From Pseudomonadota bacterium (lineage in GTDB: Bacteria > Pseudomonadota > Gammaproteobacteria > Acidiferrobacterales > UBA6901), in assembly GCA_021785515.1 (NCBI GenBank), contig JAJYEX010000007.1, forward strand, positions 124,001-188,000: 64,000 nt of DNA. The letters run 5' to 3'. Below, one piece after another: positions 1 to 64,000 of the stretch. The position numbers and the translations under genes are program-made. The notes under the pieces were generated by a model. The model saw only the letters and a program-made list of their open reading frames with translations, was not told where the DNA came from and made no database searches. Numbering within the stretch: the first letter of the stretch is position 1; every line of letters begins with the position of its first letter.

Positions 1-456
1 CCCGGGATCATGCTCTACGGTGTGTCGCCGATGATCGGGCAGGGGCGTGCCGATCTCGGCCTCAAACCGGTCATGACGCTCGGCAGCGAGATCATCGCGA
101 TCGCCTCCCGACGTCGGGGCGAGCCGGTCGGCTACGGCGGCGACTGGGTGTGCCCGGAGGAAATGCCGGTCGGGGTGGTCGCCATCGGCTATGGCGACGG
201 CTACCCGCGCCACGCATCTGCTGGCACCCCGGTGCTGGTCAACGGTCGCCGCGTTCCGCTTATCGGGCGCGTGTCCATGGACATGATCACCGTGGATCTG
301 CGTACCCAGCCGCGGGCTCAGATCGGCGATCCAGTGGTGCTCTGGGGCGAGGGGCTGCCGGTGGAAGAGGTTGCCGCCAGCGCCGGCACGATCGGATACG
401 AACTGCTCTGCCACGTCGCGTCGCGCGTGCCGCGGATCGAGTCGGCCGGACCCTGA
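1..456 (+). CDS. alr: Alanine racemase, C-terminal part (5' end outside window)
   Basis: This is the C-terminal 151 residues of a PLP-dependent alanine racemase, which interconverts L- and D-alanine for peptidoglycan. The frame is open from base 1, so the N-terminal barrel with the PLP lysine lies outside the window. Visible signatures are [11 protein letters not shown] at the start, [11 protein letters not shown], and [12 protein letters not shown] in the C-terminal beta domain; the tyrosine of GYGDGYPR belongs to the family's active-site region. The stop is followed 5 bp later by radA on the same strand, so the two are probably co-transcribed. The call is secure; only the missing N terminus limits it. 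Confidence 0.93.
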
Positions 457-460
457 AGAC

Positions 461-1825
461 ATGTCCCGAACCCGGTCGGTATTCAGCTGCATCGAGTGCG
501 GCGGCCAGTCGCCGAAGTGGAGCGGACAGTGCCCTGGCTGCGGTGCATGGAATACGCTTGTCGAGAGCGCGGTGCCGGATGCGCCCCCGCGCGGTGGGCG
601 ATTCACCGGCCTGTCCGGCGAGTCGACCGTGCAGCCGTTGACGGATGTGCCGATACAGGGCAACGCACGCATCGGCAGCGGACTGGCCGAACTCGACCGG
701 GTGCTGGGTGGCGGCGGCATGGTCGCAGGCTCGGTTGCGCTCATAGGGGGCGACCCCGGTATCGGCAAGTCGACACTGCTGCTGCAGGCGCTGGCGGTCA
801 TCAGCCGCGACGCGCCGGTGCTCTACGTCACCGGGGAAGAATCCGCGCAGCAGGTGGCGTTGCGCGCGCAGCGCCTCGGTGTGCAGGCGGATGCGGTGCG
901 GCTGCTGGCGGAGAACCGGGTCGAATCCATCATCGCGCATGCCCGTACAGAGCAGCCAGCGGTGATGGTGGTCGACTCTATCCAGACCGTCTACACCGAG
1001 ATTCTGCAGTCGGCCCCCGGAAGCGTGGCGCAGGTGCGGGAATCGGCCGCGCAGCTGGTGCGCCATGCCAAACAGGCGGGCAGCGGCCTGTTTCTGGTGG
1101 GACATGTCACCAAAGAGGGCGCTCTGGCCGGACCACGCGTGCTGGAACACATGGTGGATACCGTGCTCTATTTTGAAGGTGACGGCGCCAGCCAGTTCCG
1201 GATGATTCGCGCCATTAAGAACCGTTTCGGCGCCGTGAATGAAATCGGTGTTTTTCTCATGACCGAGTCCGGGTTGCGCGAGGTGGGGAATCCCTCGGCC
1301 ATGTTCATAAGTCGCCAGGCGGATATGATCCCGGGCAGCGTCGTGCTGGCCACGCAGGAAGGCACACGGCCGCTGCTGGTAGAGGTCCAGGCACTCGTTG
1401 ACGACAGCCACTCCTCCAATCCGCGGCGGGTGTGCGTTGGCCTCGACCAGAACCGTCTGGCGATGCTGCTTGCGGTGCTGCACCGGCATGCAGGCATCGC
1501 GATGTTCGACCAGGATGTGTTTGTGAACGTAGTCGGCGGCGTGCGGGTACTCGAACCGGCGGCCGACCTGGCGGTGCTGCTTGCCTCGGTATCGAGCATG
1601 CGCGGCCGGCCACTCGGCAAGGATCTCGTCGTTTTCGGGGAAATCGGGCTTGCCGGCGAAATACGTCCGGTCCAGAGGGGTCAGGAACGCATACGCGAGG
1701 CCGCCAAGCTCGGGTTCCGCAGGGCGGTGCTTCCGGCAGCCAACATGCCGCGCAAACCCGACTCTGACATGGAACTCATCCCGGTGCGCCGGGTGGAGGA
1801 GGCGCTGGAAGCCGTAATCCGCTAG
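461..1825 (+). CDS. radA: DNA repair protein RadA
   Basis: RadA is a RecA-like branch-migration helicase that processes recombination intermediates. The start at 461 gives the family N terminus MSRTRSVFSC and a protein of 454 residues, the usual length. Order of elements: a four-cysteine zinc finger (CIECGGQSPKWSGQCPGC) in the first 30 residues, a Walker A GGDPGIGKST near residue 100, the KNRFG motif that marks RadA near 250, and a C-terminal Lon-like domain (GLAGEIRPVQRGQERI). An in-frame ATG upstream at 371 would run into alr and add residues with no family resemblance, so it was not used. It ends 25 bp from the convergent FHA gene. Confidence 0.96.
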   Translation: MSRTRSVFSCIECGGQSPKWSGQCPGCGAWNTLVESAVPDAPPRGGRFTGLSGESTVQPLTDVPIQGNARIGSGLAELDRVLGGGGMVAGSVALIGGDPGIGKSTLLLQALAVISRDAPVLYVTGEESAQQVALRAQRLGVQADAVRLLAENRVESIIAHARTEQPAVMVVDSIQTVYTEILQSAPGSVAQVRESAAQLVRHAKQAGSGLFLVGHVTKEGALAGPRVLEHMVDTVLYFEGDGASQFRMIRAIKNRFGAVNEIGVFLMTESGLREVGNPSAMFISRQADMIPGSVVLATQEGTRPLLVEVQALVDDSHSSNPRRVCVGLDQNRLAMLLAVLHRHAGIAMFDQDVFVNVVGGVRVLEPAADLAVLLASVSSMRGRPLGKDLVVFGEIGLAGEIRPVQRGQERIREAAKLGFRRAVLPAANMPRKPDSDMELIPVRRVEEALEAVIR

Positions 1826-1850
1826 TTCTGCCCGCCGTTGGGTGTGACCG

Positions 1851-2558
1851 TCACTTCAGATAAAACTGCATCCGCGATCCGCCGATCTCGATGATGTCGC
1901 CGTTCTTCAGCTCCTCACCGCGCGACGCGACCGCCTGGCTGTTCAGTTTGGGTTTCGGGTTGTCGCTGCCGGGGGTGAGGGTGTAGCTGCCATTGGGGTT
2001 GCGGCTGATCATAGCGGCCATCTTTCCAGAACGCCCCAGGTGGGTCACCGGCTTGGTCAGATCGATGCGCTTGCCGCTGTTGGCACCACTCAAAACGAAA
2101 ATGGCACCTTGTCGGCCGGCGCGTGCCGACTCATTCGCCGGCGCCGGCGTGGAAGCGCGTGCTGCCGACGGCCCGGCAGGGGTTGCCGTCACCGGACGCG
2201 ATGAATCACCCGAGGTCATCGCCGGGATGATCACAGTTTTGGCGAGCGAATCGTCAGCGGGTCTGGACGCGTTCTCGTTGACGTACACCAGGGTATGCTT
2301 GCCTATGCCCACCACGTCGCCGTTCGACAGATGATGCTTGGAGACTTTCTTGTTGTTGACGAACGTGCCATTGGTGCTGCTCAGGTCCTGGATGAAGCTG
2401 TCTTCGCCGATGGTGAACAGCGAAGCGTGGGCGGCGCTGACAGCGAGGTTGTCGAGCAGGATATCGCAGCCCGGTCTGCGGCCGATGCTCATGTCGCCCT
2501 GCTTCAGAACGAGCTGATCGATTACGACGTCTTCAAATTTGATGATGAATTTGGCCAT
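1851..2558 (-). CDS. FHA-domain protein with two forkhead-associated domains
   Basis: A 235-residue cytoplasmic phosphothreonine-binding protein. The N-terminal FHA domain (about residues 1-90) is canonical, with GRRPGCDI, a serine/histidine pair in SAAHASL and the STNGT loop. A Pro/Ala/Ser/Thr-rich linker containing TVIIPAMT (a possible phosphorylated threonine) leads to a second, degenerate FHA domain (about 150-235) that keeps LGRSG and NGDIIEIGG but lacks the classic serine-histidine recognition pair. The start at 2558 opens directly with the FHA fold. It lies 70 bp downstream of the PP2C phosphatase gene on the same strand, a common FHA/PP2C pairing in Ser/Thr phosphosignalling; no Ser/Thr kinase gene is present in the window. 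Confidence 0.88.
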   Translation of the reverse strand: MAKFIIKFEDVVIDQLVLKQGDMSIGRRPGCDILLDNLAVSAAHASLFTIGEDSFIQDLSSTNGTFVNNKKVSKHHLSNGDVVGIGKHTLVYVNENASRPADDSLAKTVIIPAMTSGDSSRPVTATPAGPSAARASTPAPANESARAGRQGAIFVLSGANSGKRIDLTKPVTHLGRSGKMAAMISRNPNGSYTLTPGSDNPKPKLNSQAVASRGEELKNGDIIEIGGSRMQFYLK

Positions 2559-2628
2559 TGTTGTGTTTCCTGACAGTCGCCCAGTTGTGCCACGGCCGTG
2601 GCATTGAATAATACCGTCCCGCACGCCC

Positions 2629-3471
2629 TCATTTGTCGCCGTCTTCCGGGCGCGGCCGGCGCCGAACGAATCGTTTGCCGGTGTGGATAAGAATCACTGA
2701 AATATTGTCTGGCCCGCCCTTGGAATTGGCCTCGGTAACCATCTGGCGCGCAGCGTCCTCCAGATTGCCCCCGAAGGTTCGCAGCAGCAGTTCAATGTCG
2801 GAATCAGACAGCACATCGCTCAGCCCGTCGGAACACAGCAGATACACATCGTCCTTCTGCGTGCCTTGTTCGTTGATGTCGACCTGAACCTGCGGCTCGA
2901 CGCCGAGCGCGCGCGTCACGAGGTTCTTGTTTGTCGAGGTCCTGGCCTCTTCCGGCGTCAGCAGACCGCGGCGCAGCAGTTCCTGTACCATGGAGTGGTC
3001 CTCGGTCAGCTGTTCTAGGTGCCCGGCGCGGTAACGGTAGAGCCGCGAATCTCCGACGTGCCCGATGCATACCCGGTTTCCGGAAAAAAGGGCGACCACC
3101 ACCGTGGTACCCATCCCTCCGCATTCGGCCCGGGAGCTCGCCTGGCCATGGATTGCGGCATTGGCCTGCTGGATGGCTTCCGTCACCATCGCCTTTATGG
3201 CCCGACGCTCCGGGGGGCGCTGGGCCGCAAGTCCGTCCAGCGCGCTACCGATACTGCGTTCGATGATGTCGACAGCCATGGCGCTGGCGACTTCGCCGGC
3301 CTGATGACCCCCCATGCCGTCTGCCAGCACCGCCAGACCGTTCTCCCGGCGGAGGACCAGTGCGTCCTCATTGTGATCCCGCATGATGCCAGGATCGGTG
3401 ATTCCGGTCATGAACAGGCCGCTCACCGGCATGTCTCCGCGCAAAGCGGGCGGAGCGAATGGCGCAGGCAC
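2629..3471 (-). CDS. PP2C-family Ser/Thr protein phosphatase (Stp1/PrpC-like)
   Basis: A 280-residue metal-dependent PPM phosphatase that would remove phosphate from Ser/Thr residues. The metal-binding motifs are all present in order: RDHNEDA, VLADGMGGH, GHVGDSRLYR, CSDGLSDV and GGPDNISVI. There is no membrane segment, so it is a soluble single-domain enzyme. The assigned start at 3471 adds about 13 residues before MPVSGLF; the methionine at 3432 is an equally plausible start. It precedes the FHA gene on the same strand, so the pair probably forms an operon. Some such pairs belong to type VI secretion control, but no T6SS gene is seen here, so the target is unknown. Confidence 0.92.
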   Translation of the reverse strand: MPAPFAPPALRGDMPVSGLFMTGITDPGIMRDHNEDALVLRRENGLAVLADGMGGHQAGEVASAMAVDIIERSIGSALDGLAAQRPPERRAIKAMVTEAIQQANAAIHGQASSRAECGGMGTTVVVALFSGNRVCIGHVGDSRLYRYRAGHLEQLTEDHSMVQELLRRGLLTPEEARTSTNKNLVTRALGVEPQVQVDINEQGTQKDDVYLLCSDGLSDVLSDSDIELLLRTFGGNLEDAARQMVTEANSKGGPDNISVILIHTGKRFVRRRPRPEDGDK

Positions 3472-3732
3472 GCCGTCGTGGCCCCTAGACGCAGTCCAGG
3501 GGCGCCAAGGTCCGTGGCACCCGCACGCTCCCCGTCGGGGCAGACGCCGCCGATCGGGAAAATGCGCTGACAGGCGGTCAGGAACCCTCCTCTGGTCATG
3601 GAATGATGGTGTGGCCGGTTTCTCTCACAATGATAAATAGATATGACACAATTCCACAGTCTGCAAGGGTCTACCCCCGCCCGCACGGACCCTCCGTCCG
3701 AAATCACGCCGGCTGGCGCTCCCGACAACGCC

Positions 3733-4860
3733 TCAGGCGAGCAGGTACTCGAGCGTCCGGGCGTAGACCTGCGCCAGCAGGTCCAGGTCAGCGGCGGCGA
3801 CGCACTCATTCACACGGTGGATGCTCTGGTTTACCGGCCCGAACTCGGCGACCTCAGTACCCGTCGGGGCGATGAACCGCCCGTCGGAGGTGCCTCCGGC
3901 AGTGGACAGCGATGGTTCCACGCCCAGGACATCGACCACCGCCCGCCGCAGGGCATCCAGCAGCGGGCCGCCGGACGTCAGAAATGGCCGGCCCGAGAGC
4001 TGCCAGGAGAGGTCATAGCGCAAACCGGCCGCCATCAGCACATCTTCCACCCTGCGTCGCAATTGTTCCTCGGTCACGGCAGTGGAAAACCGGAAATTGA
4101 ACTGCGCGGTGAGCTGGCCCGGCGTGACGTTTTCCGCGCCAGTGCCGGCATGAATATTCGATACCTGGAAGCTGGTGGGCGGAAAATGCTCGTTGCCCTG
4201 GTCCCATTCAGTGGCCACCAGCGCGGCCAGGGCCGAAGCGAAACTGTGGATGGGGTTGGTGCCGGGGCAGGGATAGGCGATGTGGCCTTGGATGCCGTGC
4301 ACGGTGAGCCGCCCGTTGAGCGAGCCGCGCCGACCGACCTTGATGACATCCCCGAGGCGGGTCTGGCAGGAGGGTTCCCCGACAATGCACCAGTCGATGT
4401 GGCGCCCCTCGGCTCTGAGCCAGTCCATCACCTTGGCCGTCCCGTCAACCGACGGGCCTTCTTCGTCCGATGTGATCAGCAGCGCGAGGCTGCCGCGATG
4501 CTGCTTGTGGCGTTCCACGAAGGACTCAATGGCCGTGATGAAGGCCGCCAGCGACCCCTTCATATCGGCCGCGCCGCGACCGTACAGCATGCCATCGCGC
4601 ACCTCGGGCCGGAACGGATCGCTCGTCCATTGCTCCCGCGGACCCGGCGGAACGACATCGCTGTGTCCGGCAAAAGCCACCACCGGAGCGGCAGTGCCGC
4701 GCTGTGCCCAGAAGTTGTCGACGTCGCCGAAACGCAGTCGTTTGACCTCAAAGCCCAGACGCTGCAGACGCGCAATCAGCAGCGGCTGGCAGCCCTCGTC
4801 CGCAGGCGTAACCGACGGCCGGGATACCAGCTCCATCGCGAGTTTCAGCGTTTCCGACAT
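3733..4860 (-). CDS. dapE: Succinyl-diaminopimelate desuccinylase DapE
   Basis: DapE hydrolyses N-succinyl-LL-diaminopimelate to LL-diaminopimelate plus succinate in the lysine and peptidoglycan pathway. The 375 residues match the family length. M20 metallopeptidase signatures are visible: [10 protein letters not shown] and [10 protein letters not shown] with zinc ligands, [11 protein letters not shown] with the catalytic glutamate pair, and a C-terminal [11 protein letters not shown]. It lies 24 bp downstream of dapD on the same strand and closes a dapC-dapD-dapE operon of three consecutive succinylase-branch steps. Confidence 0.96.
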
Positions 4861-4884
4861 GGCTGTGCGGTAAGGGCGTGCGGC

Positions 4885-5706
4885 TCAGATGTCACGGAGC
4901 AGTTCGTTGATACCGACCTTGGCGCGCGTCTTTTCGTCAACCTGTTTGACGATCACTGCGCAATACAGGCTGTAGCGGTTGTCGGCAGACGGCAGGTTGC
5001 CGGACACGACCACCGATCCGGCCGGTACCCGTCCATAGCTGACTTCCCCGGTCGCGCGGTTGTAGATCTTCGTGCTCTTGCCGATGAACACCCCCATCGA
5101 TATCACTGAGCCTTCCTCCACGACCACCCCTTCGACAATCTCCGAGCGCGCGCCGATGAAACAATTGTCCTCGATGATGGTGGGCGCCGCCTGAACGGGC
5201 TCCAGCACGCCGCCGATCCCCACACCGCCCGAAAGATGTACGTTGCGGCCGATCTGGGCACAGGAGCCGACCGTGGCCCAGGTATCAACCATGGTGCCTT
5301 CGTCCACGTAGCCACCGATATTGACGTAGCTCGGCATGAGCACCACGTTGGGTGCGATATAGGCTCCCCGGCGCACCGTGGCAAGAGGCACCACGCGGAA
5401 ACCGCCATCCCGGAAATTGCGGGAATTGTAGTCCGCAAACTTGGACGGCACCTTGTCGTAATAGTTGGTATATCCGCCCTTGATGAAACTGTTGTCCTCG
5501 ATGCGGAAGTAAAGCAGCACCGCCTTCTTGAGCCATTCGTTGACGGTCCACTTGCCGTCGCGCTTCTCCGCCACCCGCGCCTTGCCGGCGTCGAGCAATG
5601 CGATGGCCTCGAGCGTGGCATCCTTGACGTGGGTGTCGACGTTGCGGGGCGTAATCTGAGCGCGATGCTCGAACGCCTGTTCGATGACGGTCTTGATGTC
5701 GTTCAT
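4885..5706 (-). CDS. dapD: Tetrahydrodipicolinate N-succinyltransferase DapD
   Basis: DapD transfers succinyl from succinyl-CoA to tetrahydrodipicolinate. The protein is 273 residues, normal for the family, and contains the left-handed beta-helix hexapeptide region (about residues 105-215), including [20 protein letters not shown] and [11 protein letters not shown]. The start at 5706 gives the typical [13 protein letters not shown]. An in-frame extension upstream would overlap the end of dapC by 22 codons and looks non-native. Its ATG overlaps the dapC stop (ATGA arrangement), indicating translational coupling. Confidence 0.97.
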
Positions 5707-6926
5707 TGGGTGATTTCCGTTGGACAGGTCGATTGTACATGATGCCGGATGCGGTGCGCGGCGGCCACACACTGCTCGAGGGGCGCAACCAGAGCCACGC
5801 GGACACGGTTGTGCCCCGGATTGACGCCGGCAGCGGTGCGCGAGAGATAGCTGCCGGGCAGCACCGAGACGTTCTCGCGTTCGTAAAGCTCCCGCGCGAA
5901 GACCGCATCATCCCGGGGCGTGCGCGGCCACAGGTAAAAGCCCGCCTGCGGCGCGGCAACGTCCAGGACCGGCGCCAGAATCGGAAGCACGGCGTCAAAC
6001 TTCACGCGGTACAGTTCGCGGTTGGCGCGCACATGCTCCTCATCATTCCAGGCGCAGATGCTGGCTGCCTGGGCAAGCGACGAGAGACTGCAGCCATGAT
6101 AGGTGCGGTACTCGAGGTAGCGTTCCATCACGGTCCCGTCACCCGCCACGAATCCGGAGCGCAGACCAGGCAGATTGGAGCGCTTCGACAGACTCTGGAA
6201 TGCCAGACAGTGACGGTAATCGGTCACCCCGAGGTCGTGGGCCACCTGCAGCACGCCTGGCGGCGGCTGCAGCTCGTCGAAATAGATCTCCGAATAGCAC
6301 TCGTCGGACACAATCAGAAAGTCGTGCAGGTGTGCGAGCTCGATAAGACGCACGTATTCCGCGTGCTCCATCACCGCGCCGGTGGGGTTGCCGGGTGAAC
6401 ACACGAACACCATGCGTGTACGCTTCCAGATCCCGGCCGGCACTGCATCAAAGTCCATGCGGTATCCGGATTCGGCGACGGTATTGAGAAAGTACGGCTC
6501 GGCCCCTGCGAGCAGGATCGCGCCCTCGTAGATCTGGTAAAAGGGGTTTGGCAGAATCACCACGGGCCGGATCCGTTCGGCGGGATCGATCGTCGCCTGG
6601 ACGATCGAGAACAGCGCCTCGCGTGATCCGCTTACCGGCAGGATGTGCCGCTGGGGATCGAGCGGCATGCGCTCCAGACGGTAGCGGCGCCCGGCCCAGG
6701 CCGCGATCGCGCCGCGCAGAGCCGGCAGGCCGAGGGTCGTCGGATAGGATGACAGGGTGGCGAGCTGCGCGCCGATCTCTTCCAAAACGATGTGTGGTGC
6801 GGCATGCTGTGGCTCTCCGATCGACAGACGGATGGCCGGTTTGTCCGCTGCGGGCATGATCCCGCGCGTCAACTCGGCGAGCCTCTGGAAAGGGTAGGGT
6901 TGAAGGCCCGAGAGTCTGGAATTCAT
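5703..6926 (-). CDS. dapC: Succinyldiaminopimelate transaminase DapC
   Basis: A 407-residue fold-type I PLP aminotransferase, read as the succinyldiaminopimelate transaminase because it begins the dapC-dapD-dapE operon. Visible features are the N-terminal [16 protein letters not shown] typical of Dap[13 protein letters not shown] (aspartate-aminotransferase family), [10 protein letters not shown], and the PLP-lysine region [17 protein letters not shown]. The start at 6926 was preferred to an in-frame codon at 6980 because family similarity begins at MNSRL. The promoter region is shared with the divergent EamA transporter gene, whose start is only 48 bp away. Confidence 0.93.
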
Positions 6927-6973
6927 CTGTGCCGTGGGAAGTCCCGAGAACGACAAGTATACGGTAACCCCTG

Positions 6974-7849
6974 ATGCCATCCAATCTGCGCGCGCCGCGG
7001 CTGCTCCCGGTGCTGGCCTTGCTCGCAGGGGCCGGAATGTGGGGCGTCATCTGGTACCCGATGCGGTTGCTCAACGCCGCCGGACTGGGCGGCATATGGC
7101 TCACGTTGGCCCTCTACAGCAGCGCGCTGGCATTCAGCCTGCCGCATACCGCCTCCAGCGTCGGAGAGTTCCGGCGTGCACCGGCCGGGATTGCGGTGCT
7201 CGCGCTGGCCGGCGGCTGGACCAACGTTGCCTTCATCGAGGCGGTGCTGCACGGCAATATACTGCGCGTGCTCCTGCTGTTCTATTTGTCGCCGCTCTGG
7301 GCAACCCTGCTCGGGTGGCTGGCGCTGGGGGAGCGGGTATCACCCTGGTCTCTGGCGAGCCTGGTGCTGGCGATGGGCGGAGCCGTGCTCATGCTCTGGG
7401 ATCCGCATACCCGTGCGGCCTGGCCCCGGGGCGCCTCCGACTGGTTTGCGATTTCGTCGGGTTTTGCCTTCGCTGTGGCCAATGTGCTGGTGCGCCGGAT
7501 CGAGTCGGTGTCAGTCACTGCCAAGTCGGTCGCCATCTGGCTCGGGGTCATGATCGTGGCCGCGGCCATGATCGCGATTCTGCGCCTGGCGCTGCCGGAG
7601 GCGGGCTGGCGGGCCTTTGCCGGGGCCGGAGCGCTCGGTCTGTTTGGCATCCTGTTCATGACACTGCTGGTGCAGTACGGCGTGTCGAACATGCCCGTAC
7701 ATCGCTCGGCCGTGATCATGCTGTTTGAGCTGGTAGTCGGCGCCGCATCGCAGCAGCTGCTGACGAGTGAACGGGTGGGGATGCGGGAATGGGCCGGGGG
7801 CGTGCTGATCATGGCCGGTGCTTACCTGTCGGCACGTGGCTCAGGCTAG
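6974..7849 (+). CDS. EamA/DMT-family membrane transporter
   Basis: A 291-residue inner-membrane protein with about ten hydrophobic segments in two EamA-type halves (roughly residues 10-140 and 155-285). Each half ends in the typical GERVSPWSLAS-like or SERVGMREWAGG motif before a final helix. DMT transporters export or import small metabolites; the substrate cannot be read from sequence. The gene is divergent from dapC and convergent with the yggS-like gene, overlapping it by 4 bp at the stop codons. Confidence 0.88.
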   Translation: MPSNLRAPRLLPVLALLAGAGMWGVIWYPMRLLNAAGLGGIWLTLALYSSALAFSLPHTASSVGEFRRAPAGIAVLALAGGWTNVAFIEAVLHGNILRVLLLFYLSPLWATLLGWLALGERVSPWSLASLVLAMGGAVLMLWDPHTRAAWPRGASDWFAISSGFAFAVANVLVRRIESVSVTAKSVAIWLGVMIVAAAMIAILRLALPEAGWRAFAGAGALGLFGILFMTLLVQYGVSNMPVHRSAVIMLFELVVGAASQQLLTSERVGMREWAGGVLIMAGAYLSARGSG

Positions 7850-8556
7850 CTGCGGGCGCCGAAGATCGCCGTCCCCACACGCACCATGGTGGCACCTTCG
7901 CGGATTGCGGGCACGAAGTCCTCGCTCATGCCCATAGATAATTCCGTGAAGTCTGGCAGGCCGAATTGCTGGCGGCACTCATCACGCAGGGTCCGCACCG
8001 TCGCAAATGCTGCGCGCAGCTCCGCTTCCGTCGCCGGATGGGGGGCGATCGCCATGAGGCCGCGCAACCGGATACCTGGCACCGCCGCTTCCAGCAGCTG
8101 CTCCACCAGCGGCGCCAGGGCTTCGGCGGTTGCGCCGTAACGGAAAGAGGTGCGGGCGATATTGACCTCGATGAGCGTCTCAAGCGCCTGCTCGTGAGGC
8201 GCCTGCTGGCGCGACAGGCGCAGCGCCAGCGCCAGACTGTCCAGCGAGTGCAGCCAGGCGAAATGACCCGGTATGAATCGGGCCTTGTTCGACTGGAGAT
8301 GGCCGATGAAATGCCAGCACAGACCGTCCGCGCGAAACCGCTCTATTTTCGGGAGGGCTTCCTGGGCCGTGCTTTCCCCGAAGTCACGCTGGCCGGCGGC
8401 GACGGCGGCGGCGATGAGCTCCGCCGGCTGGCGCTTGGACACGGCCACCAGCCGGACCTCCTCGCTGCGGCGCCCGGCCGAGCGCGCGGCGGCGGCTATG
8501 GCCTCGCGGACATGCTCCAGGTTCAGGCGGATGTCGGCTGCAGTGGGGAGGGTCAT
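7846..8556 (-). CDS. YggS-family pyridoxal phosphate homeostasis protein
   Basis: A 236-residue protein of the PLP-binding PLPBP/YggS family, which buffers pyridoxal phosphate and affects amino-acid pools without known enzymatic turnover. Motifs in order: VAVSKRQPAELI (PLP-lysine), DFGESTAQEALPKI, WHFIGHLQSNKA, LIEVNIA, GLMAI, and the C-terminal LSMGMSEDFVPAIREGATMVRVGTAIFG. Length is normal. In many proteobacteria it sits near pilT or proC; here it is between an EamA transporter and a DciA-like gene, with no co-directional neighbour. Confidence 0.94.
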   Translation of the reverse strand: MTLPTAADIRLNLEHVREAIAAAARSAGRRSEEVRLVAVSKRQPAELIAAAVAAGQRDFGESTAQEALPKIERFRADGLCWHFIGHLQSNKARFIPGHFAWLHSLDSLALALRLSRQQAPHEQALETLIEVNIARTSFRYGATAEALAPLVEQLLEAAVPGIRLRGLMAIAPHPATEAELRAAFATVRTLRDECRQQFGLPDFTELSMGMSEDFVPAIREGATMVRVGTAIFGARS

Positions 8557-8655
8557 ATGCCCAGTATAACGGCTCGCCCCCCCTGTGCATCGGCCTTTGC
8601 CACTGGCCCCGAAAGCGCCGATAATGCCGGCTGTCGTCCGATTGGAGCCCGTAAC

Positions 8656-9120
8656 ATGCCGACGTCACCGGTGCGCCGGATCGGCAGCTTTCTGTCGCCA
8701 CAGGCGCTGGCGCATCTGGCGATGCCGCCGGACCTGTCGCTGCTGCCGGAAGTGAGCGGGGCCTGGGAGGCCGCTGCCGGCGAACCGTTATGCCGCCATG
8801 TACAGGCTACCCGCTACCTCGGCGGGCGACTGACTCTGTGTGCGGACTCGTCAGTGTGGGCCGGTCGGGTCCGCTACCAACAGCAGGCACTCCTTGCGCG
8901 GCTGCGGCTGGTGCCGGTGCTCAGGCGACTCACCGGGCTGCACGTGCGCATCGTTCCGCTCCGAGGCCGCAGCGGGCAGCCGCCGCGAGCCGAGCGGCCG
9001 CAGCAGCCGTCTGCCGCAAGTTGCCGCCTGCTGCAGCAGGTCGCGGGTCATATTGAAGATCCCGGCCTGCGTGCGGCGCTGGTGCGGTTGAGTCGCGGGC
9101 GCTCCGGGGATGGCAGCTGA
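8656..9120 (+). CDS. DUF721 / DciA-like protein
   Basis: A 154-residue basic protein with a DUF721 domain in its first 100 residues (LSLLPEVSGAWEAAAGEPLCRHVQ, and later LTLCADSSVWAGRVRYQQ). In bacteria lacking DnaC/DnaI-type loaders, DciA proteins of this family load the replicative helicase; whether this one does so is inferred from the family only. The C-terminal third is Pro/Arg/Gln-rich and likely disordered. The start at 8656 was chosen because upstream codons in this frame are antisense to the yggS-like gene. No operon partner is evident. Confidence 0.8.
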   Translation: MPTSPVRRIGSFLSPQALAHLAMPPDLSLLPEVSGAWEAAAGEPLCRHVQATRYLGGRLTLCADSSVWAGRVRYQQQALLARLRLVPVLRRLTGLHVRIVPLRGRSGQPPRAERPQQPSAASCRLLQQVAGHIEDPGLRAALVRLSRGRSGDGS

Positions 9121-9253
9121 GAACGTGTGGGGGCCGCTGCCCGGTGCCGGTTACGGAATGGCGGCGCCTCGGCGTGCGGCCCGGCCCGCTGACCATCCGG
9201 GGGCCACAGCCTGATTTCCTGGCAGCCGCGCCCTGTGGTTTAATTGGCGCCCC

Positions 9254-10501
9254 ATGATTCGACCGTACGAGCTGTTTGTTGGACTGCGTTACACCCGCGC
9301 CAAACGGCGCAATCACTTCATTTCCTTCATATCCATGTCCTCAATATTGGGGACCGCCCTAGGCGTCACGGCGCTCATTACCGTACTGTCCGTGATGAAC
9401 GGTTTCGACCAGCAGCTGCGTGACCGCATCCTGGGGGTAACTTCCAATATCACCATCCATGCGGCGGGAGGGCCGATGCATCACTGGCAGACGGTGGCGT
9501 CTGCCGTTCGAGGCATGCATGGCGTGACGGGCCTGGCCCCCTACGTTGAAGGCCAGGCCATGCTGACCCATGGGCGGGTCTCCAGCGGTGTGGTGGTGCG
9601 CGGAATCCTGCCCTCGGCCGAACCGCAGGTCACAAATATTCGCGGCAAGATGGTGGCCGGCAGTCTTGACGCTCTCAAACCGGGGCGTTTCGGCATCGTA
9701 CTGGGACGCGACCTCGCCTGGCGGCTGGGCGTTGAGGTGGGCTCGCATGTGGTGCTCATCGCCCCAGAGGGTGAAGTGACACCGGCGGGCCTGCTGCCGC
9801 GGCTCAGGCGATTTACCGTAGTCGGCATCTTCGACGTGGGCATGTATGAATACGATACCGGGCTCGCATTCATCCAGCTCAACGATGCCGCCAGGCTCTA
9901 TCAGATGCCGCAGGGCGTCAGCGGAATCCGGATCAAGCTTGCCAACATTTACCAGGCGCCCGCAATCGCGCAGCGCATGGCCGGACGGCTCGGGCCGCAT
10001 TACCGGGTGCAGAACTGGACCCGCGAGCACGCCAATTTTTTCCGCGCCCTGCGCATGGAAAAGACGGTGATGTTCGTCATCCTGCTGCTGATCGTGGCCG
10101 TGGCGGCGTTCAATATCGTCTCTACCCTGGTCATGGTCGTGACGGACAAGGAGGCAGAGATCGCCATACTGCGCACCCTCGGTGCCAGCCCCGGCAGCAT
10201 CATGGGGATATTCATGATCCAGGGGTCGGTAATCGGGATCATCGGCACCCTGCTCGGTGCCGTCGGCGGCATCACCCTGGCGCTCAATGTGGTGACCATC
10301 GTGCCGTTTATCGAGCATGTGTTCCATACGACCTTCCTGTCGAGCAGTGTCTACTACATCAGTCAGCTTCCCTCGCATCTCAAATGGTCCGACGTGGTGA
10401 CCGTGACCTGCGTGTCGCTGGCCATGGGCTTCCTGGCGACAATCTATCCTGCGTGGCGCGCGGCCCAGACTCAACCGGCGGAGGCGCTGCGCTACGAATG
10501 A
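9254..10501 (+). CDS. lolC: Lipoprotein-releasing ABC transporter permease LolC/LolE
   Basis: A 415-residue inner-membrane permease of the Lol system, which extracts outer-membrane lipoproteins for hand-over to LolA. The N terminus [27 protein letters not shown] and the first membrane helix (about 25-50) are typical. A periplasmic domain (about 50-265) is followed by three FtsX-type helices, ending in [21 protein letters not shown]. Only one permease gene is present, so the transporter may be a homodimeric LolF-type permease rather than a LolC/LolE pair. It overlaps lolD by 4 bp (ATGA). Confidence 0.93.
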
Positions 10502-11181
10502 GCGAGCACGCGGTTTTGAAATGCAGCGGGCTGGGCAAGACCTTCAGCCAGGGCAACCTGACGGTACCGGTGCTGCGCGACGTCAATTTCTCTGTGGCGC
10601 AGGGCGAACAGGTGGCGATCGTGGGATCGTCCGGCGCCGGCAAGAGTACGCTGCTGCATCTGCTCGGCGGACTCGATCGGCCCAGTTCGGGCACCGTCGA
10701 GCTTGATGGGCAGGAACTTGGCACGCTCAGCGAGCGCCAGCGCGGGGCGTTGCGCAACCGGGCGCTCGGGTTCGTGTACCAGTTCCATCATCTTCTGCCC
10801 GAATTCACCGCACTGGAGAACGTGGCCATGCCGTTGTTCATACGGCGCGGCTCCTCGGCCGAGGCGCTGGAGCGGGCCGGGGACATGCTCGGACGAGTCG
10901 GGCTGGGGCACCGGCTGGCGCACAAGCCGGGGGAACTGTCCGGCGGCGAACGTCAACGCGTCGCGGTAGCACGCGCCCTGGTGACCGACCCGCTGTGTGT
11001 GCTGGCGGACGAACCCACGGGCAATCTCGATCGCAAGACGGCGGAATCGGTGTATGCGCTGATGCTCGAACTGCACCACCACCAGCGCACCAGCTTCATC
11101 ATCGCCACCCACGATACCACGCTGGCTGCCCGCATGGGGCGGGTCGTGACCATCGTCGACGGCAGCCTGCAGGAGCGCTGA
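10498..11181 (+). CDS. lolD: Lipoprotein-releasing ABC transporter ATPase LolD
   Basis: A 227-residue ABC ATPase that powers lipoprotein release with the adjacent permease. Walker A is GSSGAGKST (about residues 42-50), the LolD-specific [12 protein letters not shown] loop follows, then the signature [15 protein letters not shown] and Walker [12 protein letters not shown]. The start at 10498 overlaps the lolC stop and gives the normal length. The operon appears to end here: the next gene (exbB-like) starts about 160 bp downstream, with no clear intrinsic terminator between them. Confidence 0.96.
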
Positions 11182-11344
11182 ATGCCGGGGAACACGGGCC
11201 GGGCGGGGGGATTGCGCCCGAATGACGGGCCGGGACCGGACATGGCGTCCGCCGCGACCGATCACGGCGCTTTCCGCCCGGGCGCGTGTCTGATAGATTA
11301 CGCACACTCTTACGGTCCAACTCGATCCTTCAGGTCAAACCCGC

Positions 11345-11959
11345 GTGTTTGAATTGGTCAGGTCCGGCGGCTGGGTCATGGCGCCGATCATTCTCTGCTC
11401 GATCGCTGCCCTGGCGATTATCGGCGAGCGGCTGTGGTCGCTGCGCAAACGCTATGTGGCGCCGGCCGGACTGCTGCCGCAGATACGGCAGTGGCTGGAG
11501 CGTAACGAGCTCGACGGGACCCGCATGACGCTCTTGCGCGACAGCTCGCCGCTTGGCCAGGTGATGGCCGCGGGGCTGGTGAACCGCCGCCACGATCGGG
11601 CGGTGGTCAAGGAAGCGATCGAGGATGCAGGACGGCACGTGGTGCCGGAACTTGAGCGCTACCTGAATCCGCTCGGGACGATCGCCGCGATCGCACCCTT
11701 TCTCGGGCTGCTCGGAACAGTGCTCGGCATGATAAGAATGTTTGCCGGCGTCGGCAGCCACGGCCTGGGTGATCCGGCGGTGGTTGCAGCCGGCATCTCC
11801 CAGGCGCTGGTTTCAACGGCTTCCGGCCTGACGGTCGCGATACCGAGCCTCATGTTCTACCGCTATTTCCGCGGTCGCGTCGATACCCTGCTTCTGGACA
11901 TGGAACAGGAGGCCTTGAAGCTGGTAGAGATCATCCAGGGCGCGCGCGACAGCGCGTAG
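11345..11959 (+). CDS. exbB: MotA/TolQ/ExbB proton-channel protein
   Basis: A 204-residue inner-membrane protein of the ExbB/TolQ family with three membrane segments (about 10-30, 105-130 and 150-175). The channel region reads LGTIAAIAPFLGLLGTVLGMIRMF and the last helix ISQALVSTASGLTVAIPSLMFYRYF. With ExbD it forms a proton-driven motor for TonB-type outer-membrane energisation. The start codon is GTG at 11345. It is followed 25 bp later by exbD. The exbB-exbD-msbA order recurs in gammaproteobacteria. No tonB is in the window, so TolQ-type use cannot be excluded. Confidence 0.9.
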   Translation: MFELVRSGGWVMAPIILCSIAALAIIGERLWSLRKRYVAPAGLLPQIRQWLERNELDGTRMTLLRDSSPLGQVMAAGLVNRRHDRAVVKEAIEDAGRHVVPELERYLNPLGTIAAIAPFLGLLGTVLGMIRMFAGVGSHGLGDPAVVAAGISQALVSTASGLTVAIPSLMFYRYFRGRVDTLLLDMEQEALKLVEIIQGARDSA

Positions 11960-11984
11960 CCGCACCCGACCCCAAGGCGTAGCC

Positions 11985-12410
11985 ATGCAATTTCGCCCGA
12001 AGCGGACCGAAGAGCCGGAAATCAACCTTATTCCGCTGATCGACGTGCTGCTGATGGCGCTGATCTTTCTCCTGCTGACCACCAGTTTTTCGAACCAGTC
12101 GCAATTGCGGCTGCAGCTGCCGAGCGCCCGGTCGCATTCCAAGCTTCAGGTACCCACGGTGCGCGTAACGATCGACGCCCAGGGGCAGTATTTCGTCGCT
12201 GGCAAGGCGCTGCTTAATACTCGCGAAAGCGTGCTGCGGCAAGCCATGAAGGACGCCGCAGGTTCGCAGGGCAGTCCGGTAGTGATCATCGAGGCGGACC
12301 GGCGGACACCGGAGGGTGCGGTGGTCGAGGTCATGGATGTCGCCCGCCAGCTCGGGTTTGTGCACCTGACATTCGCTACCCAGAAAGCCTCCGGTAGCGG
12401 TACGCCGTGA
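11985..12410 (+). CDS. exbD: ExbD/TolR biopolymer transport protein
   Basis: A 141-residue partner of ExbB with one N-terminal membrane helix (about 18-38) carrying the conserved aspartate in INLIPLIDVLLMALIFLL, then a periplasmic ExbD/TolR domain (RVTIDAQGQYFV, then VVIIEADRRTPEGAVVEVMD). Its stop overlaps the GTG start of msbA by four bases, which suggests translational coupling of the energy-transduction pair to the lipid A exporter. Confidence 0.92.
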   Translation: MQFRPKRTEEPEINLIPLIDVLLMALIFLLLTTSFSNQSQLRLQLPSARSHSKLQVPTVRVTIDAQGQYFVAGKALLNTRESVLRQAMKDAAGSQGSPVVIIEADRRTPEGAVVEVMDVARQLGFVHLTFATQKASGSGTP

Positions 12411-14173
12411 GCGCGACCGCCTGGCAGGGCACGGAGTCGGGCGCCGCCGCGTACCGCCGGCTGCTGGGTTACGGCTGGCCTTATCGCGGCCGATTTCTGC
12501 TGGCAGTGCTGGGCATGGCCGTGGTCTCCGCCAGCGAAACCGGATTCGCCTGGCTCATGAAGCCGCTGATCAACATCGGCTTCGTCAAGCACGACCCGCA
12601 TGCCATCCGCTTTGTTCCCCTGGTCATCGTCGGGATTTTCGTGGTGCGCGGCCTTTTCGGATTCATGGCCAACTACGTCATGACCTGGATCGGGCGCACG
12701 ATCATACTCAACTTGCGCAATGACATGTTCTCGCGGCTGGTGCATCTGCCGAGCCGGTTCTACGACAACAATTCCTCGAGTCTGCTGATCTCCAAGGTGA
12801 TCTATGACGTCGAACAGGTGATGTCCGCGACCACCAAGGCGGTATCCTCCGTGATCAAGGACAGTCTGTCGCTCGCCGGCCTGATCGGTCTGATGATCTA
12901 TTACAGCTGGCGGCTGACCCTGATCATGCTGCTCGTGGCGCCGGTCATTTCGTTCGCGGTAACGAAGATCAGTCGCCGTTTCCGGCAGTCGAGCCACCTG
13001 ATCCAGCAGTCCATGGGCGAAATCACGCACTCGGTTCAGGAAGCCATCGACGGCCAGCGGGTGGTCAAGACATTCTGCGCGCAGGATCGGGAGGCTGCAG
13101 CCTTCGGACGCGTCAACGCGCGCAACCAGCACTATGTAATGAAGAAGGCCAAGACCTCCGCGCTCAACGTGCCGGTGATCGAACTGCTCTCGGCAATCGG
13201 CATCGCGATCGCGATTCACGCCGCCATCCAGGAAATCGCCGCACATCTCATGAATGCCGGCACCTTCGTCTCCTACATCACAGCCATGCTGCTGCTGATG
13301 CCCGCGCTCAAGCGCCTCACCCAGGTCAATGATACGGTCCAGACCGGGGTGGCGGCGGCAGGCAGCGTGTTTGCCATGGTGGACGAGGCGCCGGAGGCGG
13401 ATCCGGGTGTGCGCGAACTTAAGCAGGTGCGTGGCGAAGTCGAGTATCGCGATGTGTGCTTCAGCTACCCGGGCTCGCCGGTACCGGTGCTCGATCGGGT
13501 GTCGCTGCGGATCGCAGCCGGGACCACTCTGGCGCTGGTCGGCGCGTCCGGGAGCGGCAAGACCACCACGGCGAACCTGCTGGCACGGTTCTATCCGGTC
13601 GACTCGGGGGCGATCCTGCTGGACGGAGTCGATATCCAGGAACTGCGACTCGCCAATCTGCGTCATCACATTGCGCTCGTCAGCCAGGACACTGTCCTGT
13701 TTGACGACACCATCCGCAACAACATCGCCTATGGCCGCGACGGTGAACCCGACCCGGCCGGCATAGAACGCGCGGCGCGCGCGGCACACGTTCTGGAGTT
13801 CGCCGAGCGCATGCCCGAGGGGCTGGATACGGTCGTCGGCGAACGTGGCGTACGCCTCTCCGGGGGGCAGCGTCAGCGCATCGCCATCGCGCGCGCCCTG
13901 TACAAAAATGCGCCGGTGCTGATTCTCGATGAAGCCACCTCCGCGCTCGATACCGAATCTGAACGCCTGGTGCACGATGCGATGCAGCAGTTGATGCGCG
14001 ACCGCACCACCCTGGTGATCGCCCATCGGCTGTCAACGGTCGAGAATGCCAATCAGATTGTGGTGCTGGACGGCGGACGCGTGATGGAGACCGGCAGTCA
14101 TCGGGAACTGCTGCAGCACAACGGGATCTATGCACGCCTGCACCGCATCCAGTTTAATGAGCCCGGTCACTGA
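12407..14173 (+). CDS. msbA: Lipid A export ABC transporter MsbA
   Basis: A 588-residue half-transporter that flips the lipid A core across the inner membrane. The N-terminal membrane domain (about 1-310) has six helices and the MsbA-type FVVRGLFGFMANYVMTWIGR. The nucleotide-binding domain follows with Walker A GASGSGKTT, Q-loop HIALVSQDTVLFDDT, signature LSGGQRQRIAIARAL and Walker B VLILDEATSALD. The start is GTG, overlapping exbD. It lies upstream of a WaaA-like gene, lpxK and kdsB, so the context is lipid A/Kdo assembly and export. Confidence 0.95.
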   Translation: MSATAWQGTESGAAAYRRLLGYGWPYRGRFLLAVLGMAVVSASETGFAWLMKPLINIGFVKHDPHAIRFVPLVIVGIFVVRGLFGFMANYVMTWIGRTIILNLRNDMFSRLVHLPSRFYDNNSSSLLISKVIYDVEQVMSATTKAVSSVIKDSLSLAGLIGLMIYYSWRLTLIMLLVAPVISFAVTKISRRFRQSSHLIQQSMGEITHSVQEAIDGQRVVKTFCAQDREAAAFGRVNARNQHYVMKKAKTSALNVPVIELLSAIGIAIAIHAAIQEIAAHLMNAGTFVSYITAMLLLMPALKRLTQVNDTVQTGVAAAGSVFAMVDEAPEADPGVRELKQVRGEVEYRDVCFSYPGSPVPVLDRVSLRIAAGTTLALVGASGSGKTTTANLLARFYPVDSGAILLDGVDIQELRLANLRHHIALVSQDTVLFDDTIRNNIAYGRDGEPDPAGIERAARAAHVLEFAERMPEGLDTVVGERGVRLSGGQRQRIAIARALYKNAPVLILDEATSALDTESERLVHDAMQQLMRDRTTLVIAHRLSTVENANQIVVLDGGRVMETGSHRELLQHNGIYARLHRIQFNEPGH

Positions 14174-15332
14174 TCGCGCCTACGGCGACCGCAGCCTGTG
14201 GTTGTGGTGGCACGGGTTGCGCGACCGTCTGCACGGTCAATATGGTCGGGCCAATGCGCGCTGGGGCCATGTGCGTGCCCCGCACGGGGGCGGGCCACTG
14301 GTCTGGGTCGAAGCGGGAGGTGCGGAGGACAGCGTCCGGCTGGGTGCCGGCCTGCTCCGTGCGCTGCGGGCGGACCGCAGTGATCTGCGTTTTGTGCTGT
14401 CCTTCGAGCAGGAATATCCATGGCTGCTCGAACGCTCCCTCGCCGGCCTCGAACGTATCGGGTTCGGCTACGGTCCGAGCGATTCGGCGCGCGCAGTGCG
14501 GCGTACGCTGCGCGCATTTGCGCCCCTGGGGGTACTCATGGCGGCGCGCTTTCCCGGCCCCGGGCTGAGCGCGGCTCTGGAAGCGGCCGGTATCCGCTGC
14601 ATCGCCGTGCATACGCCCGCAGCGACAGCGGGCCGCTTTCAGGCGGCCTATCCGGCCGACCGCGGCCAGGCCGAGGCCTGGCATCAGTGCGGACGCGCTG
14701 CCTACATCGCGCCGCGGGCCGATCTGAGAACCCTGCTGGTGGAAGCGCAGGTGGACCCTAACCTGCGTGCGGCGCTGTGTGGCAGTGAGGGACTGGGCGT
14801 GTGGTGCCTGGCGGGCATGCGCCCGGAGCAGTTCAGCGGGATCAATGCCTGGTGGCGCGCCTCGGCGCTCAGCCGGCAGGGAGTGCTCCTGATCGCGCCG
14901 CAGGAGCGCGTGGCGGGACACATGGGCTGGCGGCTGATCAGCGCCTGGGACCGCAAGGCGCTCCCCGCGGGCAGCGTAATCCTGCTTGATGACCGGCGCT
15001 GGTTGCCAGCGGCGGTCATTGCCAGCGACGCGGTCCATCTGGACGAAGTCAATGCCTGGGCATTCTGGCAGATTCTCTCCGCGGGACGCCCGGTGAGTGT
15101 TGCGCACCGTTCCGCAGCGTTGAGCCGCCTCGACGCCGATGCCGCGGGCACGGAGGATTTGTTTGAAGAGGTACCCGCGCTGGCGCTGCTGGAACCGTTC
15201 TGGCATGCGCTACAGCGTGATCCGATCGGCGGGCGGCGGCGCGGCGACGGCCTGCGACGCCTCTTCTGGGAGGAGCGTCGGCGCGCGGCAGAGGTCAACC
15301 GCGACCTGCTTGGGCGGGTGTTCGCGTGGTAG
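14157..15332 (+). CDS. Divergent WaaA/KdtA-like glycosyltransferase, possibly degenerate
   Basis: A 391-residue protein between msbA and lpxK. It reads as a distant GT30 (Kdo transferase) relative. The N-terminal half resembles the acceptor domain (PLVWVEAGGAEDSVRLGAGL in place of the HSVSVGET region of WaaA), and the C-terminal half has a GT-B-like donor region (LLIAPQERVAGHMGWR, then SDAVHLDEVNAWAFWQ and ILSAGRPVSV). The usual WaaA membrane anchor and several conserved glycine motifs are not evident. The start at 14157 overlaps the msbA stop by 17 bp; the lpxK start overlaps its end. Position argues for a role in LPS assembly, but the family call is tentative and activity is uncertain. Confidence 0.55.
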   Translation: MSPVTDRAYGDRSLWLWWHGLRDRLHGQYGRANARWGHVRAPHGGGPLVWVEAGGAEDSVRLGAGLLRALRADRSDLRFVLSFEQEYPWLLERSLAGLERIGFGYGPSDSARAVRRTLRAFAPLGVLMAARFPGPGLSAALEAAGIRCIAVHTPAATAGRFQAAYPADRGQAEAWHQCGRAAYIAPRADLRTLLVEAQVDPNLRAALCGSEGLGVWCLAGMRPEQFSGINAWWRASALSRQGVLLIAPQERVAGHMGWRLISAWDRKALPAGSVILLDDRRWLPAAVIASDAVHLDEVNAWAFWQILSAGRPVSVAHRSAALSRLDADAAGTEDLFEEVPALALLEPFWHALQRDPIGGRRRGDGLRRLFWEERRRAAEVNRDLLGRVFAW

Positions 15333-16324
15333 CACAGCGTATCGCACGGTGGATACAGGACCGCTGGGCAGGGCGCTCGTTCCCGGTGCTGCTGCTTATC
15401 CCCCTGAGCCTGCTCTACCGGGCGCTGACTGCCGCGCGCAACTGGGCATACGATTTCCGGTTGCTGGCGGTGCAGCGGTTGCCGGTTCCGGTTATCGTTG
15501 TCGGCAACATCACCGTTGGCGGTACCGGCAAGACGCCGCTGGTGATCTGGCTGAGCGCGTTCCTGCAGCGCGCCGGCTACCAGCCCGGGATCGTGTCCCG
15601 CGGCTATGGCGGACACGCGACGCACTGGCCGCAGGCGCTTGCGCCCGATTCCGATCCGCGGGAAGTGGGGGATGAGGCAGTGGTGCTCGCACGCCGGACT
15701 GGATGCCCGGTGGTGGTGGGTCCCGACCGGGTTGCGGCCGCCCGGGCACTGCTGGGTACCCGGCAGTGCAACATCCTGATCAGTGACGATGGACTGCAGC
15801 ACCGGCGCCTGGGGAGGGACATAGAGGTCGTCGTGATCGACGGGCAGCGGCGTTTCGGCAACGGGCTGCTGCTGCCCGCAGGTCCTTTGCGTGAACCGCT
15901 GTCGCGGCTGCGCCGCGCTGACCTGCGCATTGCCCAGGGCAGGGCGCTGGAGGGGGAATATGGCATGACACTGCATCCCACGGGACTGCGTGGTCTGACG
16001 GGTGGCGTAACCCGCGAGGTGCAGACCCTTGCCGGACGTACCGTGCATGCCGTTGCCGGAATCGGCAATCCCGGACGGTTTTTTGCGGTTCTGCGGGAAC
16101 TGGGGATGGACATCCGCGAACATCCGTTTCCTGACCACCATCGATTTTGCCCCGAAGATCTGCAGTTCGCAGACGACGCGCCGGTGATCATGACCGAGAA
16201 AGATGCGGTAAAATGCGAACAGTTCGCCCGCCCAGACTGGTGGTTTCTTGAAACCGAAATCCGTCCGGATTCCGGATTTGGCGCCCGGATTATTGAATTG
16301 CTGATGGAGAAGCGTGATGGATAA
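15326..16324 (+). CDS. lpxK: Tetraacyldisaccharide 4'-kinase LpxK
   Basis: LpxK phosphorylates the lipid A disaccharide at the 4' position on the inner membrane. The 332 residues match the family. The N-terminal membrane-associated segment ([19 protein letters not shown]) is followed by the P-loop [18 protein letters not shown], then [20 protein letters not shown] and [11 protein letters not shown]. The start is GTG at 15326, overlapping the preceding gene by 7 bp. Its end overlaps the Trm112-like ORF by 11 bp, so this is a tightly coupled envelope operon. Confidence 0.96.
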
Positions 16325-16496
16325 GAAGCTGTTGGATATCCTGGCCTGCCCGGTCTGCAAAGGACCGCTGCGCTACGACCGGGCCAAGTCCGAGCTGGTA
16401 TGCAAGGCGGACCGCCTGGCCTACCCGGTCCGGGATGACATTCCGGTCATGCTGGAAGACCAGGCTCGCCAGATTTCGGAAGAAGAGGCTGGCTAG
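16314..16496 (+). CDS. Trm112-like / UPF0434 (YcaR) small protein
   Basis: A 60-residue single-domain protein with the Trm112/YcaR fold: [17 protein letters not shown], then [21 protein letters not shown]. The CPVC pair is intact; the second cysteine site has one cysteine (LVCKAD). In many proteobacteria this small gene sits between lpxK and kdsB exactly as here. Its molecular role in bacteria is not established; archaeal and eukaryotic Trm112 proteins activate methyltransferases. Confidence 0.93.
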
Positions 16497-16508
16497 GGGT
16501 CGCTGGCC

Positions 16509-17258
16509 GTGATCGTCGTCATTCCTTCCAGGTTCAGCTCGACCCGGCTTCCGGGGAAGCCGCTGCTGGACATCGCCGGCAAGCCCATGATCGTGCATGT
16601 CTGCGAGCGGGCGAGGGCGAGCGGCGCCCGCCGGGTGATCGTTGCCACCGACGATGTGCGCATCGAGGCTGCAGTGCGCGGCCTGGGATGCGAAGTCTGC
16701 ATGACCGCTCCCGATCACCGGTCCGGGACTGACCGGATCGCCGAGGCGATTGCGATCATGGGAATCGGTTCGGACGAGGTGGTAATCAATCTCCAGGGCG
16801 ATGAACCACTGATGCCGCCCGATCTGATCCGCCGGGTAGCCGACACGCTCGTGGCGCACCCTGAAGCCGCCATGGCCACTGCCGGCCATGCGATTCATGA
16901 CCGGCACAGCTTCCTCGACCCGAACGTGGTCAAGCTGGTTACCGACCGCAGCGGTTTTGCGCTCTATTTCAGCCGTGCGCCCATTCCCTGGCCACGCGAC
17001 GACGCGGCGCAGCCGGGAGAGTCCGCAGTCGAGGCGCTGCGACACATCGGCATTTACGCCTATCGCGCCGAATTCGTGGAGCGCTACGCTGCATGGCCGC
17101 AGTGTCCTCCGGAGCGAATTGAATCTCTCGAGCAGTTGCGTGTGCTATGGAACGGCGAACGCATCGCCGTGTGTGAAACGCCACAACTGCCGCCAGGCGG
17201 TGTCGATACGGCCGCGGATCTCGAACGGGTAAGGGCGATTTTTGCCCGCGACGGGTGA
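16509..17258 (+). CDS. kdsB: CMP-Kdo synthetase KdsB
   Basis: KdsB activates Kdo as CMP-Kdo for lipid A-core assembly. The protein is 249 residues, with the nucleotidyltransferase start VIVVIPSRFSSTRLPGKPL, then VATDDVRIEAAV, RSGTDRIAEA, INLQGDEPLMPPDLI and YFSRAPIPWPRD. The start codon is GTG at 16509. It closes the exbB-to-kdsB operon, 12 bp after the Trm112-like gene. Confidence 0.97.
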   Translation: MIVVIPSRFSSTRLPGKPLLDIAGKPMIVHVCERARASGARRVIVATDDVRIEAAVRGLGCEVCMTAPDHRSGTDRIAEAIAIMGIGSDEVVINLQGDEPLMPPDLIRRVADTLVAHPEAAMATAGHAIHDRHSFLDPNVVKLVTDRSGFALYFSRAPIPWPRDDAAQPGESAVEALRHIGIYAYRAEFVERYAAWPQCPPERIESLEQLRVLWNGERIAVCETPQLPPGGVDTAADLERVRAIFARDG

Positions 17259-17358
17259 AGGGGCCCGCGGCGCGGTGACCGCAGTCCGGCGGCCCTGCAA
17301 CGGAAGCCGGCAGACCGGGCTGTGCCGGACCCTTGGCGAAGGCAGCAGGCCTGAAGAT

Positions 17359-17661
17359 TCAGGCGGCGACGTTGTGTGCGCCCAGGGCGCTGCGCGGGCA
17401 GCGGGCAGTAACTTCCGGAACCTCGAGCATGCGTAGACAGAACCGCAGGTCTCGGAACAGTTCCGGATGATCCGTCTGCAGGCTCACCGGAAACACGAAG
17501 CAGGTGCTGTCGTGGCAGGCGGCGCAGGTCGCACAGGGCACAGGCCGGGTCTTGTCCTGCCAGTGTGCGGCGGCAATTCCAAGCAATCTTTGTATCCAGT
17601 TCGAAGGACGAACATTTCGGTTTGCGGAGCCAAAGGCAACGAACATTTCATCATCGGTCAT
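17359..17661 (-). CDS. Small cysteine-containing hypothetical protein
   Basis: I do not recognise this 100-residue protein. It contains the cluster CATCAACHDSTC (four cysteines and a histidine) near residues 43-54, suggestive of metal binding but not a standard finger. A purine-rich GAGGGTG lies 7 bp upstream of the ATG, and a strongly AT-rich tract at 17733-17775 could serve as promoter. It sits on the opposite strand between kdsB and the phosphotyrosine phosphatase, which in relatives are often adjacent. Coding is supported by the ribosome binding site and by the lack of a better ORF on the other strand. Confidence 0.5.
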   Translation of the reverse strand: MTDDEMFVAFGSANRNVRPSNWIQRLLGIAAAHWQDKTRPVPCATCAACHDSTCFVFPVSLQTDHPELFRDLRFCLRMLEVPEVTARCPRSALGAHNVAA

Positions 17662-17732
17662 CGTGCATCACCCTCGTGTGGCGCTGGCATGTGCGCTCAC
17701 CTGATGGCCTTTAGCAAACGCCGTGCCATGCC

Positions 17733-17775
17733 ATTTTATATAATATAATCAATATATTAATGATATACCTGTGCA
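17733..17775. promoter_or_regulatory. AT-rich divergent promoter region
   Basis: A run of overlapping TATAAT-like hexamers (ttatataatataatc and atatattaatga) stands out sharply from the GC-rich surroundings. It lies between the minus-strand 100-residue ORF and the plus-strand phosphatase gene at 17935, so it could drive either. No clear -35 could be fixed on either strand. Confidence 0.4.
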
Positions 17776-17934
17776 TACCGGTGTGAATTTCTGCACCAAT
17801 ATCAGGAGCTGTGGCATGCGGATGCGCAGCGCTGGTGCACGAACGCAGCCCGGCGCAGGTTTGCTATCATGGCCTGCAACGGCAGGTTCGGGCATCACAG
17901 GCCGCAATCGAATTAGGGAAAGAGATCACTGTTC

Positions 17935-18417
17935 ATGGCAAAAGTGAGCGTGCTGTTCGTCTGTCTCGGCAATATCTGCCGTTCCCCAACGGCAGAGGGG
18001 ATATTCCGCGCGCTGGTGCGGGCCCAGGGACTGGAACAGTTCATTCTGATCGATTCTGCTGGCACCCACGCCTATCATATCGGCGAAGCACCCGATGTCC
18101 GGGCGCAGGCTGCAGCGGCCCGACGCGGGATCGATCTGTCAGGTCTGCGGGGTCGCCAGGCGACCCGTGCCGACATCGAGACGTTCGATTTCATTCTTGC
18201 CATGGACCACGAGAATCTGGCGCACCTGCGCAACCTCAGCCCTCCTGGGCACGAGCACAAGGTACGTTTGTTCCTCGAGTTCGCGCCGCAGCGGCCAGAA
18301 CGGGATGTTCCCGATCCCTATTTCGGGGGTGCAGGCGGATTTGATCGCGTGCTCGACATGGTGGAGGAGGCGGCTGCCGGTCTGCTGGAGCACATTCGGC
18401 GGGAACGGTTGGAGTAA
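17935..18417 (+). CDS. Low-molecular-weight protein-tyrosine phosphatase
   Basis: A 160-residue cytoplasmic phosphatase with the catalytic loop CLGNICRS (C-X5-R-S, about residues 11-18) directly after VSVLFV, and the general-acid DPYFGG near residue 125. Such enzymes often control exopolysaccharide tyrosine kinases (Wzb/Wzc type), but no kinase gene is in the window. The kdsB-phosphatase neighbourhood is common in relatives. The RHS fragment begins within 90 bp of its stop, so this gene marks the left border of the accessory island. Confidence 0.95.
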   Translation: MAKVSVLFVCLGNICRSPTAEGIFRALVRAQGLEQFILIDSAGTHAYHIGEAPDVRAQAAAARRGIDLSGLRGRQATRADIETFDFILAMDHENLAHLRNLSPPGHEHKVRLFLEFAPQRPERDVPDPYFGGAGGFDRVLDMVEEAAAGLLEHIRRERLE

Positions 18418-18502
18418 ATACCCAAGCCGGTACTTCCGCGGGCAGCGCCCGGCTGCGGAAATCGATCTGCAGGCTGCCGCCGCGGCAGCTGTCCCGCCAC
18501 GT

Positions 18503-19807
18503 ATGGCGTATTCCCTGCCGGTCTATGGCTATGACCCGGACGGCAACCTCGTTTCCCTTCAGACCATCCCCGAGGTCGACTGCTTCGGCTATGACGTCCG
18601 GGATGAACTCACCCAGAGCACGATCGAGACCCAATCCGGGGCCACCTGCCCGCCGGCCACGCCCGGCACCACCTACACCTATGACCCGAACGGCAACCGC
18701 CTCTCGAAGATGGTCGGCAGCACCCCCACCGCCTATACCTATGTCCCTGACAGCAATAGGCTTACTTCCGTCGGGAGCACGGCGGTCACGACGAGCAAGA
18801 TTGGGGACATTACAGTCGACGCTGCCGGCCGGCACTTTATCTATAACAATGCCGGGCAGATCACCCAAGCCACCTCCGCCTACGGAACCCTTGGGGACTA
18901 TAGCTATGACGCCCACAACCGCCGGGTCCAGAGCTTCTCGGTCCTGGGCAACCTCTACTACCATTACGATCAGGCTGGACACTTGATCGAGGTGACCGAC
19001 GGCACCGGGGCCCTCATCCGGGACTATATCTGGACCGACCACGTCCCGGTCGCCATGATCACGAAAGATGCCACGACCGCAACGGAAACGGTGACCTATA
19101 TCGAAACCGACTATGACGGCACCCCAAGGGAAGCCACCAATCAAAGTGGCGCCATCGTCTGGAGATGGGAGGGGGCCTTCGGCACGAGAGCCCCGAACCC
19201 CGATCAGGTGAACCTCAAGCTCAGATACCCCGGGCAGTACTATGATGCGGAGACGGGGTTATTCTACAACTGGTATCGGTATTACGATCCCAGTACGGGG
19301 AGGCATGATCAGGTGGATCCGGTGAGCGTGAGGAGGCATACGGTGAATTGGATAGTGAGCCTGGGCAACAATGAATCCTATGCTTCTTCGGCGCTCGGAT
19401 TCCGCCCATTTGCTGGCACAGATATTGGCCAAAAACCCTTCAGCTCCGATCTTGATAACTACGCATATGGCGAAGATAATTCGCTACGCAATAGCGATCC
19501 GACGGGAAAGGGGATATTCGGGATTGGGGCAGCGGTAGTCTGTGCTGTAATTGATGGTTATTCCGGTTATGAAAGCATGAAGGCTGTCGAGCGATTGCTT
19601 ATAGAAGTGAATCGCCTGAGTCAACAAATTGAGGCCCTCAGAAAATCGTGTACCGTCAACAACCCCCAAGCGGTTGAATTGCTGACTGAGATAAATCAGC
19701 TTGAGCAAGAAAAATTCAATCTAGATGAGGAATTGGCCAGTAAACAGATGGACTATCAGATAAGTCTGCCGATAATGGTCGGGTGTGCTGGGCTAAGCAG
19801 GTTTTAG
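18503..19807 (+). CDS. 5'-truncated RHS-repeat protein with C-terminal toxin-like module (CT1)
   Basis: A 434-residue frame that is only the 3' end of an RHS gene. YD repeats run from the start (YGYDPDGNLVS, YTYDPNGNRLS, YSYDAHNRRVQ, YYHYDQAGHLIEVTD), and the core closes with YYDPSTGRHDQVDP and YAYGEDNSLRNSDPTG at about residue 335. Intact RHS proteins are usually over 1000 residues, so most of the cage and any N-terminal delivery domain are missing. The ATG at 18503 is only the first methionine; no ribosome binding site is clear. After DPTG, the 99-residue tail (19508-19804) has a hydrophobic GIFGIGAAVVCAVIDGY segment, a coiled-coil-like Leu/Glu-rich middle and a hydrophobic end. No known nuclease motif is seen; membrane activity is a guess. 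Confidence 0.8.
   Translation: MAYSLPVYGYDPDGNLVSLQTIPEVDCFGYDVRDELTQSTIETQSGATCPPATPGTTYTYDPNGNRLSKMVGSTPTAYTYVPDSNRLTSVGSTAVTTSKIGDITVDAAGRHFIYNNAGQITQATSAYGTLGDYSYDAHNRRVQSFSVLGNLYYHYDQAGHLIEVTDGTGALIRDYIWTDHVPVAMITKDATTATETVTYIETDYDGTPREATNQSGAIVWRWEGAFGTRAPNPDQVNLKLRYPGQYYDAETGLFYNWYRYYDPSTGRHDQVDPVSVRRHTVNWIVSLGNNESYASSALGFRPFAGTDIGQKPFSSDLDNYAYGEDNSLRNSDPTGKGIFGIGAAVVCAVIDGYSGYESMKAVERLLIEVNRLSQQIEALRKSCTVNNPQAVELLTEINQLEQEKFNLDEELASKQMDYQISLPIMVGCAGLSRF
19265..19339 (+). repeat. RHS core-end duplicate, copy 1
   Basis: This 75-bp stretch encodes YNWYRYYDPSTGRHDQVDP and is repeated at 20241-20315 with more than four-fifths identity by eye. It is the conserved junction just before RHS C-terminal variability, the usual place for recombinational tip exchange. 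Confidence 0.75.
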
Positions 19808-19832
19808 CGGTTACTAGACAGGAGATCCTACA

Positions 19833-20234
19833 GTGACTAGCCCAGAAACACTCGCTTATATAGTGCCGCTCCTGGTGTGGGCCCCGTTTTCGATCGTGTT
19901 ACTGGTGGGTATGTGGGCGATCAAGGGAAGAGTCCCCAGAAAGCTGTATAAGAAATATTCACGCCGACTCATTAGGCGCAGCCAACTGCCCTTTGCGTAC
20001 GCTTGGCGTGCTCAAATTGAAAGAGACGACCTTCCTCTACTTGAGAGGGCACGAAACCGGTCCACAGCTTTGGGGCTAGCCATCCTCCTTATGGGTTACT
20101 CGATGGCAATGGGATTTAATATTCAGTCAGCAGTTGCGCTCTATCGCTGTAATACAACGACAGGTGCGCCCATGGCTATTCCTCCGATTTCACAGCATCA
20201 GAATGCTGGGAATCAACGACTAACTGGTCGCTAG
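19833..20234 (+). CDS. Small two-helix membrane protein, candidate immunity protein for CT1
   Basis: A 133-residue protein I do not recognise. It starts at GTG 19833, 25 bp after the RHS tail, with AGGAGAT about 8 bp upstream. A membrane helix (about 8-28, YIVPLLVWAPFSIVLLVGMWAI) is followed by a strongly basic cytoplasmic-type loop (KLYKKYSRRLIRRSQ) and a second helix (about 74-94). Its position directly behind an RHS C-terminal module is the classical place for an immunity gene. A membrane location would fit a toxin acting on the membrane. Base composition is visibly more AT-rich than the flanking housekeeping genes. The immunity role is inference from position. Confidence 0.6.
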   Translation: MTSPETLAYIVPLLVWAPFSIVLLVGMWAIKGRVPRKLYKKYSRRLIRRSQLPFAYAWRAQIERDDLPLLERARNRSTALGLAILLMGYSMAMGFNIQSAVALYRCNTTTGAPMAIPPISQHQNAGNQRLTGR

Positions 20235-20240
20235 GGCCAT

Positions 20241-20315
20241 TACAACTGGAACCGGTATTACGATCCTTCCACGGGGAGGTATGATCAGGTAGATCCGATG
20301 AGCGTTGGGGGGCAT
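20241..20315 (+). repeat. RHS core-end duplicate, copy 2
   Basis: Second copy of the 75-bp RHS junction (encodes YNWNRYYDPSTGRYDQVDP). It begins 6 bp after the stop of the candidate immunity gene, with no start codon of its own. This is the expected structure of a displaced, silent tip module. Confidence 0.75.
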
Positions 20316-20753
20316 GCGGAAGACTACATGGCGTCACTCATCCGCATGCAGATTCCGGCGGCGTTGATCCCGATGCCGGCGTTTCCGGCATCCGCGGGGA
20401 ATTCGCTGTCCGGCGCAACGGCGCCGATGGCGCTGGTCGGTCCCGATCTCAACACGTATAGCTATGCGGCTGACAACGCGCTGCTGCACATCGATCCGAC
20501 TGGCCTCTATGTGACGATTTTCCCGGGACAAAAGAGGAAGGACGTTCCGAACGACAACCCTGTAAAACCAAGGCCTGCGTTTCCACCGCCTTCACCTGTA
20601 TGCAGTAGGCAGTGCAGCGCGGAATATTTCATTGGTGTCGCCAAATGTGCCAAATCCTGCAGCATCAAGCTGTTCGGTTACAACGGCGCAACCTGTGAGC
20701 GATCTTGGGCCACCTGGTTGACGAATTGCCAGACAAGCTGCAATGACCAATGA
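20241..20753 (+). pseudogene. Orphan RHS C-terminal module with cysteine-rich tail (CT2)
   Basis: An in-frame RHS remnant of 170 codons that opens at the core-end junction, not at a start codon; the first ATG is at 20298. It contains the junction repeat, an unusual Met/Pro/Ala-rich insert (about 20340-20440), then LNTYSYAADNALLHIDPTG, the normal end of an RHS core. After DPTG an 82-residue tail (20505-20750) contains four cysteine pairs: CSRQC, CAKSC, the cysteines around TCERSW and TNC, and CQTSC at the end. It is intact to its stop but lacks upstream core, so it is best read as a silent cassette that could be recombined onto the RHS gene. The function of the tail is unknown. Confidence 0.7.
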
Positions 20754-20787
20754 GTCCTGAAGATTCAGGTTGCGCAAAGGGAGATTC

Positions 20788-21273
20788 ATGTCCTTGAGAA
20801 AACGCATCGCCGCGCTGGTTGGGCTTTTTGGCGTGATCCTGATCGCAGTCATTGCTGGCGAGTCGCTGGGCGCTCAATACGCATTGATTCAGGAAGCGCA
20901 ACTCGAAGGCATTGTGTTGGCAATGAATGGCGCGATATTTTCCCGCTGCAAGACCCGGGGATGCGAGGGGTTTTCGCAGCAGCAGCTCGTCGCCGAGAAT
21001 GACATTGTGCTGCAGCAGCACCAGATTCTGGAACGTGCATACCGCAATCCGGCCAGTCGACTCTTTTACTACACCACGATGCCGGTGCTCACCGTGATCG
21101 CCGCGGATACCAGCGATGAGCTGAGTTCGATTCACCGAGCGCTTCGGGTCTACAAGCGCCTCGGCTGCGGCCTAAACGGGGTGATCTGCAGACAAGAAGC
21201 GGCCTCGTCGGGCAAAACTAGCCGAAAGAATCCTGGAGATGGCCTGGATCAGCTAGGCCGCAGATTGCGGTGA
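20788..21273 (+). CDS. Small membrane-anchored protein, candidate immunity protein for CT2
   Basis: A 161-residue protein I do not recognise, starting at ATG 20788 with AAAGGGAG 4 bp upstream. One N-terminal membrane helix (about residues 8-28, IAALVGLFGVILIAVIAGESL) is followed by a probable periplasmic domain rich in Gln/Glu/Ala, with CKTRGCEGF near 52-60 and a second cysteine pair (CGLNGVIC) near 131-138. It follows the orphan RHS module by 34 bp. The paired cysteines in both this protein and the CT2 tail could mean that both act in an oxidising compartment; that is speculation. An immunity role is inferred from position only. Confidence 0.5.
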   Translation: MSLRKRIAALVGLFGVILIAVIAGESLGAQYALIQEAQLEGIVLAMNGAIFSRCKTRGCEGFSQQQLVAENDIVLQQHQILERAYRNPASRLFYYTTMPVLTVIAADTSDELSSIHRALRVYKRLGCGLNGVICRQEAASSGKTSRKNPGDGLDQLGRRLR

Positions 21274-21720
21274 GATATTCCGGCACTACAGCAGGGGATC
21301 GCGTGTCCTGCAACCACCCGGTGCGATTGTATGGTTGGATCACGCGGGTTTTGCGTGACCGTCGCGCTCCGCCGTTGCCTTTGCGGCCCGTATCGATGCG
21401 CCGCAACCCGTATAGAGCCGAATAAAGCCGTATCGACGCGCGGTTTTGACGCGGCATGGCCTATGCTGCAAGCCGTATAAACCCGTATGAACGCGCGGTT
21501 CTGGCGTGGCATGGAGTATTGCGCGTATCAACGCAGGGCAAGCCGAATAAACGCGCAGCAATGCGTTTCCGCAACATCTCTTTGGGTGTGTTCAGCCTAT
21601 GGCGCAGCCGCTACTATTGTCCGACGCCAAGGCGCCTGCGAAGCCCACACCTCCGTCAATCCCCCACCCGACGCACCGGCTGGTGGCGGACAAACCCGGG
21701 ACGAACGGGGAAGTCCAGGC
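21274..21720. other. 447-bp intergenic region with CCGTAT repeats
   Basis: No convincing gene on either strand: the frames that are open here are short and simply translate the repeats. The middle contains the CCGTAT/CCGAATAAA repeat cluster annotated separately. The ends of the RHS array and the brnA gene converge on it. Confidence 0.6.
21388..21555. repeat. Clustered CCGTAT iteron-like repeats
   Basis: CCGTAT occurs at 21388, 21408, 21428, 21473 and 21483, with a GCGTAT variant at 21523, and CCGAATAAA occurs twice (about 21418 and 21543). Two longer units starting near 21427 and 21482 (55 bp apart) share about 33 bp, including ACGCGCGGTT and GGCATGG. Spacings of 20, 20, 45, 10 and 40 bp are near multiples of a helical turn for most intervals. 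The function is unknown: options are protein-binding iterons, a decayed palindromic-repeat family or a recombination remnant. Confidence 0.6.
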
Positions 21721-21957
21721 TCACCGTCCCGCTTCGATCAGCTCGATGTCCTTCTTGAGCAGCTCGTTAACCAGTTCGTTGAGCGGCACGCCCTTGGCCT
21801 GGGCCCGCTCGGTCAGGTACTCGCGCACCTTGGTGTCGAGGTACACCGGCAGGTTGAACGTGGCGCCGGAATGGTAGAACTTGCCGCGCACACCCCCTGA
21901 GAAATCGATCTCGCTCGGCATGTCGTCCTCGTTGGATGGATTGCTCGTTGCATTCAT
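21721..21957 (-). CDS. brnA: BrnA-type antitoxin (ribbon-helix-helix)
   Basis: A 78-residue antitoxin of the kind encoded behind BrnT toxins. It has the family start SEIDFSGGVRGKFY and the C-terminal RHH-like segment FNLPVYLDTKVREYLTERA, followed by GVPLNELVNELLKKDIELIE. The start at 21957 fits the tight spacing (8 bp after the toxin stop), although the internal Met at residue 13 (MPSEIDF) is an alternative. BrnA binds BrnT and usually represses the operon; here a third gene, the XRE regulator, may share that role. Confidence 0.8.
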   Translation of the reverse strand: MNATSNPSNEDDMPSEIDFSGGVRGKFYHSGATFNLPVYLDTKVREYLTERAQAKGVPLNELVNELLKKDIELIEAGR

Positions 21958-21965
21958 GGTGTCAC

Positions 21966-22277
21966 CTATCGAGGCTCTTCCTCGTAAAAACGTTGTTCAC
22001 GTTTAGTCGCTTCCCGCGCCGAGATGAGGCGCACCCGGGCGCTGTTGGAGCCGGTGGTTTGATAGGTATGCGCCACGGCCAGCAGCTTGCCGCCGGCATC
22101 AAGACCGGGCGTAAACCAGCGCTCCTCGGACTCGCTGTGGGCCCTATCAAACACCGTGAGCGCAAGCCGATCCCGGAACACCGTCACCGCCTGCTCGAAC
22201 GTGACCCCGTGCTTGGCGGCGTTGGTCTCGGCCTTCCCCACGTCCCACTCAAAATCATAGTCGAACTCGCTGCTCAC
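21966..22277 (-). CDS. brnT: BrnT-family ribonuclease toxin
   Basis: A 103-residue toxin with the BrnT pattern: FEWDVGKAETNAAKHGVTFE (the conserved W-D..K...N..KHG), DRAHSESEERWFTPG, LLAVAHTY and RLISAREATKREQRFYEE. BrnT toxins are RelE-fold ribonucleases that block translation when freed from BrnA. The active-site residues common in the family (Arg in RLISARxA, Glu/Arg in KREQRFYE) are visible. It lies 8 bp after the XRE gene and 8 bp before brnA, so the three form one operon. Confidence 0.88.
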   Translation of the reverse strand: MSSEFDYDFEWDVGKAETNAAKHGVTFEQAVTVFRDRLALTVFDRAHSESEERWFTPGLDAGGKLLAVAHTYQTTGSNSARVRLISAREATKREQRFYEEEPR

Positions 22278-22285
22278 GTGGCGGG

Positions 22286-22663
22286 TTATCCGGTAGCGGC
22301 CTTCTTCTTCAGCTTGCCGCGCTCGATGAAGGCATCGAGCACCTGCAACACCTGGCGCTTCTCGGCCGGCTCCAGCTGCTCGATCTGCTGAAGCCGGCGC
22401 AGCAGCCGGTTATCCGGTTCGCGCGGCTTCTTCTTGAGGGGCTCCAGTCCCAGCAGCTCATCCGCGCTCACCTTGAGCACGCGCGCCAGGTCCGGTAGCA
22501 GCGCCGACGGCGGCGGCTCCGGCTGGGTCTCGTAGTACGAGATCATCCGCTGGGTGGTGTTCACGGCCTCGGCCAGTTCCACCTGGGTGTAGCCAGCACG
22601 CTTGCGCAGTTCGGCCAGGCGCGCGCCGACGCCGGTGAGTCGTTCCACGGTTTGCTTGGGCAT
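22286..22663 (-). CDS. XRE-family transcriptional regulator
   Basis: A 125-residue Cro/C1-type regulator. The helix-turn-helix spans about residues 12-65 (RLAELRKRAGYTQVELAEAV, then TTQRMISYYE) and is followed by a short Leu/Lys-rich C-terminal helix with LLRRLQQIEQLEPAEKRQVL, which is often seen in such regulators. The start at 22663 was chosen because an upstream extension would run over the probable promoter. It is the first gene of the XRE-brnT-brnA operon. A perfect 7-bp inverted repeat about 80 bp upstream is a likely operator. Confidence 0.85.
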   Translation of the reverse strand: MPKQTVERLTGVGARLAELRKRAGYTQVELAEAVNTTQRMISYYETQPEPPPSALLPDLARVLKVSADELLGLEPLKKKPREPDNRLLRRLQQIEQLEPAEKRQVLQVLDAFIERGKLKKKAATG

Positions 22664-23053
22664 GGACGGACTTCCTGACAAGGGAGAACGTCCGCCATTG
22701 TAAGGCCGGGTCCTGGGCATCCGCGTGAAATCGGTTGACGTCATATACGTATAATGTATATGCTCCCGTCCGGTAAAACAATGCACAACAATTTCAACGA
22801 GTTGAATGTGTGTTATGCGGGGTAGGATATCACGCGCGCGCTCACCCATACTGTTGATGCAGGGGCATGGGGAAATCCTTGCGACAATCCTGCGACACGG
22901 CGCAACAATAATTCGGACTACAATGGACGTAGGCAGACGATTAATCGTTTATAAAACGTACATTTACGAACGCGACGTTCTATCATTATTTTGCTCGTTA
23001 GCCGGTAAACGGCGCAATCCTGGTGCCCGCGGGTGCGGCACAAATCCCTGTTT
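22664..23053. other. 390-bp intergenic region between XRE gene and membrane-protein gene
   Basis: Apart from the promoter/operator at 22742-22781, no gene is supported. The stretch 22900-23000 is more AT-rich than the surrounding DNA but shows no ORF with a credible ribosome binding site. Confidence 0.5.
22742..22781 (-). promoter_or_regulatory. Promoter and palindromic operator of the XRE-brnT-brnA operon
   Basis: On the plus strand CATATAC (22742-22748), a 7-bp spacer and GTATATG (22756-22762) form a perfect inverted repeat. On the minus strand a -35-like TTGTTT (22776-22781) and a -10-like TACATT (22753-22758) are 17 bp apart, so the -10 element lies inside the palindrome. That is the arrangement expected for autorepression. 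The promoter elements are imperfect; the palindrome is clear. Confidence 0.5.
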
Positions 23054-23737
23054 CTAGCTGCTTTCGTGGTGTTGAAGAATGCGGTGTCGGGCCAGCTGGT
23101 ACCCGTTTTCATCGATGACGGCCGCGTCCTTCAGCCTGCGATGCTCGCGTAACTCCTCGGCCAGGCGATCAGAGCGGTCATCGGTGCGAAACTGCGTTTT
23201 GGCTTTTTGAATACGCTGGACGACGTCCTGTACAAACGACCGGAATTTCCGGTTCCGGCGCCCCTTGTGCAGCAGCTCGAAAAACAGCGTGCCTCCGTGT
23301 TCGCTATAAAACAGCAGCCTGTCGGAACATCGATACAGGCCGATGAGGCCAGCGACCAAGGCAAAGGTGCCCGTCAGAATTGTCGCTGAAAACCAGGTAT
23401 TGAAGGCCAGCGACCCAATGTCGCGATCCAGGTATATGGCCAGCAGCACCGTAACAATGGCAGCGATAGCCGCCACACCCAGAACCCGCCACGCGATGAT
23501 AATGCGCCTTACCGGTTGTGGGGACAGAAACGCGAGGTCCATTGTGTACTGTTGAAGTTTACCGTGGACCCGCCGGATTCGTACCTCGAGATAGTGGCCA
23601 TTGAAAATCTCGTAGGTTGTGCGGCAACCCTTGGAACGATTGATTTGGCGGTATATGCGCTCGGTCTTGTGTGGCTCGGCTTCGGGCTGCTCATTGCTGG
23701 CGAGTACGATGTGTTCTATCGCATCCTTGTTGGCCAT
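23054..23737 (-). CDS. Hypothetical membrane protein with two transmembrane helices
   Basis: A 227-residue protein I cannot place. Residues 1-80 are polar and basic (RIYRQINRSKGCRTTYEIFN, RIRRVHGKLQQYTMDLAF). Two membrane helices follow (about 82-103 and 115-138), then a cytoplasmic-type basic tail with FYSEHGGTLFFELLHKGRRN and a helical segment (FRSFVQDVVQRIQKAKTQF). The architecture of a soluble domain, helix pair and soluble domain resembles small membrane proteins scattered through accessory regions of gammaproteobacteria. It lies upstream of the XRE-brnT-brnA operon but 390 bp away, so it is probably transcribed separately. Confidence 0.65.
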   Translation of the reverse strand: MANKDAIEHIVLASNEQPEAEPHKTERIYRQINRSKGCRTTYEIFNGHYLEVRIRRVHGKLQQYTMDLAFLSPQPVRRIIIAWRVLGVAAIAAIVTVLLAIYLDRDIGSLAFNTWFSATILTGTFALVAGLIGLYRCSDRLLFYSEHGGTLFFELLHKGRRNRKFRSFVQDVVQRIQKAKTQFRTDDRSDRLAEELREHRRLKDAAVIDENGYQLARHRILQHHESS

Positions 23738-24201
23738 ATTCTGTCTTTCGGCAGCTCGATCGCGGAAAACGCTTTGCCCGGACGGTAAGTAACGTCAGAT
23801 CATGCTGAGTTTAGTATAGAAAGGCGCTTTTCGCCGGGAGCTCAAATTTTTTGCATGATTGGCTGGTGGGAACACCTGTTTTCCAGCGGGTATGCCACTG
23901 AATATATATGGAATGTCGTCGGCGCGGTGACTCCGGGGTTGCCGACAGCAAGCCGCCTGATGCAACTGCTGCGAAAACTGGGATAGCTTTGGTCGGATTA
24001 GGCGGAGCCCGTGGCCGGGTAAGGCCAAGACATGCCACCCTGGCGGGCCCGTGTGTTAGCGCGCCGGACATGCCATGACTCCACTGGCCCGTGGTTTATG
24101 GGTCGGGTGAATACCGACGTAACCGGTTGTAAGTATGAAAAAATCCCTCGCAAAACCAGTCATCAGCGGCCATTCAGTGAGCAATTGGGAGACAAGTCAA
24201 C
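23738..24201. other. Intergenic region, no gene seen
   Basis: The DNA between the two membrane-protein genes has only short frames with atypical composition on both strands. It probably holds the promoter of the gene ending at 23054. The adjoining 24202-24456 may hold a decayed ORF and is listed separately. Confidence 0.45.
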
Positions 24202-24456
24202 AGTCGCAACGAGACAAAGGAATTGCTGACAAACATGGTAGCCGCCAGTGGCGATCAGCTGACTGAGGACGCCATGGTGAAGGCCGGGCAAGCACTGCAC
24301 AGCAATTAGCAGTCTGACGAGGATACCGCGGTGCTCGACGATGGAGAGCACATGCGGATGCCTTACAGCGATGGCCGGCAAACTGAATTTATGTTTGAAT
24401 TCAAAGATCATCCCTGCTGGCGCGGACGTCAAGGATTTCCTGACGCCGCGATTTAA
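24202..24456 (+). pseudogene. Possible nonsense-interrupted small ORF
   Basis: One plus-strand frame reads continuously as protein-like sequence except for a single TAG at 24307-24309. The part before it contains MVAASGDQLTEDAMVKAGQ (ATG at 24235) and the part after contains SDEDTAVLDDGEHMRMPYSD and FMFEFKDHP, ending at TAA 24454-24456. Its acidic, hydrophilic composition looks more coding-like than the alternatives. I do not recognise the family. It overlaps the end of the C13-peptidase gene by 4 bp. It may simply be chance. Confidence 0.3.
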
Positions 24457-27221
24457 CGCAAAGCGGTTCCTGGTACGCTTGTAGCAGCGTGGCCAGCAAT
24501 GAGCGCCTTGCCATAACGCAGACCGTTTACACCGAATCCGGCCGCGATGTGCTGGGTGGATCGTGGGATGGCGTTCAGGCGATGGTCTATCCGCGCAAGC
24601 TTCAGGCGAATCGCGTTGCCTTCGGCAATTTGCGGATGGGAATGCCCGTCCCCTAGAAGTTTTTCACGTGCGCGGATTATGGGCAATGCCTGTTCAAAGG
24701 CCTGCCTGAACGAATAGGTCCGGCGTAGCTCCTGATCGAAGAGGGCCCTGCCGAAATAGGTAAATTTTCCGTGGGCACTGCATCCGAAAGAGGTGTGCGT
24801 CGCATCCGCTGCAGTCATCACCAACGTCGTCGGCCCCCGAAGGGGGGCGATGAAGCCCCCGGAATAGCAGGCCGAAACGATGATCACCCGCCATTTTATT
24901 CCCGACCCATCGAGCAGGTGTCTGAGCAAATAAGGATTGATCTCCTCAAGCCGCAACGGCCAGAAGTCGGAGGCGAGGTGAAAAGATGGGGATCCGTGCG
25001 AAGTAAGATACAGCACGAGCACGTCCTTGCTCCGGTTCATCACCGCCCCGATATGGCGCAGCGCCGACCCCAGATTGGTTGCGGTGGCAAGCGGATAGCG
25101 ACCCAAGGTCTTGCGGTTGTTGATAAGCAGCAGCGAGCGGCCTCGTGTGCCAAAGCGATGGTCCATCAACTGCCTGATTGCCTCCACCTCGTTCATGAAT
25201 ACGTCCTGATCGGCATCCGGCGCAAATCCTACGAAATAGAAATTGGCGTGTTTTCCCTGATGGGGACGTATCGCCCCGATCTCCTGGCGCGCGAGCCGCG
25301 GCTCCAAATACAGAAACTTTTCTGCAACCGGGGATTTGCCCGCGGGTGCGGAGGCAACGGACTCCTCGTACCAGAAGGAAGGCGCGGGAAAGCGATAGTT
25401 GTAGATGGAGAGCGCGATGAGAGGCAGCAAGACGACCGCGACACGCCCAAGACGCATCCCCGGCAAGCGGCGCACAAACACGGCCGCAACCAGAAAGTAC
25501 CAGGCGTTCGCACCCAAATAAAACGCGCCCCAGGTCGAATACGTTAGGCGCAAAAGCAAGTGCGGTGCGACGTGAAAGATTACAGCCTGAATCAGGTACC
25601 AGGGAAGTTCCATGGCAGCAAGGGCGACGGGAACCAATAGAATGTGCGCTTGCCGCGTGGTAATCCGGGCGGCAAGCCAGCCGCTCAGCAGGCTGATCAA
25701 CGCTGCCGTAGCGCTTGCACGAAAAGTCGGCCAATAAAATGCCGCCGCGCCGCTGTAGAACGTCCGCTCCAGAGCAATAACGACGCCGAGGTACACCACA
25801 ATCAAGGCGATCCATTGCCCCGGAGAGATCACCCAGGAGTCGGGCTCGACGTTTGCAAACACCGTAACCCGTGCGCCGTTTCTAAGGTTGCGGAGCACGC
25901 CGCTCGCAAGCGATTTCCACTGCCGCTCCCCTTGCTTGCCCGTCGCCGGTGCACAGTTTTCGCCCCGGTGTCTCATCACCGTACGTGCGATCAGGCCACC
26001 AACGAACGCCACGCCCGCGAAGAACAGCAGCTGTTCGGCAACAGTAACCCGATCCCAGGAGAGGGGATTAGCCAGCCGGGGCAGGGGTTGATCCAGCACG
26101 TGCGCATCGACCCGCCATCCCACTTGTTCCAGGACATTAAAGATTACTGAGCACAACAGCCCCGCGAGCGTCCCCTGCGCGAGTGTCCCGCCGCCGCGCC
26201 GGACTACCCGCCATCCGGCATGACCGACCACGGCGATCGTCACAGTGTCGAAAATCGACAGAAACAGCGTGTGCGGCGCAAGGAAAAACCGGTCCGGATA
26301 GACCAAACGCTCCACGATCCAGGCGACGGAGATGAGAACGAATGACGGTCCGAGGGTATTCCGGTTCAAGGCGTGCACCCGGAAAGACGACACTGCCGGG
26401 CCGGCGGTCGGCGTCGATCCTTGGCTGTTTCCCCCTACACCTGACGGCAACCGGTCACCGGCCAGATCGCCCGACGATGCAAGCAGAGCGCCTCCCATCC
26501 ATAAATAGAACGCCACCATGCACCCCAGCACGACAGGGACAAGGATCACGGCCAGGATCACGGCCGCGATACCCTCGCCGATCATCAGCATCCTGATGAT
26601 CGGAAGCATGACGAGCCCGACAGAGACCGCAGCAATGACGGGTACGCACAGTCCCGCAACGGGAATCGCAAACCATTGCCGCTTCCCTTTCCGGAAGATC
26701 CGCGCGGTCATGCGTAATGCATCCACAGGACCGACATCGTAGCGTGCGATAAGGGCGTACGCGTAGCTCACGAGCATTCCGGCAAGCTCTTCCAGGGCAA
26801 TTGCCCAATACATCCAAGGCGGTGGAGGGTGCCGGATTACCGCGAACGACCACGTAGACACCAGCGTGAGCGGAAAAGTGAAAAGCGCCCAGATCACAGG
26901 CAACGTCCACCGCGAAGACTTTCGAAATCCCCAGGACAGGAACTGAGCCCGCACGGCCCCCCCGTTCAGGCTCTCCCAGAAACTGCGATAGACCCCGATA
27001 GAAAATGTCCCGACGATCGCGTGTGCCAACCAGGCGGTCACGCCTGCCAGCGCCCATAGCCGGTGTTTGACGGCAAGAATATCCGGGATACCGCTGGCCA
27101 CCACCATGACTGTCAGGGCGAACAGCGCCCCGGCGTACTGCCAGAATCGCGTTTGTACCAGCGCGACTCCGGCGGAAAAGCTCTCGCGTAGCGTCCGTGC
27201 GGTAATTTGCCCATCTGCCAT
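24453..27221 (-). CDS. Polytopic membrane protein with C-terminal C13 (legumain-like) peptidase domain
   Basis: A 922-residue protein built of three membrane blocks and a protease. Residues about 25-250 hold six or so helices, about 290-415 a second group, and about 470-610 a third with the loop RTFYSGAAAFYWPTFRASA seen in Yip1-like domains of bacterial C13 proteins. The soluble C-terminal domain (about 630-885) has the caspase-fold dyad: His742 in YLTSHGSPS and Cys785 in IIVSACYSGGF, each after a hydrophobic strand, plus TAADATHTSFGCS. A good AGGGAGA lies about 7 bp upstream of the ATG at 27221. C13 enzymes cleave or transamidate after Asn/Asp; substrate and role here are unknown. The small upstream ORF is probably in the same operon. 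Confidence 0.85.
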   Translation of the reverse strand: MADGQITARTLRESFSAGVALVQTRFWQYAGALFALTVMVVASGIPDILAVKHRLWALAGVTAWLAHAIVGTFSIGVYRSFWESLNGGAVRAQFLSWGFRKSSRWTLPVIWALFTFPLTLVSTWSFAVIRHPPPPWMYWAIALEELAGMLVSYAYALIARYDVGPVDALRMTARIFRKGKRQWFAIPVAGLCVPVIAAVSVGLVMLPIIRMLMIGEGIAAVILAVILVPVVLGCMVAFYLWMGGALLASSGDLAGDRLPSGVGGNSQGSTPTAGPAVSSFRVHALNRNTLGPSFVLISVAWIVERLVYPDRFFLAPHTLFLSIFDTVTIAVVGHAGWRVVRRGGGTLAQGTLAGLLCSVIFNVLEQVGWRVDAHVLDQPLPRLANPLSWDRVTVAEQLLFFAGVAFVGGLIARTVMRHRGENCAPATGKQGERQWKSLASGVLRNLRNGARVTVFANVEPDSWVISPGQWIALIVVYLGVVIALERTFYSGAAAFYWPTFRASATAALISLLSGWLAARITTRQAHILLVPVALAAMELPWYLIQAVIFHVAPHLLLRLTYSTWGAFYLGANAWYFLVAAVFVRRLPGMRLGRVAVVLLPLIALSIYNYRFPAPSFWYEESVASAPAGKSPVAEKFLYLEPRLARQEIGAIRPHQGKHANFYFVGFAPDADQDVFMNEVEAIRQLMDHRFGTRGRSLLLINNRKTLGRYPLATATNLGSALRHIGAVMNRSKDVLVLYLTSHGSPSFHLASDFWPLRLEEINPYLLRHLLDGSGIKWRVIIVSACYSGGFIAPLRGPTTLVMTAADATHTSFGCSAHGKFTYFGRALFDQELRRTYSFRQAFEQALPIIRAREKLLGDGHSHPQIAEGNAIRLKLARIDHRLNAIPRSTQHIAAGFGVNGLRYGKALIAGHAATSVPGTALR

Positions 27222-27244
27222 GGCATCTCCCTTATTGTGCTTTT

Positions 27245-27511
27245 TCAGTAGCCGCTCCAGCATCGCGCCGGAAAGAACAGAAAAACCGGAGCGCCGCCGG
27301 GCATTTTCCCAAGGGCAACGAGCGCGGCGGTCGCGATGGCGGTGGTCAGCGCCGAAGGGTCAGCGCTCAGGCCAAGGTGTCCGCGGAACCACCATTCATA
27401 GATTTGTCCCGCGCCATAGGCGAGCGCCGTCAGCAGGCCGAGGAACAGAAACGCGCCGCCCTGAAGGCGGCTGAACTCGACCGCCCAGGCAAGGACATAA
27501 ACGAGCGTCAT
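27245..27511 (-). CDS. Small hypothetical membrane protein upstream of the C13 peptidase
   Basis: An 88-residue protein of unknown family with two likely membrane helices (about 15-38, GGAFLFLGLLTALAYGAGQIY, and about 55-80, ALTTAIATAALVALGKMPGG) separated by a short loop with WWFRGHLGLS. It ends 24 bp before the C13-peptidase start on the same strand, so the two are likely co-transcribed. The ribosome binding site is weak, which lowers confidence. It could be an accessory subunit of the membrane peptidase. Confidence 0.5.
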   Translation of the reverse strand: MTLVYVLAWAVEFSRLQGGAFLFLGLLTALAYGAGQIYEWWFRGHLGLSADPSALTTAIATAALVALGKMPGGAPVFLFFPARCWSGY

Positions 27512-27717
27512 CAGGAAGTACTACTGTGTCTTCATAGTCTGGTCTCCGGCAGGCAGTGATCGGGCTTTTCCGGGGCCGGGCCGGAAGGGCGCCGACGGGA
27601 ATCGCCGCAACCGCCCGCCTGCCGTTCGAGGCGAGCCGAACACGGCGGCCGGAATGCGGATCCCGGAACGGGCAACCGCCGGATGGCGGCGACAGTCTGT
27701 TCGCCTGGCAGCGAACG

Positions 27718-28245
27718 CTATTGCACTGCATTGCAGTCATACCGGTAGTGAACGTAGCCGCCCACGTAGTGATTGGGGATCCACTGGCATCCCTGAAACC
27801 ACTGGCAATCCTTGTGTCCCCATACCATCCGGGCTTGCTGGCGGTACTGTGCGAACCACAGCTCCATGGTCCCGGGATAGAACGCGACGGATTCCGGCGG
27901 ATCGCTGGCGTTGCGTGCATCGGCGGCGCGCCACGCGAGATCATTGCCCTGGTCCATGATCGAGTAGTTCTGATCGTAGGAATACGCCAGATAGGGCAGG
28001 TACGAAGGATCAGAGACCGGATCCTGCCGGAGGGCGACGACATTGCCCGCGGAATTGAAGCGCAGATAAACGGCGGCATACTGGTAGTCGGCGTGATTGT
28101 GGCAGACCATCGTGGTTAGATGCTCTGACGCGACAAGCTGCGCGGCATCAATGGATACCCCAGGGCTCGCGCAGGCCGACAGCAGAAGCGCGAGGCCTGT
28201 ACCGAGGAAAGCAGCGGTGACGGCTGTTCGGGAAACATTAAGCAT
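27718..28245 (-). CDS. Hypothetical lipoprotein
   Basis: A 175-residue exported protein. The N terminus is a lipoprotein signal (MLNVSRTAVTAAFLGTGL, then LLLSAC), with lipobox L-S-A-C giving the lipidated cysteine at about residue 25. Position +2 is Ala, so outer-membrane sorting by the Lol system is expected. The mature part is rich in Tyr and Trp and has cysteines in TMVCHNH, KDCQWFQGCQW and RYDCNAVQ that could form disulfides. I do not recognise the family. It lies 207 bp upstream of the small membrane ORF on the same strand, and the IS1380-like element begins 224 bp upstream of it. Confidence 0.7.
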   Translation of the reverse strand: MLNVSRTAVTAAFLGTGLALLLSACASPGVSIDAAQLVASEHLTTMVCHNHADYQYAAVYLRFNSAGNVVALRQDPVSDPSYLPYLAYSYDQNYSIMDQGNDLAWRAADARNASDPPESVAFYPGTMELWFAQYRQQARMVWGHKDCQWFQGCQWIPNHYVGGYVHYRYDCNAVQ

Positions 28246-28468
28246 GTGAGCGGGTCCTGTCTTTTTTTTGTCTCGTGTGCCGCGGGGCTGTACAGCGTGC
28301 AACAGCGTACGACCAAGCCATCTTCGGCGCAGGAGAAACCCGAAGGGGTCCCTGCAGCCACAGCTCCAGTGCACCAGATCTGAGTATAGACGGTTCCCGC
28401 GAGGCTGCGCAGCGTGAGTCTCTTCCAATAAGGTTTGATCCCGAACGAGGGCCCGTATTTCCAATGAA

Positions 28469-30012
28469 CCTAGAAACGTAGATTGAAACCATCATTTCTA
28501 TCGACGGTCTCAGCGATCGCTCAAGCCATCGGTGTTGCGGCACCCAGCGGCCGCCTGCACGCGCGCTGGGACGGTGAGTCCGCGGCGACCCCCTTCGGTC
28601 AGATGGCCTTCTTCCTGGAGTTCCTGCATCTCACCGGCCTTTATGAACGCTGGCAGAGGGCGTGCCCCTTGAGTTATTCCGGCCCCCATGGCTCGAGGCG
28701 CGAAGATATTTTAGGAACCTGGTTTTTGTCTCTCCTCGCGGGGCATCGCCGTTACGCCCACATCAACGCCATCCGCTTTGATGGGGTGATGCCGGATCTG
28801 CTTGGCATGGATCAAGTGGTCTCCGAAGACACGGTGCGCCGCTTTCTCAAGGCGATCGATGAGCTCACCGGGCATCAACTGGTTACAGACCCATCTCGAT
28901 GCGTGTGTGGCGCCGCTGTTGTCCGCCCCCTGGATCCTCGATGTCGATGTGACGGTGAAGCCCCTCTACGGTCACCAGGAAGGGGCGCTGCTGGGCTACA
29001 ACCCGAAGAAACCCGGACGCCCCTCGCACACCTGCCACACCTATCAGATGGCGGGACTTCGCTTGGTCCGCGGGGTCGATGTGGAACCCGGCAATCAAAG
29101 CCATTCGAATACGACGTTGCCGGGTCTGCTGAAACTGATCGATCGACTGCCGCCGAATCAACGTCCCTTTTGCGTGCGCAGGGACGCGGGCTTTGGCCAT
29201 GACGCGGTAATGCAGGGGCTGGAAGAGCGCCAAATTCCCTATCTTTTCAAGCTGCGCGCGACGAAGAACGTGAAGCGCTATCTCGAGAAGATCTTCTGGG
29301 CGAAGGGCTGGGTCAATGCCGGAGCAGGGTTCGAAGGGCGCGAAGGCGAGCTGGCCTTAAGCGGCTGGAAAATAGCACGGCGCGTGATTGTGCTCAGACG
29401 GCGCCTGAAGGGCGAGGTGGCCTTGAGTGACACGCATCAGCTCGCGCCCGGCTTTCTCGACACCGACGTCCCGACACAACGCTACGAGTACTTCGTGCTC
29501 GTCACGGATCTCACCCACGAGATCCGAACGCTCGCCCAACTCTACCGCGATCGCGCCGACAGCGAGAACACCTTCGATGAGTTGAAGAACCAGTGGGGCT
29601 GGGGTGGCTTTACCACCCAGGACCTCAAGCGCTGCCGCTTCAATGCGATGGCCGTTGCGCTGATCTATAACTGGTGGTCGCTCTTTGTGCGGCTTGCCAA
29701 TCCGAAAGCACGCCTGGAGGCGATCACGAGCCGCCCGTTTCTCTTATCCGGTGTAGCACGCCAATCGCGCCATGCCGGACAACAACATCTCGTGATCAGT
29801 CACACCCACCGCTATGCGCACCTCGCACAAGCCATGCTCACCCGGGTCAGCCGGATGCTTCAGGAGTGGGCAAAGACAACTGCGGAGCAATTAGACCCCG
29901 ATGCCCTCTGGGCGCGGGTGTGTGAGCACTTGATGACCACGCTGACCGGGGTGAACTGGCTCAAGCCGCCGCCGAATCGACTGGCGGGGGTGGGTTAATA
30001 CACGTTTTTAGG
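28469..30012 (+). mobile_element. IS1380-family insertion sequence with frameshifted transposase
   Basis: The left end reads CCTAGAAACGTAGATT from 28469 and the right end, read inward from 30012, is CCTAAAAACGTGTATT, giving imperfect terminal inverted repeats. Both start with CCTA, as in ISEcp1-type IS1380 elements, and the similarity extends 4 bp outside (TGAA). No target-site duplication is obvious (ATGAA and TTCAA flank the ends), so a later rearrangement is possible. Length is about 1.54 kb with a single transposase gene filling it. Confidence 0.85.
28483..29998 (+). pseudogene. IS1380-family DDE transposase, frameshifted
   Basis: The transposase reads in one frame from about 28483 to 28872 (ATPFGQMAFFLEFLHLTGLY) and then in the next frame to 29998. 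Removing one base near 28873 joins the two as DELTGINWLQTHLD, the expected continuous reading. The catalytic region is complete: Asp in WILDVDVTVKPLYG, Asp in CVRRDAGFG, and the Y-(2)-R-(3)-E-(6)-K signature in YRDRADSENTFDELK. IS1380 transposases are normally a single ORF, so this copy should be inactive unless the extra base is a sequencing error. Confidence 0.85.
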
Positions 30013-30396
30013 TTCAAGGAGTCGATGCAACACCCTCCGATTAGTGTACCAAACCGGTACGGTAGCTGAATGGCTCAAAGGCGTGACTTAAACCAAACAA
30101 CCTTCCCGATGCCCGGGGCAACTCAGGGAAACGGTACTGCAGGCAGCGTGCTCAGGTTCTGAACGGATAACCGCGATATCGATTCACGTTCAAGAAAAGA
30201 CCGGCCAGCATCGCGGCCTGACGTGGCCTAACTCCAGGTGTGTCGGCTTGTCGCCGATTGACCGGATCTCCTGCCCAAGGCCGGAACCTGTCACCCGATC
30301 CGCCGGATCACAGCAAGGCGCCGGAAGTAGTACAGGCTGGCACTGCCGGAACAGCCCGGACCGAAGCTGTTCCGGGCAGTCCGGCTTCTGGAAGGC
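30013..30396. other. 384-bp region between IS element and rne
   Basis: No gene is supported. It contains the downstream side of rne (minus strand). No GC stem followed by a T-run was found for either rne or the element. Confidence 0.5.
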
Positions 30397-32709
30397 TCAG
30401 TGGTCGCTCTTGGGTTCGGACTGTGCCGGTTCTGAATGAGACGGAACGTCAACAGCTACAGCGACCGGTCTCGCGACCGGTGCCGCAACCGGGTATTCGG
30501 GGGCCATGCTCTGCTCACTGCGCGCCGGCGCCCGTTCCGACGCTGCGCCACGATCAACCGGCGGCTGTTCGTTGTGGAATTCCCGGCTGTCATGGCCCGA
30601 TTCACGGTCTGGTGCAGCGGTGCGCTGCGTGGACGTCGTCTGTGACTGCGCTCCGCCGGTTTCTGCCGAAACCGTGTCAGCCCCGGCCGATGTTCCCGCC
30701 TCGCCGCTCTGGCGCGACTGGGGGCGGCGCCGTCCGCGCCGTCCGCGCCGTCCGCGGCTGCCCTCCGGGCGTTCCTTGGGTGCTGCCCCGGAACGGGCGG
30801 GCTCCCGCGCCTCACGTGCCGGCTGGTTGGCTGGTCGGCTTTCGCCGCTACGCGTCTCCGACGGGCGGTGCGAGGCAGGATGAGACGAACGTTGTGGGCG
30901 TTTTTCACGTCCTTCCGGGCGCCGTCCCGATGCCGGGCGGGCAGCGGCAGGGCGGGGTGCAGTGGCGCGCTCCGGCATCTTTTCCGGAACCACGGCCGCC
31001 GGCTCAGGTGCGCCGAACAGACGTTTCGCAATCCGCTTCAGCATCCCTTCCTTGGGCGTTTCTGCGCCGCCGGTGGACTGGCCCGAGGAGGCCGGAGCAG
31101 CTGCGTGTGCAATCTGGCCTACGGCCGGCATTTCTGTCACACCGGTCACAGGACGGACGTGACGCGACTCGTCCTCTTCATCCTCACGCCGTTCAACCTC
31201 GTAGCTGGGCGTGTCGCTCTCTGCCTCGTACTCCTCGCCACGCAGTCGTCGCACGTGGTAATGCGGGGTCTCGATCTCCGGATCCGGAATGATAATCACC
31301 GGGGTCCCGAGCCGGGTCTCGATCGTGGTGATCTCGTGGCGCTTCTCGTTAAGAAGGTAGGTTGCCGTTTCAACCGGAAGATGGACGTGCAACGCGGCGG
31401 TGTTTTCCTTCATCGCCTCTTCCTGGATGTAGCGCAACACATGCAGCGCCGATGACTGAACGCTACGGATGTGTCCGGTACCCTCGCAGCGCGGGCAAAC
31501 CAGGCTGCTCGATTCCCCGAGCGACGGGCGCAGACGCTGGCGCGACATTTCCAGCAGGCCGAAACGGGAAATACGTCCGACCTGTACGCGCGCCCGGTCG
31601 GCCTTGAGAGCCTCGATCAGCTGGTTTTCAACGGCCCGCTGGTTGCGCGCCGGGGTCATGTCGATGAAATCGATCACGATCAGACCTCCCAGGTCACGCA
31701 GCCGCAGCTGCCGTGCGATTTCTTCCGCTGCCTCCAGATTGGTGTTGAGCGCGGTTTCTTCGATGTCGGCACCCCTGGTGGCGCGCGCCGAGTTGACATC
31801 AATCGTCACCAAGGCTTCAGTGTGATCGAACACAACAGCGCCGCCGGACTCCAGACGGACCTCGCGTGAAAACGCCGACTCGATCTGGTGCTCGATCTGG
31901 AAACGGGAGAACAGCGGTGTTTCGTCCTGGTAGAGTTTTAGCCTGCCGAGGTTTTGCGGCATCACCTGTTCCATAAACTTCAGGGCGCGTTCATGGATCT
32001 CCGGGCTGTCGATCAGGATTTCCCCGATGTCCTGGCGCAGGTAGTCGCGGATGGCACGAATTACGAGGTTGCTTTCCTGATAGATCAGGAATGGCGCCGC
32101 CCGCTCCACGGCTGCGTTGCTGATCGCATCCCACAAATGGATCAGGTAGTCGAGGTCCCACTGCAGTTCCTCGGCGCTCTTTCCGATGCCCGCAGTCCTT
32201 ATGATTACGGCATAGTCTTCGGGAATCTTGAGCTGGGCCATTGCCTCGCGCATTTCAGCGCGTTCTTCGCCCTCTATGCGGCGCGAGATGCCGCCACCCT
32301 TGGGATTGTTGGGCATCAGGACCAGATAACGTCCTGCCAGGCTGATGAAGCTGGTCAGGGCCGCGCCCTTGCTGCCGCGTTCCTCTTTCTCCACCTGTAC
32401 AACCAGTTCCTGGCCTTCCTTGATGACATCCTTGATGCGCACCTGCGCCATCGGTGTCTTGCTGTCGTAATCACGGAAGTAAATGCGGGATATTTCCTTC
32501 AAAGGCAGGAACCCCTGGCGTTCGGAACCATAGTCCACGAACGCGGCCTCGAGACTCGGCTCGACGCGTGTCACCTTGCCCTTATAGATGTTGCCCTTCT
32601 TCTGCTGATACGACGAGGATTCGATGTCGAGGTCGAGGAGTTTCTGGCCATCAACAATAGCAACCCGCAACTCTTCAGGGTGAGTTGCGTTAAACAGCAT
32701 TCTCTTCAT
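30397..32709 (-). CDS. rne: Ribonuclease E
   Basis: The 770-residue endoribonuclease that initiates mRNA decay and rRNA/tRNA processing. The N terminus [20 protein letters not shown] is typical. The S1 domain follows (about 35-120, [20 protein letters not shown]), then the DNase I-like catalytic part with [16 protein letters not shown] and the zinc-link CPRCEGTGH (about residues 403-411). Beyond about 510 the protein is Pro/Arg/Ser/Glu-rich with stretches such as [10 protein letters not shown], resembling the disordered RNA-binding and degradosome scaffold. It is shorter than the enterobacterial enzyme (about 1060) but has the same plan. It is divergent from rluC, as in Escherichia coli. Confidence 0.96.
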
Positions 32710-33130
32710 TTATCAAAAGCATCCCGACGCCGGGGTCGTGATGTCACTAGGCGCGGACGACCACCAGGAGCCGGAAAAAAACAGGCACCCACCTCGCCGG
32801 CGTGCGTGTTCCGGCCGCCTGGCACTTTGAGGTGCGGTGGTTATCGCCCGGGGCTACGACGTTCCCGCGGCGTCATATCTCATTGCACCACTTCAGTCGG
32901 GTGAGCGGTGCGGAACCCTTTTATAGACGGCCTCCCGGTTGTCGAATGCCTGTCCGGCGATCCAAGACCGGGTCGTGGCCCATACCAGGCTGCACCTGGC
33001 AAGCAAACCGGCACGATTAACAAAAAACCACACCGCAGGGTCCTTCGGTGCTGCACAGGTCAGCCCCCGGCGCTGGCGGCCAATATAGCAGCGCACCGCT
33101 ATCCCTGCAAATCTGTTATCATTTTTACCC
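32710..33130 (-). promoter_or_regulatory. Long rne/rluC divergent leader region
   Basis: 421 bp separate the two divergent start codons and hold no supported ORF. In E. coli the rne transcript has a roughly 360-nt structured leader through which RNase E controls its own mRNA; the size and position here are consistent with the same arrangement, but I did not identify a specific conserved hairpin. The rluC start region is less GC-rich (33095-33125). Confidence 0.5.
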
Positions 33131-34129
33131 ATGTCCACGGTCAAGAAGGTCGCACATCCAGAATCCGCACCCCGTGTCCGGCAAGTCCGAGTGGACTCAG
33201 ATCATACCGGGCAGCGTCTGGATAACTTCCTGATTTCACAGCTGAAAGGGGTACCCAAGACCCATATTTACCGTCTTTTACGGCGGGGAGAGGTCCGCAT
33301 CAACAAGGGCCGCAGCCGGGCCGATTACCGCATCCAGTGTGGCGACATCGTCCGCATCCCGCCGGTCCGCATGACCACAAGGCCGTCGCCCGATGGGGAC
33401 GGCACGCGCTTCGCCTGGCTGGAGGACCGAATCCTATATGAAGATGCCGCGCTGCTGGCCGTGGATAAACCGGCCGGGCTTGCGGTACATGGCGGGAGCG
33501 GAGTTAACCTCGGGCTCATCGAGATATTGCGCTGCCTGCGTCCCCGGGTAACGGCGCTAGAGCTGGTCCACCGGCTTGACCGGGATACATCCGGTTGCCT
33601 GCTGGTCGCCAAGAAACGCAGCGTGCTGCTGCGCCTGCATGCGATGTTGCGGGACGGGGAGGTGGACAAGCGCTATCAGGCGCTGCTGTGCGGAAACTGG
33701 GCTAAGCAGACACACACCGTCACTGCACCCTTGCGCAAGCAGGAGCTGCGATCCGGCGAGCGGCGGGTGAGTGTGGACGGTTCCGGCAAGGCATCTGCCA
33801 CGCGCTTTCGTGTGCTGCGGCGATTCCGGGACTGCGGGGAGCGGAATGATTTTGCGGCGACCCTCGTGGAGATCGAGCTGCTTACCGGCCGCACCCACCA
33901 GGCTCGGGTTCATGCCGCCCACGCCGGGCACCCGATTGCCGGTGACGAGAAATACGGAGACCGCGAATGCAACGCCGGGGCCCGCGCGCTCGGCCTGCGA
34001 CGCCTGTTCCTGCACGCCGCGCGCCTGCAATTTGAGCATCCGGCGGATGGACATGGTGTAGTGTTGGAAGCGCCCATGCCCGCGGAGCTTGCCGAATTCC
34101 TGCACGGCCTGGACGCCGCGGTGTCATGA
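33131..34129 (+). CDS. rluC: 23S rRNA pseudouridine synthase RluC
   Basis: A 332-residue RluA-family enzyme. It has an N-terminal S4 RNA-binding domain (about 30-90, LDNFLISQLKGVPKTHIYRL) and a catalytic domain with the aspartate in LVHRLDRDTSGCLLVAKK (about residue 147), then GRTHQARVHAAHAGHPIAGD. Its divergent placement against rne supports RluC (positions 955/2504/2580 in E. coli numbering) over RluD. It overlaps the HAD gene by 4 bp. Confidence 0.93.
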   Translation: MSTVKKVAHPESAPRVRQVRVDSDHTGQRLDNFLISQLKGVPKTHIYRLLRRGEVRINKGRSRADYRIQCGDIVRIPPVRMTTRPSPDGDGTRFAWLEDRILYEDAALLAVDKPAGLAVHGGSGVNLGLIEILRCLRPRVTALELVHRLDRDTSGCLLVAKKRSVLLRLHAMLRDGEVDKRYQALLCGNWAKQTHTVTAPLRKQELRSGERRVSVDGSGKASATRFRVLRRFRDCGERNDFAATLVEIELLTGRTHQARVHAAHAGHPIAGDEKYGDRECNAGARALGLRRLFLHAARLQFEHPADGHGVVLEAPMPAELAEFLHGLDAAVS

Positions 34130-34776
34130 TCGCCCGCTACGATCTGATCGTATTCGACTGGGACGGAACGCTGATGGATTCCGAGCGCAAGATCGTGCGC
34201 TGCATGTCAGCGGCGGCCGCGGATGTGGGGATTGCCGATCCCGGCGCCGATGCCATCCGCCAGATCATCGGGCTGGGGCTCGACGAAGCCATGGAGCAGC
34301 TTTACCCGCAGGCGCCGGCTGCGCTGCGGAAGCGTCTTGTGGAGCGGTACCGCGAACATTTTCTCGAACTCGACCAGACCGAAATGCTCCTGTTTCCCGG
34401 GGTAGAGGAGGGCCTCGCCGGCCTGTCCCAAAACGGATTCCTGCTGGCGGTAGCGACCGGCAAGGCACGTCGCGGCCTCAACCGGGTGCTGGAGGAAACC
34501 GGAACCGCACGCTACTTCGCCGCCACGCGCTGCGCAGACGAGGCGTTTTCGAAACCCCATCCGCAGATGCTCGACGATATCCTGGAACAGACCGGAGTGC
34601 CCCGCGACCGTGCTCTCATGGTCGGAGACACAACCTATGACATGCTGATGGCACGCAATGCCGGAGTCGGCGCGCTCGCCGTAAGCTACGGTGTCCACAG
34701 TCGCAGGCAGCTTCTGGAGTGTGAGCCGCTTGGCTGTGTCGATTCGTTCGCCGCGGTCTGTGGATGGATTCCCTGA
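34126..34776 (+). CDS. HAD-superfamily phosphatase (Gph-like)
   Basis: A 216-residue soluble hydrolase. Motif I FDWDGTLMDSE carries the nucleophile aspartate near residue 11, motif II is VATGKARRG, the conserved lysine is in AFSKPHPQML and motif IV is MVGDTTYDMLMARNAG. Family members are often annotated as phosphoglycolate phosphatase; the actual substrate is not readable. The start overlaps the rluC stop (ATGA), and the Rieske gene starts within its last codons. Confidence 0.92.
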   Translation: MIARYDLIVFDWDGTLMDSERKIVRCMSAAAADVGIADPGADAIRQIIGLGLDEAMEQLYPQAPAALRKRLVERYREHFLELDQTEMLLFPGVEEGLAGLSQNGFLLAVATGKARRGLNRVLEETGTARYFAATRCADEAFSKPHPQMLDDILEQTGVPRDRALMVGDTTYDMLMARNAGVGALAVSYGVHSRRQLLECEPLGCVDSFAAVCGWIP

Positions 34777-35180
34777 CGACCGGACCGGTTGTGGCCGGCC
34801 CCGGCACACCGGCCGTGGTACGCCCCGGAGAACGGGTGTGCGCGGTCGACGAACTCACCGACGGCGGCCTTGGCCTGCGCTTTCTGCTAATGGCGGGATC
34901 CCAGACCTGTGCGGCGTTCGTCATCCGGCATGCCGGGCGGGTGTACGGCTACCTGAACCGGTGTCCTCATCGCACGCTCGAGCTTGACTGGATGGAAGGA
35001 ACGTTCTTCGACGCCCGCGGCGAGTTTCTGGTTTGTGCCACGCACGGGGCGCGCTATCATCCGGCAAACGGAGCATGCGTCGACGGTCCATGCCTGGGCC
35101 GCGGACTGGTGGCCCTGGCGCTCGAGCTGGACGGCGAGGAGGTGCGGCTGGCCGCGCACCCGACGATTCCCGATGCCTGA
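34764..35180 (+). CDS. Rieske [2Fe-2S] domain protein
   Basis: A 138-residue soluble Rieske protein. The cluster ligands are Cys and His in NRCPHRTLELDW and Cys and His in LVCATHGARYHPANGACVDGP. There is no membrane anchor and no oxygenase domain, so it resembles the stand-alone ferredoxin-like Rieske proteins. It overlaps the end of the HAD gene by 13 bp and is followed by the S49 peptidase gene after 29 bp. Its redox partner is unknown. Confidence 0.9.
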   Translation: MDSLTTGPVVAGPGTPAVVRPGERVCAVDELTDGGLGLRFLLMAGSQTCAAFVIRHAGRVYGYLNRCPHRTLELDWMEGTFFDARGEFLVCATHGARYHPANGACVDGPCLGRGLVALALELDGEEVRLAAHPTIPDA

Positions 35181-35209
35181 TCGCAGTTGACACGGGGGAG
35201 CATACAATA

Positions 35210-36199
35210 ATGAGCAACAACGACACTGCGCAGGGCGGACACGGCCGCGAAGACGGAACGGGCAAAGATGCCGGCTGGGAGCGCGATCTGCTCGAACGGC
35301 TGGCTTTCGCGGCGCTGACCGAACAGCAGCGTGCACGTCGGTGGGGGATCTTCTTCAAGCTGGTGCTGATCGTGCTTGTCATCGGCATCATCCTGTCCGC
35401 GACCGGCCACTGGGGAAAGAGCGCTCTGACCAGACGGTATACGGCGATGGTCCGGCTCGACGGTGCGATATCCGCCAACAGCGAGGCCAGCGCTGCCAAC
35501 GTCATCGCGGGACTGCGTGCGGCATTCGCCAGCCAGCAGACCGCTGGAGTGATCGTGAGCGCAGACAGTCCCGGGGGCAGCCCTGTGCAGGCAGCCGATA
35601 TCTACAACGCGATCCGGCGGCTGCGTCACAAATACCCCAAGATTCCGCTGTATGCGGTGATCGGTGACGAATGCGCGTCGGGCTGCTACTACGCAGTGGC
35701 AGACGCCCAGAAGATCTACGCAAGTCCGGCCAGTATTGTCGGCTCGATCGGCGTGCTGATAGACGGATTCGGTTTCGTCGGCACCATGCACAAGCTTGGA
35801 GTCGAACGGCGCCTGCTCACCGCCGGAAAATACAAGGGCATACTGGATCCGTTCTCACCGCTGGCGCCGAAGGAACGTGCCTATGCGCTCGCCATGCTGC
35901 ACGAGATTCACCAGCAGTTCATACAGGCGGTCGAGCAGGGTCGCGGGAAGGCGCTCAAGATCCACAGCAAGAATCTTTTCAGCGGGCTGTTCTGGACTGG
36001 CGAGGATGCCCGCAAGCTCGGCCTGATCGACGGGTTCGGCACCACCCGTTATGTCGCGCGCAAGATCATTGGTGCCCGGCATATCCGCGATTTCACGGTA
36101 CGGCAGAGTCTTCTGGACCGTGTGGCGGGGCGCATTGGCGCAAGCATCGCGCAGCGTTTCGAAATCGATCTCTTCCAGCCTGTGCCGCGTCTGCGCTGA
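35210..36199 (+). CDS. S49-family signal peptide peptidase (short SppA-like)
   Basis: A 329-residue membrane-bound serine peptidase. One N-terminal membrane helix (about 45-65, FFKLVLIVLVIGIILSATG) precedes the protease domain with GVIVSADSPGGSPVQAADIY. The catalytic serine is in SIVGSIGVLIDGFGF and the general-base lysine in LTAGKYKGILDPFSP, as in the short SppA form. It probably cleaves leftover signal peptides in the membrane. The ATG at 35210 opens at MSNNDTAQGG; an upstream in-frame codon would start inside the Rieske gene. Confidence 0.92.
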   Translation: MSNNDTAQGGHGREDGTGKDAGWERDLLERLAFAALTEQQRARRWGIFFKLVLIVLVIGIILSATGHWGKSALTRRYTAMVRLDGAISANSEASAANVIAGLRAAFASQQTAGVIVSADSPGGSPVQAADIYNAIRRLRHKYPKIPLYAVIGDECASGCYYAVADAQKIYASPASIVGSIGVLIDGFGFVGTMHKLGVERRLLTAGKYKGILDPFSPLAPKERAYALAMLHEIHQQFIQAVEQGRGKALKIHSKNLFSGLFWTGEDARKLGLIDGFGTTRYVARKIIGARHIRDFTVRQSLLDRVAGRIGASIAQRFEIDLFQPVPRLR

Positions 36200-36348
36200 G
36201 CGGTCGCGGGTGGTCGCTGGCCTCCGGCGCCGGGCTTGCGCACTGCGGCCGGTGCAAGGTGGCGTGGCCGCATGTCGATCGGAAGAACCGGGTCACGTCC
36301 CTGCGGATCAAAGCGCCTGGTGCACGCGTGATTCCGTGACCCGATGCA

Positions 36349-36939
36349 TCACAGGACGCGTACCGCCTCGTTTTCCAGCATCCGCAGCAGTGCTATGAGC
36401 GGCAGACCGATAAGCGCTGTCGGATCATCGCCCTCGAAGCGCTCGAGCAGGGCGATGCCGAGACCCTCCGACCGCAGGCTGCCGGCACAGTTGTAAGGCT
36501 TGTCCTTGGCCAGGTAGCTTTCAATCTCGGCATCGCTCAGGCGCCGGAACATCGTGGCGAAAGGAACGACCTGACTCTGCGTGCGACCGCTGGCCGCATC
36601 GATCAGGGCAAGTCCGGTATGGAGCACCACCCGGCGCCCCGAGGCGTCGCGCAACTGTTGCACCGCAGCCGCATGGTCGGCCGGCTTGCCCACGATGCGA
36701 CCATCCTGTACCGCCACCTGATCCGAACCAATGACCAGCGCCTCCGGATGCTGCTGCGCAATCGCCCGCGCCTTGGCGACCGCCAGGCGCTCTACCAGGG
36801 CCGTCGGCAGCTCCTGCGGGAAGGGCCGCTCGTCAATATCGGGCGCGATCGCGCGGAACGGCAACTGCAGCCGCTCGAGCAATGCACGCCTGAATACCGA
36901 AGAGGACGCCAGGATCAGTTCGCGTTGTGGTGCGGGCAT
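36349..36939 (-). CDS. Maf/YceF-type nucleotide pyrophosphatase
   Basis: A 196-residue Maf-family house-cleaning pyrophosphatase. Motifs are LILASSSVFRRALLERL at the N terminus, PDIDERPF, the catalytic VIGSDQVAVQDGRIVGKP, and LRSEGLGIALLERFEGDDPTALIGLPL. The last motif fits the YceF (7-methyl-GTP) subgroup better than YhdE. The position near yceD-rpmF matches the usual YceF context, though here the carboxylase operon is inserted between them. Confidence 0.9.
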   Translation of the reverse strand: MPAPQRELILASSSVFRRALLERLQLPFRAIAPDIDERPFPQELPTALVERLAVAKARAIAQQHPEALVIGSDQVAVQDGRIVGKPADHAAAVQQLRDASGRRVVLHTGLALIDAASGRTQSQVVPFATMFRRLSDAEIESYLAKDKPYNCAGSLRSEGLGIALLERFEGDDPTALIGLPLIALLRMLENEAVRVL

Positions 36940-36967
36940 AGGGTCAACACAGGCAAAGGGCCGTGCC

Positions 36968-38791
36968 TCATCCGATCTCGAGCAGCGCCTCGTCGGGATT
37001 CACGTTGTCACCCTTGACGGCGTACACCGAGCGGACCGTGCCGGCCACGGGTGCCGGCACTTCGTTCTCCATCTTCATCGCCTCGATCACGAGCACCGAG
37101 TCACCGGCCTTGACGCTGTCGCCGGGCTGCACCATCACCGCCACGATCGTGCCGGGCATGGAGCTGGTGACGTGACCCGCCTTGCTGGCTTTGGGGCGGT
37201 GTGAGACCCGGGGAGCCACCGGCGCTGCCTCGCCGGTCAGCGCACCTTCGGTCAGGGTCTCCACGAGAATTTCTTCCGGCATCCCGTCCACCGTGACATA
37301 GAACGGGCGACGGTGTTCGCTGCGGTGTCCGGCTCCGGTGATCTTCAGGTGGTAGGTCTCGCCATGTACCGTGACGTTGAATTCGGTGGGGGCGACCGCC
37401 GCCGGTGACGCGGTCGGCGGGAGAGAGGAGGGTGCGGCAGCGGCAGCCGGGCTGCCGGCTGCGCGCGATTCGAGAAAGGCGCGACCGACTTCCGGAAACA
37501 TGGCGTAGGTAAGCACATCCTCCTCGCTGGGAGCGAAGGCGCTGGCGGCCGCCGTAAGCCGGTCGAGCTCCGGTTTCAGCAGGTCTGCAGGCCGGCAGCT
37601 GATGACTTCATCCCGGCCGATCGCGAGACTGCGGACCTCCTCGTTTACCGGTCCCGGGGCCCGCCCGTAACGGCCCTGCAGATAGAGCTTGACCTCACTG
37701 GCGACGCTTTTGTACCGCCGACCGGTGAGCACGTTGAGCACCGCCTGCGTGCCGATGATCTGGGAGGTCGGCGTGACCAGCGGCGGATAGCCAAGATCAG
37801 CGCGTACCCGCGGAATCTCGGCCAGCACCTCAGGCATTCGCGCCAGCGCCCCCTGTTCCCGCAGCTGCTGAGCCAGGTTCGAAATCATGCCGCCGGGAAC
37901 CTGATTGACCTGGACGCGGGTGTCGATGCCGTTGTGCTCGCTCTCGAATTCGCGGTATTTCCTGCGGACATCTTGAAAATAGCCCGCGATGTCCTGCAGC
38001 AGTTCCAAGTCGAGTCCGGTATCGTAGGGCGTGTCACGAAAAGCGACGACCATAGACTCAGTCGGCGAATGGCTGGTGCCCCAGGACAGCGGACTGATGG
38101 CGGTATCCACATACCTGGCGCCGTTTTCCACCGCCTGGTACATGCTGATGTTGGCGATTCCGGCAGTGGTGTGGGAGTGGAAGTGCAGGGGCAGCCGCAC
38201 GCGCGTGGCCAGCGCCGCGAACAGCTCGGCCGCGCGCGCCGGGGTCAGCAAGCCGGCCATGTCCTTGACGCACAGGCTGTGGCAGCCCATTTTTTCGATC
38301 TCGACCGCCTGGGCGATAAAGTGATCTATGGTGTGCACCGGGCTGGTCGTGTAGCAGATCGTCCCCTGGGCGTGCTTGCCAGCGGCAATCACTGCCTCCA
38401 CCGACACCCGTATGTTGCGCAGATCGTTCATGGCATCGAAGATCCGGAACACCTCGACACCGTTGAGCGCCGCCCGGCGCACAAACGCGGTGACCACGTC
38501 ATCGGAGTAATGGCGGTAGCCCAGCAGGTTCTGGCCGCGCAACAGCATCTGTATCGGGGTGCCTGGCAGCGCCGCCCGCAGGCACCGCAGACGCTGCCAC
38601 GGATCTTCTTTCAGAAAGCGGATGCAGGCGTCAAAAGTAGCCCCACCCCAGGCTTCCAGCGACCAGAAACCCACCCGGTCGAGCCGGTCACAGGCCGGGA
38701 GCATGTCCTCGGTGCGCATGCGCGTCGCAATAAGCGACTGATGCGCATCGCGCAGCGCGAGCTCCGTGACGAATACCCTGTCCGACGTCAT
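36968..38791 (-). CDS. Pyruvate carboxylase carboxyltransferase subunit (PycB/OadA-like)
   Basis: A 607-residue biotin protein. The N-terminal carboxyltransferase barrel (about 5-270) contains ELALRDAHQSLIATRM, FWSLEAWGGATFDACIRFL, LLRGQNLLGYRHY and CVKDMAGLL. A middle conserved domain (about 290-460) is followed by an Ala/Pro-rich linker and a biotinyl domain with VIEAMKMENEV near residue 575. The same architecture occurs in oxaloacetate decarboxylase alpha, but the Na+-pump beta and gamma subunits are absent and a biotin carboxylase gene lies directly upstream, so a two-subunit anaplerotic pyruvate carboxylase is the better reading. The start at 38791 gives MTSDRVFVTELALRDAH. Confidence 0.88.
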   Translation of the reverse strand: MTSDRVFVTELALRDAHQSLIATRMRTEDMLPACDRLDRVGFWSLEAWGGATFDACIRFLKEDPWQRLRCLRAALPGTPIQMLLRGQNLLGYRHYSDDVVTAFVRRAALNGVEVFRIFDAMNDLRNIRVSVEAVIAAGKHAQGTICYTTSPVHTIDHFIAQAVEIEKMGCHSLCVKDMAGLLTPARAAELFAALATRVRLPLHFHSHTTAGIANISMYQAVENGARYVDTAISPLSWGTSHSPTESMVVAFRDTPYDTGLDLELLQDIAGYFQDVRRKYREFESEHNGIDTRVQVNQVPGGMISNLAQQLREQGALARMPEVLAEIPRVRADLGYPPLVTPTSQIIGTQAVLNVLTGRRYKSVASEVKLYLQGRYGRAPGPVNEEVRSLAIGRDEVISCRPADLLKPELDRLTAAASAFAPSEEDVLTYAMFPEVGRAFLESRAAGSPAAAAAPSSLPPTASPAAVAPTEFNVTVHGETYHLKITGAGHRSEHRRPFYVTVDGMPEEILVETLTEGALTGEAAPVAPRVSHRPKASKAGHVTSSMPGTIVAVMVQPGDSVKAGDSVLVIEAMKMENEVPAPVAGTVRSVYAVKGDNVNPDEALLEIG

Positions 38792-38810
38792 TATGGCGGA
38801 CCTCGCTGGT

Positions 38811-40229
38811 TCAGCGGCCGTAGTGCGCCGCGATCGCGGCCGCAACCGCCGTGGCAATATGTGCCGGCGGCCGGCGTGGGGCGTAGTGTATCAGCTCGCC
38901 GTGCTGTTCGACGAAGCTGGTATCGAACTTTCCGGCGCGGAATTCCTTGGTCCTCAGGATCTCCATATGGTAGGGGATAGTGGTCTTGACTCCCGCCACA
39001 CCCATGTCACCCAGGGCACGCACGGCGCGCGCCACGGCCTTGTCCCAGTCAAGCGCCCAGACAGTGAGCTTGGCGCACATCGAATCGTAGTGGCTGGGGA
39101 ATTCGTACCCCGTATAGATTGCCGCATCGGTGCGCACCCCCGGACCACCCGGGGCGTAATAACGCGTAATGCGTCCGTAGCCGGGAAGGAAGTTGTTCTT
39201 CGGATCCTCGGCATTGATGCGGAACTGGATCGCAAATCCGCGGCGCTGCACCTCGTCCTGGGTGAAACTGAGGCGCGCGCCGGCCGCGATATTGATCTGC
39301 TCCTGCACGATGTCGATCCCCGTGATCTGTTCCGTGACGGTATGTTCCACCTGCAGGCGCGTATTCATCTCCATAAAATGGAAACGGTTCTCGTGGTCAA
39401 AGAGGAATTCGACGGTTCCGGCGTTCTGGTAGCCTACGGCACGCGCGGCCCGCACCGCGAATCCGCATACCTGGGCGCGCTGCTCTTCGGTCAGCTGCGG
39501 GGACGGGGCGGTTTCAACAAGCTTCTGGTGGCGCCGCTGGATCGAACAGTCGCGCTCGAACAGATGCACGATACTGCCGTGATGGTCGGCCACAATCTGG
39601 ACCTCGATATGGCGGGGGCGGGCAATGAACTTTTCGAGGAAAACGTCCGCGGACCCGAACGCCTTGGTCGCTTCCGATTCCACACGCGCAAAGTTGCGGC
39701 GAAGCTCCCCTTCGTTGTCGCAGCGCCGGATACCCCGTCCGCCGCCGCCGTTCGTGGCCTTGAGCATCACCGGGTACCCAATGTCGCCGGCCAGCGCCGC
39801 CGCCTCGGCCAGATCTCTGACGCTACGGTGGCTGCCCGGAATCACCGGGATCCCGGCGGCAAGCATGGCCTGGCGCGCCTGGATCTTGTCCCCCATGCAC
39901 CGGATGACCGCGGGCGAGGGACCGATAAAGGTCACACCGCGGCGCGCGCAGATCTCTGCCAACTCGGGATTCTCGGACAGAAAGCCGTAACCGGGATGCA
40001 AGGCATCACAGCCCGTGGTGACCGCCAGGTTCACGATCCGGTGCGCATTCAGGTATCCGCCAACCGGATCAGGTCCGACGTTGTAGGCTTCATCGGCCTT
40101 CTTGACGTGCAGAGCGTTGCGGTCGGCGTCGGTATAGATCGCCGCCGAACGGATACCCATCTCGGCGCAGGCCCGCACGATCCGCACTGCGATTTCGCCC
40201 CGATTGGCGACCAGGATCTTTTTGAACAA
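38811..40229 (-). CDS. Biotin carboxylase subunit of pyruvate carboxylase (PycA/AccC-like)
   Basis: A 472-residue biotin carboxylase of the ATP-grasp superfamily. The N terminus LFKKILVANRGEIAVRIVRA begins at TTG 40229, with GGAG 7 bp upstream; the ATG at 40271 would add 14 non-conserved residues. Key regions are HPGYGFLSENPELA, MGDKIQAR, KATNGGGGRGIR, HIEVQIVADHHG, MEMNTRLQVEHTVTEQITG and AIQFRINAEDP. It is followed 19 bp later by the biotin/carboxyltransferase subunit, so both steps of pyruvate carboxylation are co-encoded. A separate accC for fatty-acid synthesis is expected elsewhere. Confidence 0.9.
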   Translation of the reverse strand: MFKKILVANRGEIAVRIVRACAEMGIRSAAIYTDADRNALHVKKADEAYNVGPDPVGGYLNAHRIVNLAVTTGCDALHPGYGFLSENPELAEICARRGVTFIGPSPAVIRCMGDKIQARQAMLAAGIPVIPGSHRSVRDLAEAAALAGDIGYPVMLKATNGGGGRGIRRCDNEGELRRNFARVESEATKAFGSADVFLEKFIARPRHIEVQIVADHHGSIVHLFERDCSIQRRHQKLVETAPSPQLTEEQRAQVCGFAVRAARAVGYQNAGTVEFLFDHENRFHFMEMNTRLQVEHTVTEQITGIDIVQEQINIAAGARLSFTQDEVQRRGFAIQFRINAEDPKNNFLPGYGRITRYYAPGGPGVRTDAAIYTGYEFPSHYDSMCAKLTVWALDWDKAVARAVRALGDMGVAGVKTTIPYHMEILRTKEFRAGKFDTSFVEQHGELIHYAPRRPPAHIATAVAAAIAAHYGR

Positions 40230-40441
40230 GGTGGACTCCGTCGCAGGTCGAAACCGCGCCCGCCGCGGCACGCGGGCCGGATATCCGTCAGCGGCCAGAT
40301 TTGTGTCTTTTTACGGAATGCCCCGCAGGCTGTCAACTATCATGCCGCCACCCGTCCTCCCGGCCACAATACGCCATAAATGGACGCCGTTTACGACTGA
40401 TTTTTGACAGCTTTCCTGCACAAATATATCATGCGCGGCCT

Positions 40442-40957
40442 ATGTCCGCTGTTTTGCCTGCCGCCATAGACCCGATCCGGCTCGCCGACGAGGGATCGAG
40501 TCTCCAGGGAACGCTTCCGGTCCGTACCATGTCCCGCCTGCGGGAAGCGTGCCGGAACCCGGACGCGGTGGTACAGGTCAATCTGCGTTTCGGCCGAGAT
40601 GCCAACGGACGGGTGATGGATGGCACCGTTTCGGCCTGTCTGCAGCTGACCTGCCAGCGCTGTCTCGGAGGGTTGAACGAGGAAGTGACGGCGAGAATGC
40701 ACGTGATTCTTCTGCGGGCTGGAGAATCGCATTCGGCGCTGTCCGACGATGCAGACTTCATGGAGGTCGCGGCGTCCGTTTCCCTGCCGGAGCTGGTGGA
40801 GGATGAACTGCTGCTGGCGCTGACGATGACACCGAGGCACCCGCAGGGCGAATGCCGTGCGCCCGGGACGGAGAATGCTGACCGCGCGCCGGCGGATGGC
40901 GGGCCGCTGTCGGCGCTTGCGGGTCTTAAAGCAGGCGATGAGATTTCAGGTTCATGA
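40442..40957 (+). CDS. yceD: YceD (DUF177) family protein
   Basis: A 171-residue DUF177 protein with the family cysteine motif LQLTCQRCLGGL (about residues 76-87) and the acidic region LPELVEDELLLALTMTPRH. It sits immediately before rpmF as in nearly all proteobacteria and is implicated in 23S rRNA levels in some; no activity can be read. The start at 40442 is 212 bp from the divergent carboxylase start. Confidence 0.92.
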   Translation: MSAVLPAAIDPIRLADEGSSLQGTLPVRTMSRLREACRNPDAVVQVNLRFGRDANGRVMDGTVSACLQLTCQRCLGGLNEEVTARMHVILLRAGESHSALSDDADFMEVAASVSLPELVEDELLLALTMTPRHPQGECRAPGTENADRAPADGGPLSALAGLKAGDEISGS

Positions 40958-40975
40958 TTACAGAGAGGATTGCCC

Positions 40976-41155
40976 ATGGCCGTACAGAAAAGCCGGAAGA
41001 CCCCATCGAAGCGCGGCATGCGCCGCGCTCACGATGCGCTGAAGACGCCACAGTTTTCGATCGAGCCGACCAGCGGCGAAACGCACCGACGCCATCACAT
41101 CAGCGCCAGCGGCTACTATCGCGGGCGCAAGGTATTGGACGTCAAGACCGACTGA
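40976..41155 (+). CDS. rpmF: 50S ribosomal protein L32
   Basis: A 59-residue basic ribosomal protein with the typical start [20 protein letters not shown] and end [21 protein letters not shown] lies about 8 bp before the ATG. L32 is part of the large subunit. It leads the phospholipid/fatty-acid cluster; co-transcription with plsX is usual, although a hairpin overlaps its stop codon here. Confidence 0.97.
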
Positions 41156-41164
41156 GGCGGTCTT
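41144..41164 (+). terminator. Hairpin at rpmF stop, possible attenuator or terminator
   Basis: AAGACCG (41144-41150) pairs perfectly with CGGTCTT (41158-41164) around the loop ACTGAGG, with the rpmF stop TGA inside the loop. The downstream tract CTTCC is not a full U-run, so termination would be partial at most. Confidence 0.4.
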
Positions 41165-41192
41165 CTTCCGGCAGACTCCCAGACCGGTCACA

Positions 41193-42221
41193 TTGCCTGT
41201 GAGCATAACGATAGCCCTGGATGCCATGGGGGGTGACCGGGGCATGCAGGTTACCGTGCCGGCTGCCAAGGAAGCATTGCGCGAACACCCCGACCTGAAA
41301 CTCATCCTGGTCGGTCCGCTGGAGGAGCTCAGGGCAGAGCTCAGGCGCTCTGGCCTGCGCGAGGATGACCGTCTGGCGCTACACCATGCCTCGCAGGTGG
41401 TCGGCATGGACGAACCTCCGGCCCAGGCGCTGCGCTCTAAAAAGGACTCGTCGATGCGCGTGGCAATCAACCTGGTGAAGTCGGGCACTGCCCAGGCCTG
41501 CGTCAGCGCCGGTAATACCGGCGCACTCATGGCCACAGCACGGTTTGTCCTGAAAACACTCCCCGGAATTGACCGTCCCGCGATCATCACCGCGTGGCCG
41601 ACCATGCACGGCCACGTGCACGTACTTGATCTCGGCGCCAATGTGGACTCGTCGCCCGAGCAGCTGCTGCAGTTCGGGATCATGGGGTCTTTGCTGGTCG
41701 GGGCGATCGAGCACAATCCGGCCCCGAAAGTATGCCTGTTGAACATTGGCGTGGAAGACATCAAGGGCAATGAGACCGTCAAGAGGGCGTCCGAGCTTTT
41801 TCGCCAGAGTGGACTGAACTACGGCGGTTATGTCGAGGGTGACGAGGTCTTTGCCGGCAATGCAGACGTGGTGGTCTGCGACGGTTTTGTGGGAAACGTG
41901 GCCATGAAGGCGTGCGAGGGGCTCGCGCGGATGATTGCCCAGATGATGCGGGAGTCTTTCACGCGCAACCTGCTGAGCCGCGTCGCCGGGCTGATCGCGA
42001 TGCCGGTAATGCGGTCCTTCCGCCGGCGGGTAGATCCGCGCCGCTACAACGGCGCAAGTCTCGTGGGCCTCAACGGCATCGTGATCAAAAGCCACGGCGG
42101 TGCTGATGCCTACGGGTTCCAGAACTCGATACGCGTCGCGGTGGCCGCCATCCGCAATGAGGTGCCACAGATTATCGGCAGCAGGCTGTCCTCCATGCAG
42201 GTCCGCGGCGCGTCCGTATGA
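41193..42221 (+). CDS. plsX: Phosphate acyltransferase PlsX
   Basis: PlsX makes acyl-phosphate from acyl-ACP for phospholipid synthesis at the membrane. The 342-residue reading has [11 protein letters not shown] at the N terminus, [31 protein letters not shown] and [15 protein letters not shown]. Translation starts at TTG 41193 or more probably GTG 41199 ([12 protein letters not shown]); neither has a strong ribosome binding site. Its stop overlaps the fabH ATG by 4 bp. Confidence 0.95.
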
Positions 42222-43186
42222 TCTATTCGAGCATCAAGGGCACGGGCGGCTACCTGCCGCCGAAGACTCTGACCAATGCCGACCTGGAGAAGATGGTCGA
42301 CACCTCGGACGACTGGATATTCTCCCGCACCGGCATCCGTGAACGGCATATTGCCGACCCCGCGCAGACGACCTGCGACCTCTCGGAGCACGCCGCGCGG
42401 AAGGCCATCGCGGCGGCCGGTATCGACACATCATCCATCGACCTGATCATCGTTGCCACCACCACGCCTGACCGGGTGTTTCCCAGCACTGCCTGCCTGC
42501 TCCAGGAGCGTCTCGGCGTGCAGGGATGTCCTGCGTTCGACGTGCAGGCGGTGTGCACTGGATTCGTCTACGCGCTCAGCATCGCCGACAAGTTCATTCG
42601 TACCGGTGCGGCGCGCTGCGCTTTGGTGGTAGGGGCGGAAACACTGTCGCGCATTCTCGACTGGACCGATCGCGCCACGTGCGTGCTGTTCGGCGATGGC
42701 GCCGGAGCCGTGATTCTGGAGGCGGCGGCCGAGCCCGGCATCATTTCGTCGCATCTGCACGCCGACGGCCGATTTAAGGAGCTGCTGACCGTGCCGGCGG
42801 GTATCTCCCAGGGCTACGATAAGGTCCGTAACGGCCAGGCATTCGTGCAGATGCGCGGGAACGACGTGTTCCGGGTTGCGGTCAACACCCTGGAGCGGAT
42901 CGTTGACGAGACCCTGGAGGCCAACGGCCTGCACAAGGGCGACATCCGCTGGCTCGTTCCGCACCAGGCCAACATCCGTATCATCAGCGCCACGGCCAAG
43001 AAGCTCGGGATGCCCATGGAACAGGTCGTGGTCACGGTCGACCGGCACGGCAACACCTCCGCCGCCTCGATTCCGCTCGCACTGGACGAAGCCGTACGCG
43101 ATGGCCGTATCCGGCGCGGCGACGTCCTGCTCATGGAGGCCTTTGGGGGCGGCTTCACCTGGGGCTCGGTACTGCTCAGGTTCTGA
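42218..43186 (+). CDS. fabH: Beta-ketoacyl-ACP synthase III FabH
   Basis: FabH condenses acetyl-CoA with malonyl-ACP to start fatty-acid chains. 322 residues, with the catalytic cysteine in [13 protein letters not shown] (about residue 113), histidine in [11 protein letters not shown] (about 249) and asparagine in [12 protein letters not shown] (about 279). The C-terminal [15 protein letters not shown] is characteristic. It is translationally coupled to plsX. Confidence 0.97.
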
Positions 43187-43270
43187 AACCGGAACACGCT
43201 CCCCCCCCCGCTCCGCAAGGCGGTGTGTCCGGACACCGGAACCAACATGGGAATCAGGGTAAACAGGCAG

Positions 43271-44221
43271 ATGAATCCAAACGACAAGCTTGCATTTGTG
43301 TTTCCGGGTCAGGGTTCGCAGTCGGTCGGCATGCTGTCGGCGTTGGCTGCGACGGGTCCGCAAGTGACCGAGACCTTCGCCGAGGCGTCGCGTGTGCTGG
43401 GTTACGATCTGTGGGAGCTGGTTCAGAAGGGCCCGGAGGACCGTCTCGGACAGACGGAGTTTACCCAACCGGCCATGCTTGCTGCCGGTGTGGCGGTCTG
43501 GCGCGTATGGGTAGGTCGTGGCGGTCCCGTGCCGGCGGTTATGGCCGGCCACAGCCTGGGCGAGTACACGGCGCTGGTGTGCGCGGACGCCCTGGGTTTT
43601 CCGGACGCGGTTCGGCTGGTGGCTGATCGCGCACGCTTCATGCAGCAGGCGGTTGCGGCCGGAATGGGGGGCATGGCAGCCATACTCGGCATGGACGACG
43701 CTGCGGTGTCCGCCCTGTGTGAACGGGCAGCCGAAGGCGATGTACTGTCGCCGGTCAACTACAACTCGCCGGGTCAGGTTGTCATAGCCGGGACCGCGGC
43801 AGCGGTCAGGCGGGCTGTCGATCAGGCGCCGGCGGCGGGTGCGAAACGCGCCGTCATGCTGCCGGTCAGCGTGCCATCGCATTGCGCCCTCATGCATCCG
43901 GCGGCGCTACGTCTGGGCGAGCGCCTGGAAGGCGTAGAGTTCAGCCACCCGCGCATCCCGGTGATCCACAACTTCCATGTCGGCCTGGAGGCCAGTGCGG
44001 CCGGCATCCGGGCAGCACTGGTCCGGCAGGTTGAATCGCCGGTGCGGTGGTCGGATACCGTGCACAAGATGGCGGCCGACGGCGTAAGCATGCTGGTAGA
44101 ATGCGGTCCCGGAAAGGTGCTCTCGGGGCTCAACAAACGGATCAACAGGGAGCTCCAGGCGCTGCCGGTGTACGATCCCGATACATTGCAGCAGGGGCTC
44201 GCCGCGGCGGGCGCCAAATAA
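43271..44221 (+). CDS. fabD: Malonyl-CoA:ACP transacylase FabD
   Basis: FabD transfers malonyl from CoA to ACP. The start at 43271 gives MNPNDKLAFVFPGQGSQSVG and 316 residues. The active-site serine is in MAGHSLGEYTAL (about residue 92), with Arg in RARFMQQAV and His in VPSHCALM. The in-frame ATG at 43247 is an alternative. A run of nine C residues at 43201-43209 lies in its leader. Confidence 0.96.
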   Translation: MNPNDKLAFVFPGQGSQSVGMLSALAATGPQVTETFAEASRVLGYDLWELVQKGPEDRLGQTEFTQPAMLAAGVAVWRVWVGRGGPVPAVMAGHSLGEYTALVCADALGFPDAVRLVADRARFMQQAVAAGMGGMAAILGMDDAAVSALCERAAEGDVLSPVNYNSPGQVVIAGTAAAVRRAVDQAPAAGAKRAVMLPVSVPSHCALMHPAALRLGERLEGVEFSHPRIPVIHNFHVGLEASAAGIRAALVRQVESPVRWSDTVHKMAADGVSMLVECGPGKVLSGLNKRINRELQALPVYDPDTLQQGLAAAGAK

Positions 44222-44240
44222 GGCGGGCAAGGAGGTGATG

Positions 44241-44984
44241 ATGTCACTGGAAGGAGAGGTGGCTTTTATAACCGGAGCAAGCCGGGGCATCGGCGCGGCG
44301 ATCGCGCTTGATCTGGGCCGGCGCGGCGCGACCGTAGTCGGAACCGCTACTTCAGAAAATGGATCAGGAAATATCACTAAGCTATTTCAGGAAAACGGAA
44401 TTCGTGGCACCGGATTGGTGCTAAATGTCACGGATCAGGCTTCGATTGACAGTGCCCTCGAACAGGTGCAAAAGTCGTGGGGGGCGCCCAGCATCCTGGT
44501 CAATAACGCCGGCATCACGCGCGACAACCTGCTGTTGCGCATGAAGGACGAGGAATGGGATGCGATTCTGGACACCAACCTGAAGTCCGTCTACCGTCTG
44601 TCCAAGGCCTGCCTAAGATCCATGTTCAAGGCGCGCAAGGGCCGCATCATCAGCATCACGTCGGTAGTGGGCTTTACCGGCAATGCCGGACAGAGCAACT
44701 ATGCGGCCGCCAAGGCTGGAATCGTCGGGTTCACCCACGCCCTGGCACGCGAGATCGGTTCGCGCAACATCACGGTGAATGCAGTGGCTCCGGGCTTTAT
44801 CGAGACCGACATGACCCGGGCGCTGTCTGATGAGCAGCGGGTAATGCTGAACGGGCAGATCCCGCTCGGCCGGCTGGGGAGCGCAGCTGATGTGGCGCAT
44901 GCGGTGGCGTTTCTGGCTTCGGATGAGGCCGCCTACATCACCGGCATGACGCTCCATGTAAACGGCGGCATGTTCATGAGTTGA
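44241..44984 (+). CDS. fabG: 3-oxoacyl-ACP reductase FabG
   Basis: An NADPH-dependent short-chain reductase of 247 residues. The cofactor loop TGASRGIGAAIA, NNAGITRDNLLLRM, catalytic Ser/Tyr/Lys in ISITSVVG and YAAAKAGIVGF, and GFIETDMTRAL are present. Three candidate starts lie at 44235 (GTG), 44238 and 44241; AAGGAGG at 44229-44235 best fits ATG 44241. It follows fabD by 19 bp. Confidence 0.97.
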   Translation: MSLEGEVAFITGASRGIGAAIALDLGRRGATVVGTATSENGSGNITKLFQENGIRGTGLVLNVTDQASIDSALEQVQKSWGAPSILVNNAGITRDNLLLRMKDEEWDAILDTNLKSVYRLSKACLRSMFKARKGRIISITSVVGFTGNAGQSNYAAAKAGIVGFTHALAREIGSRNITVNAVAPGFIETDMTRALSDEQRVMLNGQIPLGRLGSAADVAHAVAFLASDEAAYITGMTLHVNGGMFMS

Positions 44985-44989
44985 CGGGG

Positions 44990-45057
44990 CCGGCCTCGCG
45001 GCCGGTGCGGTGGACTTGACCGGACATATCGTGTTAACTATGCGGCCTCGTGAGGCC
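44990..45057 (+). promoter_or_regulatory. Two hairpins and possible promoter before acpP
   Basis: CCGGCC (44990-44995) pairs with GGCCGG (45000-45005) across a 4-base loop; farther on, GGCCTC (45044-45049) and GAGGCC (45052-45057) form a second perfect stem. Between them TTGACC (45016-45021) could be a -35 element, with a weak -10 (TATGCG, 17 bp spacing) ending at the second hairpin. Extra transcription or mRNA processing ahead of acpP would explain the high ACP expression usual in bacteria. Confidence 0.4.
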
Positions 45058-45100
45058 GGCAAGCGTGAATTTTGGCAATTTTCTGGAGGATACCGTAACC

Positions 45101-45337
45101 ATGAGCAGTGTAGATGAACGCGTCATGAAAATCGTCGTGGAACAGCTGGGAGTCAACGAGAACGAAGTCACCAAGGAATCTTCCTTCGTTGATGACCTGG
45201 GCGCCGACTCTCTCGATACGGTCGAACTTGTAATGGCCCTGGAAGAGGAATTCGATTGCGAGATTCCGGACGAAGAGGCCGAGAAGATTACCACGGTTAA
45301 GCAGGCGATCGACTACATCAATGCGCACCTGAAGTAA
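45101..45337 (+). CDS. acpP: Acyl carrier protein
   Basis: A 78-residue acidic ACP with the 4'-phosphopantetheine serine in [17 protein letters not shown] (about residue 38) and the usual C terminus [12 protein letters not shown]. Start 45101 has TGGAGGA about 10 bp upstream; the in-frame reading from 45050 would add residues foreign to ACP. Followed by an intrinsic terminator. Confidence 0.98.
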
Positions 45338-45354
45338 GCAGCGAACCGTGCGCC

Positions 45355-45393
45355 AAGGGCCGCCTGCCACGGTGCGTGGGGCGGCCCTTTTTG
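45355..45393 (+). terminator. Rho-independent terminator after acpP
   Basis: AAGGGCCGCC (45355-45364) is complementary to GGCGGCCCTT (45380-45389), followed by TTTTGG. It lies 18 bp after the acpP stop and before fabF, so acpP can be transcribed more abundantly than fabF. Confidence 0.85.
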
Positions 45394-45439
45394 GTTATAC
45401 CCCTGCGCACAGCCGAATAACGAGCGAGAGGATGTCGGA

Positions 45440-46681
45440 TTGAGCAAGCGTCGTGTTGTCGTCACCGGTCTGGGAATAGTTTCGCCTCTGGGTATTGGCG
45501 TGGAAGCCAATTGGCAGGGCATTTCATCCGGCAGGAACGGAATAGGCACGATCACGCAGTTTGACGCCAGCGGCTTTCCGTCCACCATCGCCGGCGAGGT
45601 CCGGGATTTCGACCCCACGCAGTTCCTCAGCGAAAAGGAAACCCGCCGGATGGACCGGTTCATGCAGCTCGGCATGGCCGCCGGCATCGAAGCGGTGCGG
45701 GACGCGGGGCTGGAGATCAATGAGGAAAATGCCGATCGTATCGGCACGCACATCGGCGCCGGCATCGGCGGGCTGCAGACCATAGAGAACGGGACGCGCA
45801 CGATCCTGGAAAAGGGCCACAGACGCATTTCACCGTTTTTCATCCCGATGACCATCATCAACATGATCTCGGGAAATCTTTCGATACTGTACGGCATGCG
45901 CGGACCCAACCTCGCAATGGTCACGGCCTGCGCGACCGCCACCCATGCCATCGGTGACGCTGCACGTATCATCGAGTACGGTGACGCGGATGTCATGGTG
46001 GCTGGCGGCGCTGAATCGGCGGTCACCCCCACCGGCATGGCGGGCTTCGGCAATGCCCGCGCGCTCAGCACGCGCAATGACGACCCGGCCACCGCCAGCC
46101 GGCCTTGGGACAGGGACCGGGACGGATTTGTGCTGGGCGAGGGCGCCGGGATCGTGGTTCTCGAGGAACTGGAGTTTGCCCGCCGGCGCGGGGCCCGCAT
46201 CTATGCCGAACTCTGCGGCTTTGGCATGAGCGGTGACGCATACCATATAACCAGCCCGCTGGAGAGCGGCGACGGCGCCGCCCGCTGCATGCGTAATGCC
46301 TTGCGCAATGCAGGCGTCAATCCCGAAGAGATCCAGTACATCAATGCGCACGGGACGTCCACGCCACTCGGGGACCGGGCTGAGACCAACGCGGTCAAAC
46401 AGGCATTCGGCGATTATGCCCATCGCCTGGCCATCAGCTCTACCAAGTCCATGACCGGACATCTGCTCGGCGCCGCTGGTGGCGTCGAAGCGGCCTACAC
46501 GGCTCTGGCCATCCACCATGGGGTGGTTCCGCCGACGATCAACCTGTTCGAGCCGGATCCGGTCTGTGACCTGGACTATGTGCCGAATACCGCCCGCGAC
46601 ATGCGTATCGACGTTGCGCTCTCCAACTCCTTCGGTTTCGGCGGCACCAACGGCACCCTGGTGATGCGGCGGATCGACTGA
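45440..46681 (+). CDS. fabF: Beta-ketoacyl-ACP synthase II FabF
   Basis: FabF elongates acyl chains and carries out the temperature-sensitive C16:1-to-C18:1 step. 413 residues with the catalytic triad: Cys in VTACATATHAIG (about residue 164), His in INAHGTSTPLGD and His in TKSMTGHLLGAAGG. The start is TTG 45440 (SKRRVVVTGLG); the nearby ATG at 45433 is out of frame. It is followed by a convergent DUF2459 gene rather than pabC. Confidence 0.96.
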   Translation: MSKRRVVVTGLGIVSPLGIGVEANWQGISSGRNGIGTITQFDASGFPSTIAGEVRDFDPTQFLSEKETRRMDRFMQLGMAAGIEAVRDAGLEINEENADRIGTHIGAGIGGLQTIENGTRTILEKGHRRISPFFIPMTIINMISGNLSILYGMRGPNLAMVTACATATHAIGDAARIIEYGDADVMVAGGAESAVTPTGMAGFGNARALSTRNDDPATASRPWDRDRDGFVLGEGAGIVVLEELEFARRRGARIYAELCGFGMSGDAYHITSPLESGDGAARCMRNALRNAGVNPEEIQYINAHGTSTPLGDRAETNAVKQAFGDYAHRLAISSTKSMTGHLLGAAGGVEAAYTALAIHHGVVPPTINLFEPDPVCDLDYVPNTARDMRIDVALSNSFGFGGTNGTLVMRRID

Positions 46682-46743
46682 AACCGCGCCTGCGGGATAC
46701 ACCGACCGGCCCACCCCCGCCGCGGACCCGGGCGAGAAACCCG

Positions 46744-47475
46744 TCAGCGCTTCCCGGACGCGCCCGATCGACGTTCATCGTGCTGGGGCTTCGATCGGGG
46801 ACGATTGGCTGCAGCAGGGCCTGCGGTAAGCCACAGGGGCCGGATTTCGGTCAGAAGCTGACCGGCAAAGACGATGCCGTGGCTGTTGACCGGCAATCCT
46901 GCCGCATGCAGTGCCTCTGCGGTCCAGGTATTGCATGTATGGAACGCATCGTAAGTGCCGGTGGATGCAAAGAACTCGCTGTGTGGCAGCATGCCTGGTT
47001 CGACACCGATGAAGTGACCGTGCGGCCCTTTGCGGAAATAGTCTGCAAGAAACCGGTCGAGGCGGCGGACCCCAGACCGGGAAACACACAACCAATGCAG
47101 GGTCGCACCAGCCTCTTCCCCAGCCCGCAGGCGCGATCCAAAGCCCTGCAGCAGGACTACGCTGGAAGAAGGCAGGATCGACCTGAGCGCCAGGCCGAGC
47201 CCCTGTTTGCTTGATTCGTAGAACCGGCGGTTACCCCACCCGAAACCCAGATAGCGGGCGTGCCGGAAATGGCCGTGCAGACCCGTCAGCACGGTACCGA
47301 GGGCCTTCGCCGGTACGATCAGGCCGGTATGCCAGCCATAGTCCGCAACCGCTACCGGAACCTCCATACGGGAACATGGCCGATGCGCGGCCGGCGCCGC
47401 AGCGAACGCCGCAGTCACCAGAAAACCGGTCGCTGCCACGGCTGAACGCACTGCAACCAAGGGGCGGCAACCCAC
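46744..47475 (-). CDS. DUF2459-family exported protein
   Basis: A 243-residue protein with an N-terminal signal-like segment (about 5-27, AVAATGFLVTAAFAAAP). The DUF2459 pattern is visible: YGWHTGLIVPA, ARYLGFGWGNRRFYE and FHTCNTWTAEALHAAGLPV, with conserved His, Cys and Asn that suggest an NlpC/P60-like cysteine-peptidase fold. No function is established for the family. It runs against the direction of the fab-mltG cluster. Confidence 0.85.
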   Translation of the reverse strand: MGCRPLVAVRSAVAATGFLVTAAFAAAPAAHRPCSRMEVPVAVADYGWHTGLIVPAKALGTVLTGLHGHFRHARYLGFGWGNRRFYESSKQGLGLALRSILPSSSVVLLQGFGSRLRAGEEAGATLHWLCVSRSGVRRLDRFLADYFRKGPHGHFIGVEPGMLPHSEFFASTGTYDAFHTCNTWTAEALHAAGLPVNSHGIVFAGQLLTEIRPLWLTAGPAAANRPRSKPQHDERRSGASGKR

Positions 47476-47742
47476 GATTTAGCAGCGGGATCGAGCCCGG
47501 ACCGCAAGGCATAATCCGGACATGCTGCCCGCAGGCGTTCGCACGAACGGGGCAGCCATCATACTGGAACTGCACGCCGACCCCCGGGGAGGGGATCGGC
47601 GCCGTACCCCCCTGAAACCGTCCTCCACACGCCGGCCGGACCCTGGGGACCCGTTAACGCACCGGCGTGACGCCAGCCTGCGCAGCCCTCCTGACGGCCA
47701 TCGGGAAGAAAAATCAGGCTTCGCAGGCAACGGAAGAGGGTA

Positions 47743-48204
47743 TCAGGGCTTGCCTCCGGAATTCATGGGCTGTCCCTTGGCGATGGAATGCAGATAGGCC
47801 ACCATGTCCACCATCGCCTTGCTGTCCGGCGCCGGCGGATGGCCGCCCAGTCCGGCCTTGATGCAGTGCTGAATCTGCATTTCCAGCGTCACGACGTGCC
47901 CGGCCTTCGGGTTGTAGCGGGGGAAGATCGCCGCCGCGTTGACCAGGCTCGGCAGGACCGTCATGCCATTCGGCAGCCGGCCCTTGACCAGGCCTCCGCC
48001 CACGTGGCAGGTATCGCAGGTTACCGGAGCACCTCCCATGTGACGCGTACCGCCAAATGTCCCGTGCTCGAACAGATAGCGCCCGTGGTTTGCGGCGGCG
48101 TGGAGTTCCATTGCCGGATTTGCAGCCTGGGCGTTCGCGGCAATGCCGAGGGTAAGCGTGACGGCAGCGGCCAGCGCTGAAGTGATTGCGATAAGTTTAT
48201 TCAT
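47743..48204 (-). CDS. Periplasmic mono-heme cytochrome c, TsdA-domain-like
   Basis: A 153-residue exported cytochrome c. Residues 1-27 are a signal peptide (MNKLIAITSALAAAVTLTLG then ANAQA). The heme site is VTCDTCHVGGG (CxxCH, about residue 64). The region following, VLPSLVNAAAIFPRYN and LEMQIQHCIKAGLGG, then DSKAMVDMVAYLHSIAKG, closely follows the pattern of thiosulfate-dehydrogenase (TsdA/SoxX-like) cytochrome domains. There is one heme, so it is probably an electron carrier or a partner of another subunit, not a complete TsdA. The start at 48204 was taken because the signal peptide begins there. Confidence 0.85.
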   Translation of the reverse strand: MNKLIAITSALAAAVTLTLGIAANAQAANPAMELHAAANHGRYLFEHGTFGGTRHMGGAPVTCDTCHVGGGLVKGRLPNGMTVLPSLVNAAAIFPRYNPKAGHVVTLEMQIQHCIKAGLGGHPPAPDSKAMVDMVAYLHSIAKGQPMNSGGKP

Positions 48205-48598
48205 GAGTGTGGCTCGTCCTTTTTGAAGTGCTCTGAACTGCGGTTTGTGACGGAATGTTAATCTCTGACCATTACAATATCGCTTCTTAGGGCGAGTCCA
48301 AAGAATATAATTCATTGGTTGCCGGTACAACTGCGGCATCACCGGACAGGACCGGCAGCCGGTGCAAATGCGCCGGTCCGCCCGCCGGCACCGTTTGGGA
48401 GCCGCATCTGCGGCCGCAGGCATCATGCGGTTGCTCGCAGTCTGCTGTTACTGAAGGTATCATGAGCTACTGAATATAATGCGGTTTCCGGCTACCTCGA
48501 CCAGGGCGACACGGTGTCGCCGCAATGTGGAGGGTGCAGGATAAAGGGACCTGGGTCCCGCGACGGAAGCACCGCCGCAAGCAAGGAGAAAACAGGTT
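48205..48598. promoter_or_regulatory. Divergent intergenic region between cytochrome c gene and mltG
   Basis: 394 bp without a supported gene. On the plus strand a perfect TATAAT is present at 48475-48480, with a poor -35 (CTGAAG) 18 bp upstream, plausibly the mltG promoter. On the minus strand the AT-rich 48240-48310 probably drives the cytochrome gene. Confidence 0.45.
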
Positions 48599-49669
48599 TT
48601 GGGAAAACTGGCCGCAAGGTTCCGATATGGGCTCATCGCCGCTGCCATTCTGGCGGCCGGTGCCGCAGGCTATCTGCTGTGGTTTGGACTGAGGCCGTTA
48701 TCCTTGCCGCAGCAGATCTACAAGGTGCGTGCGGGCACCAGCCTCCACGACTTCAGTCGCGAGCTCTACGATCAGCATGTCCTCCCGGATCCACGCAGTC
48801 TGGTGCTGCTGGCCTACCTGGAAGGAGAGAGCCGCGGCCTGAAAACAGGGGAGTACCACTTTCCTTCCGGTATCACTGCCCTGGGAATCCTGCGACGGGT
48901 GGTGTCCGGCGATGTGGTGCAGTACCCGTTTACCATCGTCGACGGCTGGACCTTTGCCCAGGTCATGCAGGCGCTGGAAGTAGCGCCCCATATGCTCCAC
49001 ACCCTGCGTAACCTGACGCCGGCTGAAATCATGGCGAGCATCGGACATCCCGGCGTCATGCCTGAAGGGGAATTCTTTCCGGACACCTACGATTATGCGG
49101 CGGGGATGTCCGACCGCATGGTTCTCGAGCGCGCCTACCGCAGGATGCAGCGCACACTGCGCGAGGAATGGGCCGCACGCGACCGCTCCATCCCGCTGCA
49201 GACGCCGGCCCAGGCCCTGATTCTTGCGTCCATCATCGAGAAAGAGGCAAGTCTGCCGTCGGAACGCCTCATTATTTCGGGCGTCTTCTACAACCGGCTG
49301 CGGCTGGGCATGAGGCTGCAAACCGACCCAACCGTGATCTATGGCCTGGGCAAGAGCTACGACGGCAAGATCACGACCGCGGATCTGCACCGCTGGACGC
49401 CCTACAACACCTATATGATATTGGGACTGCCGCCGACACCGATTTCCATGCCGAGCAAGGAAGCGCTGTACGCCGCGCTCAACCCGGCGACGACCAAGGC
49501 GCTGTACTTCGTGGCGCGCGGTGACGGAACCCACGTGTTCTCCGACACCCTGGCGGGCCAGGACCGTGCTGTCATCAAGTACCAGCTGCACGGACGGGTT
49601 CCGGTGCAACGCCCGCAGGCGCCGCGGCGGCGTGCCACCGGACACCCTGCCGGCAGCGCCACTTCATGA
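48599..49669 (+). CDS. mltG: Endolytic murein transglycosylase MltG
   Basis: A 356-residue inner-membrane enzyme that cleaves nascent glycan strands. One N-terminal helix (about 10-30, YGLIAAAILAAGAAGYLLW) is followed by the MltG domain with the catalytic glutamate in ASIIEKEASLPSER (about residue 216) and the signatures LQTDPTVIYGLG and YNTYMILGLPPTPI. The start is TTG 48599, with AAGGAG 11 bp upstream. It overlaps tmk by 4 bp, opening the mltG-tmk-holB-pilZ-tatD operon. Confidence 0.95.
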   Translation: MGKLAARFRYGLIAAAILAAGAAGYLLWFGLRPLSLPQQIYKVRAGTSLHDFSRELYDQHVLPDPRSLVLLAYLEGESRGLKTGEYHFPSGITALGILRRVVSGDVVQYPFTIVDGWTFAQVMQALEVAPHMLHTLRNLTPAEIMASIGHPGVMPEGEFFPDTYDYAAGMSDRMVLERAYRRMQRTLREEWAARDRSIPLQTPAQALILASIIEKEASLPSERLIISGVFYNRLRLGMRLQTDPTVIYGLGKSYDGKITTADLHRWTPYNTYMILGLPPTPISMPSKEALYAALNPATTKALYFVARGDGTHVFSDTLAGQDRAVIKYQLHGRVPVQRPQAPRRRATGHPAGSATS

Positions 49670-50289
49670 GCCGAGGGCGCTTCATTACGCTTGAGGGGAT
49701 CGAGGGGGCGGGAAAGAGCACGAGTCTCGACTACATCCGGATGCTGCTGCAGACGGCCGGCGTACCTCATCTGGTGACGCGTGAGCCCGGTGGCACCGAA
49801 CTGGGCGAGGCGTTGCGTGAAATCATGCTGCACCGCGGGGCGACGCCCATTTGTTTTGACAGCGAACTGCTGCTCATGTTTGCGGCACGCGCCCAGCATA
49901 TCGCCGAACGTATCCGGCCATCCCTGGATGACGGCACATGGGTGATATGCGACCGCTTTACGGATGCGACCTACGCTTACCAGGGCGGTGGACGTGGCAT
50001 ACCGGATGAACGCATCGCCACGCTCGAGGACTGGGTGCAGGGCGAACTGCGACCCGATCTGACGCTGCTGTTCGATATTCCGGTGGAGCAGGGGCTGGCG
50101 CGTGCCGGCAGCCGCGGCGCGCCCGACCGCTTCGAACGCGAGCAGCAGGAATTTTTCGAGCGGGTGCGCGCACGCTACCTTGCGGCAGCGCGCCGCGAAA
50201 CCGGCCGCATCCGGGTGATCGATGGCGCGGCCGCACCCCATCAGGTCCAGGACCAGATCCGCGCCGTTCTGGATAAATTCATGTCATGA
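49666..50289 (+). CDS. tmk: Thymidylate kinase
   Basis: A 207-residue dTMP kinase. P-loop ITLEGIEGAGKSTSLDYI, TREPGGTELGEALREI, the DR motif ICDRFTDATYAYQGGGRG and the lid SRGAPDRFEREQQEFF are complete. It overlaps mltG and holB by 4 bp each, so the five genes are probably translationally coupled. Confidence 0.97.
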   Translation: MSRGRFITLEGIEGAGKSTSLDYIRMLLQTAGVPHLVTREPGGTELGEALREIMLHRGATPICFDSELLLMFAARAQHIAERIRPSLDDGTWVICDRFTDATYAYQGGGRGIPDERIATLEDWVQGELRPDLTLLFDIPVEQGLARAGSRGAPDRFEREQQEFFERVRARYLAAARRETGRIRVIDGAAAPHQVQDQIRAVLDKFMS

Positions 50290-51281
50290 CCGTCAAAGCG
50301 CAACAATATCCCTGGATGCTGGCTCCAGCCCGCCGCCTGCTCCAGGATATGGCGCGCCTGCCACACGCCCTGCTGCTCACTGGACCGTACGGACTCGGCA
50401 AGACCGCGTTCGCTGCCCACATGGCGGAGATGCTTTTCTGCGGACATCCAGACAGCGCGGCATTATCGGTCTGCGGCCAGTGCCAGAACTGCCGCCTGTT
50501 GGCGGCCGGCACCCACCCCGACCTGCAATGGGTGGCCCCGGCGGAAGCGGGCAAGGCCATCATAATCGACCAGATCCGTGCCCTTGCTGAATTCCTGCAT
50601 CTGCGCCCGCATATAGGATTGCGGAAGATCGTCGTGTTTGCGCCGGCCGAAGCGATGAACACCAACGCCGCTAACGCGCTGCTCAAGCTGCTGGAGGAAC
50701 CGCCACCGGACAGCCTGCTGATGCTGGTGAGCAGTGACCCGGCACGTTTGCCGGGTACAGTGCGCAGCCGCTGCCAGCGCCTGACGTTTCCGCTGCCGGC
50801 CCGCGACGAGGCGCTCGCCTGGCTGAGAACGGCAGAGGGATTTCCCGGTGGCGAGGCCGAACTGCTGCTCGATCTCGCCGGTGGGGCGCCCCTGCGGGCG
50901 CTGGAGCTGGCCCGAGAGGGGTTTCTCCCGGTTCGCAATGACCTGCTGGCCGATCTGGAAGCGCTGGGCAATGGAAAGACGGATCCGGTGTCCTGCGCGG
51001 CACGCTGGAAAGCGCACGGGACCCGGCGCTGCCTGGAATGGCTGGAGGGCGGGGTCATGGACCTGATCCGGGGTAGCATGGCCGGTTCGCCGGGAACAAG
51101 GACCAATCCGGACCTCAGGGAGCGGTTGCATGTACTTCAAAAGCGGTTAGACTTGAATCAGTTATTCCGTTTTCTGGAGACCGTTACCGGCGGGCGGCGT
51201 CTTCTCGGCGGGCCTTTAGACGAACTCTTGCTGGTTGAGGACATTCTGATCCGGTGGACCAGGCTGGCGCGACAGAAATAG
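50286..51281 (+). CDS. holB: DNA polymerase III subunit delta'
   Basis: A 331-residue clamp-loader subunit. AAA+ domain with LLTGPYGLGKTAFAAHMAE, a zinc-binding CGQCQNCRLL, the motif TNAANALLKLLEEPP and the SRC motif in TVRSRCQRLTFPL. The C-terminal region is the collar. The P-loop is closer to consensus than in E. coli delta', which cannot bind ATP. Confidence 0.95.
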   Translation: MTVKAQQYPWMLAPARRLLQDMARLPHALLLTGPYGLGKTAFAAHMAEMLFCGHPDSAALSVCGQCQNCRLLAAGTHPDLQWVAPAEAGKAIIIDQIRALAEFLHLRPHIGLRKIVVFAPAEAMNTNAANALLKLLEEPPPDSLLMLVSSDPARLPGTVRSRCQRLTFPLPARDEALAWLRTAEGFPGGEAELLLDLAGGAPLRALELAREGFLPVRNDLLADLEALGNGKTDPVSCAARWKAHGTRRCLEWLEGGVMDLIRGSMAGSPGTRTNPDLRERLHVLQKRLDLNQLFRFLETVTGGRRLLGGPLDELLLVEDILIRWTRLARQK

Positions 51282-51284
51282 ACC

Positions 51285-51650
51285 ATGGCTGAAACGATCA
51301 AACCGGTTTCTGCGGCGAGACCGGGGGTGCTGTCCCTTACGATCAAGGACAAGAGCGCTCTCTACGCGGCTTACATGCCCTATGTGAAGGGGGGAGGCAT
51401 ATTCATTCCCAGCACCAAGCCCTACAAGCTCGGCGATGAAGTCTTCATGCTGCTGACCCTGATGGACAGCAAGGAGAAGATCCCGGTGGCCGGCCACGTA
51501 ATATGGGTGACGCCGGCCGGGGCCCAGGGCAGCCGGGCTGCGGGCATCGGCATACAGTTCAGCGAAAAGGACTCGGGCACTGCCCGCAACAAGATCGAGA
51601 ACCTGCTCGCCGGCCAGCTGACATCGGACAAGCCGACCCATACCATGTAA
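51285..51650 (+). CDS. pilZ: Type IV pilus assembly protein PilZ
   Basis: A 121-residue single PilZ domain (GVLSLTIKDKSALYAAYMPY, GGGIFIPSTKPYKLGDEVF, VAGHVIWVTP, GIGIQF). The RxxxR and (D/N)xSxxG c-di-GMP-binding motifs are not present, as in Pseudomonas aeruginosa PilZ, which acts on pilus assembly rather than binding c-di-GMP. It sits between holB and tatD as in pseudomonads. Confidence 0.93.
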   Translation: MAETIKPVSAARPGVLSLTIKDKSALYAAYMPYVKGGGIFIPSTKPYKLGDEVFMLLTLMDSKEKIPVAGHVIWVTPAGAQGSRAAGIGIQFSEKDSGTARNKIENLLAGQLTSDKPTHTM

Positions 51651-51656
51651 CAGGCG

Positions 51657-52466
51657 ATGGCCTTCCTCACGGATTCCCACTGCCACATCACTTTCGAACC
51701 CCTCGCGAGCCAGCTCCCCCGGATTCTGCACAACGCCAGCGCCAACGCGGTAGGGTGCATGCTGTGCGTGTCGGTGAGTCTGGAGGGCTTCCCGCAGGTG
51801 CTGGAGGTGGCGCACACCCATGGCCAGGTTTACGCGTCGGTCGGCATGCACCCCGGGGAAACCGGGGGGGAAGAGCCAACGACTGAAAAGCTGCTCGCCC
51901 TGGCGGCCGATCCGCGTGTTGTCGCAATTGGTGAAACCGGTCTGGACTACTATCGATCGAGCGGAGGCGAGACGCAGCAGCAGGAGCGCTTCCGCCGCCA
52001 TATCCGTGCCGCGCGTGCTTGCGGAAAACCACTGATCATCCATACGCGCGAGGCGCGCGCGGACACGCTACGGATTCTGCGGGAAGAGCAGGCCGGGCAG
52101 GTGGGTGGGGTCATGCACTGCTTCACTGAAGACTGGGATACAGCCAGCGCCGCCCTGGACCTGGGGTTCTATATCTCCTTCTCAGGCATCCTCACGTTCC
52201 GTACCGCCGAATCGCTGCGCGCCGTCGCGGCCCGTGTTCCGCAGGAGCGGCTGCTGATTGAGACCGATTCCCCGTATCTCGCGCCGGTACCGCTGCGCGG
52301 GAAAACCAACGAACCGGCCCATGTGCGGCACGTCGCGGAGCGGCTGGCCGCCCTGCGCGGGCTGGGTCTGGCGGAAACGGCCCGGATCACCACAGAGAAC
52401 TTCTTCAGACTGTTTACCGCCGCCCGGATGCCGGATGACGCTTCGTTGCCCCGAATCGCGTCCTGA
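51657..52466 (+). CDS. TatD-family metal-dependent hydrolase (YcfH)
   Basis: A 269-residue TIM-barrel hydrolase with DSHCHITFEP at the N terminus, SVGMHPGE, GETGLDYYRSSG, PLIIHTREA, MHCFTEDWDTA and IETDSPYLAPVPLRGKTNEP, all TatD metal-site motifs. Relatives are deoxyribonucleases or D-aminoacyl hydrolases; the substrate is uncertain. It ends the operon. Confidence 0.93.
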   Translation: MAFLTDSHCHITFEPLASQLPRILHNASANAVGCMLCVSVSLEGFPQVLEVAHTHGQVYASVGMHPGETGGEEPTTEKLLALAADPRVVAIGETGLDYYRSSGGETQQQERFRRHIRAARACGKPLIIHTREARADTLRILREEQAGQVGGVMHCFTEDWDTASAALDLGFYISFSGILTFRTAESLRAVAARVPQERLLIETDSPYLAPVPLRGKTNEPAHVRHVAERLAALRGLGLAETARITTENFFRLFTAARMPDDASLPRIAS

Positions 52467-52579
52467 GCGTTCCTGACCGACTGCTGGCATCTCACGCGTT
52501 CGTCCTTCCGGAAGCACGATCCAGCGGATAAGATCGTCAGAGAAATAAGATTAGAAATCGTATTTAAGTATTTGAATTA

Positions 52580-53716
52580 TTATATAGAAATTAAATCCAA
52601 TACCTGTTCGATAACCTCCGGCCGGTGGTAGGCGTGCGGCGAAAGCCGAATGGCACCACCACGCAGAGCACAGACGACACGCTGTCCCTGGAGATGGGCA
52701 AACAGGGTGGATGCCGGAAGCCTGCGATGACGGAAGCTCACGATCCCGGCATAACGTCGGGGCTCGTCGCGGGTCAGCAGCTCCAGATCCGCTGTGGCGG
52801 CTATGCCGTCCATGAGGCGACGCGCGTGACCGAGCACCCTGCGTTCGATTTCAGCCAAGCCGGCTTCCTCCAGCAGCTCGAGACTCGCTGACAGGGCGTG
52901 GATACCCAACATGTTCGGGCTGCCGCATTCGAAACGGCGCGCGCTTGCCGCCGGTGTCCACTCGATACGATCGAAGTCCCCGGGGTCTTCGGTCATGTGC
53001 CAACCGTATTCATGCAGCGCCAGGCGTGCGCGCCACGCGGGGGCGCAGTAGAACACACCAATGCCCTCGGGTCCCAGCAGCCACTTGTGGCCATCGGCCA
53101 CCAGAAAATCGATCGCCATGCCCTGCACATCGTGCGGCACCACGCCCAATCCCTGGATCGCGTCCACGCATAGCGCAATCCCGCGCTCCCGGCACTGCCG
53201 TCCCAGGCGGGCAAGGTCCAGGCGCAGACCCGTGACGTATTGAACGCTGCTCACCGACAGCAGCCGGGTATGCCCGTCGGCAGCGGCAATAAGATCGGAT
53301 TCGGGATCGGCGGATTCCGTCAGCTGAATCTGGCGGAGCTCCACGCCATAGCGTTCGAGCGACTGCCAGACAATGCGATTGGAAGGAAACTCACCCGCAG
53401 GGATGATGACATTGTCGCCGGCCTGCCACGGCATGCCGTGGGCAACCATGGAGAGGCCTTCCGACGTGTTCTTGATGAGAGCGATGTCGTCGGCTGATGC
53501 GGCATTGACCAAGCGTGCACACTGCGTACGCAGAAAGCGTTCCTGTTCAAGCCATGAGCCGTAGTCGTGCGCCCCCATGTCGACACACTCGGCAGCAAAC
53601 TGGCGCACAGCATCGCCCGTGCGCATAGGCCAGGGGGCCACGGCCGCGTGGTTCAGGTACAGCAGATTGGTGTCGACAGGGAACTCCTGTTCGAAGAGAT
53701 CATCGAGATCGGTCAT
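52580..53716 (-). CDS. Class V (SufS/Csd-like) aminotransferase family enzyme
   Basis: A 378-residue fold-type I PLP enzyme. PLP lysine is in VADGHKWLLGPEGIGVFYC (about residue 213), with NLLYLNHAAVAPWP at the N terminus, NTSEGLSMVAHGM, SVQYVTGLRLDL and FECGSPNMLGIHAL. It lacks the SufS/IscS active-site cysteine loop, so it is not assigned as a desulfurase; relatives are annotated as kynureninase-like or isopenicillin-epimerase-like proteins of unknown substrate. The start at 53716 (MTDLDDLFEQEFP) was chosen over an upstream codon. Confidence 0.85.
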   Translation of the reverse strand: MTDLDDLFEQEFPVDTNLLYLNHAAVAPWPMRTGDAVRQFAAECVDMGAHDYGSWLEQERFLRTQCARLVNAASADDIALIKNTSEGLSMVAHGMPWQAGDNVIIPAGEFPSNRIVWQSLERYGVELRQIQLTESADPESDLIAAADGHTRLLSVSSVQYVTGLRLDLARLGRQCRERGIALCVDAIQGLGVVPHDVQGMAIDFLVADGHKWLLGPEGIGVFYCAPAWRARLALHEYGWHMTEDPGDFDRIEWTPAASARRFECGSPNMLGIHALSASLELLEEAGLAEIERRVLGHARRLMDGIAATADLELLTRDEPRRYAGIVSFRHRRLPASTLFAHLQGQRVVCALRGGAIRLSPHAYHRPEVIEQVLDLISI

Positions 53717-54656
53717 GAATGCTGCCTGGATGCTCCGGATTTCCGGCGGGTTCGCGCGGCCCGGACATCGGTCCGGACACCCGGGGCTGATCTTAGCAAG
53801 CCGTCCGCTCCACGTCTCCTGTCCGGCCACCGTCAGACCGCGCGTCACGCGAAAACTGCGGGTCAGGCTTCACAAACCGGGCCCGTGACCGCCCCGGCAC
53901 ATCCGGATTCTTTCGCCGGCGTCGGCCGCCGCAAACTAATCGATCGCAACGGAAGGGTTGCCCGGCGAAGCCTGTGGCGCGGGAAATTTCCGGTTTGACG
54001 ACTGAAGCCGCTCCCGACATTTTGCACATCGCCAAATCGTGGTTCCAGCACTTTGCCGGGTCGCGCATCATCATATTCGCCAACATGAAAGATGTTCCAG
54101 GGTTTCTGGCACGGGAACAACCGCTTCAATGACCTGAACGTATGTGCGCCGGCCCTCGATAAACGCGATGGGACGTCCAAGTCTCCCTCGCGCACTCGGT
54201 CTCGGCGCACTCTTTGTGCCTGCGCATGCGCTTCGGCACTGCCGCGGCCGCCCTGCTGCGGCGAGCGGCGTGCACTTCCGGTGCCCGCCAATCGCTCGCC
54301 TGCGCAATGGCTGGACGGCGTTTCGGTTGTCCTTGCAGGTGGCCTTACGAGCCACCCGCCCGGACCCTACGCCTCCCGCGGACTACGCGCCCTCGCTTCG
54401 CTTTCCATGGCGCGCAGCGAAGGATAAAACCACTTCGAAATGGCCGTCTGCGAATGAAAGACATTCCTCTTCCGCAGCATCCGGTTAACGACAGCTCCGG
54501 ACACGCACGGAACACGTGCAATCCGGATGGCCATTATTTCCTTAATCAAGCCACAGCATTGCATGGCGCTGACGGATAGTGTAGCTATCCCGCATGGGAC
54601 ACCCAGAACAGAGCTCCAGACCGGGTCAGCAGAACCGCCGACCGGATGGGACAGAC
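53717..54656. other. 940-bp intergenic region, no gene supported
   Basis: Several open frames exist on both strands but all are Arg/Pro/Ala-rich and without ribosome binding sites, which is usual for GC-rich noncoding DNA. The stretch 54140-54420 has an open plus-strand frame (54092-54427) that is the least bad candidate but is not convincing. The final 50 bp before the ATPase gene presumably hold its promoter. Confidence 0.5.
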
Positions 54657-57338
54657 ATGAACCGACCGGCTAGCGTCTGGCATGCTGCCGGCGAGAGTGA
54701 GGTGGCGCGACGGACCGGCGTCAATCCTGCTGTCGGGCTAGATGACGCCGAGGCGGCAAGGCGGCTGAAGATCCACGGTCCGAACCGACTGACCACACGA
54801 CCGGCGCGAAGCGGGCTCTTCCAGCTGCTCTCGCAGTTCAGCCAGCCTCTGGTGCTGGTGCTGATCGCCTCAGGGATAACGACGGCCCTGCTCCGGCAGT
54901 GGGTGGATGCCGCGGTCATTTTGGGGGTGGTGCTGCTCAATGCCACCATCGGATTCATGCAGGAAGGAAAGGCCAAATCCGCCCTGGCATCCCTGGCGCG
55001 CTCGGTCAGAACCGAAGCTGCGGTGCTGCGCGCCGGATCCCAACGTTCAATGGATGCGGAGGCCGTGGTTCCGGGCGACGTGGTCGCATTGTCGCCGGGC
55101 GACCGGGTCCCGGCGGACATGCGCCTGCTCGGCGTACGGCAACTGCGCGTTGCCGAAGACGTGCTGACGGGTGAATCGCTTGCCGTCGAGAAGCACAGCG
55201 CGTCGCTGCCAACCGATACGGTGCTCGCCGACCGCCGCAACATGGCCTACGCCGGCACACTGGTGGTGGCCGGGCATGCGACCGGGGTGGTGGTGTCCAC
55301 CGGTGACGCCACCGAAATCGGACGGATTGTGACGCTCGTTCGCGACGTCCCGGACCTTGCCACGCCGCTGACCCGCAAGATGGATGCGTTCTCCCGCCAG
55401 CTGCTGTGGGCAATACTGGCTCTGGCAGCAGCCACCTTCGCGGTCGGAATGTGGCGCGGCGAGCGGGCGTTCGAAATGTTCATGGCCGCGGTGGCGCTGG
55501 CTGTCGGCGCGATCCCGGAGGGACTGCCGGCGGCCATGACCGTCACGCTTGCGATCGGCGTCACGCGCATGGCCAGACGCCGCGCCATCATCCGCCAGCT
55601 CCCCGCGGTCGAGACCCTCGGCAGCACCACGGTGATCTGTTCCGACAAGACTGGCACCCTGACGGAAAACGCGATGATGGTCCGCGAACTCCGGGCGGGC
55701 GGGACCGCCTTTGCCGTGAGCGGAAACGGCTACAACCCGGATGGCGGCATCGAGGCAGACGGCATCGCGGCAATGACGACCGGTGCGCTACGGGAGATCC
55801 TGCTCTGCGGCGCGCTGTGCAATGACGCACGTCTGGTGCACGACAACGGGCAATGGAGGATCCTGGGCGACCCGACTGAAGGCGCGCTCCTGGTTGTGGC
55901 GCGCAAAGGAGGTCTGGACGAGGCGACGATCGCCGCCACTTTCCCGCGGCTCGACGAACTTCCTTTTGACTCAGCCTATCAGTACATGGCGACGCTGCAT
56001 GAGGTCGGGGGCATACGTGTCGTCTACGCCAAGGGTGCCGTCGAGAAGCTGGTACCGGCATGCACGATGGCGCTCGCCCGCGATGGCCGCGAGACCGCGC
56101 TCGATCCGGCGGCGGTCCATGCCGCGGCCACCGCCATGGCGCACCAGGGCCTGCGGGTGCTGGCGTTCGCCCGCGGGGTTTTGCGGCCCGGTCTGGCGTT
56201 CGCGCGTGATGCGGTCATGCAGAACCTGCAGTTCGTCGGTCTGGCGGGAATGATCGATCCGCCGCGGCCGCAGGCGATTGCCGCGGTCCGCGCCTGCCAT
56301 AGCGCCGGGATCCGCGTGAAAATGATCACCGGCGACCATCCGGGGACGGCGCTCGCTGTGGCACACCGTCTCGGCATCGCGGGCAGGGGTGCGACCGTAC
56401 TGACCGGCCGCGAGCTCGGAAAGATGGACGATGCCTCCCTGGCGAGGGCGGCTGCAGACATCAATATATTCGCCCGCATCGAGCCGGAACAGAAGCTGCG
56501 CCTGGTCCGAGCACTGCAGGCCGACGGTGAGGTGGTCGCCATGACTGGCGACGGGGTCAATGACGCGCCCGCGCTCAGACAGGCCGATATCGGCGTGGCG
56601 ATGGGACAGGCCGGCACCGAAGTGGCCAAGGAGTCAGCCGCCATGGTCCTGACCGACGACAACTTCGCCACCATCGAGGCGGCGATCGAGGAGGGGCGGG
56701 GCATCTACGACAACCTGGTGAAGTTCATCGTCTGGACCATCCCGACCAATGCCGGTGAGGGACTGGTGGTTCTGGTGGGGATCTTTGCCGGCACCACGCT
56801 GCCGATAGCACCGCTTCAGATTCTCTGGATCAACATGACCACCGCGGTGCTGCTCGGCATGATGCTGGCATTCGAGCCGGTCGAAGCCGGCATCATGCAA
56901 CGACGACCGCGTGCCACAGACGCGCCCATACTCGATCGCGCACTTCTGACTCGCACCGCAGTGGTGGTGGTATTCATGCTCGCCGGCACTTTCGGCCTAT
57001 TCGCGCTCGCGCGGCATCTGGGACAACCGGTGAAGGAGGCGCGCACCGCCGCCGCCGGGCTGTTCGTGACCATCGAGACCCTGTACCTGTTCAGCTGCCG
57101 ATCGCTGAGCCGTCCGCCGTGGACCGCCGGAAAAAACCCCTGGGTATGGATTGGCAGTGGCACGATGCTGGCGCTGCAATCAGTCTTTACCTACGCACCT
57201 GCCTTCAACCGGGTCTTCGGGACGGCGCCGCTCGGCCTGCGGGACGGGATCCTGATTGTCGTCATCGCCGTGGTTTGCGCGGGCTTGATCGAGACCGAAA
57301 AGCTGTGGCGCGCGCTGGGACGGGGACAATCCCGGTAG
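54657..57338 (+). CDS. P2-type cation-transporting ATPase (Ca2+-like)
   Basis: An 893-residue P-type ATPase. Two N-terminal helices follow the cytoplasmic N domain (WHAAGESEVARRTGVNPAVG), then the actuator motif VLTGESLAVEK, the helix-4 metal-site PEGLPAAMTVTLAIGV, the phosphorylated aspartate in ICSDKTGTLTENAMM (Asp330), and the hinge MTGDGVNDAPALRQADIGVAMG. The PEGLP motif and missing metal-binding N domains put it in the P2 group (Ca2+ or Na+/Mn2+-like) rather than heavy-metal P1B. The assigned start is ATG 54657; an upstream ATG at 54594 is possible. Specificity is not certain. Confidence 0.93.
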   Translation: MNRPASVWHAAGESEVARRTGVNPAVGLDDAEAARRLKIHGPNRLTTRPARSGLFQLLSQFSQPLVLVLIASGITTALLRQWVDAAVILGVVLLNATIGFMQEGKAKSALASLARSVRTEAAVLRAGSQRSMDAEAVVPGDVVALSPGDRVPADMRLLGVRQLRVAEDVLTGESLAVEKHSASLPTDTVLADRRNMAYAGTLVVAGHATGVVVSTGDATEIGRIVTLVRDVPDLATPLTRKMDAFSRQLLWAILALAAATFAVGMWRGERAFEMFMAAVALAVGAIPEGLPAAMTVTLAIGVTRMARRRAIIRQLPAVETLGSTTVICSDKTGTLTENAMMVRELRAGGTAFAVSGNGYNPDGGIEADGIAAMTTGALREILLCGALCNDARLVHDNGQWRILGDPTEGALLVVARKGGLDEATIAATFPRLDELPFDSAYQYMATLHEVGGIRVVYAKGAVEKLVPACTMALARDGRETALDPAAVHAAATAMAHQGLRVLAFARGVLRPGLAFARDAVMQNLQFVGLAGMIDPPRPQAIAAVRACHSAGIRVKMITGDHPGTALAVAHRLGIAGRGATVLTGRELGKMDDASLARAAADINIFARIEPEQKLRLVRALQADGEVVAMTGDGVNDAPALRQADIGVAMGQAGTEVAKESAAMVLTDDNFATIEAAIEEGRGIYDNLVKFIVWTIPTNAGEGLVVLVGIFAGTTLPIAPLQILWINMTTAVLLGMMLAFEPVEAGIMQRRPRATDAPILDRALLTRTAVVVVFMLAGTFGLFALARHLGQPVKEARTAAAGLFVTIETLYLFSCRSLSRPPWTAGKNPWVWIGSGTMLALQSVFTYAPAFNRVFGTAPLGLRDGILIVVIAVVCAGLIETEKLWRALGRGQSR

Positions 57339-57477
57339 ACTGCACGCCGCGCAGTTCCCTCCGGGAACAACTTGGGTATACTGGTTCGGCGCAGTTGATT
57401 GCGGTTGAAATACAGGACTACCTACCAGCGGGTGTAACAGTCACCGTGCGGTAATACGAGCTAAGGAGGGTGCGACA

Positions 57478-57846
57478 ATGCCAAGCCTTATCGATGTGAT
57501 CCGGCAGGGAGGGGAGAGCGTGCCGACGGATCCGGAATTTCCCCATGCCCCGTCTGAATGGACCAGGCAGCAGGCAGCGGATCTTGCCAGAGCGGAACAG
57601 CTTGTTCCCGGCAAGGATCACTGGGAAGCCATCCGTGCGCTGCAACAGTACTTTTTCCGGCACCAGGATACGCCGGTGAACGTGCATGAACTCCACGACG
57701 CGCTCGAGGAAAAATTCCACCGCCAGGGCGGAATGCGGTATCTCTATCAGCTCTTTCCGGCAGGTCCGGTGGCTCAGGGCTGCCGGCTGGCCGGGCTGAA
57801 GGCGCCGGCGGGGACGGTTGACCGCGGTTTCGGGAGCGTCGTCTAG
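57478..57846 (+). CDS. DsrC/TusE-family protein lacking the C-terminal redox cysteine
   Basis: A 122-residue DsrC-family protein (WTRQQAADLARAEQ, KDHWEAIRALQQYFF, MRYLYQLFPAGPVAQGCRLA). DsrC has two cysteines, 11 residues apart, on a flexible C-terminal arm; TusE keeps only the terminal one. Here the inner cysteine (Cys102 in QGCRLAGL) is kept, but the outer position is Thr113 (GTVDRG), and the protein runs nine residues beyond it. It could still bind sulfur at Cys102, but cannot form the usual trisulfide/disulfide. An AAGGAGG lies about 8 bp before the ATG. It lies between the ATPase and the FtsH gene, without other dsr genes. Confidence 0.85.
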   Translation: MPSLIDVIRQGGESVPTDPEFPHAPSEWTRQQAADLARAEQLVPGKDHWEAIRALQQYFFRHQDTPVNVHELHDALEEKFHRQGGMRYLYQLFPAGPVAQGCRLAGLKAPAGTVDRGFGSVV

Positions 57847-57972
57847 CACACTGCGCGTGCCGGGACCGGGCTGACCCCGGGTCGGTGCCGCAACTGCCGT
57901 GTCGCCCGGTACAGAGCGGGCGAGAGGTTGTAGCCGTGGCCGCATGCAGCGGCCCGATCGGGGAGCCTTGGA

Positions 57973-59913
57973 ATGAAGCAGGCCAAGTTCGACGTGGGCA
58001 GAAAGAAGCCGGACATAGAGGTCAACAAACCGGACAAGCCGACAAAGATTAAGTTTTGGCAGCGACCCGATGTGGCTGTGGTCCTGTATGTGCTGTTCTT
58101 CATCGCCATGCTGTATCTGTGGCAGTATTCCAGCGGCGTCGCCCGCAGCGAGATTCCCTACAGCCAGTTCCTCCAATACCTGGACGCCAACCAGGTCAGG
58201 AACGCGGTCATCACCGACGACCTGATCAGCGGCGAACTCACGCTCACGAATGCAAAGACCGGAAAACCCCGGGACTTCATCACGGTTCCCCTGAAAGACA
58301 CCGCACTTGCGACGCTGCTGAAGAAGCATGGAGTCAAATATTCGGTTCAGCACCAAAGCCACTGGCTCGACACCCTGCTGGCCTGGGTACTTCCCTTCGC
58401 ACTGCTGTTCCTTGTGTGGACCTGGCTATCGCGCAGGCTGCAGAACGCCGCCGGCGGCTTTCTCAACATCGGCAACAACCGTGTGCATATACACGCTGAC
58501 GATCTCCCGAAGGTGACCTTCGAAGATGTGGCCGGTGCAGACGAGGCCAAGGAAGAACTCGGGGAGAGCATCAAGTTCCTGAAGGATCCGACCCGCATCC
58601 AGCACCTCGGCGGGCATATGCCCAAGGGCGTGCTGCTTTTAGGCGCGCCGGGCACGGGCAAGACGCTGCTGGCGCGGGCGGTGGCCGGGGAGGCGGGGGT
58701 GCCGTTTTTCAGCATCAGCGGATCGGAGTTCATAGAGATGTTTGTCGGCGTGGGGGCAGCCCGCGTACGGGATCTGTTCCAGCAGGCCCGCGCCAAGGCG
58801 CCCTGCATCATCTTCATTGACGAACTGGACGCTGTCGGTCGCGCACGTGGCGGGCCGGTGGTGATGGGTGGGCACGACGAACGGGAACAGACCCTGAACC
58901 AGCTGCTCACGGAAATGGACGGATTCGACCCGTCCACCGGGGTGGTCGTGATGGCAGCGACCAACCGCCCCGAGGTGCTGGACAAGGCGCTGCTGCGTGC
59001 CGGGCGTTTCGATCGGCAGATCGTGGTCGACAAACCCGATCTCATTGCGCGCACCGCGATCCTGAAGCTGCATGTACGGAAGCTCACGATGGCCGCTGAC
59101 GTGAACCTGGAGGTGGTGGCGCAGCGCACCCCCGGTTTCGTCGGTGCCGATCTCGCCAATATTGCCAACGAGGCGGCGATCCTGGCCGTACGCCATGATC
59201 ACGAGGCGGTGACCATGGCGGATTTCGAGGCTGCCATTGATCGCGTGATGGCCGGGCCGGAAAAACGGCACCGGGTGCTCAATGACGCGGAGAAACGCCG
59301 CGTGGCCTTTCACGAGTCCGGCCACGCTCTGGTGGCGATGACGGTTCCCACTGCCGAACCGGTGCACAAGGTATCCATCATACCGCGCGGTGTCGCCGCC
59401 CTCGGCTACACCATGCAGCTACCGGTGCACGAGAAGTTCTTGTCTACGGCCAATGAGCTGCGGGATCAGCTGGCAATCCTGCTGGGCGGGCGCGTATCGG
59501 AGGAAATCATCTTCGGTGACATCTCCAGCGGTGCCGCCAATGATCTGGAGCGGGCCAGCGAAATCGCCCGCGACATGGCCACACGGCTCGGCATGAGCGA
59601 GGAACTGGGACCGCTCACCTACGGGCGCCGCCAGCAATCCGTCTACCTCGGGGGGGAATACACGGAGGAGCGCAACTACAGTGAGGAGATTGCGCGCCAG
59701 ATCGACGCTGCGGTGCGCGGGTTTGTCGAGGACGGACACCGTCGCGCACGCGAGATCATCGAGGCGCGGCGCCCGGCGCTGGACGCCCTGGCGGCGGTGT
59801 TGCAGCAGAAGGAGGTCGTAGGCGGGGAGGAAGTGCGCCAGATCATCACGCAGGCACCGGGTACGCCAGCGGCGGCGGCTTTCGGCAAGGACCGGAATCA
59901 GGCATCAACGTGA
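57973..59913 (+). CDS. FtsH-type ATP-dependent zinc metalloprotease
   Basis: A 646-residue membrane AAA protease. Two N-terminal helices (about 35-53 and 133-152) flank a periplasmic domain. The AAA module has Walker [15 protein letters not shown], pore loop [15 protein letters not shown], Walker [12 protein letters not shown] and second region [22 protein letters not shown]; the zinc site is [10 protein letters not shown] with Asp in [15 protein letters not shown]. The N-terminal region and linker differ from the classic FtsH, so this is probably an additional FtsH homologue rather than the housekeeping copy usually found by rrmJ (absent here). Confidence 0.93.
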
Positions 59914-59986
59914 CCACGGCAGGGTCGGCAGCGGCTGCCTGCAGGGCAAAACGGCGGTATGTGGAGCATTGGCGGACAGGTTCCTT

Positions 59987-61690
59987 ATGAAGACAGAAAC
60001 ATTGGACGTGAACCCGGACGCCGGAAAGAAACCGGCATCATCGGCGCTGGTGGATGTCTCGGCTCTGATCGCCGCCTACCATTCCATCGTGCCGGATCCG
60101 ACGGTCGCGGAGCAGCGCGTGGCATTCGGGACCTCGGGGCATCGCGGCTGCGCTCTGCGGGGCGGATTCAACGAATGGCATATCCTCGCCACCAGCCAGG
60201 CTATATGCGATTACCGCCAGGGCCGGAGGATCTCCGGACCGCTTTTCCTCGGCATCGACACGCACGCGCTGTCGGGGCCAGCCATGGCCACCGCCCTGGA
60301 AGTCCTGGCGGCCAACGGGGTAGAGGTGGTGATCGCCGAAGGCGACGAATTTACCCCGACCCCGGTCATTTCCCACGCGATACTCGCCCATAACCGTGGG
60401 CGCGATCACGGACTGGCTGACGGGATCGTGGTCACGCCCTCGCACAATCCGCCGCAGGACGGCGGGTTCAAATACAACCCGCCCAACGGCGGCCCGGCAG
60501 ACACCCAGGTGACCGCATGGGTCGAGACCCGGGCCAACGCCTATATCGAGGCCCGCCTGCAGGGAGTGAAAAGAATTCCGCTGGAGCAGGCACTGCGCGC
60601 CCCATCCACCCACCGCCGGGATTTTCTCCATGCCTATGTCGAGGACCTGGGAACAGTGATCGATATGGAGGCCATCCGGGCGGCGCGGATCAGCCTGGGG
60701 GTCGATCCACTGGGCGGCGCGGGCGTGCACTACTGGCCGGCCATTGCCGAGCGCTACCGCCTGAACCTCACCGTTGTCAACGAATCCGTCGATCCGACTT
60801 TCCGCTTCATGAACCTCGACTGGGACGGTCAGATCCGGATGGACCCTTCCTCGCCCTACGTAATGAGCGCATTGGTCGGATACAAGGACCGCTTTGATGT
60901 CGCGTTCGCCTGCGATACGGACCATGACCGCCACGGCATCGTCACCCGCAGCGCCGGATTGCTCCCCTCCAATCATTACCTGGCGGCGGCCATCGCCTTT
61001 CTGTTCCGTCACCGCCCGCGCTGGCGCTCCGATGCAGCCGTGGGCAAAACCGTGGTCAGCAGCCGGATGATCGATTGCGTGGCCAGCAAGCTCGGTCGCC
61101 GGTTGTATGAGGTACCGGTCGGCTTCAAGTGGTTCGTCGACGGCCTGCTCGACGGTTCCCTGGGATTTGCCGGGGAGGAGAGCGCCGGCGCCTCGTTTCT
61201 GCGTATCGACGGCAGCGTCTGGACCACAGACAAGGACGGGATCACCGCGGCCCTGCTCGCCGCCGAGATCACCGCTACCGCCGGCCATGACCCGGGGGCG
61301 CTCTACGCGGAGCTCGCGGAGGAATTTGGGGATTTTGCCTACGACCGCATGGACACGCGCGCTACAGCCGCCCAGATGCGGCAGCTTCGCACGCTTACAC
61401 CCCGGCAGCTGCAATGCGCGAGTCTGGCCGGCGATCCGGTGACCGCTGTTTTGAGCAATGCGCCGGGCAATGCGGCATCCATCGGCGGCGTAAAGTGCGT
61501 GACGGACGCGGGCTGGATCGCAGTGCGCCCTTCGGGCACTGAAAACGTCTACAAGATTTACGCTGAAAGCATGCGAGGCGCCGACCATCTGCGTCGTCTC
61601 CAGGCCGAGACCCAGGCCCTGGTGACCGGGCTGCTGTCGGATCGCACTGAGGTCGCTGCGGTCTCAGAGCATAAAACCGCGGGCCGGTAA
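59987..61690 (+). CDS. pgm: Phosphoglucomutase
   Basis: A 567-residue alpha-D-phosphohexomutase that interconverts glucose 1-phosphate and glucose 6-phosphate. The N-terminal AFGTSGHRGCALRGGFNEWH, the catalytic serine loop VVTPSHNPPQDGGFKYN, metal loop DTDHDRHGIVTR, sugar-binding FAGEESAGASF and the phosphate-binding IAVRPSGTENVYKIYAES are all present, in the order of the bacterial Pgm subgroup. The start at 59987 (MKTETLDVNPDAG) is preferred to TTG 59969. Confidence 0.95.
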   Translation: MKTETLDVNPDAGKKPASSALVDVSALIAAYHSIVPDPTVAEQRVAFGTSGHRGCALRGGFNEWHILATSQAICDYRQGRRISGPLFLGIDTHALSGPAMATALEVLAANGVEVVIAEGDEFTPTPVISHAILAHNRGRDHGLADGIVVTPSHNPPQDGGFKYNPPNGGPADTQVTAWVETRANAYIEARLQGVKRIPLEQALRAPSTHRRDFLHAYVEDLGTVIDMEAIRAARISLGVDPLGGAGVHYWPAIAERYRLNLTVVNESVDPTFRFMNLDWDGQIRMDPSSPYVMSALVGYKDRFDVAFACDTDHDRHGIVTRSAGLLPSNHYLAAAIAFLFRHRPRWRSDAAVGKTVVSSRMIDCVASKLGRRLYEVPVGFKWFVDGLLDGSLGFAGEESAGASFLRIDGSVWTTDKDGITAALLAAEITATAGHDPGALYAELAEEFGDFAYDRMDTRATAAQMRQLRTLTPRQLQCASLAGDPVTAVLSNAPGNAASIGGVKCVTDAGWIAVRPSGTENVYKIYAESMRGADHLRRLQAETQALVTGLLSDRTEVAAVSEHKTAGR

Positions 61691-62123
61691 CCCGGTCGCG
61701 ATATCCTGTCCGCTAAACCGTGATCCGGAGGAGCATCGCTAAAGAATCCTGGACAGGTCTATGTATCAGAAATAACGTGAATAATACATTTTATTATGTT
61801 GATGATATTAATTATTTTATACGAATCGAGGCACCGGCAGATCCTGCGGACAGCCTGCGGTGCACCGGGCACACACCGCAACGGCAGATGTTCGAACGCC
61901 GAAAGAAGGGTTGGCGTCCTTTTCGTGCTAAAAGTGCCGCTTTGGGACATTTCTCCAAAATTATCAGCGGGTTCTACAGAAAACTTGGGTTAATTTCTAC
62001 GGCCCTGCCGGTGGTCTGAATAGCAGGAGCGCGACATCCCGAAAGACCGGGTCATGGGTGCGGAGGATGGGCGCGCATACACTGCATCCCCTGGACAACA
62101 ATAACAAGGAGGGGTTTCCGACC
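61691..62123. other. 433-bp region between pgm and the Tn3-type transposase
   Basis: No gene is supported. 61770-61830 is very AT-rich (ataatacattttattatgtt). This presumably contains the left boundary of the transposon; I did not find a convincing 38-bp Tn3 terminal repeat. Confidence 0.45.
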
Positions 62124-64000
62124 ATGGGTACGCTGCGCCGCTGACAGTATCAGTACCTCGGGGCAACCAGCATTTCGCACGACATCAGTCAGCTCGAGCT
62201 GGATGCGTTTTTCACGTTTTCAGTCGAGGAAATCCGAGAGATCCAGTCGCGTTACACGGCGGTCCTACGTATCGGCGCCGCCATCCAGCTCGGGTTCCTG
62301 AAGATGACCGGGCGGCCACTCGACACCTTTCGCGTGATGCCGGGGCGATTGCTGCGGCACATCGGCACGCAGCTCGACATCCCTGCCCCAGTCATCGCGA
62401 CGCTGAAGGCGATTTATCGAAGACGCCCGCGTACGCTTTACGAGCATCAGGCATGGGCGCTCGAAACCGCCGCGTTCGCGCGCTGGCCGAATCGGATAAC
62501 GGGCTCTACACCTTGGTCGTCTCCGTCATTCCCGAGGGCATACGCGCGCGTTGGGAACGGCAGCTCCTGACCGTTCGCGAGAACACCCTTCAAACCCATC
62601 TTGAATGGCTCGTGGAACCGCCGCGCCGGGGAACGCGCACAACGCTGACCGAACGCGTGGCGCGCATCGACTATTTGAAATCGCTGCAGGTGGACCGGTT
62701 CCCGCTCAAGGAGGTGCCGCTTCTCAAGATTCGCCGCCACGCCGAGGAGATAATACGCCTGCGCCCGGCCAAGTTCCGCGAGCTCCAAGACCCGGTTCGT
62801 ACCCTGCGCTTGGTATGTTTTCTGAAGTGGACATTGATGCAAATCACGGATACGGCCTTGCTGATGGCCGGCCGACAGATCGCCCGGCTGTGGCGCGAGG
62901 CCTACGATAAGGCGCTGCTCCTCGAGGCCCAAGGGGCGGTGTCGGCCCGCGAGATGCTTACGCATATCTTCGCGTTGGCCGATGACGGGAGCCTGTCGGA
63001 TACGCAGTTTCGTGAATCAGTGCGGGCCTTGAAGCAGACCCAAAAAACCAAGCCGGACTTTCCCACCCGCGCGGCCGCCGCGCGGCTGGCTGCTGACAGA
63101 GCCCGGCGTGCCGACTCGCCCCTTGCTGACGGAACTGCATAAACTCGATCTGAAATGGGAGCCGGCGACGCCGGCGGCCGAGTCGTACGCGCTGCTGCGC
63201 GAGCTCTACGCGAAAGGAGGAAGGGCCTTGCCGCCGGACACGACCGTTCACGGCGCCAAGGGCTGGCGGTTTATCCTCGAGGGCGAGGACCGTGGGCGGG
63301 CGCTGCGCGGACTGGAGGCGGCGATGCTGATGGGTCTCAAGAAGGCACTGCGCAGCGGCGTGGCGTGGAACGACCACGGCGTGGCGTTTCGCAACCGTGA
63401 CGACCTGCTCATCCGCCGCGCCCGATGGAAGAAGGAACGTCGGCGCCACTATGCCCGGCTCAATCTGCCGCTTAAGCCCGAGGAGTATCTGGATCGGCTG
63501 TGTTCCGTTCTGGAAGAGAAGCTCAGGTGCGTCGACGAGGCCGTTGCCCGGGGCGAGATCACCATCGAAGACGGCACCATCCGCCTGCCGCGCTCGAAGC
63601 CCGAACCGGTCTCCGCCGAAACGGTGCGGCACCGTACGGCGCTCTTCAAGGAGATCGGGGCGATCCAGCTGCCGGATCTTATTCTCGAGGTCGATAGCTT
63701 GACGGGTTTTAGCCAAGCGCTCCTTGACCGGCCGGCCCGCTCGGAACAGGAGTTGCTCAAGGTCTACGGCGGCATGCTGGCGCACGGCACCGCGATGGAC
63801 GCAGCCGCGGCGGCCCTGCAGATCCCGCAACTCACCGCCGCGCAGATTCTCGCCGGCATGCAGCTCTTCGAGGACACGGGCCGCGTCCGCGCGGCAGCCG
63901 ATGCGATCGCGAGCTTCCACCGCCAGATCCCGGTGGCGGCGATCTGGGGCGACGGCAGCCTGGCCTCCTCGGACATGATGAGTCTCGATGTCTCGCGCAA
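62124..64000 (+). pseudogene. Tn3-family transposase, decayed and truncated by window end
   Basis: From ATG 62124 the frame reads MGTLRR, then an in-frame TGA at 62142-62144 where Trp is expected, then QYLGATSISHDISQLELDAF, the DUF4158 N-terminal domain of Tn3-type transposases. The frame shifts near 62470-62500 to a segment with RHAEEIIRLRP and LVCFLKWTLMQ (to about 63080), and shifts back for LLTEPGVPTRPLLTELHKLD and onward. The last residues before the window edge (AIWGDGSLASSDMMSLDV) hold the first catalytic aspartates of the DDE_Tnp_Tn3 domain. A stop and two frame changes make this copy inactive unless the sequence has errors. Confidence 0.85.

Follow-up and report, generated by a model that had tools for sequence, protein, structure and literature searches.

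Peptidases of the C13 family share the caspase-like fold of legumain. The locus studied here raises the question of what such an enzyme may do when it is joined to three groups of membrane helices and encoded in an accessory region. The window, a stretch of 64,000 nucleotides (G000:C18:124001-188000), contains an open frame at 24453..27263 on the minus strand that holds the gene. Its likely start is position 27221, giving a membrane C13 peptidase of 922 residues (24453..27221, minus strand), because the protein of a congener begins MSDGQITARTMREAFSAG, like the window protein (MADGQITARTLRESFSAG), while conservation does not extend into the 14 upstream codons. This congener (G002) encodes a full-length orthologue with 64% identity. 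Comparing both genes block by block, we obtained dN/dS ratios of 0.35 for the first N-terminal block (N1), 0.62 for the second (N2), 0.37 for the membrane anchor and 0.11 for the catalytic domain. Purifying selection thus acts on every folded block (dN/dS below 1). It follows that the N1-N2-C13 fusion is a real, maintained gene, even if a young or rare one. Its location in an accessory interval, adjoining a split transposase gene, might suggest a catalytically dead or decaying gene. This we find scarcely credible, given the low ratios, that of the catalytic domain above all, an intact dyad and a frame that is open in both species.

The C-terminal part had been read in a first-pass annotation as a C13 peptidase with a His742/Cys785 dyad, and this reading is confirmed. 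In Pfam, PF01650 (Peptidase_C13) matches residues 726-837 with an E-value of 1.7e-18 and 67.5 bits, against a cut-off of 22.8; NCBIfam returned only a sub-threshold caspase match for the 922-residue protein. When the window protein was aligned with 75 relatives from genome contigs, His742 (codon 24996..24998, minus strand), Cys785 (codon 24867..24869, minus strand), Ser783, Asp733 and Cys814 were invariant in all 76 sequences. An AlphaFold2 model built from this alignment had a pLDDT mostly above 90 at residues 431-885, approximately, and a poor one (about 30-65) for residues 1-430. Foldseek and VIA-align matched residues 656-887 of the model to legumains (Z about 20), plant metacaspases (Z about 19-20) and subunit K of the GPI transamidase (Z about 19), placing the protein within the caspase-haemoglobinase fold of clan CD. 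Moreover, a profile search of PDB sequences aligned TNHGS, EACESG and SYAC of human legumain with TSHGS (His742), SACYSG (Cys785) and SFGC of the window protein, so that the two dyad residues fall on the HG and AC motifs of legumain. In that search, potassium-channel matches were taken as hydrophobic noise; the globin matches from a single-sequence phmmer search of the PDB were attributed to chance. Judging from alignment and model, the protein is a member of the C13 family with predicted peptidase activity, and its legumain-fold catalytic domain spans residues 640-885 (24567..25304, minus strand).

The substrate preference of legumain does not necessarily follow from its fold. The E-A-C position of legumain is an invariant S-A-C (Ser783) in the C13 relatives, and its G-D-W position reads G-R/K-A, with Arg825 in the window protein and Lys, Gln or Glu elsewhere. 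Ser783 and Arg825 align with Glu187 and Asp231, which we take to form the acidic S1 pocket of legumain; hence these acidic residues are not kept at the aligned positions among the 76 sequences. As both specificity residues are replaced, cleavage after Asn or Asp should not be assumed.

A hydropathy scan at a threshold of 1.2 placed six helices in residues 33-236, four in 289-416 and five in 464-606, in line with the three membrane groups initially noticed. A sixteenth segment, 779-797, belongs to the catalytic core and was rejected as a membrane helix. By sequence, the last five helices and the catalytic domain (about 435-885) correspond to the membrane C13 protease common in proteobacteria. 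The five-helix anchor of this canonical unit (residues 435-619; 25365..25919, minus strand) is delimited by the alignment of the 75 homologues, by the charge of its loops and by high pLDDT values. In these homologues, the loops before the first helix, between the second and third, and between the fourth and fifth carry 14-20 Lys and Arg per 100 residues; those between the first and second and between the third and fourth carry 3.5-4.5. The segment that leads from the fifth helix toward the catalytic domain has 7.1, with an acidic excess. Under the positive-inside rule, this alternation points to an anchor with its N-terminus in the cytoplasm and predicts a catalytic domain that faces the periplasm. 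A total of 15 helices and a cytoplasmic N-terminus of the whole protein agree with this orientation.

What sets the protein apart is the region ahead of this unit. Block N1 (residues 1-275; 26397..27221, minus strand), with six predicted helices, belongs to a small family of stand-alone membrane proteins of about 280-350 residues. A paralogue lies in the window genome (33% identity, E 2.3e-15), and further relatives are found in G009, G023, G029, G033 and G334. These N1 relatives occur without C13, and the N1 profile gave no match near other C13 genes. At one C13 locus (L035), a gene with a six-helix-like product lies 92 bp downstream, but it has no detectable kinship to N1. At two loci (L008 and L010), the N1-family gene is flanked, in the same order, by genes for a cupredoxin-like exported protein and for a conserved membrane protein of 249 residues. 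Block N2 (residues 284-429; 25935..26372, minus strand), with four predicted helices, has no credible relative beyond this gene and its orthologue, the two being 55% identical in this block. A profile built from the two sequences matched convincingly only in G000 and G002 among 57 genomes of the order; a match in G054 (E 0.005) was discounted since it contains two stops.

Together, N1 and N2 form an in-frame addition of about 430 residues to the common C13 unit, restricted to one genus in the genomes searched. The unit itself is present in five of the 57 genomes of the order (G000, G001, G002, G005 and G048), and the long form only in the two congeners G000 and G002. Neither block was found in any of 80 C13 relatives from genome contigs. 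The view that the N-terminal part is unusual among C13 proteins therefore stands; its size does not, since it comprises two blocks and about 430 residues instead of a single block of about 290.

Most C13 relatives have an N-terminal extension shorter than about 40 residues, and in a minority it reaches 170-270 residues. Apparent extensions of 170-200 residues in L032, L063 and L090 were left out of this count, as their starts seem to have been called too far upstream. Seven of the long extensions were tested, and Pfam points to YcxB in all of them, three above the cut-off (L013, L014 and L039) and four below. These YcxB-like additions indicate that N-terminal membrane additions recur in C13 proteins. 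One of the proteins (L013:7173-9686) also has an extra C-terminal DUF2059 domain. A gene order of MobA-like, C13 and MoxR is conserved at L014, L016, L026 and L027, for plain as well as for YcxB-fused C13 genes, which suggests that the family occupies a stable place on the chromosome. In the class, PF01650 matched at an E-value of 0.001 in 39 of the 369 genomes sampled, roughly a tenth, a count that includes some long frames, possibly of other caspase-fold proteins. Recurrent membrane additions and a polytopic layout of several blocks would suit regulated proteolysis, in which N1 and N2 sense a signal from the envelope and a specific regulator in the periplasm is cut by the C13 domain. However, no conserved regulator gene lies beside the C13 homologues, and N1 exists elsewhere without a protease; we consider this reading unlikely.

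The first-pass annotation had also placed the gene in an accessory island, and the comparison with related genomes agrees. In the window, kdsB (16509-17258) and rne (30397-32709) bracket 13 kb (17259-30396) that hold a Rhs fragment, BrnT, a probable BrnA, a HTH regulator, a small membrane protein, the C13 gene, a gene for an 88-residue protein, a lipoprotein-like gene and a split IS1380-type transposase. In the Rhs part (18095-20753), a Rhs-repeat ORF precedes a second, separate ORF that has a Rhs-core-like end (HIDPTGLY) and a tail rich in cysteine; the arrangement resembles a Rhs element that is broken or orphaned. Near the C13 gene of G048 there is a comparable fragment (L114:15646-16434, 32% identity). 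The BrnT toxin, a probable CopG-type antitoxin (BrnA, from a weak Pfam match) and the HTH regulator lie in a row at 21721-22711 on the minus strand. The transposase extends over two overlapping frames (28483-29998), probably as a frameshifted copy of the element. In the congeners G001-G004, different genes occupy the same interval; translations inspected by eye include a low-molecular-weight phosphatase, an iron-sulphur protein, MFS transporters and a P-type ATPase. In G005 it measures about 0.9 kb, and its size ranges from about 0.9 to 14 kb among the relatives compared. Furthermore, the G002 copy of the C13 gene is located elsewhere, close to the end of a contig. Given this differing content and the displaced G002 copy, the accessory setting is real.

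Within this interval, the gene for the 88-residue membrane protein (27245..27511, minus strand) ends 24 bp upstream of the C13 start, and from this spacing the two genes are likely co-transcribed. The ORF looks real because a paralogue elsewhere in the genome (G000:C9) is 49% identical (E 6.5e-19); a relative in G033 reaches 65%. Neither relative is beside a C13 gene, and the protein has no match in G002, where only about 360 bp precede the C13 gene. Of the small membrane partner initially proposed, the gene and its position thus hold, and the partnership is at most a possibility, its relatives being unlinked to C13.

An accessory interval with BrnT/BrnA, an insertion sequence and a Rhs fragment, its content varying between congeners, together with the caspase-like fold, could speak for a stress-triggered or anti-phage protease, as had been raised at the outset. 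The membrane blocks would then sense phage or stress and release a suicidal, caspase-like protease. Several results are at odds with this. A search of PADLOC-DB at an E-value of 0.1 returned no family for either the 922-residue protein or the 88-residue ORF. Among IMG/VR viral contigs, 95 pattern matches included no C13 relative, and the two matches in phage records both came from one entry of an uncultured Acinetobacter phage, whose match equals that of the A. baumannii gene in span and identity. The recurrent neighbours of C13 genes are ordinary: cca upstream at five loci, and a MobA-like NTP transferase upstream and MoxR/vWA downstream at four to five; in A. baumannii, the gene sits between fghA and a methyltransferase gene adjoining tsaB. 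We also surveyed whether homologues cluster in defence islands, comparing 131 near genes with 100 distant ones (at least 4.5 kb away), and saw no evident enrichment. This survey is coarse, as it counts PADLOC families and not genes: 39 families matched near and 3 far, most of the 39 forming a single kinase-like group, each matched by one member. The families shown had one to three members each among the 131 near genes and one to three among the 100 distant genes, so that few genes account for the matches close to homologues. Ordinary neighbours and a predicted periplasmic orientation speak against a cytoplasmic suicide protease, and the nearest studied relative is tied to envelope permeability. 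Altogether, a defence role now appears very unlikely.

This relative provides the sole functional lead that we found for bacterial membrane C13 peptidases. The A. baumannii records contain one homologous place each (36% identity over 321 residues, E about 1e-55), encoding a protein of 483 residues with the same motifs that two records annotate as 'peptidase C13 family protein'. From this name and the sole place matched per record, it is probably Abrp, for which the primary paper is that of Li et al. in 2016. The abrp gene has been reported to change membrane permeability and growth rate, as well as susceptibility to tetracyclines, chloramphenicol and fosfomycin, although the reviews differ as to which way permeability changes (PMC5346588, PMC8003822, PMC10203620, PMC11615727).

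On balance, we favour the reading that the window protein is a polytopic envelope cysteine protease of the inner membrane, with a periplasm-facing C13 domain for which N1 and N2 recruit a membrane partner, a substrate or a lipid; this seems moderately probable. The standard five-helix anchor has been extended N-terminally by fusion with the six-helix N1, of stand-alone origin, and the four-helix N2, both of which most likely recognise that partner, substrate or lipid. The His742/Cys785 dyad may cleave envelope proteins near the membrane surface, or transfer them as in the GPI transamidase, and the enzyme might in this way contribute to envelope homeostasis. A natural fusion of the protease with a separate membrane family points to the kind of partner with which such proteases may work, and makes this testable.

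The transfer reaction deserves separate consideration. Acting as GPI8/PIG-K does, the enzyme would cut a C-terminal signal and join the protein to an acceptor in the membrane that N1 and N2 supply. Subunit K ranks with the best matches by structure, it is membrane-bound and faces the lumen, the topological equivalent of the periplasm, and additional membrane blocks would be in keeping with a site for the acceptor. Nevertheless, the scores of legumains are equally high or higher, N1 and N2 are missing from most of the family, and in the neighbourhood of the C13 gene, the region covered, we recognised no sorting-signal substrates, no genes for GPI transamidase partner subunits and none for a GPI-type acceptor or its biosynthesis. 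A transamidase-like function is accordingly a doubtful prospect. More speculative still, and a long shot, N1 and N2 might shape a site within the membrane for a substrate or an acceptor. The protein would then be a bacterial counterpart of the GPI transamidase in a single chain, cutting envelope proteins and attaching them to a membrane carrier.

Compared with known systems, the protein shares with legumain the fold, the His/Cys dyad and the SYAC/SFGC loop. Legumain, however, is a soluble lysosomal or vacuolar enzyme, its Glu before Ala-Cys is a Ser in the bacterial proteins, and the Asp of its G-D-W is Arg, Lys or variable in the window protein and its relatives. GPI8/PIG-K resembles the window protein in its C13-type fold, membrane association and lumenal catalytic domain, but it belongs to a multi-subunit eukaryotic complex. 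The YcxB-C13 fusions, mostly from Betaproteobacteria, likewise carry another membrane module upstream of the C13 membrane unit; theirs is YcxB-like and has no sequence match to N1 or N2. The closest systems are the membrane C13 peptidases of proteobacteria, including that of A. baumannii, with the same five-helix anchor, legumain fold, HG and SACYSG motifs and invariant SFGC, and about 30-50% identity over residues 435-885. The window protein differs from them by its N-terminal N1 and N2, absent from all relatives found outside G002, and represents a new architecture of a known family, not a new type of system.

What the first reader, a model, noticed from the sequence alone, without database searches (positions are those of the whole stretch)
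57478..57846. DsrC-family protein with the inner cysteine but not the terminal one
In DsrC the inner (CysA) and penultimate (CysB) cysteines form the trisulfide carrier, while TusE keeps only CysB. Here the position of CysB is Thr113 and the chain extends nine residues beyond. A CysA-only DsrC-like protein cannot use the known two-cysteine chemistry and suggests a regulatory or single-site persulfide role. Neither dsrAB nor tus genes are nearby.
Basis: partly seen in the sequence, partly recalled or inferred. Interest (0 to 1): 0.6.

Follow-up and report, generated by a model that had tools for sequence, protein, structure and literature searches.

The report
Tailed DsrC paralogue of sulfur oxidisers
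A small relative of the sulfur-carrying protein DsrC has lost the cysteine that carries sulfur and gained a fixed-length, conserved tail instead; it is found almost only in bacteria that oxidise sulfur with the Dsr enzymes, so it is probably an accessory or control part of that pathway and not a sulfur carrier.

Summary
The ORF at 57478-57846 is a DsrC-family protein with Cys102 at the CysA position, Thr113 at CysB and nine residues beyond. It is not a sequencing error: it belongs to a conserved subfamily. In my sample, 77 such proteins sit on one side of a well-supported branch. All 77 have exactly 20 residues after the CysA column and nearly all end in D-x-x-F-G-[S/T/A]-x-x. The genome has a complete rDsr cluster with a true two-cysteine DsrC on the same contig, outside the window. 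Carriers almost always have dsrA: 28 of 29 in a 276-genome sample, against 63 of 247 others. A. vinosum DSM 180 has a 55%-identical orthologue. Best reading: an rDsr-associated, non-carrier DsrC paralogue that acts by docking its fixed-length arm into a partner. The dsrA association is shown; the docking and the regulatory role are inferred. The subfamily may be, or overlap with, 'RspA', which I could not test. A knockout in A. vinosum would test it.

The parts
57463..57469 (+). Shine-Dalgarno AAGGAGG, 8 nt before the ATG
   Evidence: sequence
57478..57846 (+). DsrC-family gene, 122 aa (FG-tailed subfamily)
   Evidence: PF04358 65.6 bits, TIGR03342 63.9 bits; predicted fold closest to A. vinosum DsrC 1yx3, Foldseek probability 1.00
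57781..57783 (+). codon of Cys102 (CysA position)
   Evidence: TGC; alignment
57814..57816 (+). codon of Thr113 (CysB position)
   Evidence: ACG; alignment; A/S/T in 66 of 77 tailed proteins
57817..57843 (+). nine residues beyond Thr113, VDRGFGSVV; Asp115, Phe118, Gly119, Ser120 are the conserved tail
   Evidence: predicted disordered in the lone chain, residues 117-122 pLDDT under 50

Best explanation
It is a DsrC-fold paralogue specific to organisms with the DsrAB pathway that does not carry sulfur. It keeps the DsrC body and a C-terminal arm, but the sulfur-carrying CysB is replaced by a small residue and the arm is extended to a fixed length of 20 residues after the CysA column, ending in D-x-x-F-G-S-V. 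The arm most likely inserts into or docks on a partner that normally handles DsrC (candidates: DsrAB, DsrK of DsrMKJOP, DsrL, DsrEFH) and modulates sulfur flux, as a competitor or regulator rather than a substrate. Shown: fold family, loss of CysB, constant arm length, conserved tail, frequent absence of CysA in relatives, co-occurrence with dsrA, purifying selection. Inferred: the docking, the partner and the regulatory outcome.
For: Tree: all 77 FG-tailed sequences on one side of a starred branch (96/96), apart from DsrC and the other classes. All 77 have exactly 20 residues after the CysA column (the filter asked for Gly119 and at least six residues from Asp115 on, not for this length). Entropies: Gly119 0 (fixed by the filter), Phe118 0.37, Asp115 0.51, Cys102 0.95 (the filter also limited residue 118 to F/Y/S/G). 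dsrA in 28/29 carriers against 63/247 others, Fisher p 2.8e-14 (not corrected for phylogeny); 20/23 in a second set of MAGs (at least one genome shared with the first set); 6/6 in a phylum sample. Adjacent to dsrL, with dsrA nearby, in L029, L031 and L034. The genome already has a true DsrC in its rDsr cluster, so this is not the carrier. Loss of CysB abolishes sulfur binding and weakens DsrEFH binding in A. vinosum DsrC (PMC3397948).
Against: No partner is shown; complexes could not be modelled. In most genomes, this one included, the gene is not in the dsr locus. About two thirds of dsrA genomes in the sample lack the core form, so it is not essential to rDsr. The lone-chain model leaves the tail disordered. 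CysA is still Cys in 60 of 77, so a thiol role in the core group is not excluded.
Confidence: 0.6

Rival explanations
1. Single-site thiol or persulfide carrier: Cys102 takes up one sulfane sulfur, or forms a mixed disulfide or glutathione adduct, and passes it on.
For: CysA is Cys in 60 of 77 and in all 25 members of alignment A1; 13 of the 77 have two cysteines, so others may help.
Against: CysA is Ser/Thr/Leu in 17 of 77, four of them inside the core group (L043, L063, L078, L079), and 12 have no cysteine. DsrC with CysA but not CysB bound no sulfur (PMC3397948).
Confidence: 0.15
2. Transcriptional regulator of the kind proposed for RspA: a DsrC-like protein that controls gene expression and does not need the conserved cysteines.
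For: Matches the idea of a DsrC-superfamily protein that does not need its cysteines (my recollection of Venceslau et al. 2014; not in the held library). Cysteine is dispensable in the clade.
Against: Median pI 5.43, own pI 6.0, so no overall basic charge; the only DNA-binding fold hits (Cre) are weak, probability 0.28 or less; not next to a regulated sulfur operon in most genomes.
Confidence: 0.2
3. A TusE-like protein for tRNA 2-thiouridine synthesis.
For: Automatic annotation calls it a TusE/DsrC/DsvC sulfur relay protein.
Against: TusE needs CysB, absent here; NF008562 (TusE) scores 50 against a cut-off of 191; another paralogue on C4 ends in PTGCV.
Confidence: 0.02
4. A decaying DsrC duplicate without function.
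For: It has lost a catalytic residue.
Against: Same tail and arm length in 77 proteins; dN/dS about 0.17 against the nearest orthologues; clean Shine-Dalgarno and ORF.
Confidence: 0.01

Closest known systems
DsrC (A. vinosum Alvin_1256, PDB 1yx3)
   Same: Same fold and family; CysA position conserved
   Different: CysB replaced by Thr; arm eight residues longer; not in the dsr operon; 28% identical to the genome's own DsrC
FG-tailed DsrC paralogue of A. vinosum (at 855.2-855.5 kb; probably Alvin_0732 by position)
   Same: 55% identical orthologue, same CysA and tail ...QGCRFAGLTAPSGAADKSFGSVQ
   Different: Different gene neighbours; the A. vinosum paralogues are listed in the literature as of unknown role (PMC3368242)
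TusE
   Same: Same superfamily
   Different: TusE keeps CysB only; this keeps CysA only and has a longer tail
RspA (DsrC-like regulatory sulfur-related protein, from memory)
   Same: DsrC-like protein for which the cysteines are said to be unnecessary
   Different: Could not be compared: the paper is not in the library; whether RspA has the FG tail is unknown to me
Viral dsrC_1 of SUP05 phages (PMC4164917)
   Same: Lacks the second C-terminal cysteine
   Different: Reported to lack a 7-8 residue insertion as well; one pattern-based scan of the viral contigs found no FG-tailed relative

Membership tests
DsrC/TusE superfamily (PF04358, TIGR03342) | profile score over curated cut-off | tested here: met
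   65.6 against 24.9 bits and 63.9 against 53.5 bits
DsrC/TusE superfamily (PF04358, TIGR03342) | DsrC fold | tested here: met
   AlphaFold2 model, mean pLDDT 73; top PDB hits 1yx3 and 7syb, Foldseek probability 1.00, TMq 0.60, though E-values are only 1.7e-3 and 1.2e-2
DsrC sensu stricto | both CysA and penultimate CysB | tested here: not met
   Thr113 at CysB, chain continues nine residues
DsrC sensu stricto | gene in or by the dsr cluster | tested here: not met
   own gene about 139 kb from dsrC on the same contig; L029, L031 and L034 are exceptions
TusE | CysB retained; equivalog score | tested here: not met
   no CysB; NF008562 50 of 191 bits
RspA | DsrC-like, conserved cysteines not needed | tested here: inconclusive
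   CysA absent in 17 of 77 and all cysteines absent in 12 of 77 fits, but the definition rests on memory and no RspA sequence was on hand
RspA | role in gene regulation | not testable with these tools
   needs expression or DNA-binding experiments
FG-tailed subfamily (defined here) | 20 residues after the CysA column, D-x-x-F-G-[S/T/A] terminus, on the FG side of the tree | tested here: met

The most novel reading that the evidence does not exclude
An undescribed, cysteine-independent branch of the DsrC superfamily that controls the reverse-Dsr pathway by inserting a decoy arm into DsrAB or DsrMK(L), in competition with DsrC.
Probability: 0.2. Interest if true: 0.7.

Novelty: new variant of a known kind. 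Interest (0 to 1): 0.45.

Why it matters
DsrC hits are used as a marker of sulfur metabolism, and all 25 members scanned match the NCBI 'sulfur relay protein' model. This subfamily lacks the residue that carries sulfur, so that name is probably misleading, while dsrA is found in nearly every carrier genome tested. If it is a control or docking part of the rDsr pathway, it gives a handle on how DsrC traffic is regulated. The orthologue in A. vinosum makes the question testable in an organism for which dsr mutants exist (PMC3397948).

Tried and rejected
Sequencing error or decay: rejected. Conserved operon partner: none; close relatives share P-type ATPase and FtsH neighbours (L010, L011), other genomes differ. 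Viral origin: one scan found no FG-tailed relative in viral contigs. Regulator by charge or fold: no support. Literature on RspA and the A. vinosum paralogues: only PMC3368242 and PMC11267869 are held; the latter reports Alvin_0732 up about 4-fold and dsrAB down about 22-fold on pyrite, but equating the tailed protein with Alvin_0732 is an interpolation of gene numbers along the chromosome, not an annotation look-up. soxB also associates with the family (27 of 29), as expected for sulfur oxidisers; most dsrA genomes without it have soxB too (56 of 63). Two attempts to reach A. vinosum by taxonomic order failed.

Full report
Observation. The ORF at 57478-57846 (+) starts with ATG eight bases after AAGGAGG and encodes 122 aa. 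It is a DsrC-family protein by Pfam (65.6 bits) and NCBIfam TIGR03342 (63.9 bits). Its nearest solved relative is A. vinosum DsrC, 1yx3, which is also the top fold match of the predicted model (probability 1.00, TMq 0.60, E 1.7e-3; model pLDDT 73 with residues 117-122 disordered). Cys102 is at the CysA position; Thr113, 11 residues later, is at CysB; VDRGFGSVV follows.

Genome setting. The genome (G000, 3.05 Mb) has five PF04358 genes. One is a true DsrC (both cysteines) in a complete rDsr cluster on the same contig, C18; I named its genes dsrA, B, E, F, H, C, M, K, L, J, O, P and N by eye from the ORF list, with dsrA confirmed by its family model. The others are one with neither cysteine (C18:49873), one with CysA only and a different end, MRRPRAWSTG (C11:624459), one with CysB only (C4:211505) and the window gene. 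A second, stand-alone dsrAB is on C11. So the window gene is about 139 kb from dsrC, and the genome is that of a sulfur oxidiser with a full pathway and soxB.

The gene is one of a conserved subfamily. A scan of genome contigs gave 28 relatives in gamma-, beta- and alphaproteobacterial MAGs, 50-74% identical. All keep Cys at CysA; one (L016) also has Cys at CysB; nearly all share the tail D-x-x-F-G-S-V. Adding members from 276 genomes of the class and weaker hits, 77 tailed proteins fall on one side of a starred branch (96/96), with DsrC, TusE-like and other classes on the other. The tree has few columns, the tail columns are among those used, and many inner forks are unresolved. All 77 have exactly 20 residues after the CysA column; the filter for the group asked for Gly119, F/Y/S/G at 118 and at least six residues from Asp115 on, not for this length, so Gly119 being invariant is by construction but the constant length is not. 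CysA is Cys in 60, Ser in 14, Thr in 2 and Leu in 1; 12 proteins have no cysteine. The CysB column is Ala 34, Ser 24, Thr 8, Cys 3. Phe118 (entropy 0.37) and Asp115 (0.51) are more conserved than Cys102 (0.95). Purifying selection is seen against the nearest orthologues (dN/dS about 0.17).

Association with dsrAB. In the 276-genome sample, 29 genomes carry the core form and 28 of them have dsrA; 63 of the other 247 have dsrA (Fisher p 2.8e-14). The core form was taken as the hits above about 90 bits, below which the next hits drop to 80 bits and 36-42% identity. For a wider tailed group it is 38 of 40. The one core exception, G080, is 90% complete and its congener G190 has dsrA. In the genome-contig set, 20 of 23 have dsrA (at least one of these, G297, appears to be the same genome as G166 of the first set). 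In a phylum sample, six of six genomes tested have it. The p value treats genomes as independent, which they are not; the pattern recurs across many families. The converse does not hold: most dsrA genomes lack the core form, so it is accessory.

Neighbours. In three MAGs (L029, L031, L034) the gene is convergent with dsrL and near a cysteine-free DsrC paralogue and dsrA. In close relatives (L010, L011) it sits between a P-type ATPase and FtsH as here. Elsewhere it is a lone gene with varied neighbours.

A tractable model. G980 has a chromosome contig of 3,526,903 bp, which is the length published for A. vinosum DSM 180, and a DsrC identical to 1yx3. It carries a 55%-identical tailed paralogue, by position probably Alvin_0732, one of four paralogues whose role 'remains to be established' (PMC3368242). 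One transcriptome reports Alvin_0732 up about 4-fold on pyrite while dsrAB fall about 22-fold (PMC11267869); this is suggestive only.

Mechanism. In A. vinosum DsrC, sulfur binds CysB; the CysB mutant, CysA intact, lost sulfur binding and bound DsrEFH much more weakly (PMC3397948). A CysB-less arm is therefore unlikely to be a sulfur carrier, and the loss of CysA in many relatives argues that no cysteine is needed. What selection keeps is the DsrC body plus an arm of fixed length with a D-x-x-F-G terminus. The simplest reading is that the arm docks in a partner that recognises DsrC arms. That partner, and whether the effect is regulatory, are not shown.

Verdict. Real and conserved, at 0.6 confidence for the non-carrier, rDsr-associated reading. 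Novelty: a variant of a known superfamily; it may coincide with RspA, which I could not check. Neither Pfam nor NCBIfam gave it a model of its own.

Noticed in passing
L006:11127-13583 and L088:1594-3994 (own genome, C18 and C11): Two dsrAB copies in one genome: DsrB copies 87% identical but DsrA copies 71%, so dsrB may have been converted; the second pair stands alone. Several relatives also have two dsrA.
   Followed up: partly
L003 (C11:624459-624758) and L017:8484-8807, L019:12193-12501: A second CysA-only DsrC type, not tailed, ending QACK(V/I)AGMRRPRAWSTG; in this genome it lies about 11 kb from the second dsrAB.
   Followed up: no
L006:16864-17205; L029:4194-4550, L031:10923-11264, L034:10891-11232: A DsrC-like protein with neither CysA nor CysB (..SKQAGKIAGLPESMRKGGY in this genome) next to a Cmx6-like gene, seen here and in three other rDsr genomes.
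   Followed up: no
L016:1400-1750: A tailed member that still has Cys at both CysA and CysB columns; no dsrA was found in its MAG.
   Followed up: no
L037:7001-7806: Two tailed paralogues in tandem in a Rhodospirillales MAG in which dsrA was not found.
   Followed up: no
L103:4582-5262: Tailed gene convergent with another DsrC-like gene ending CKLAGLPMPPPDT.
   Followed up: no
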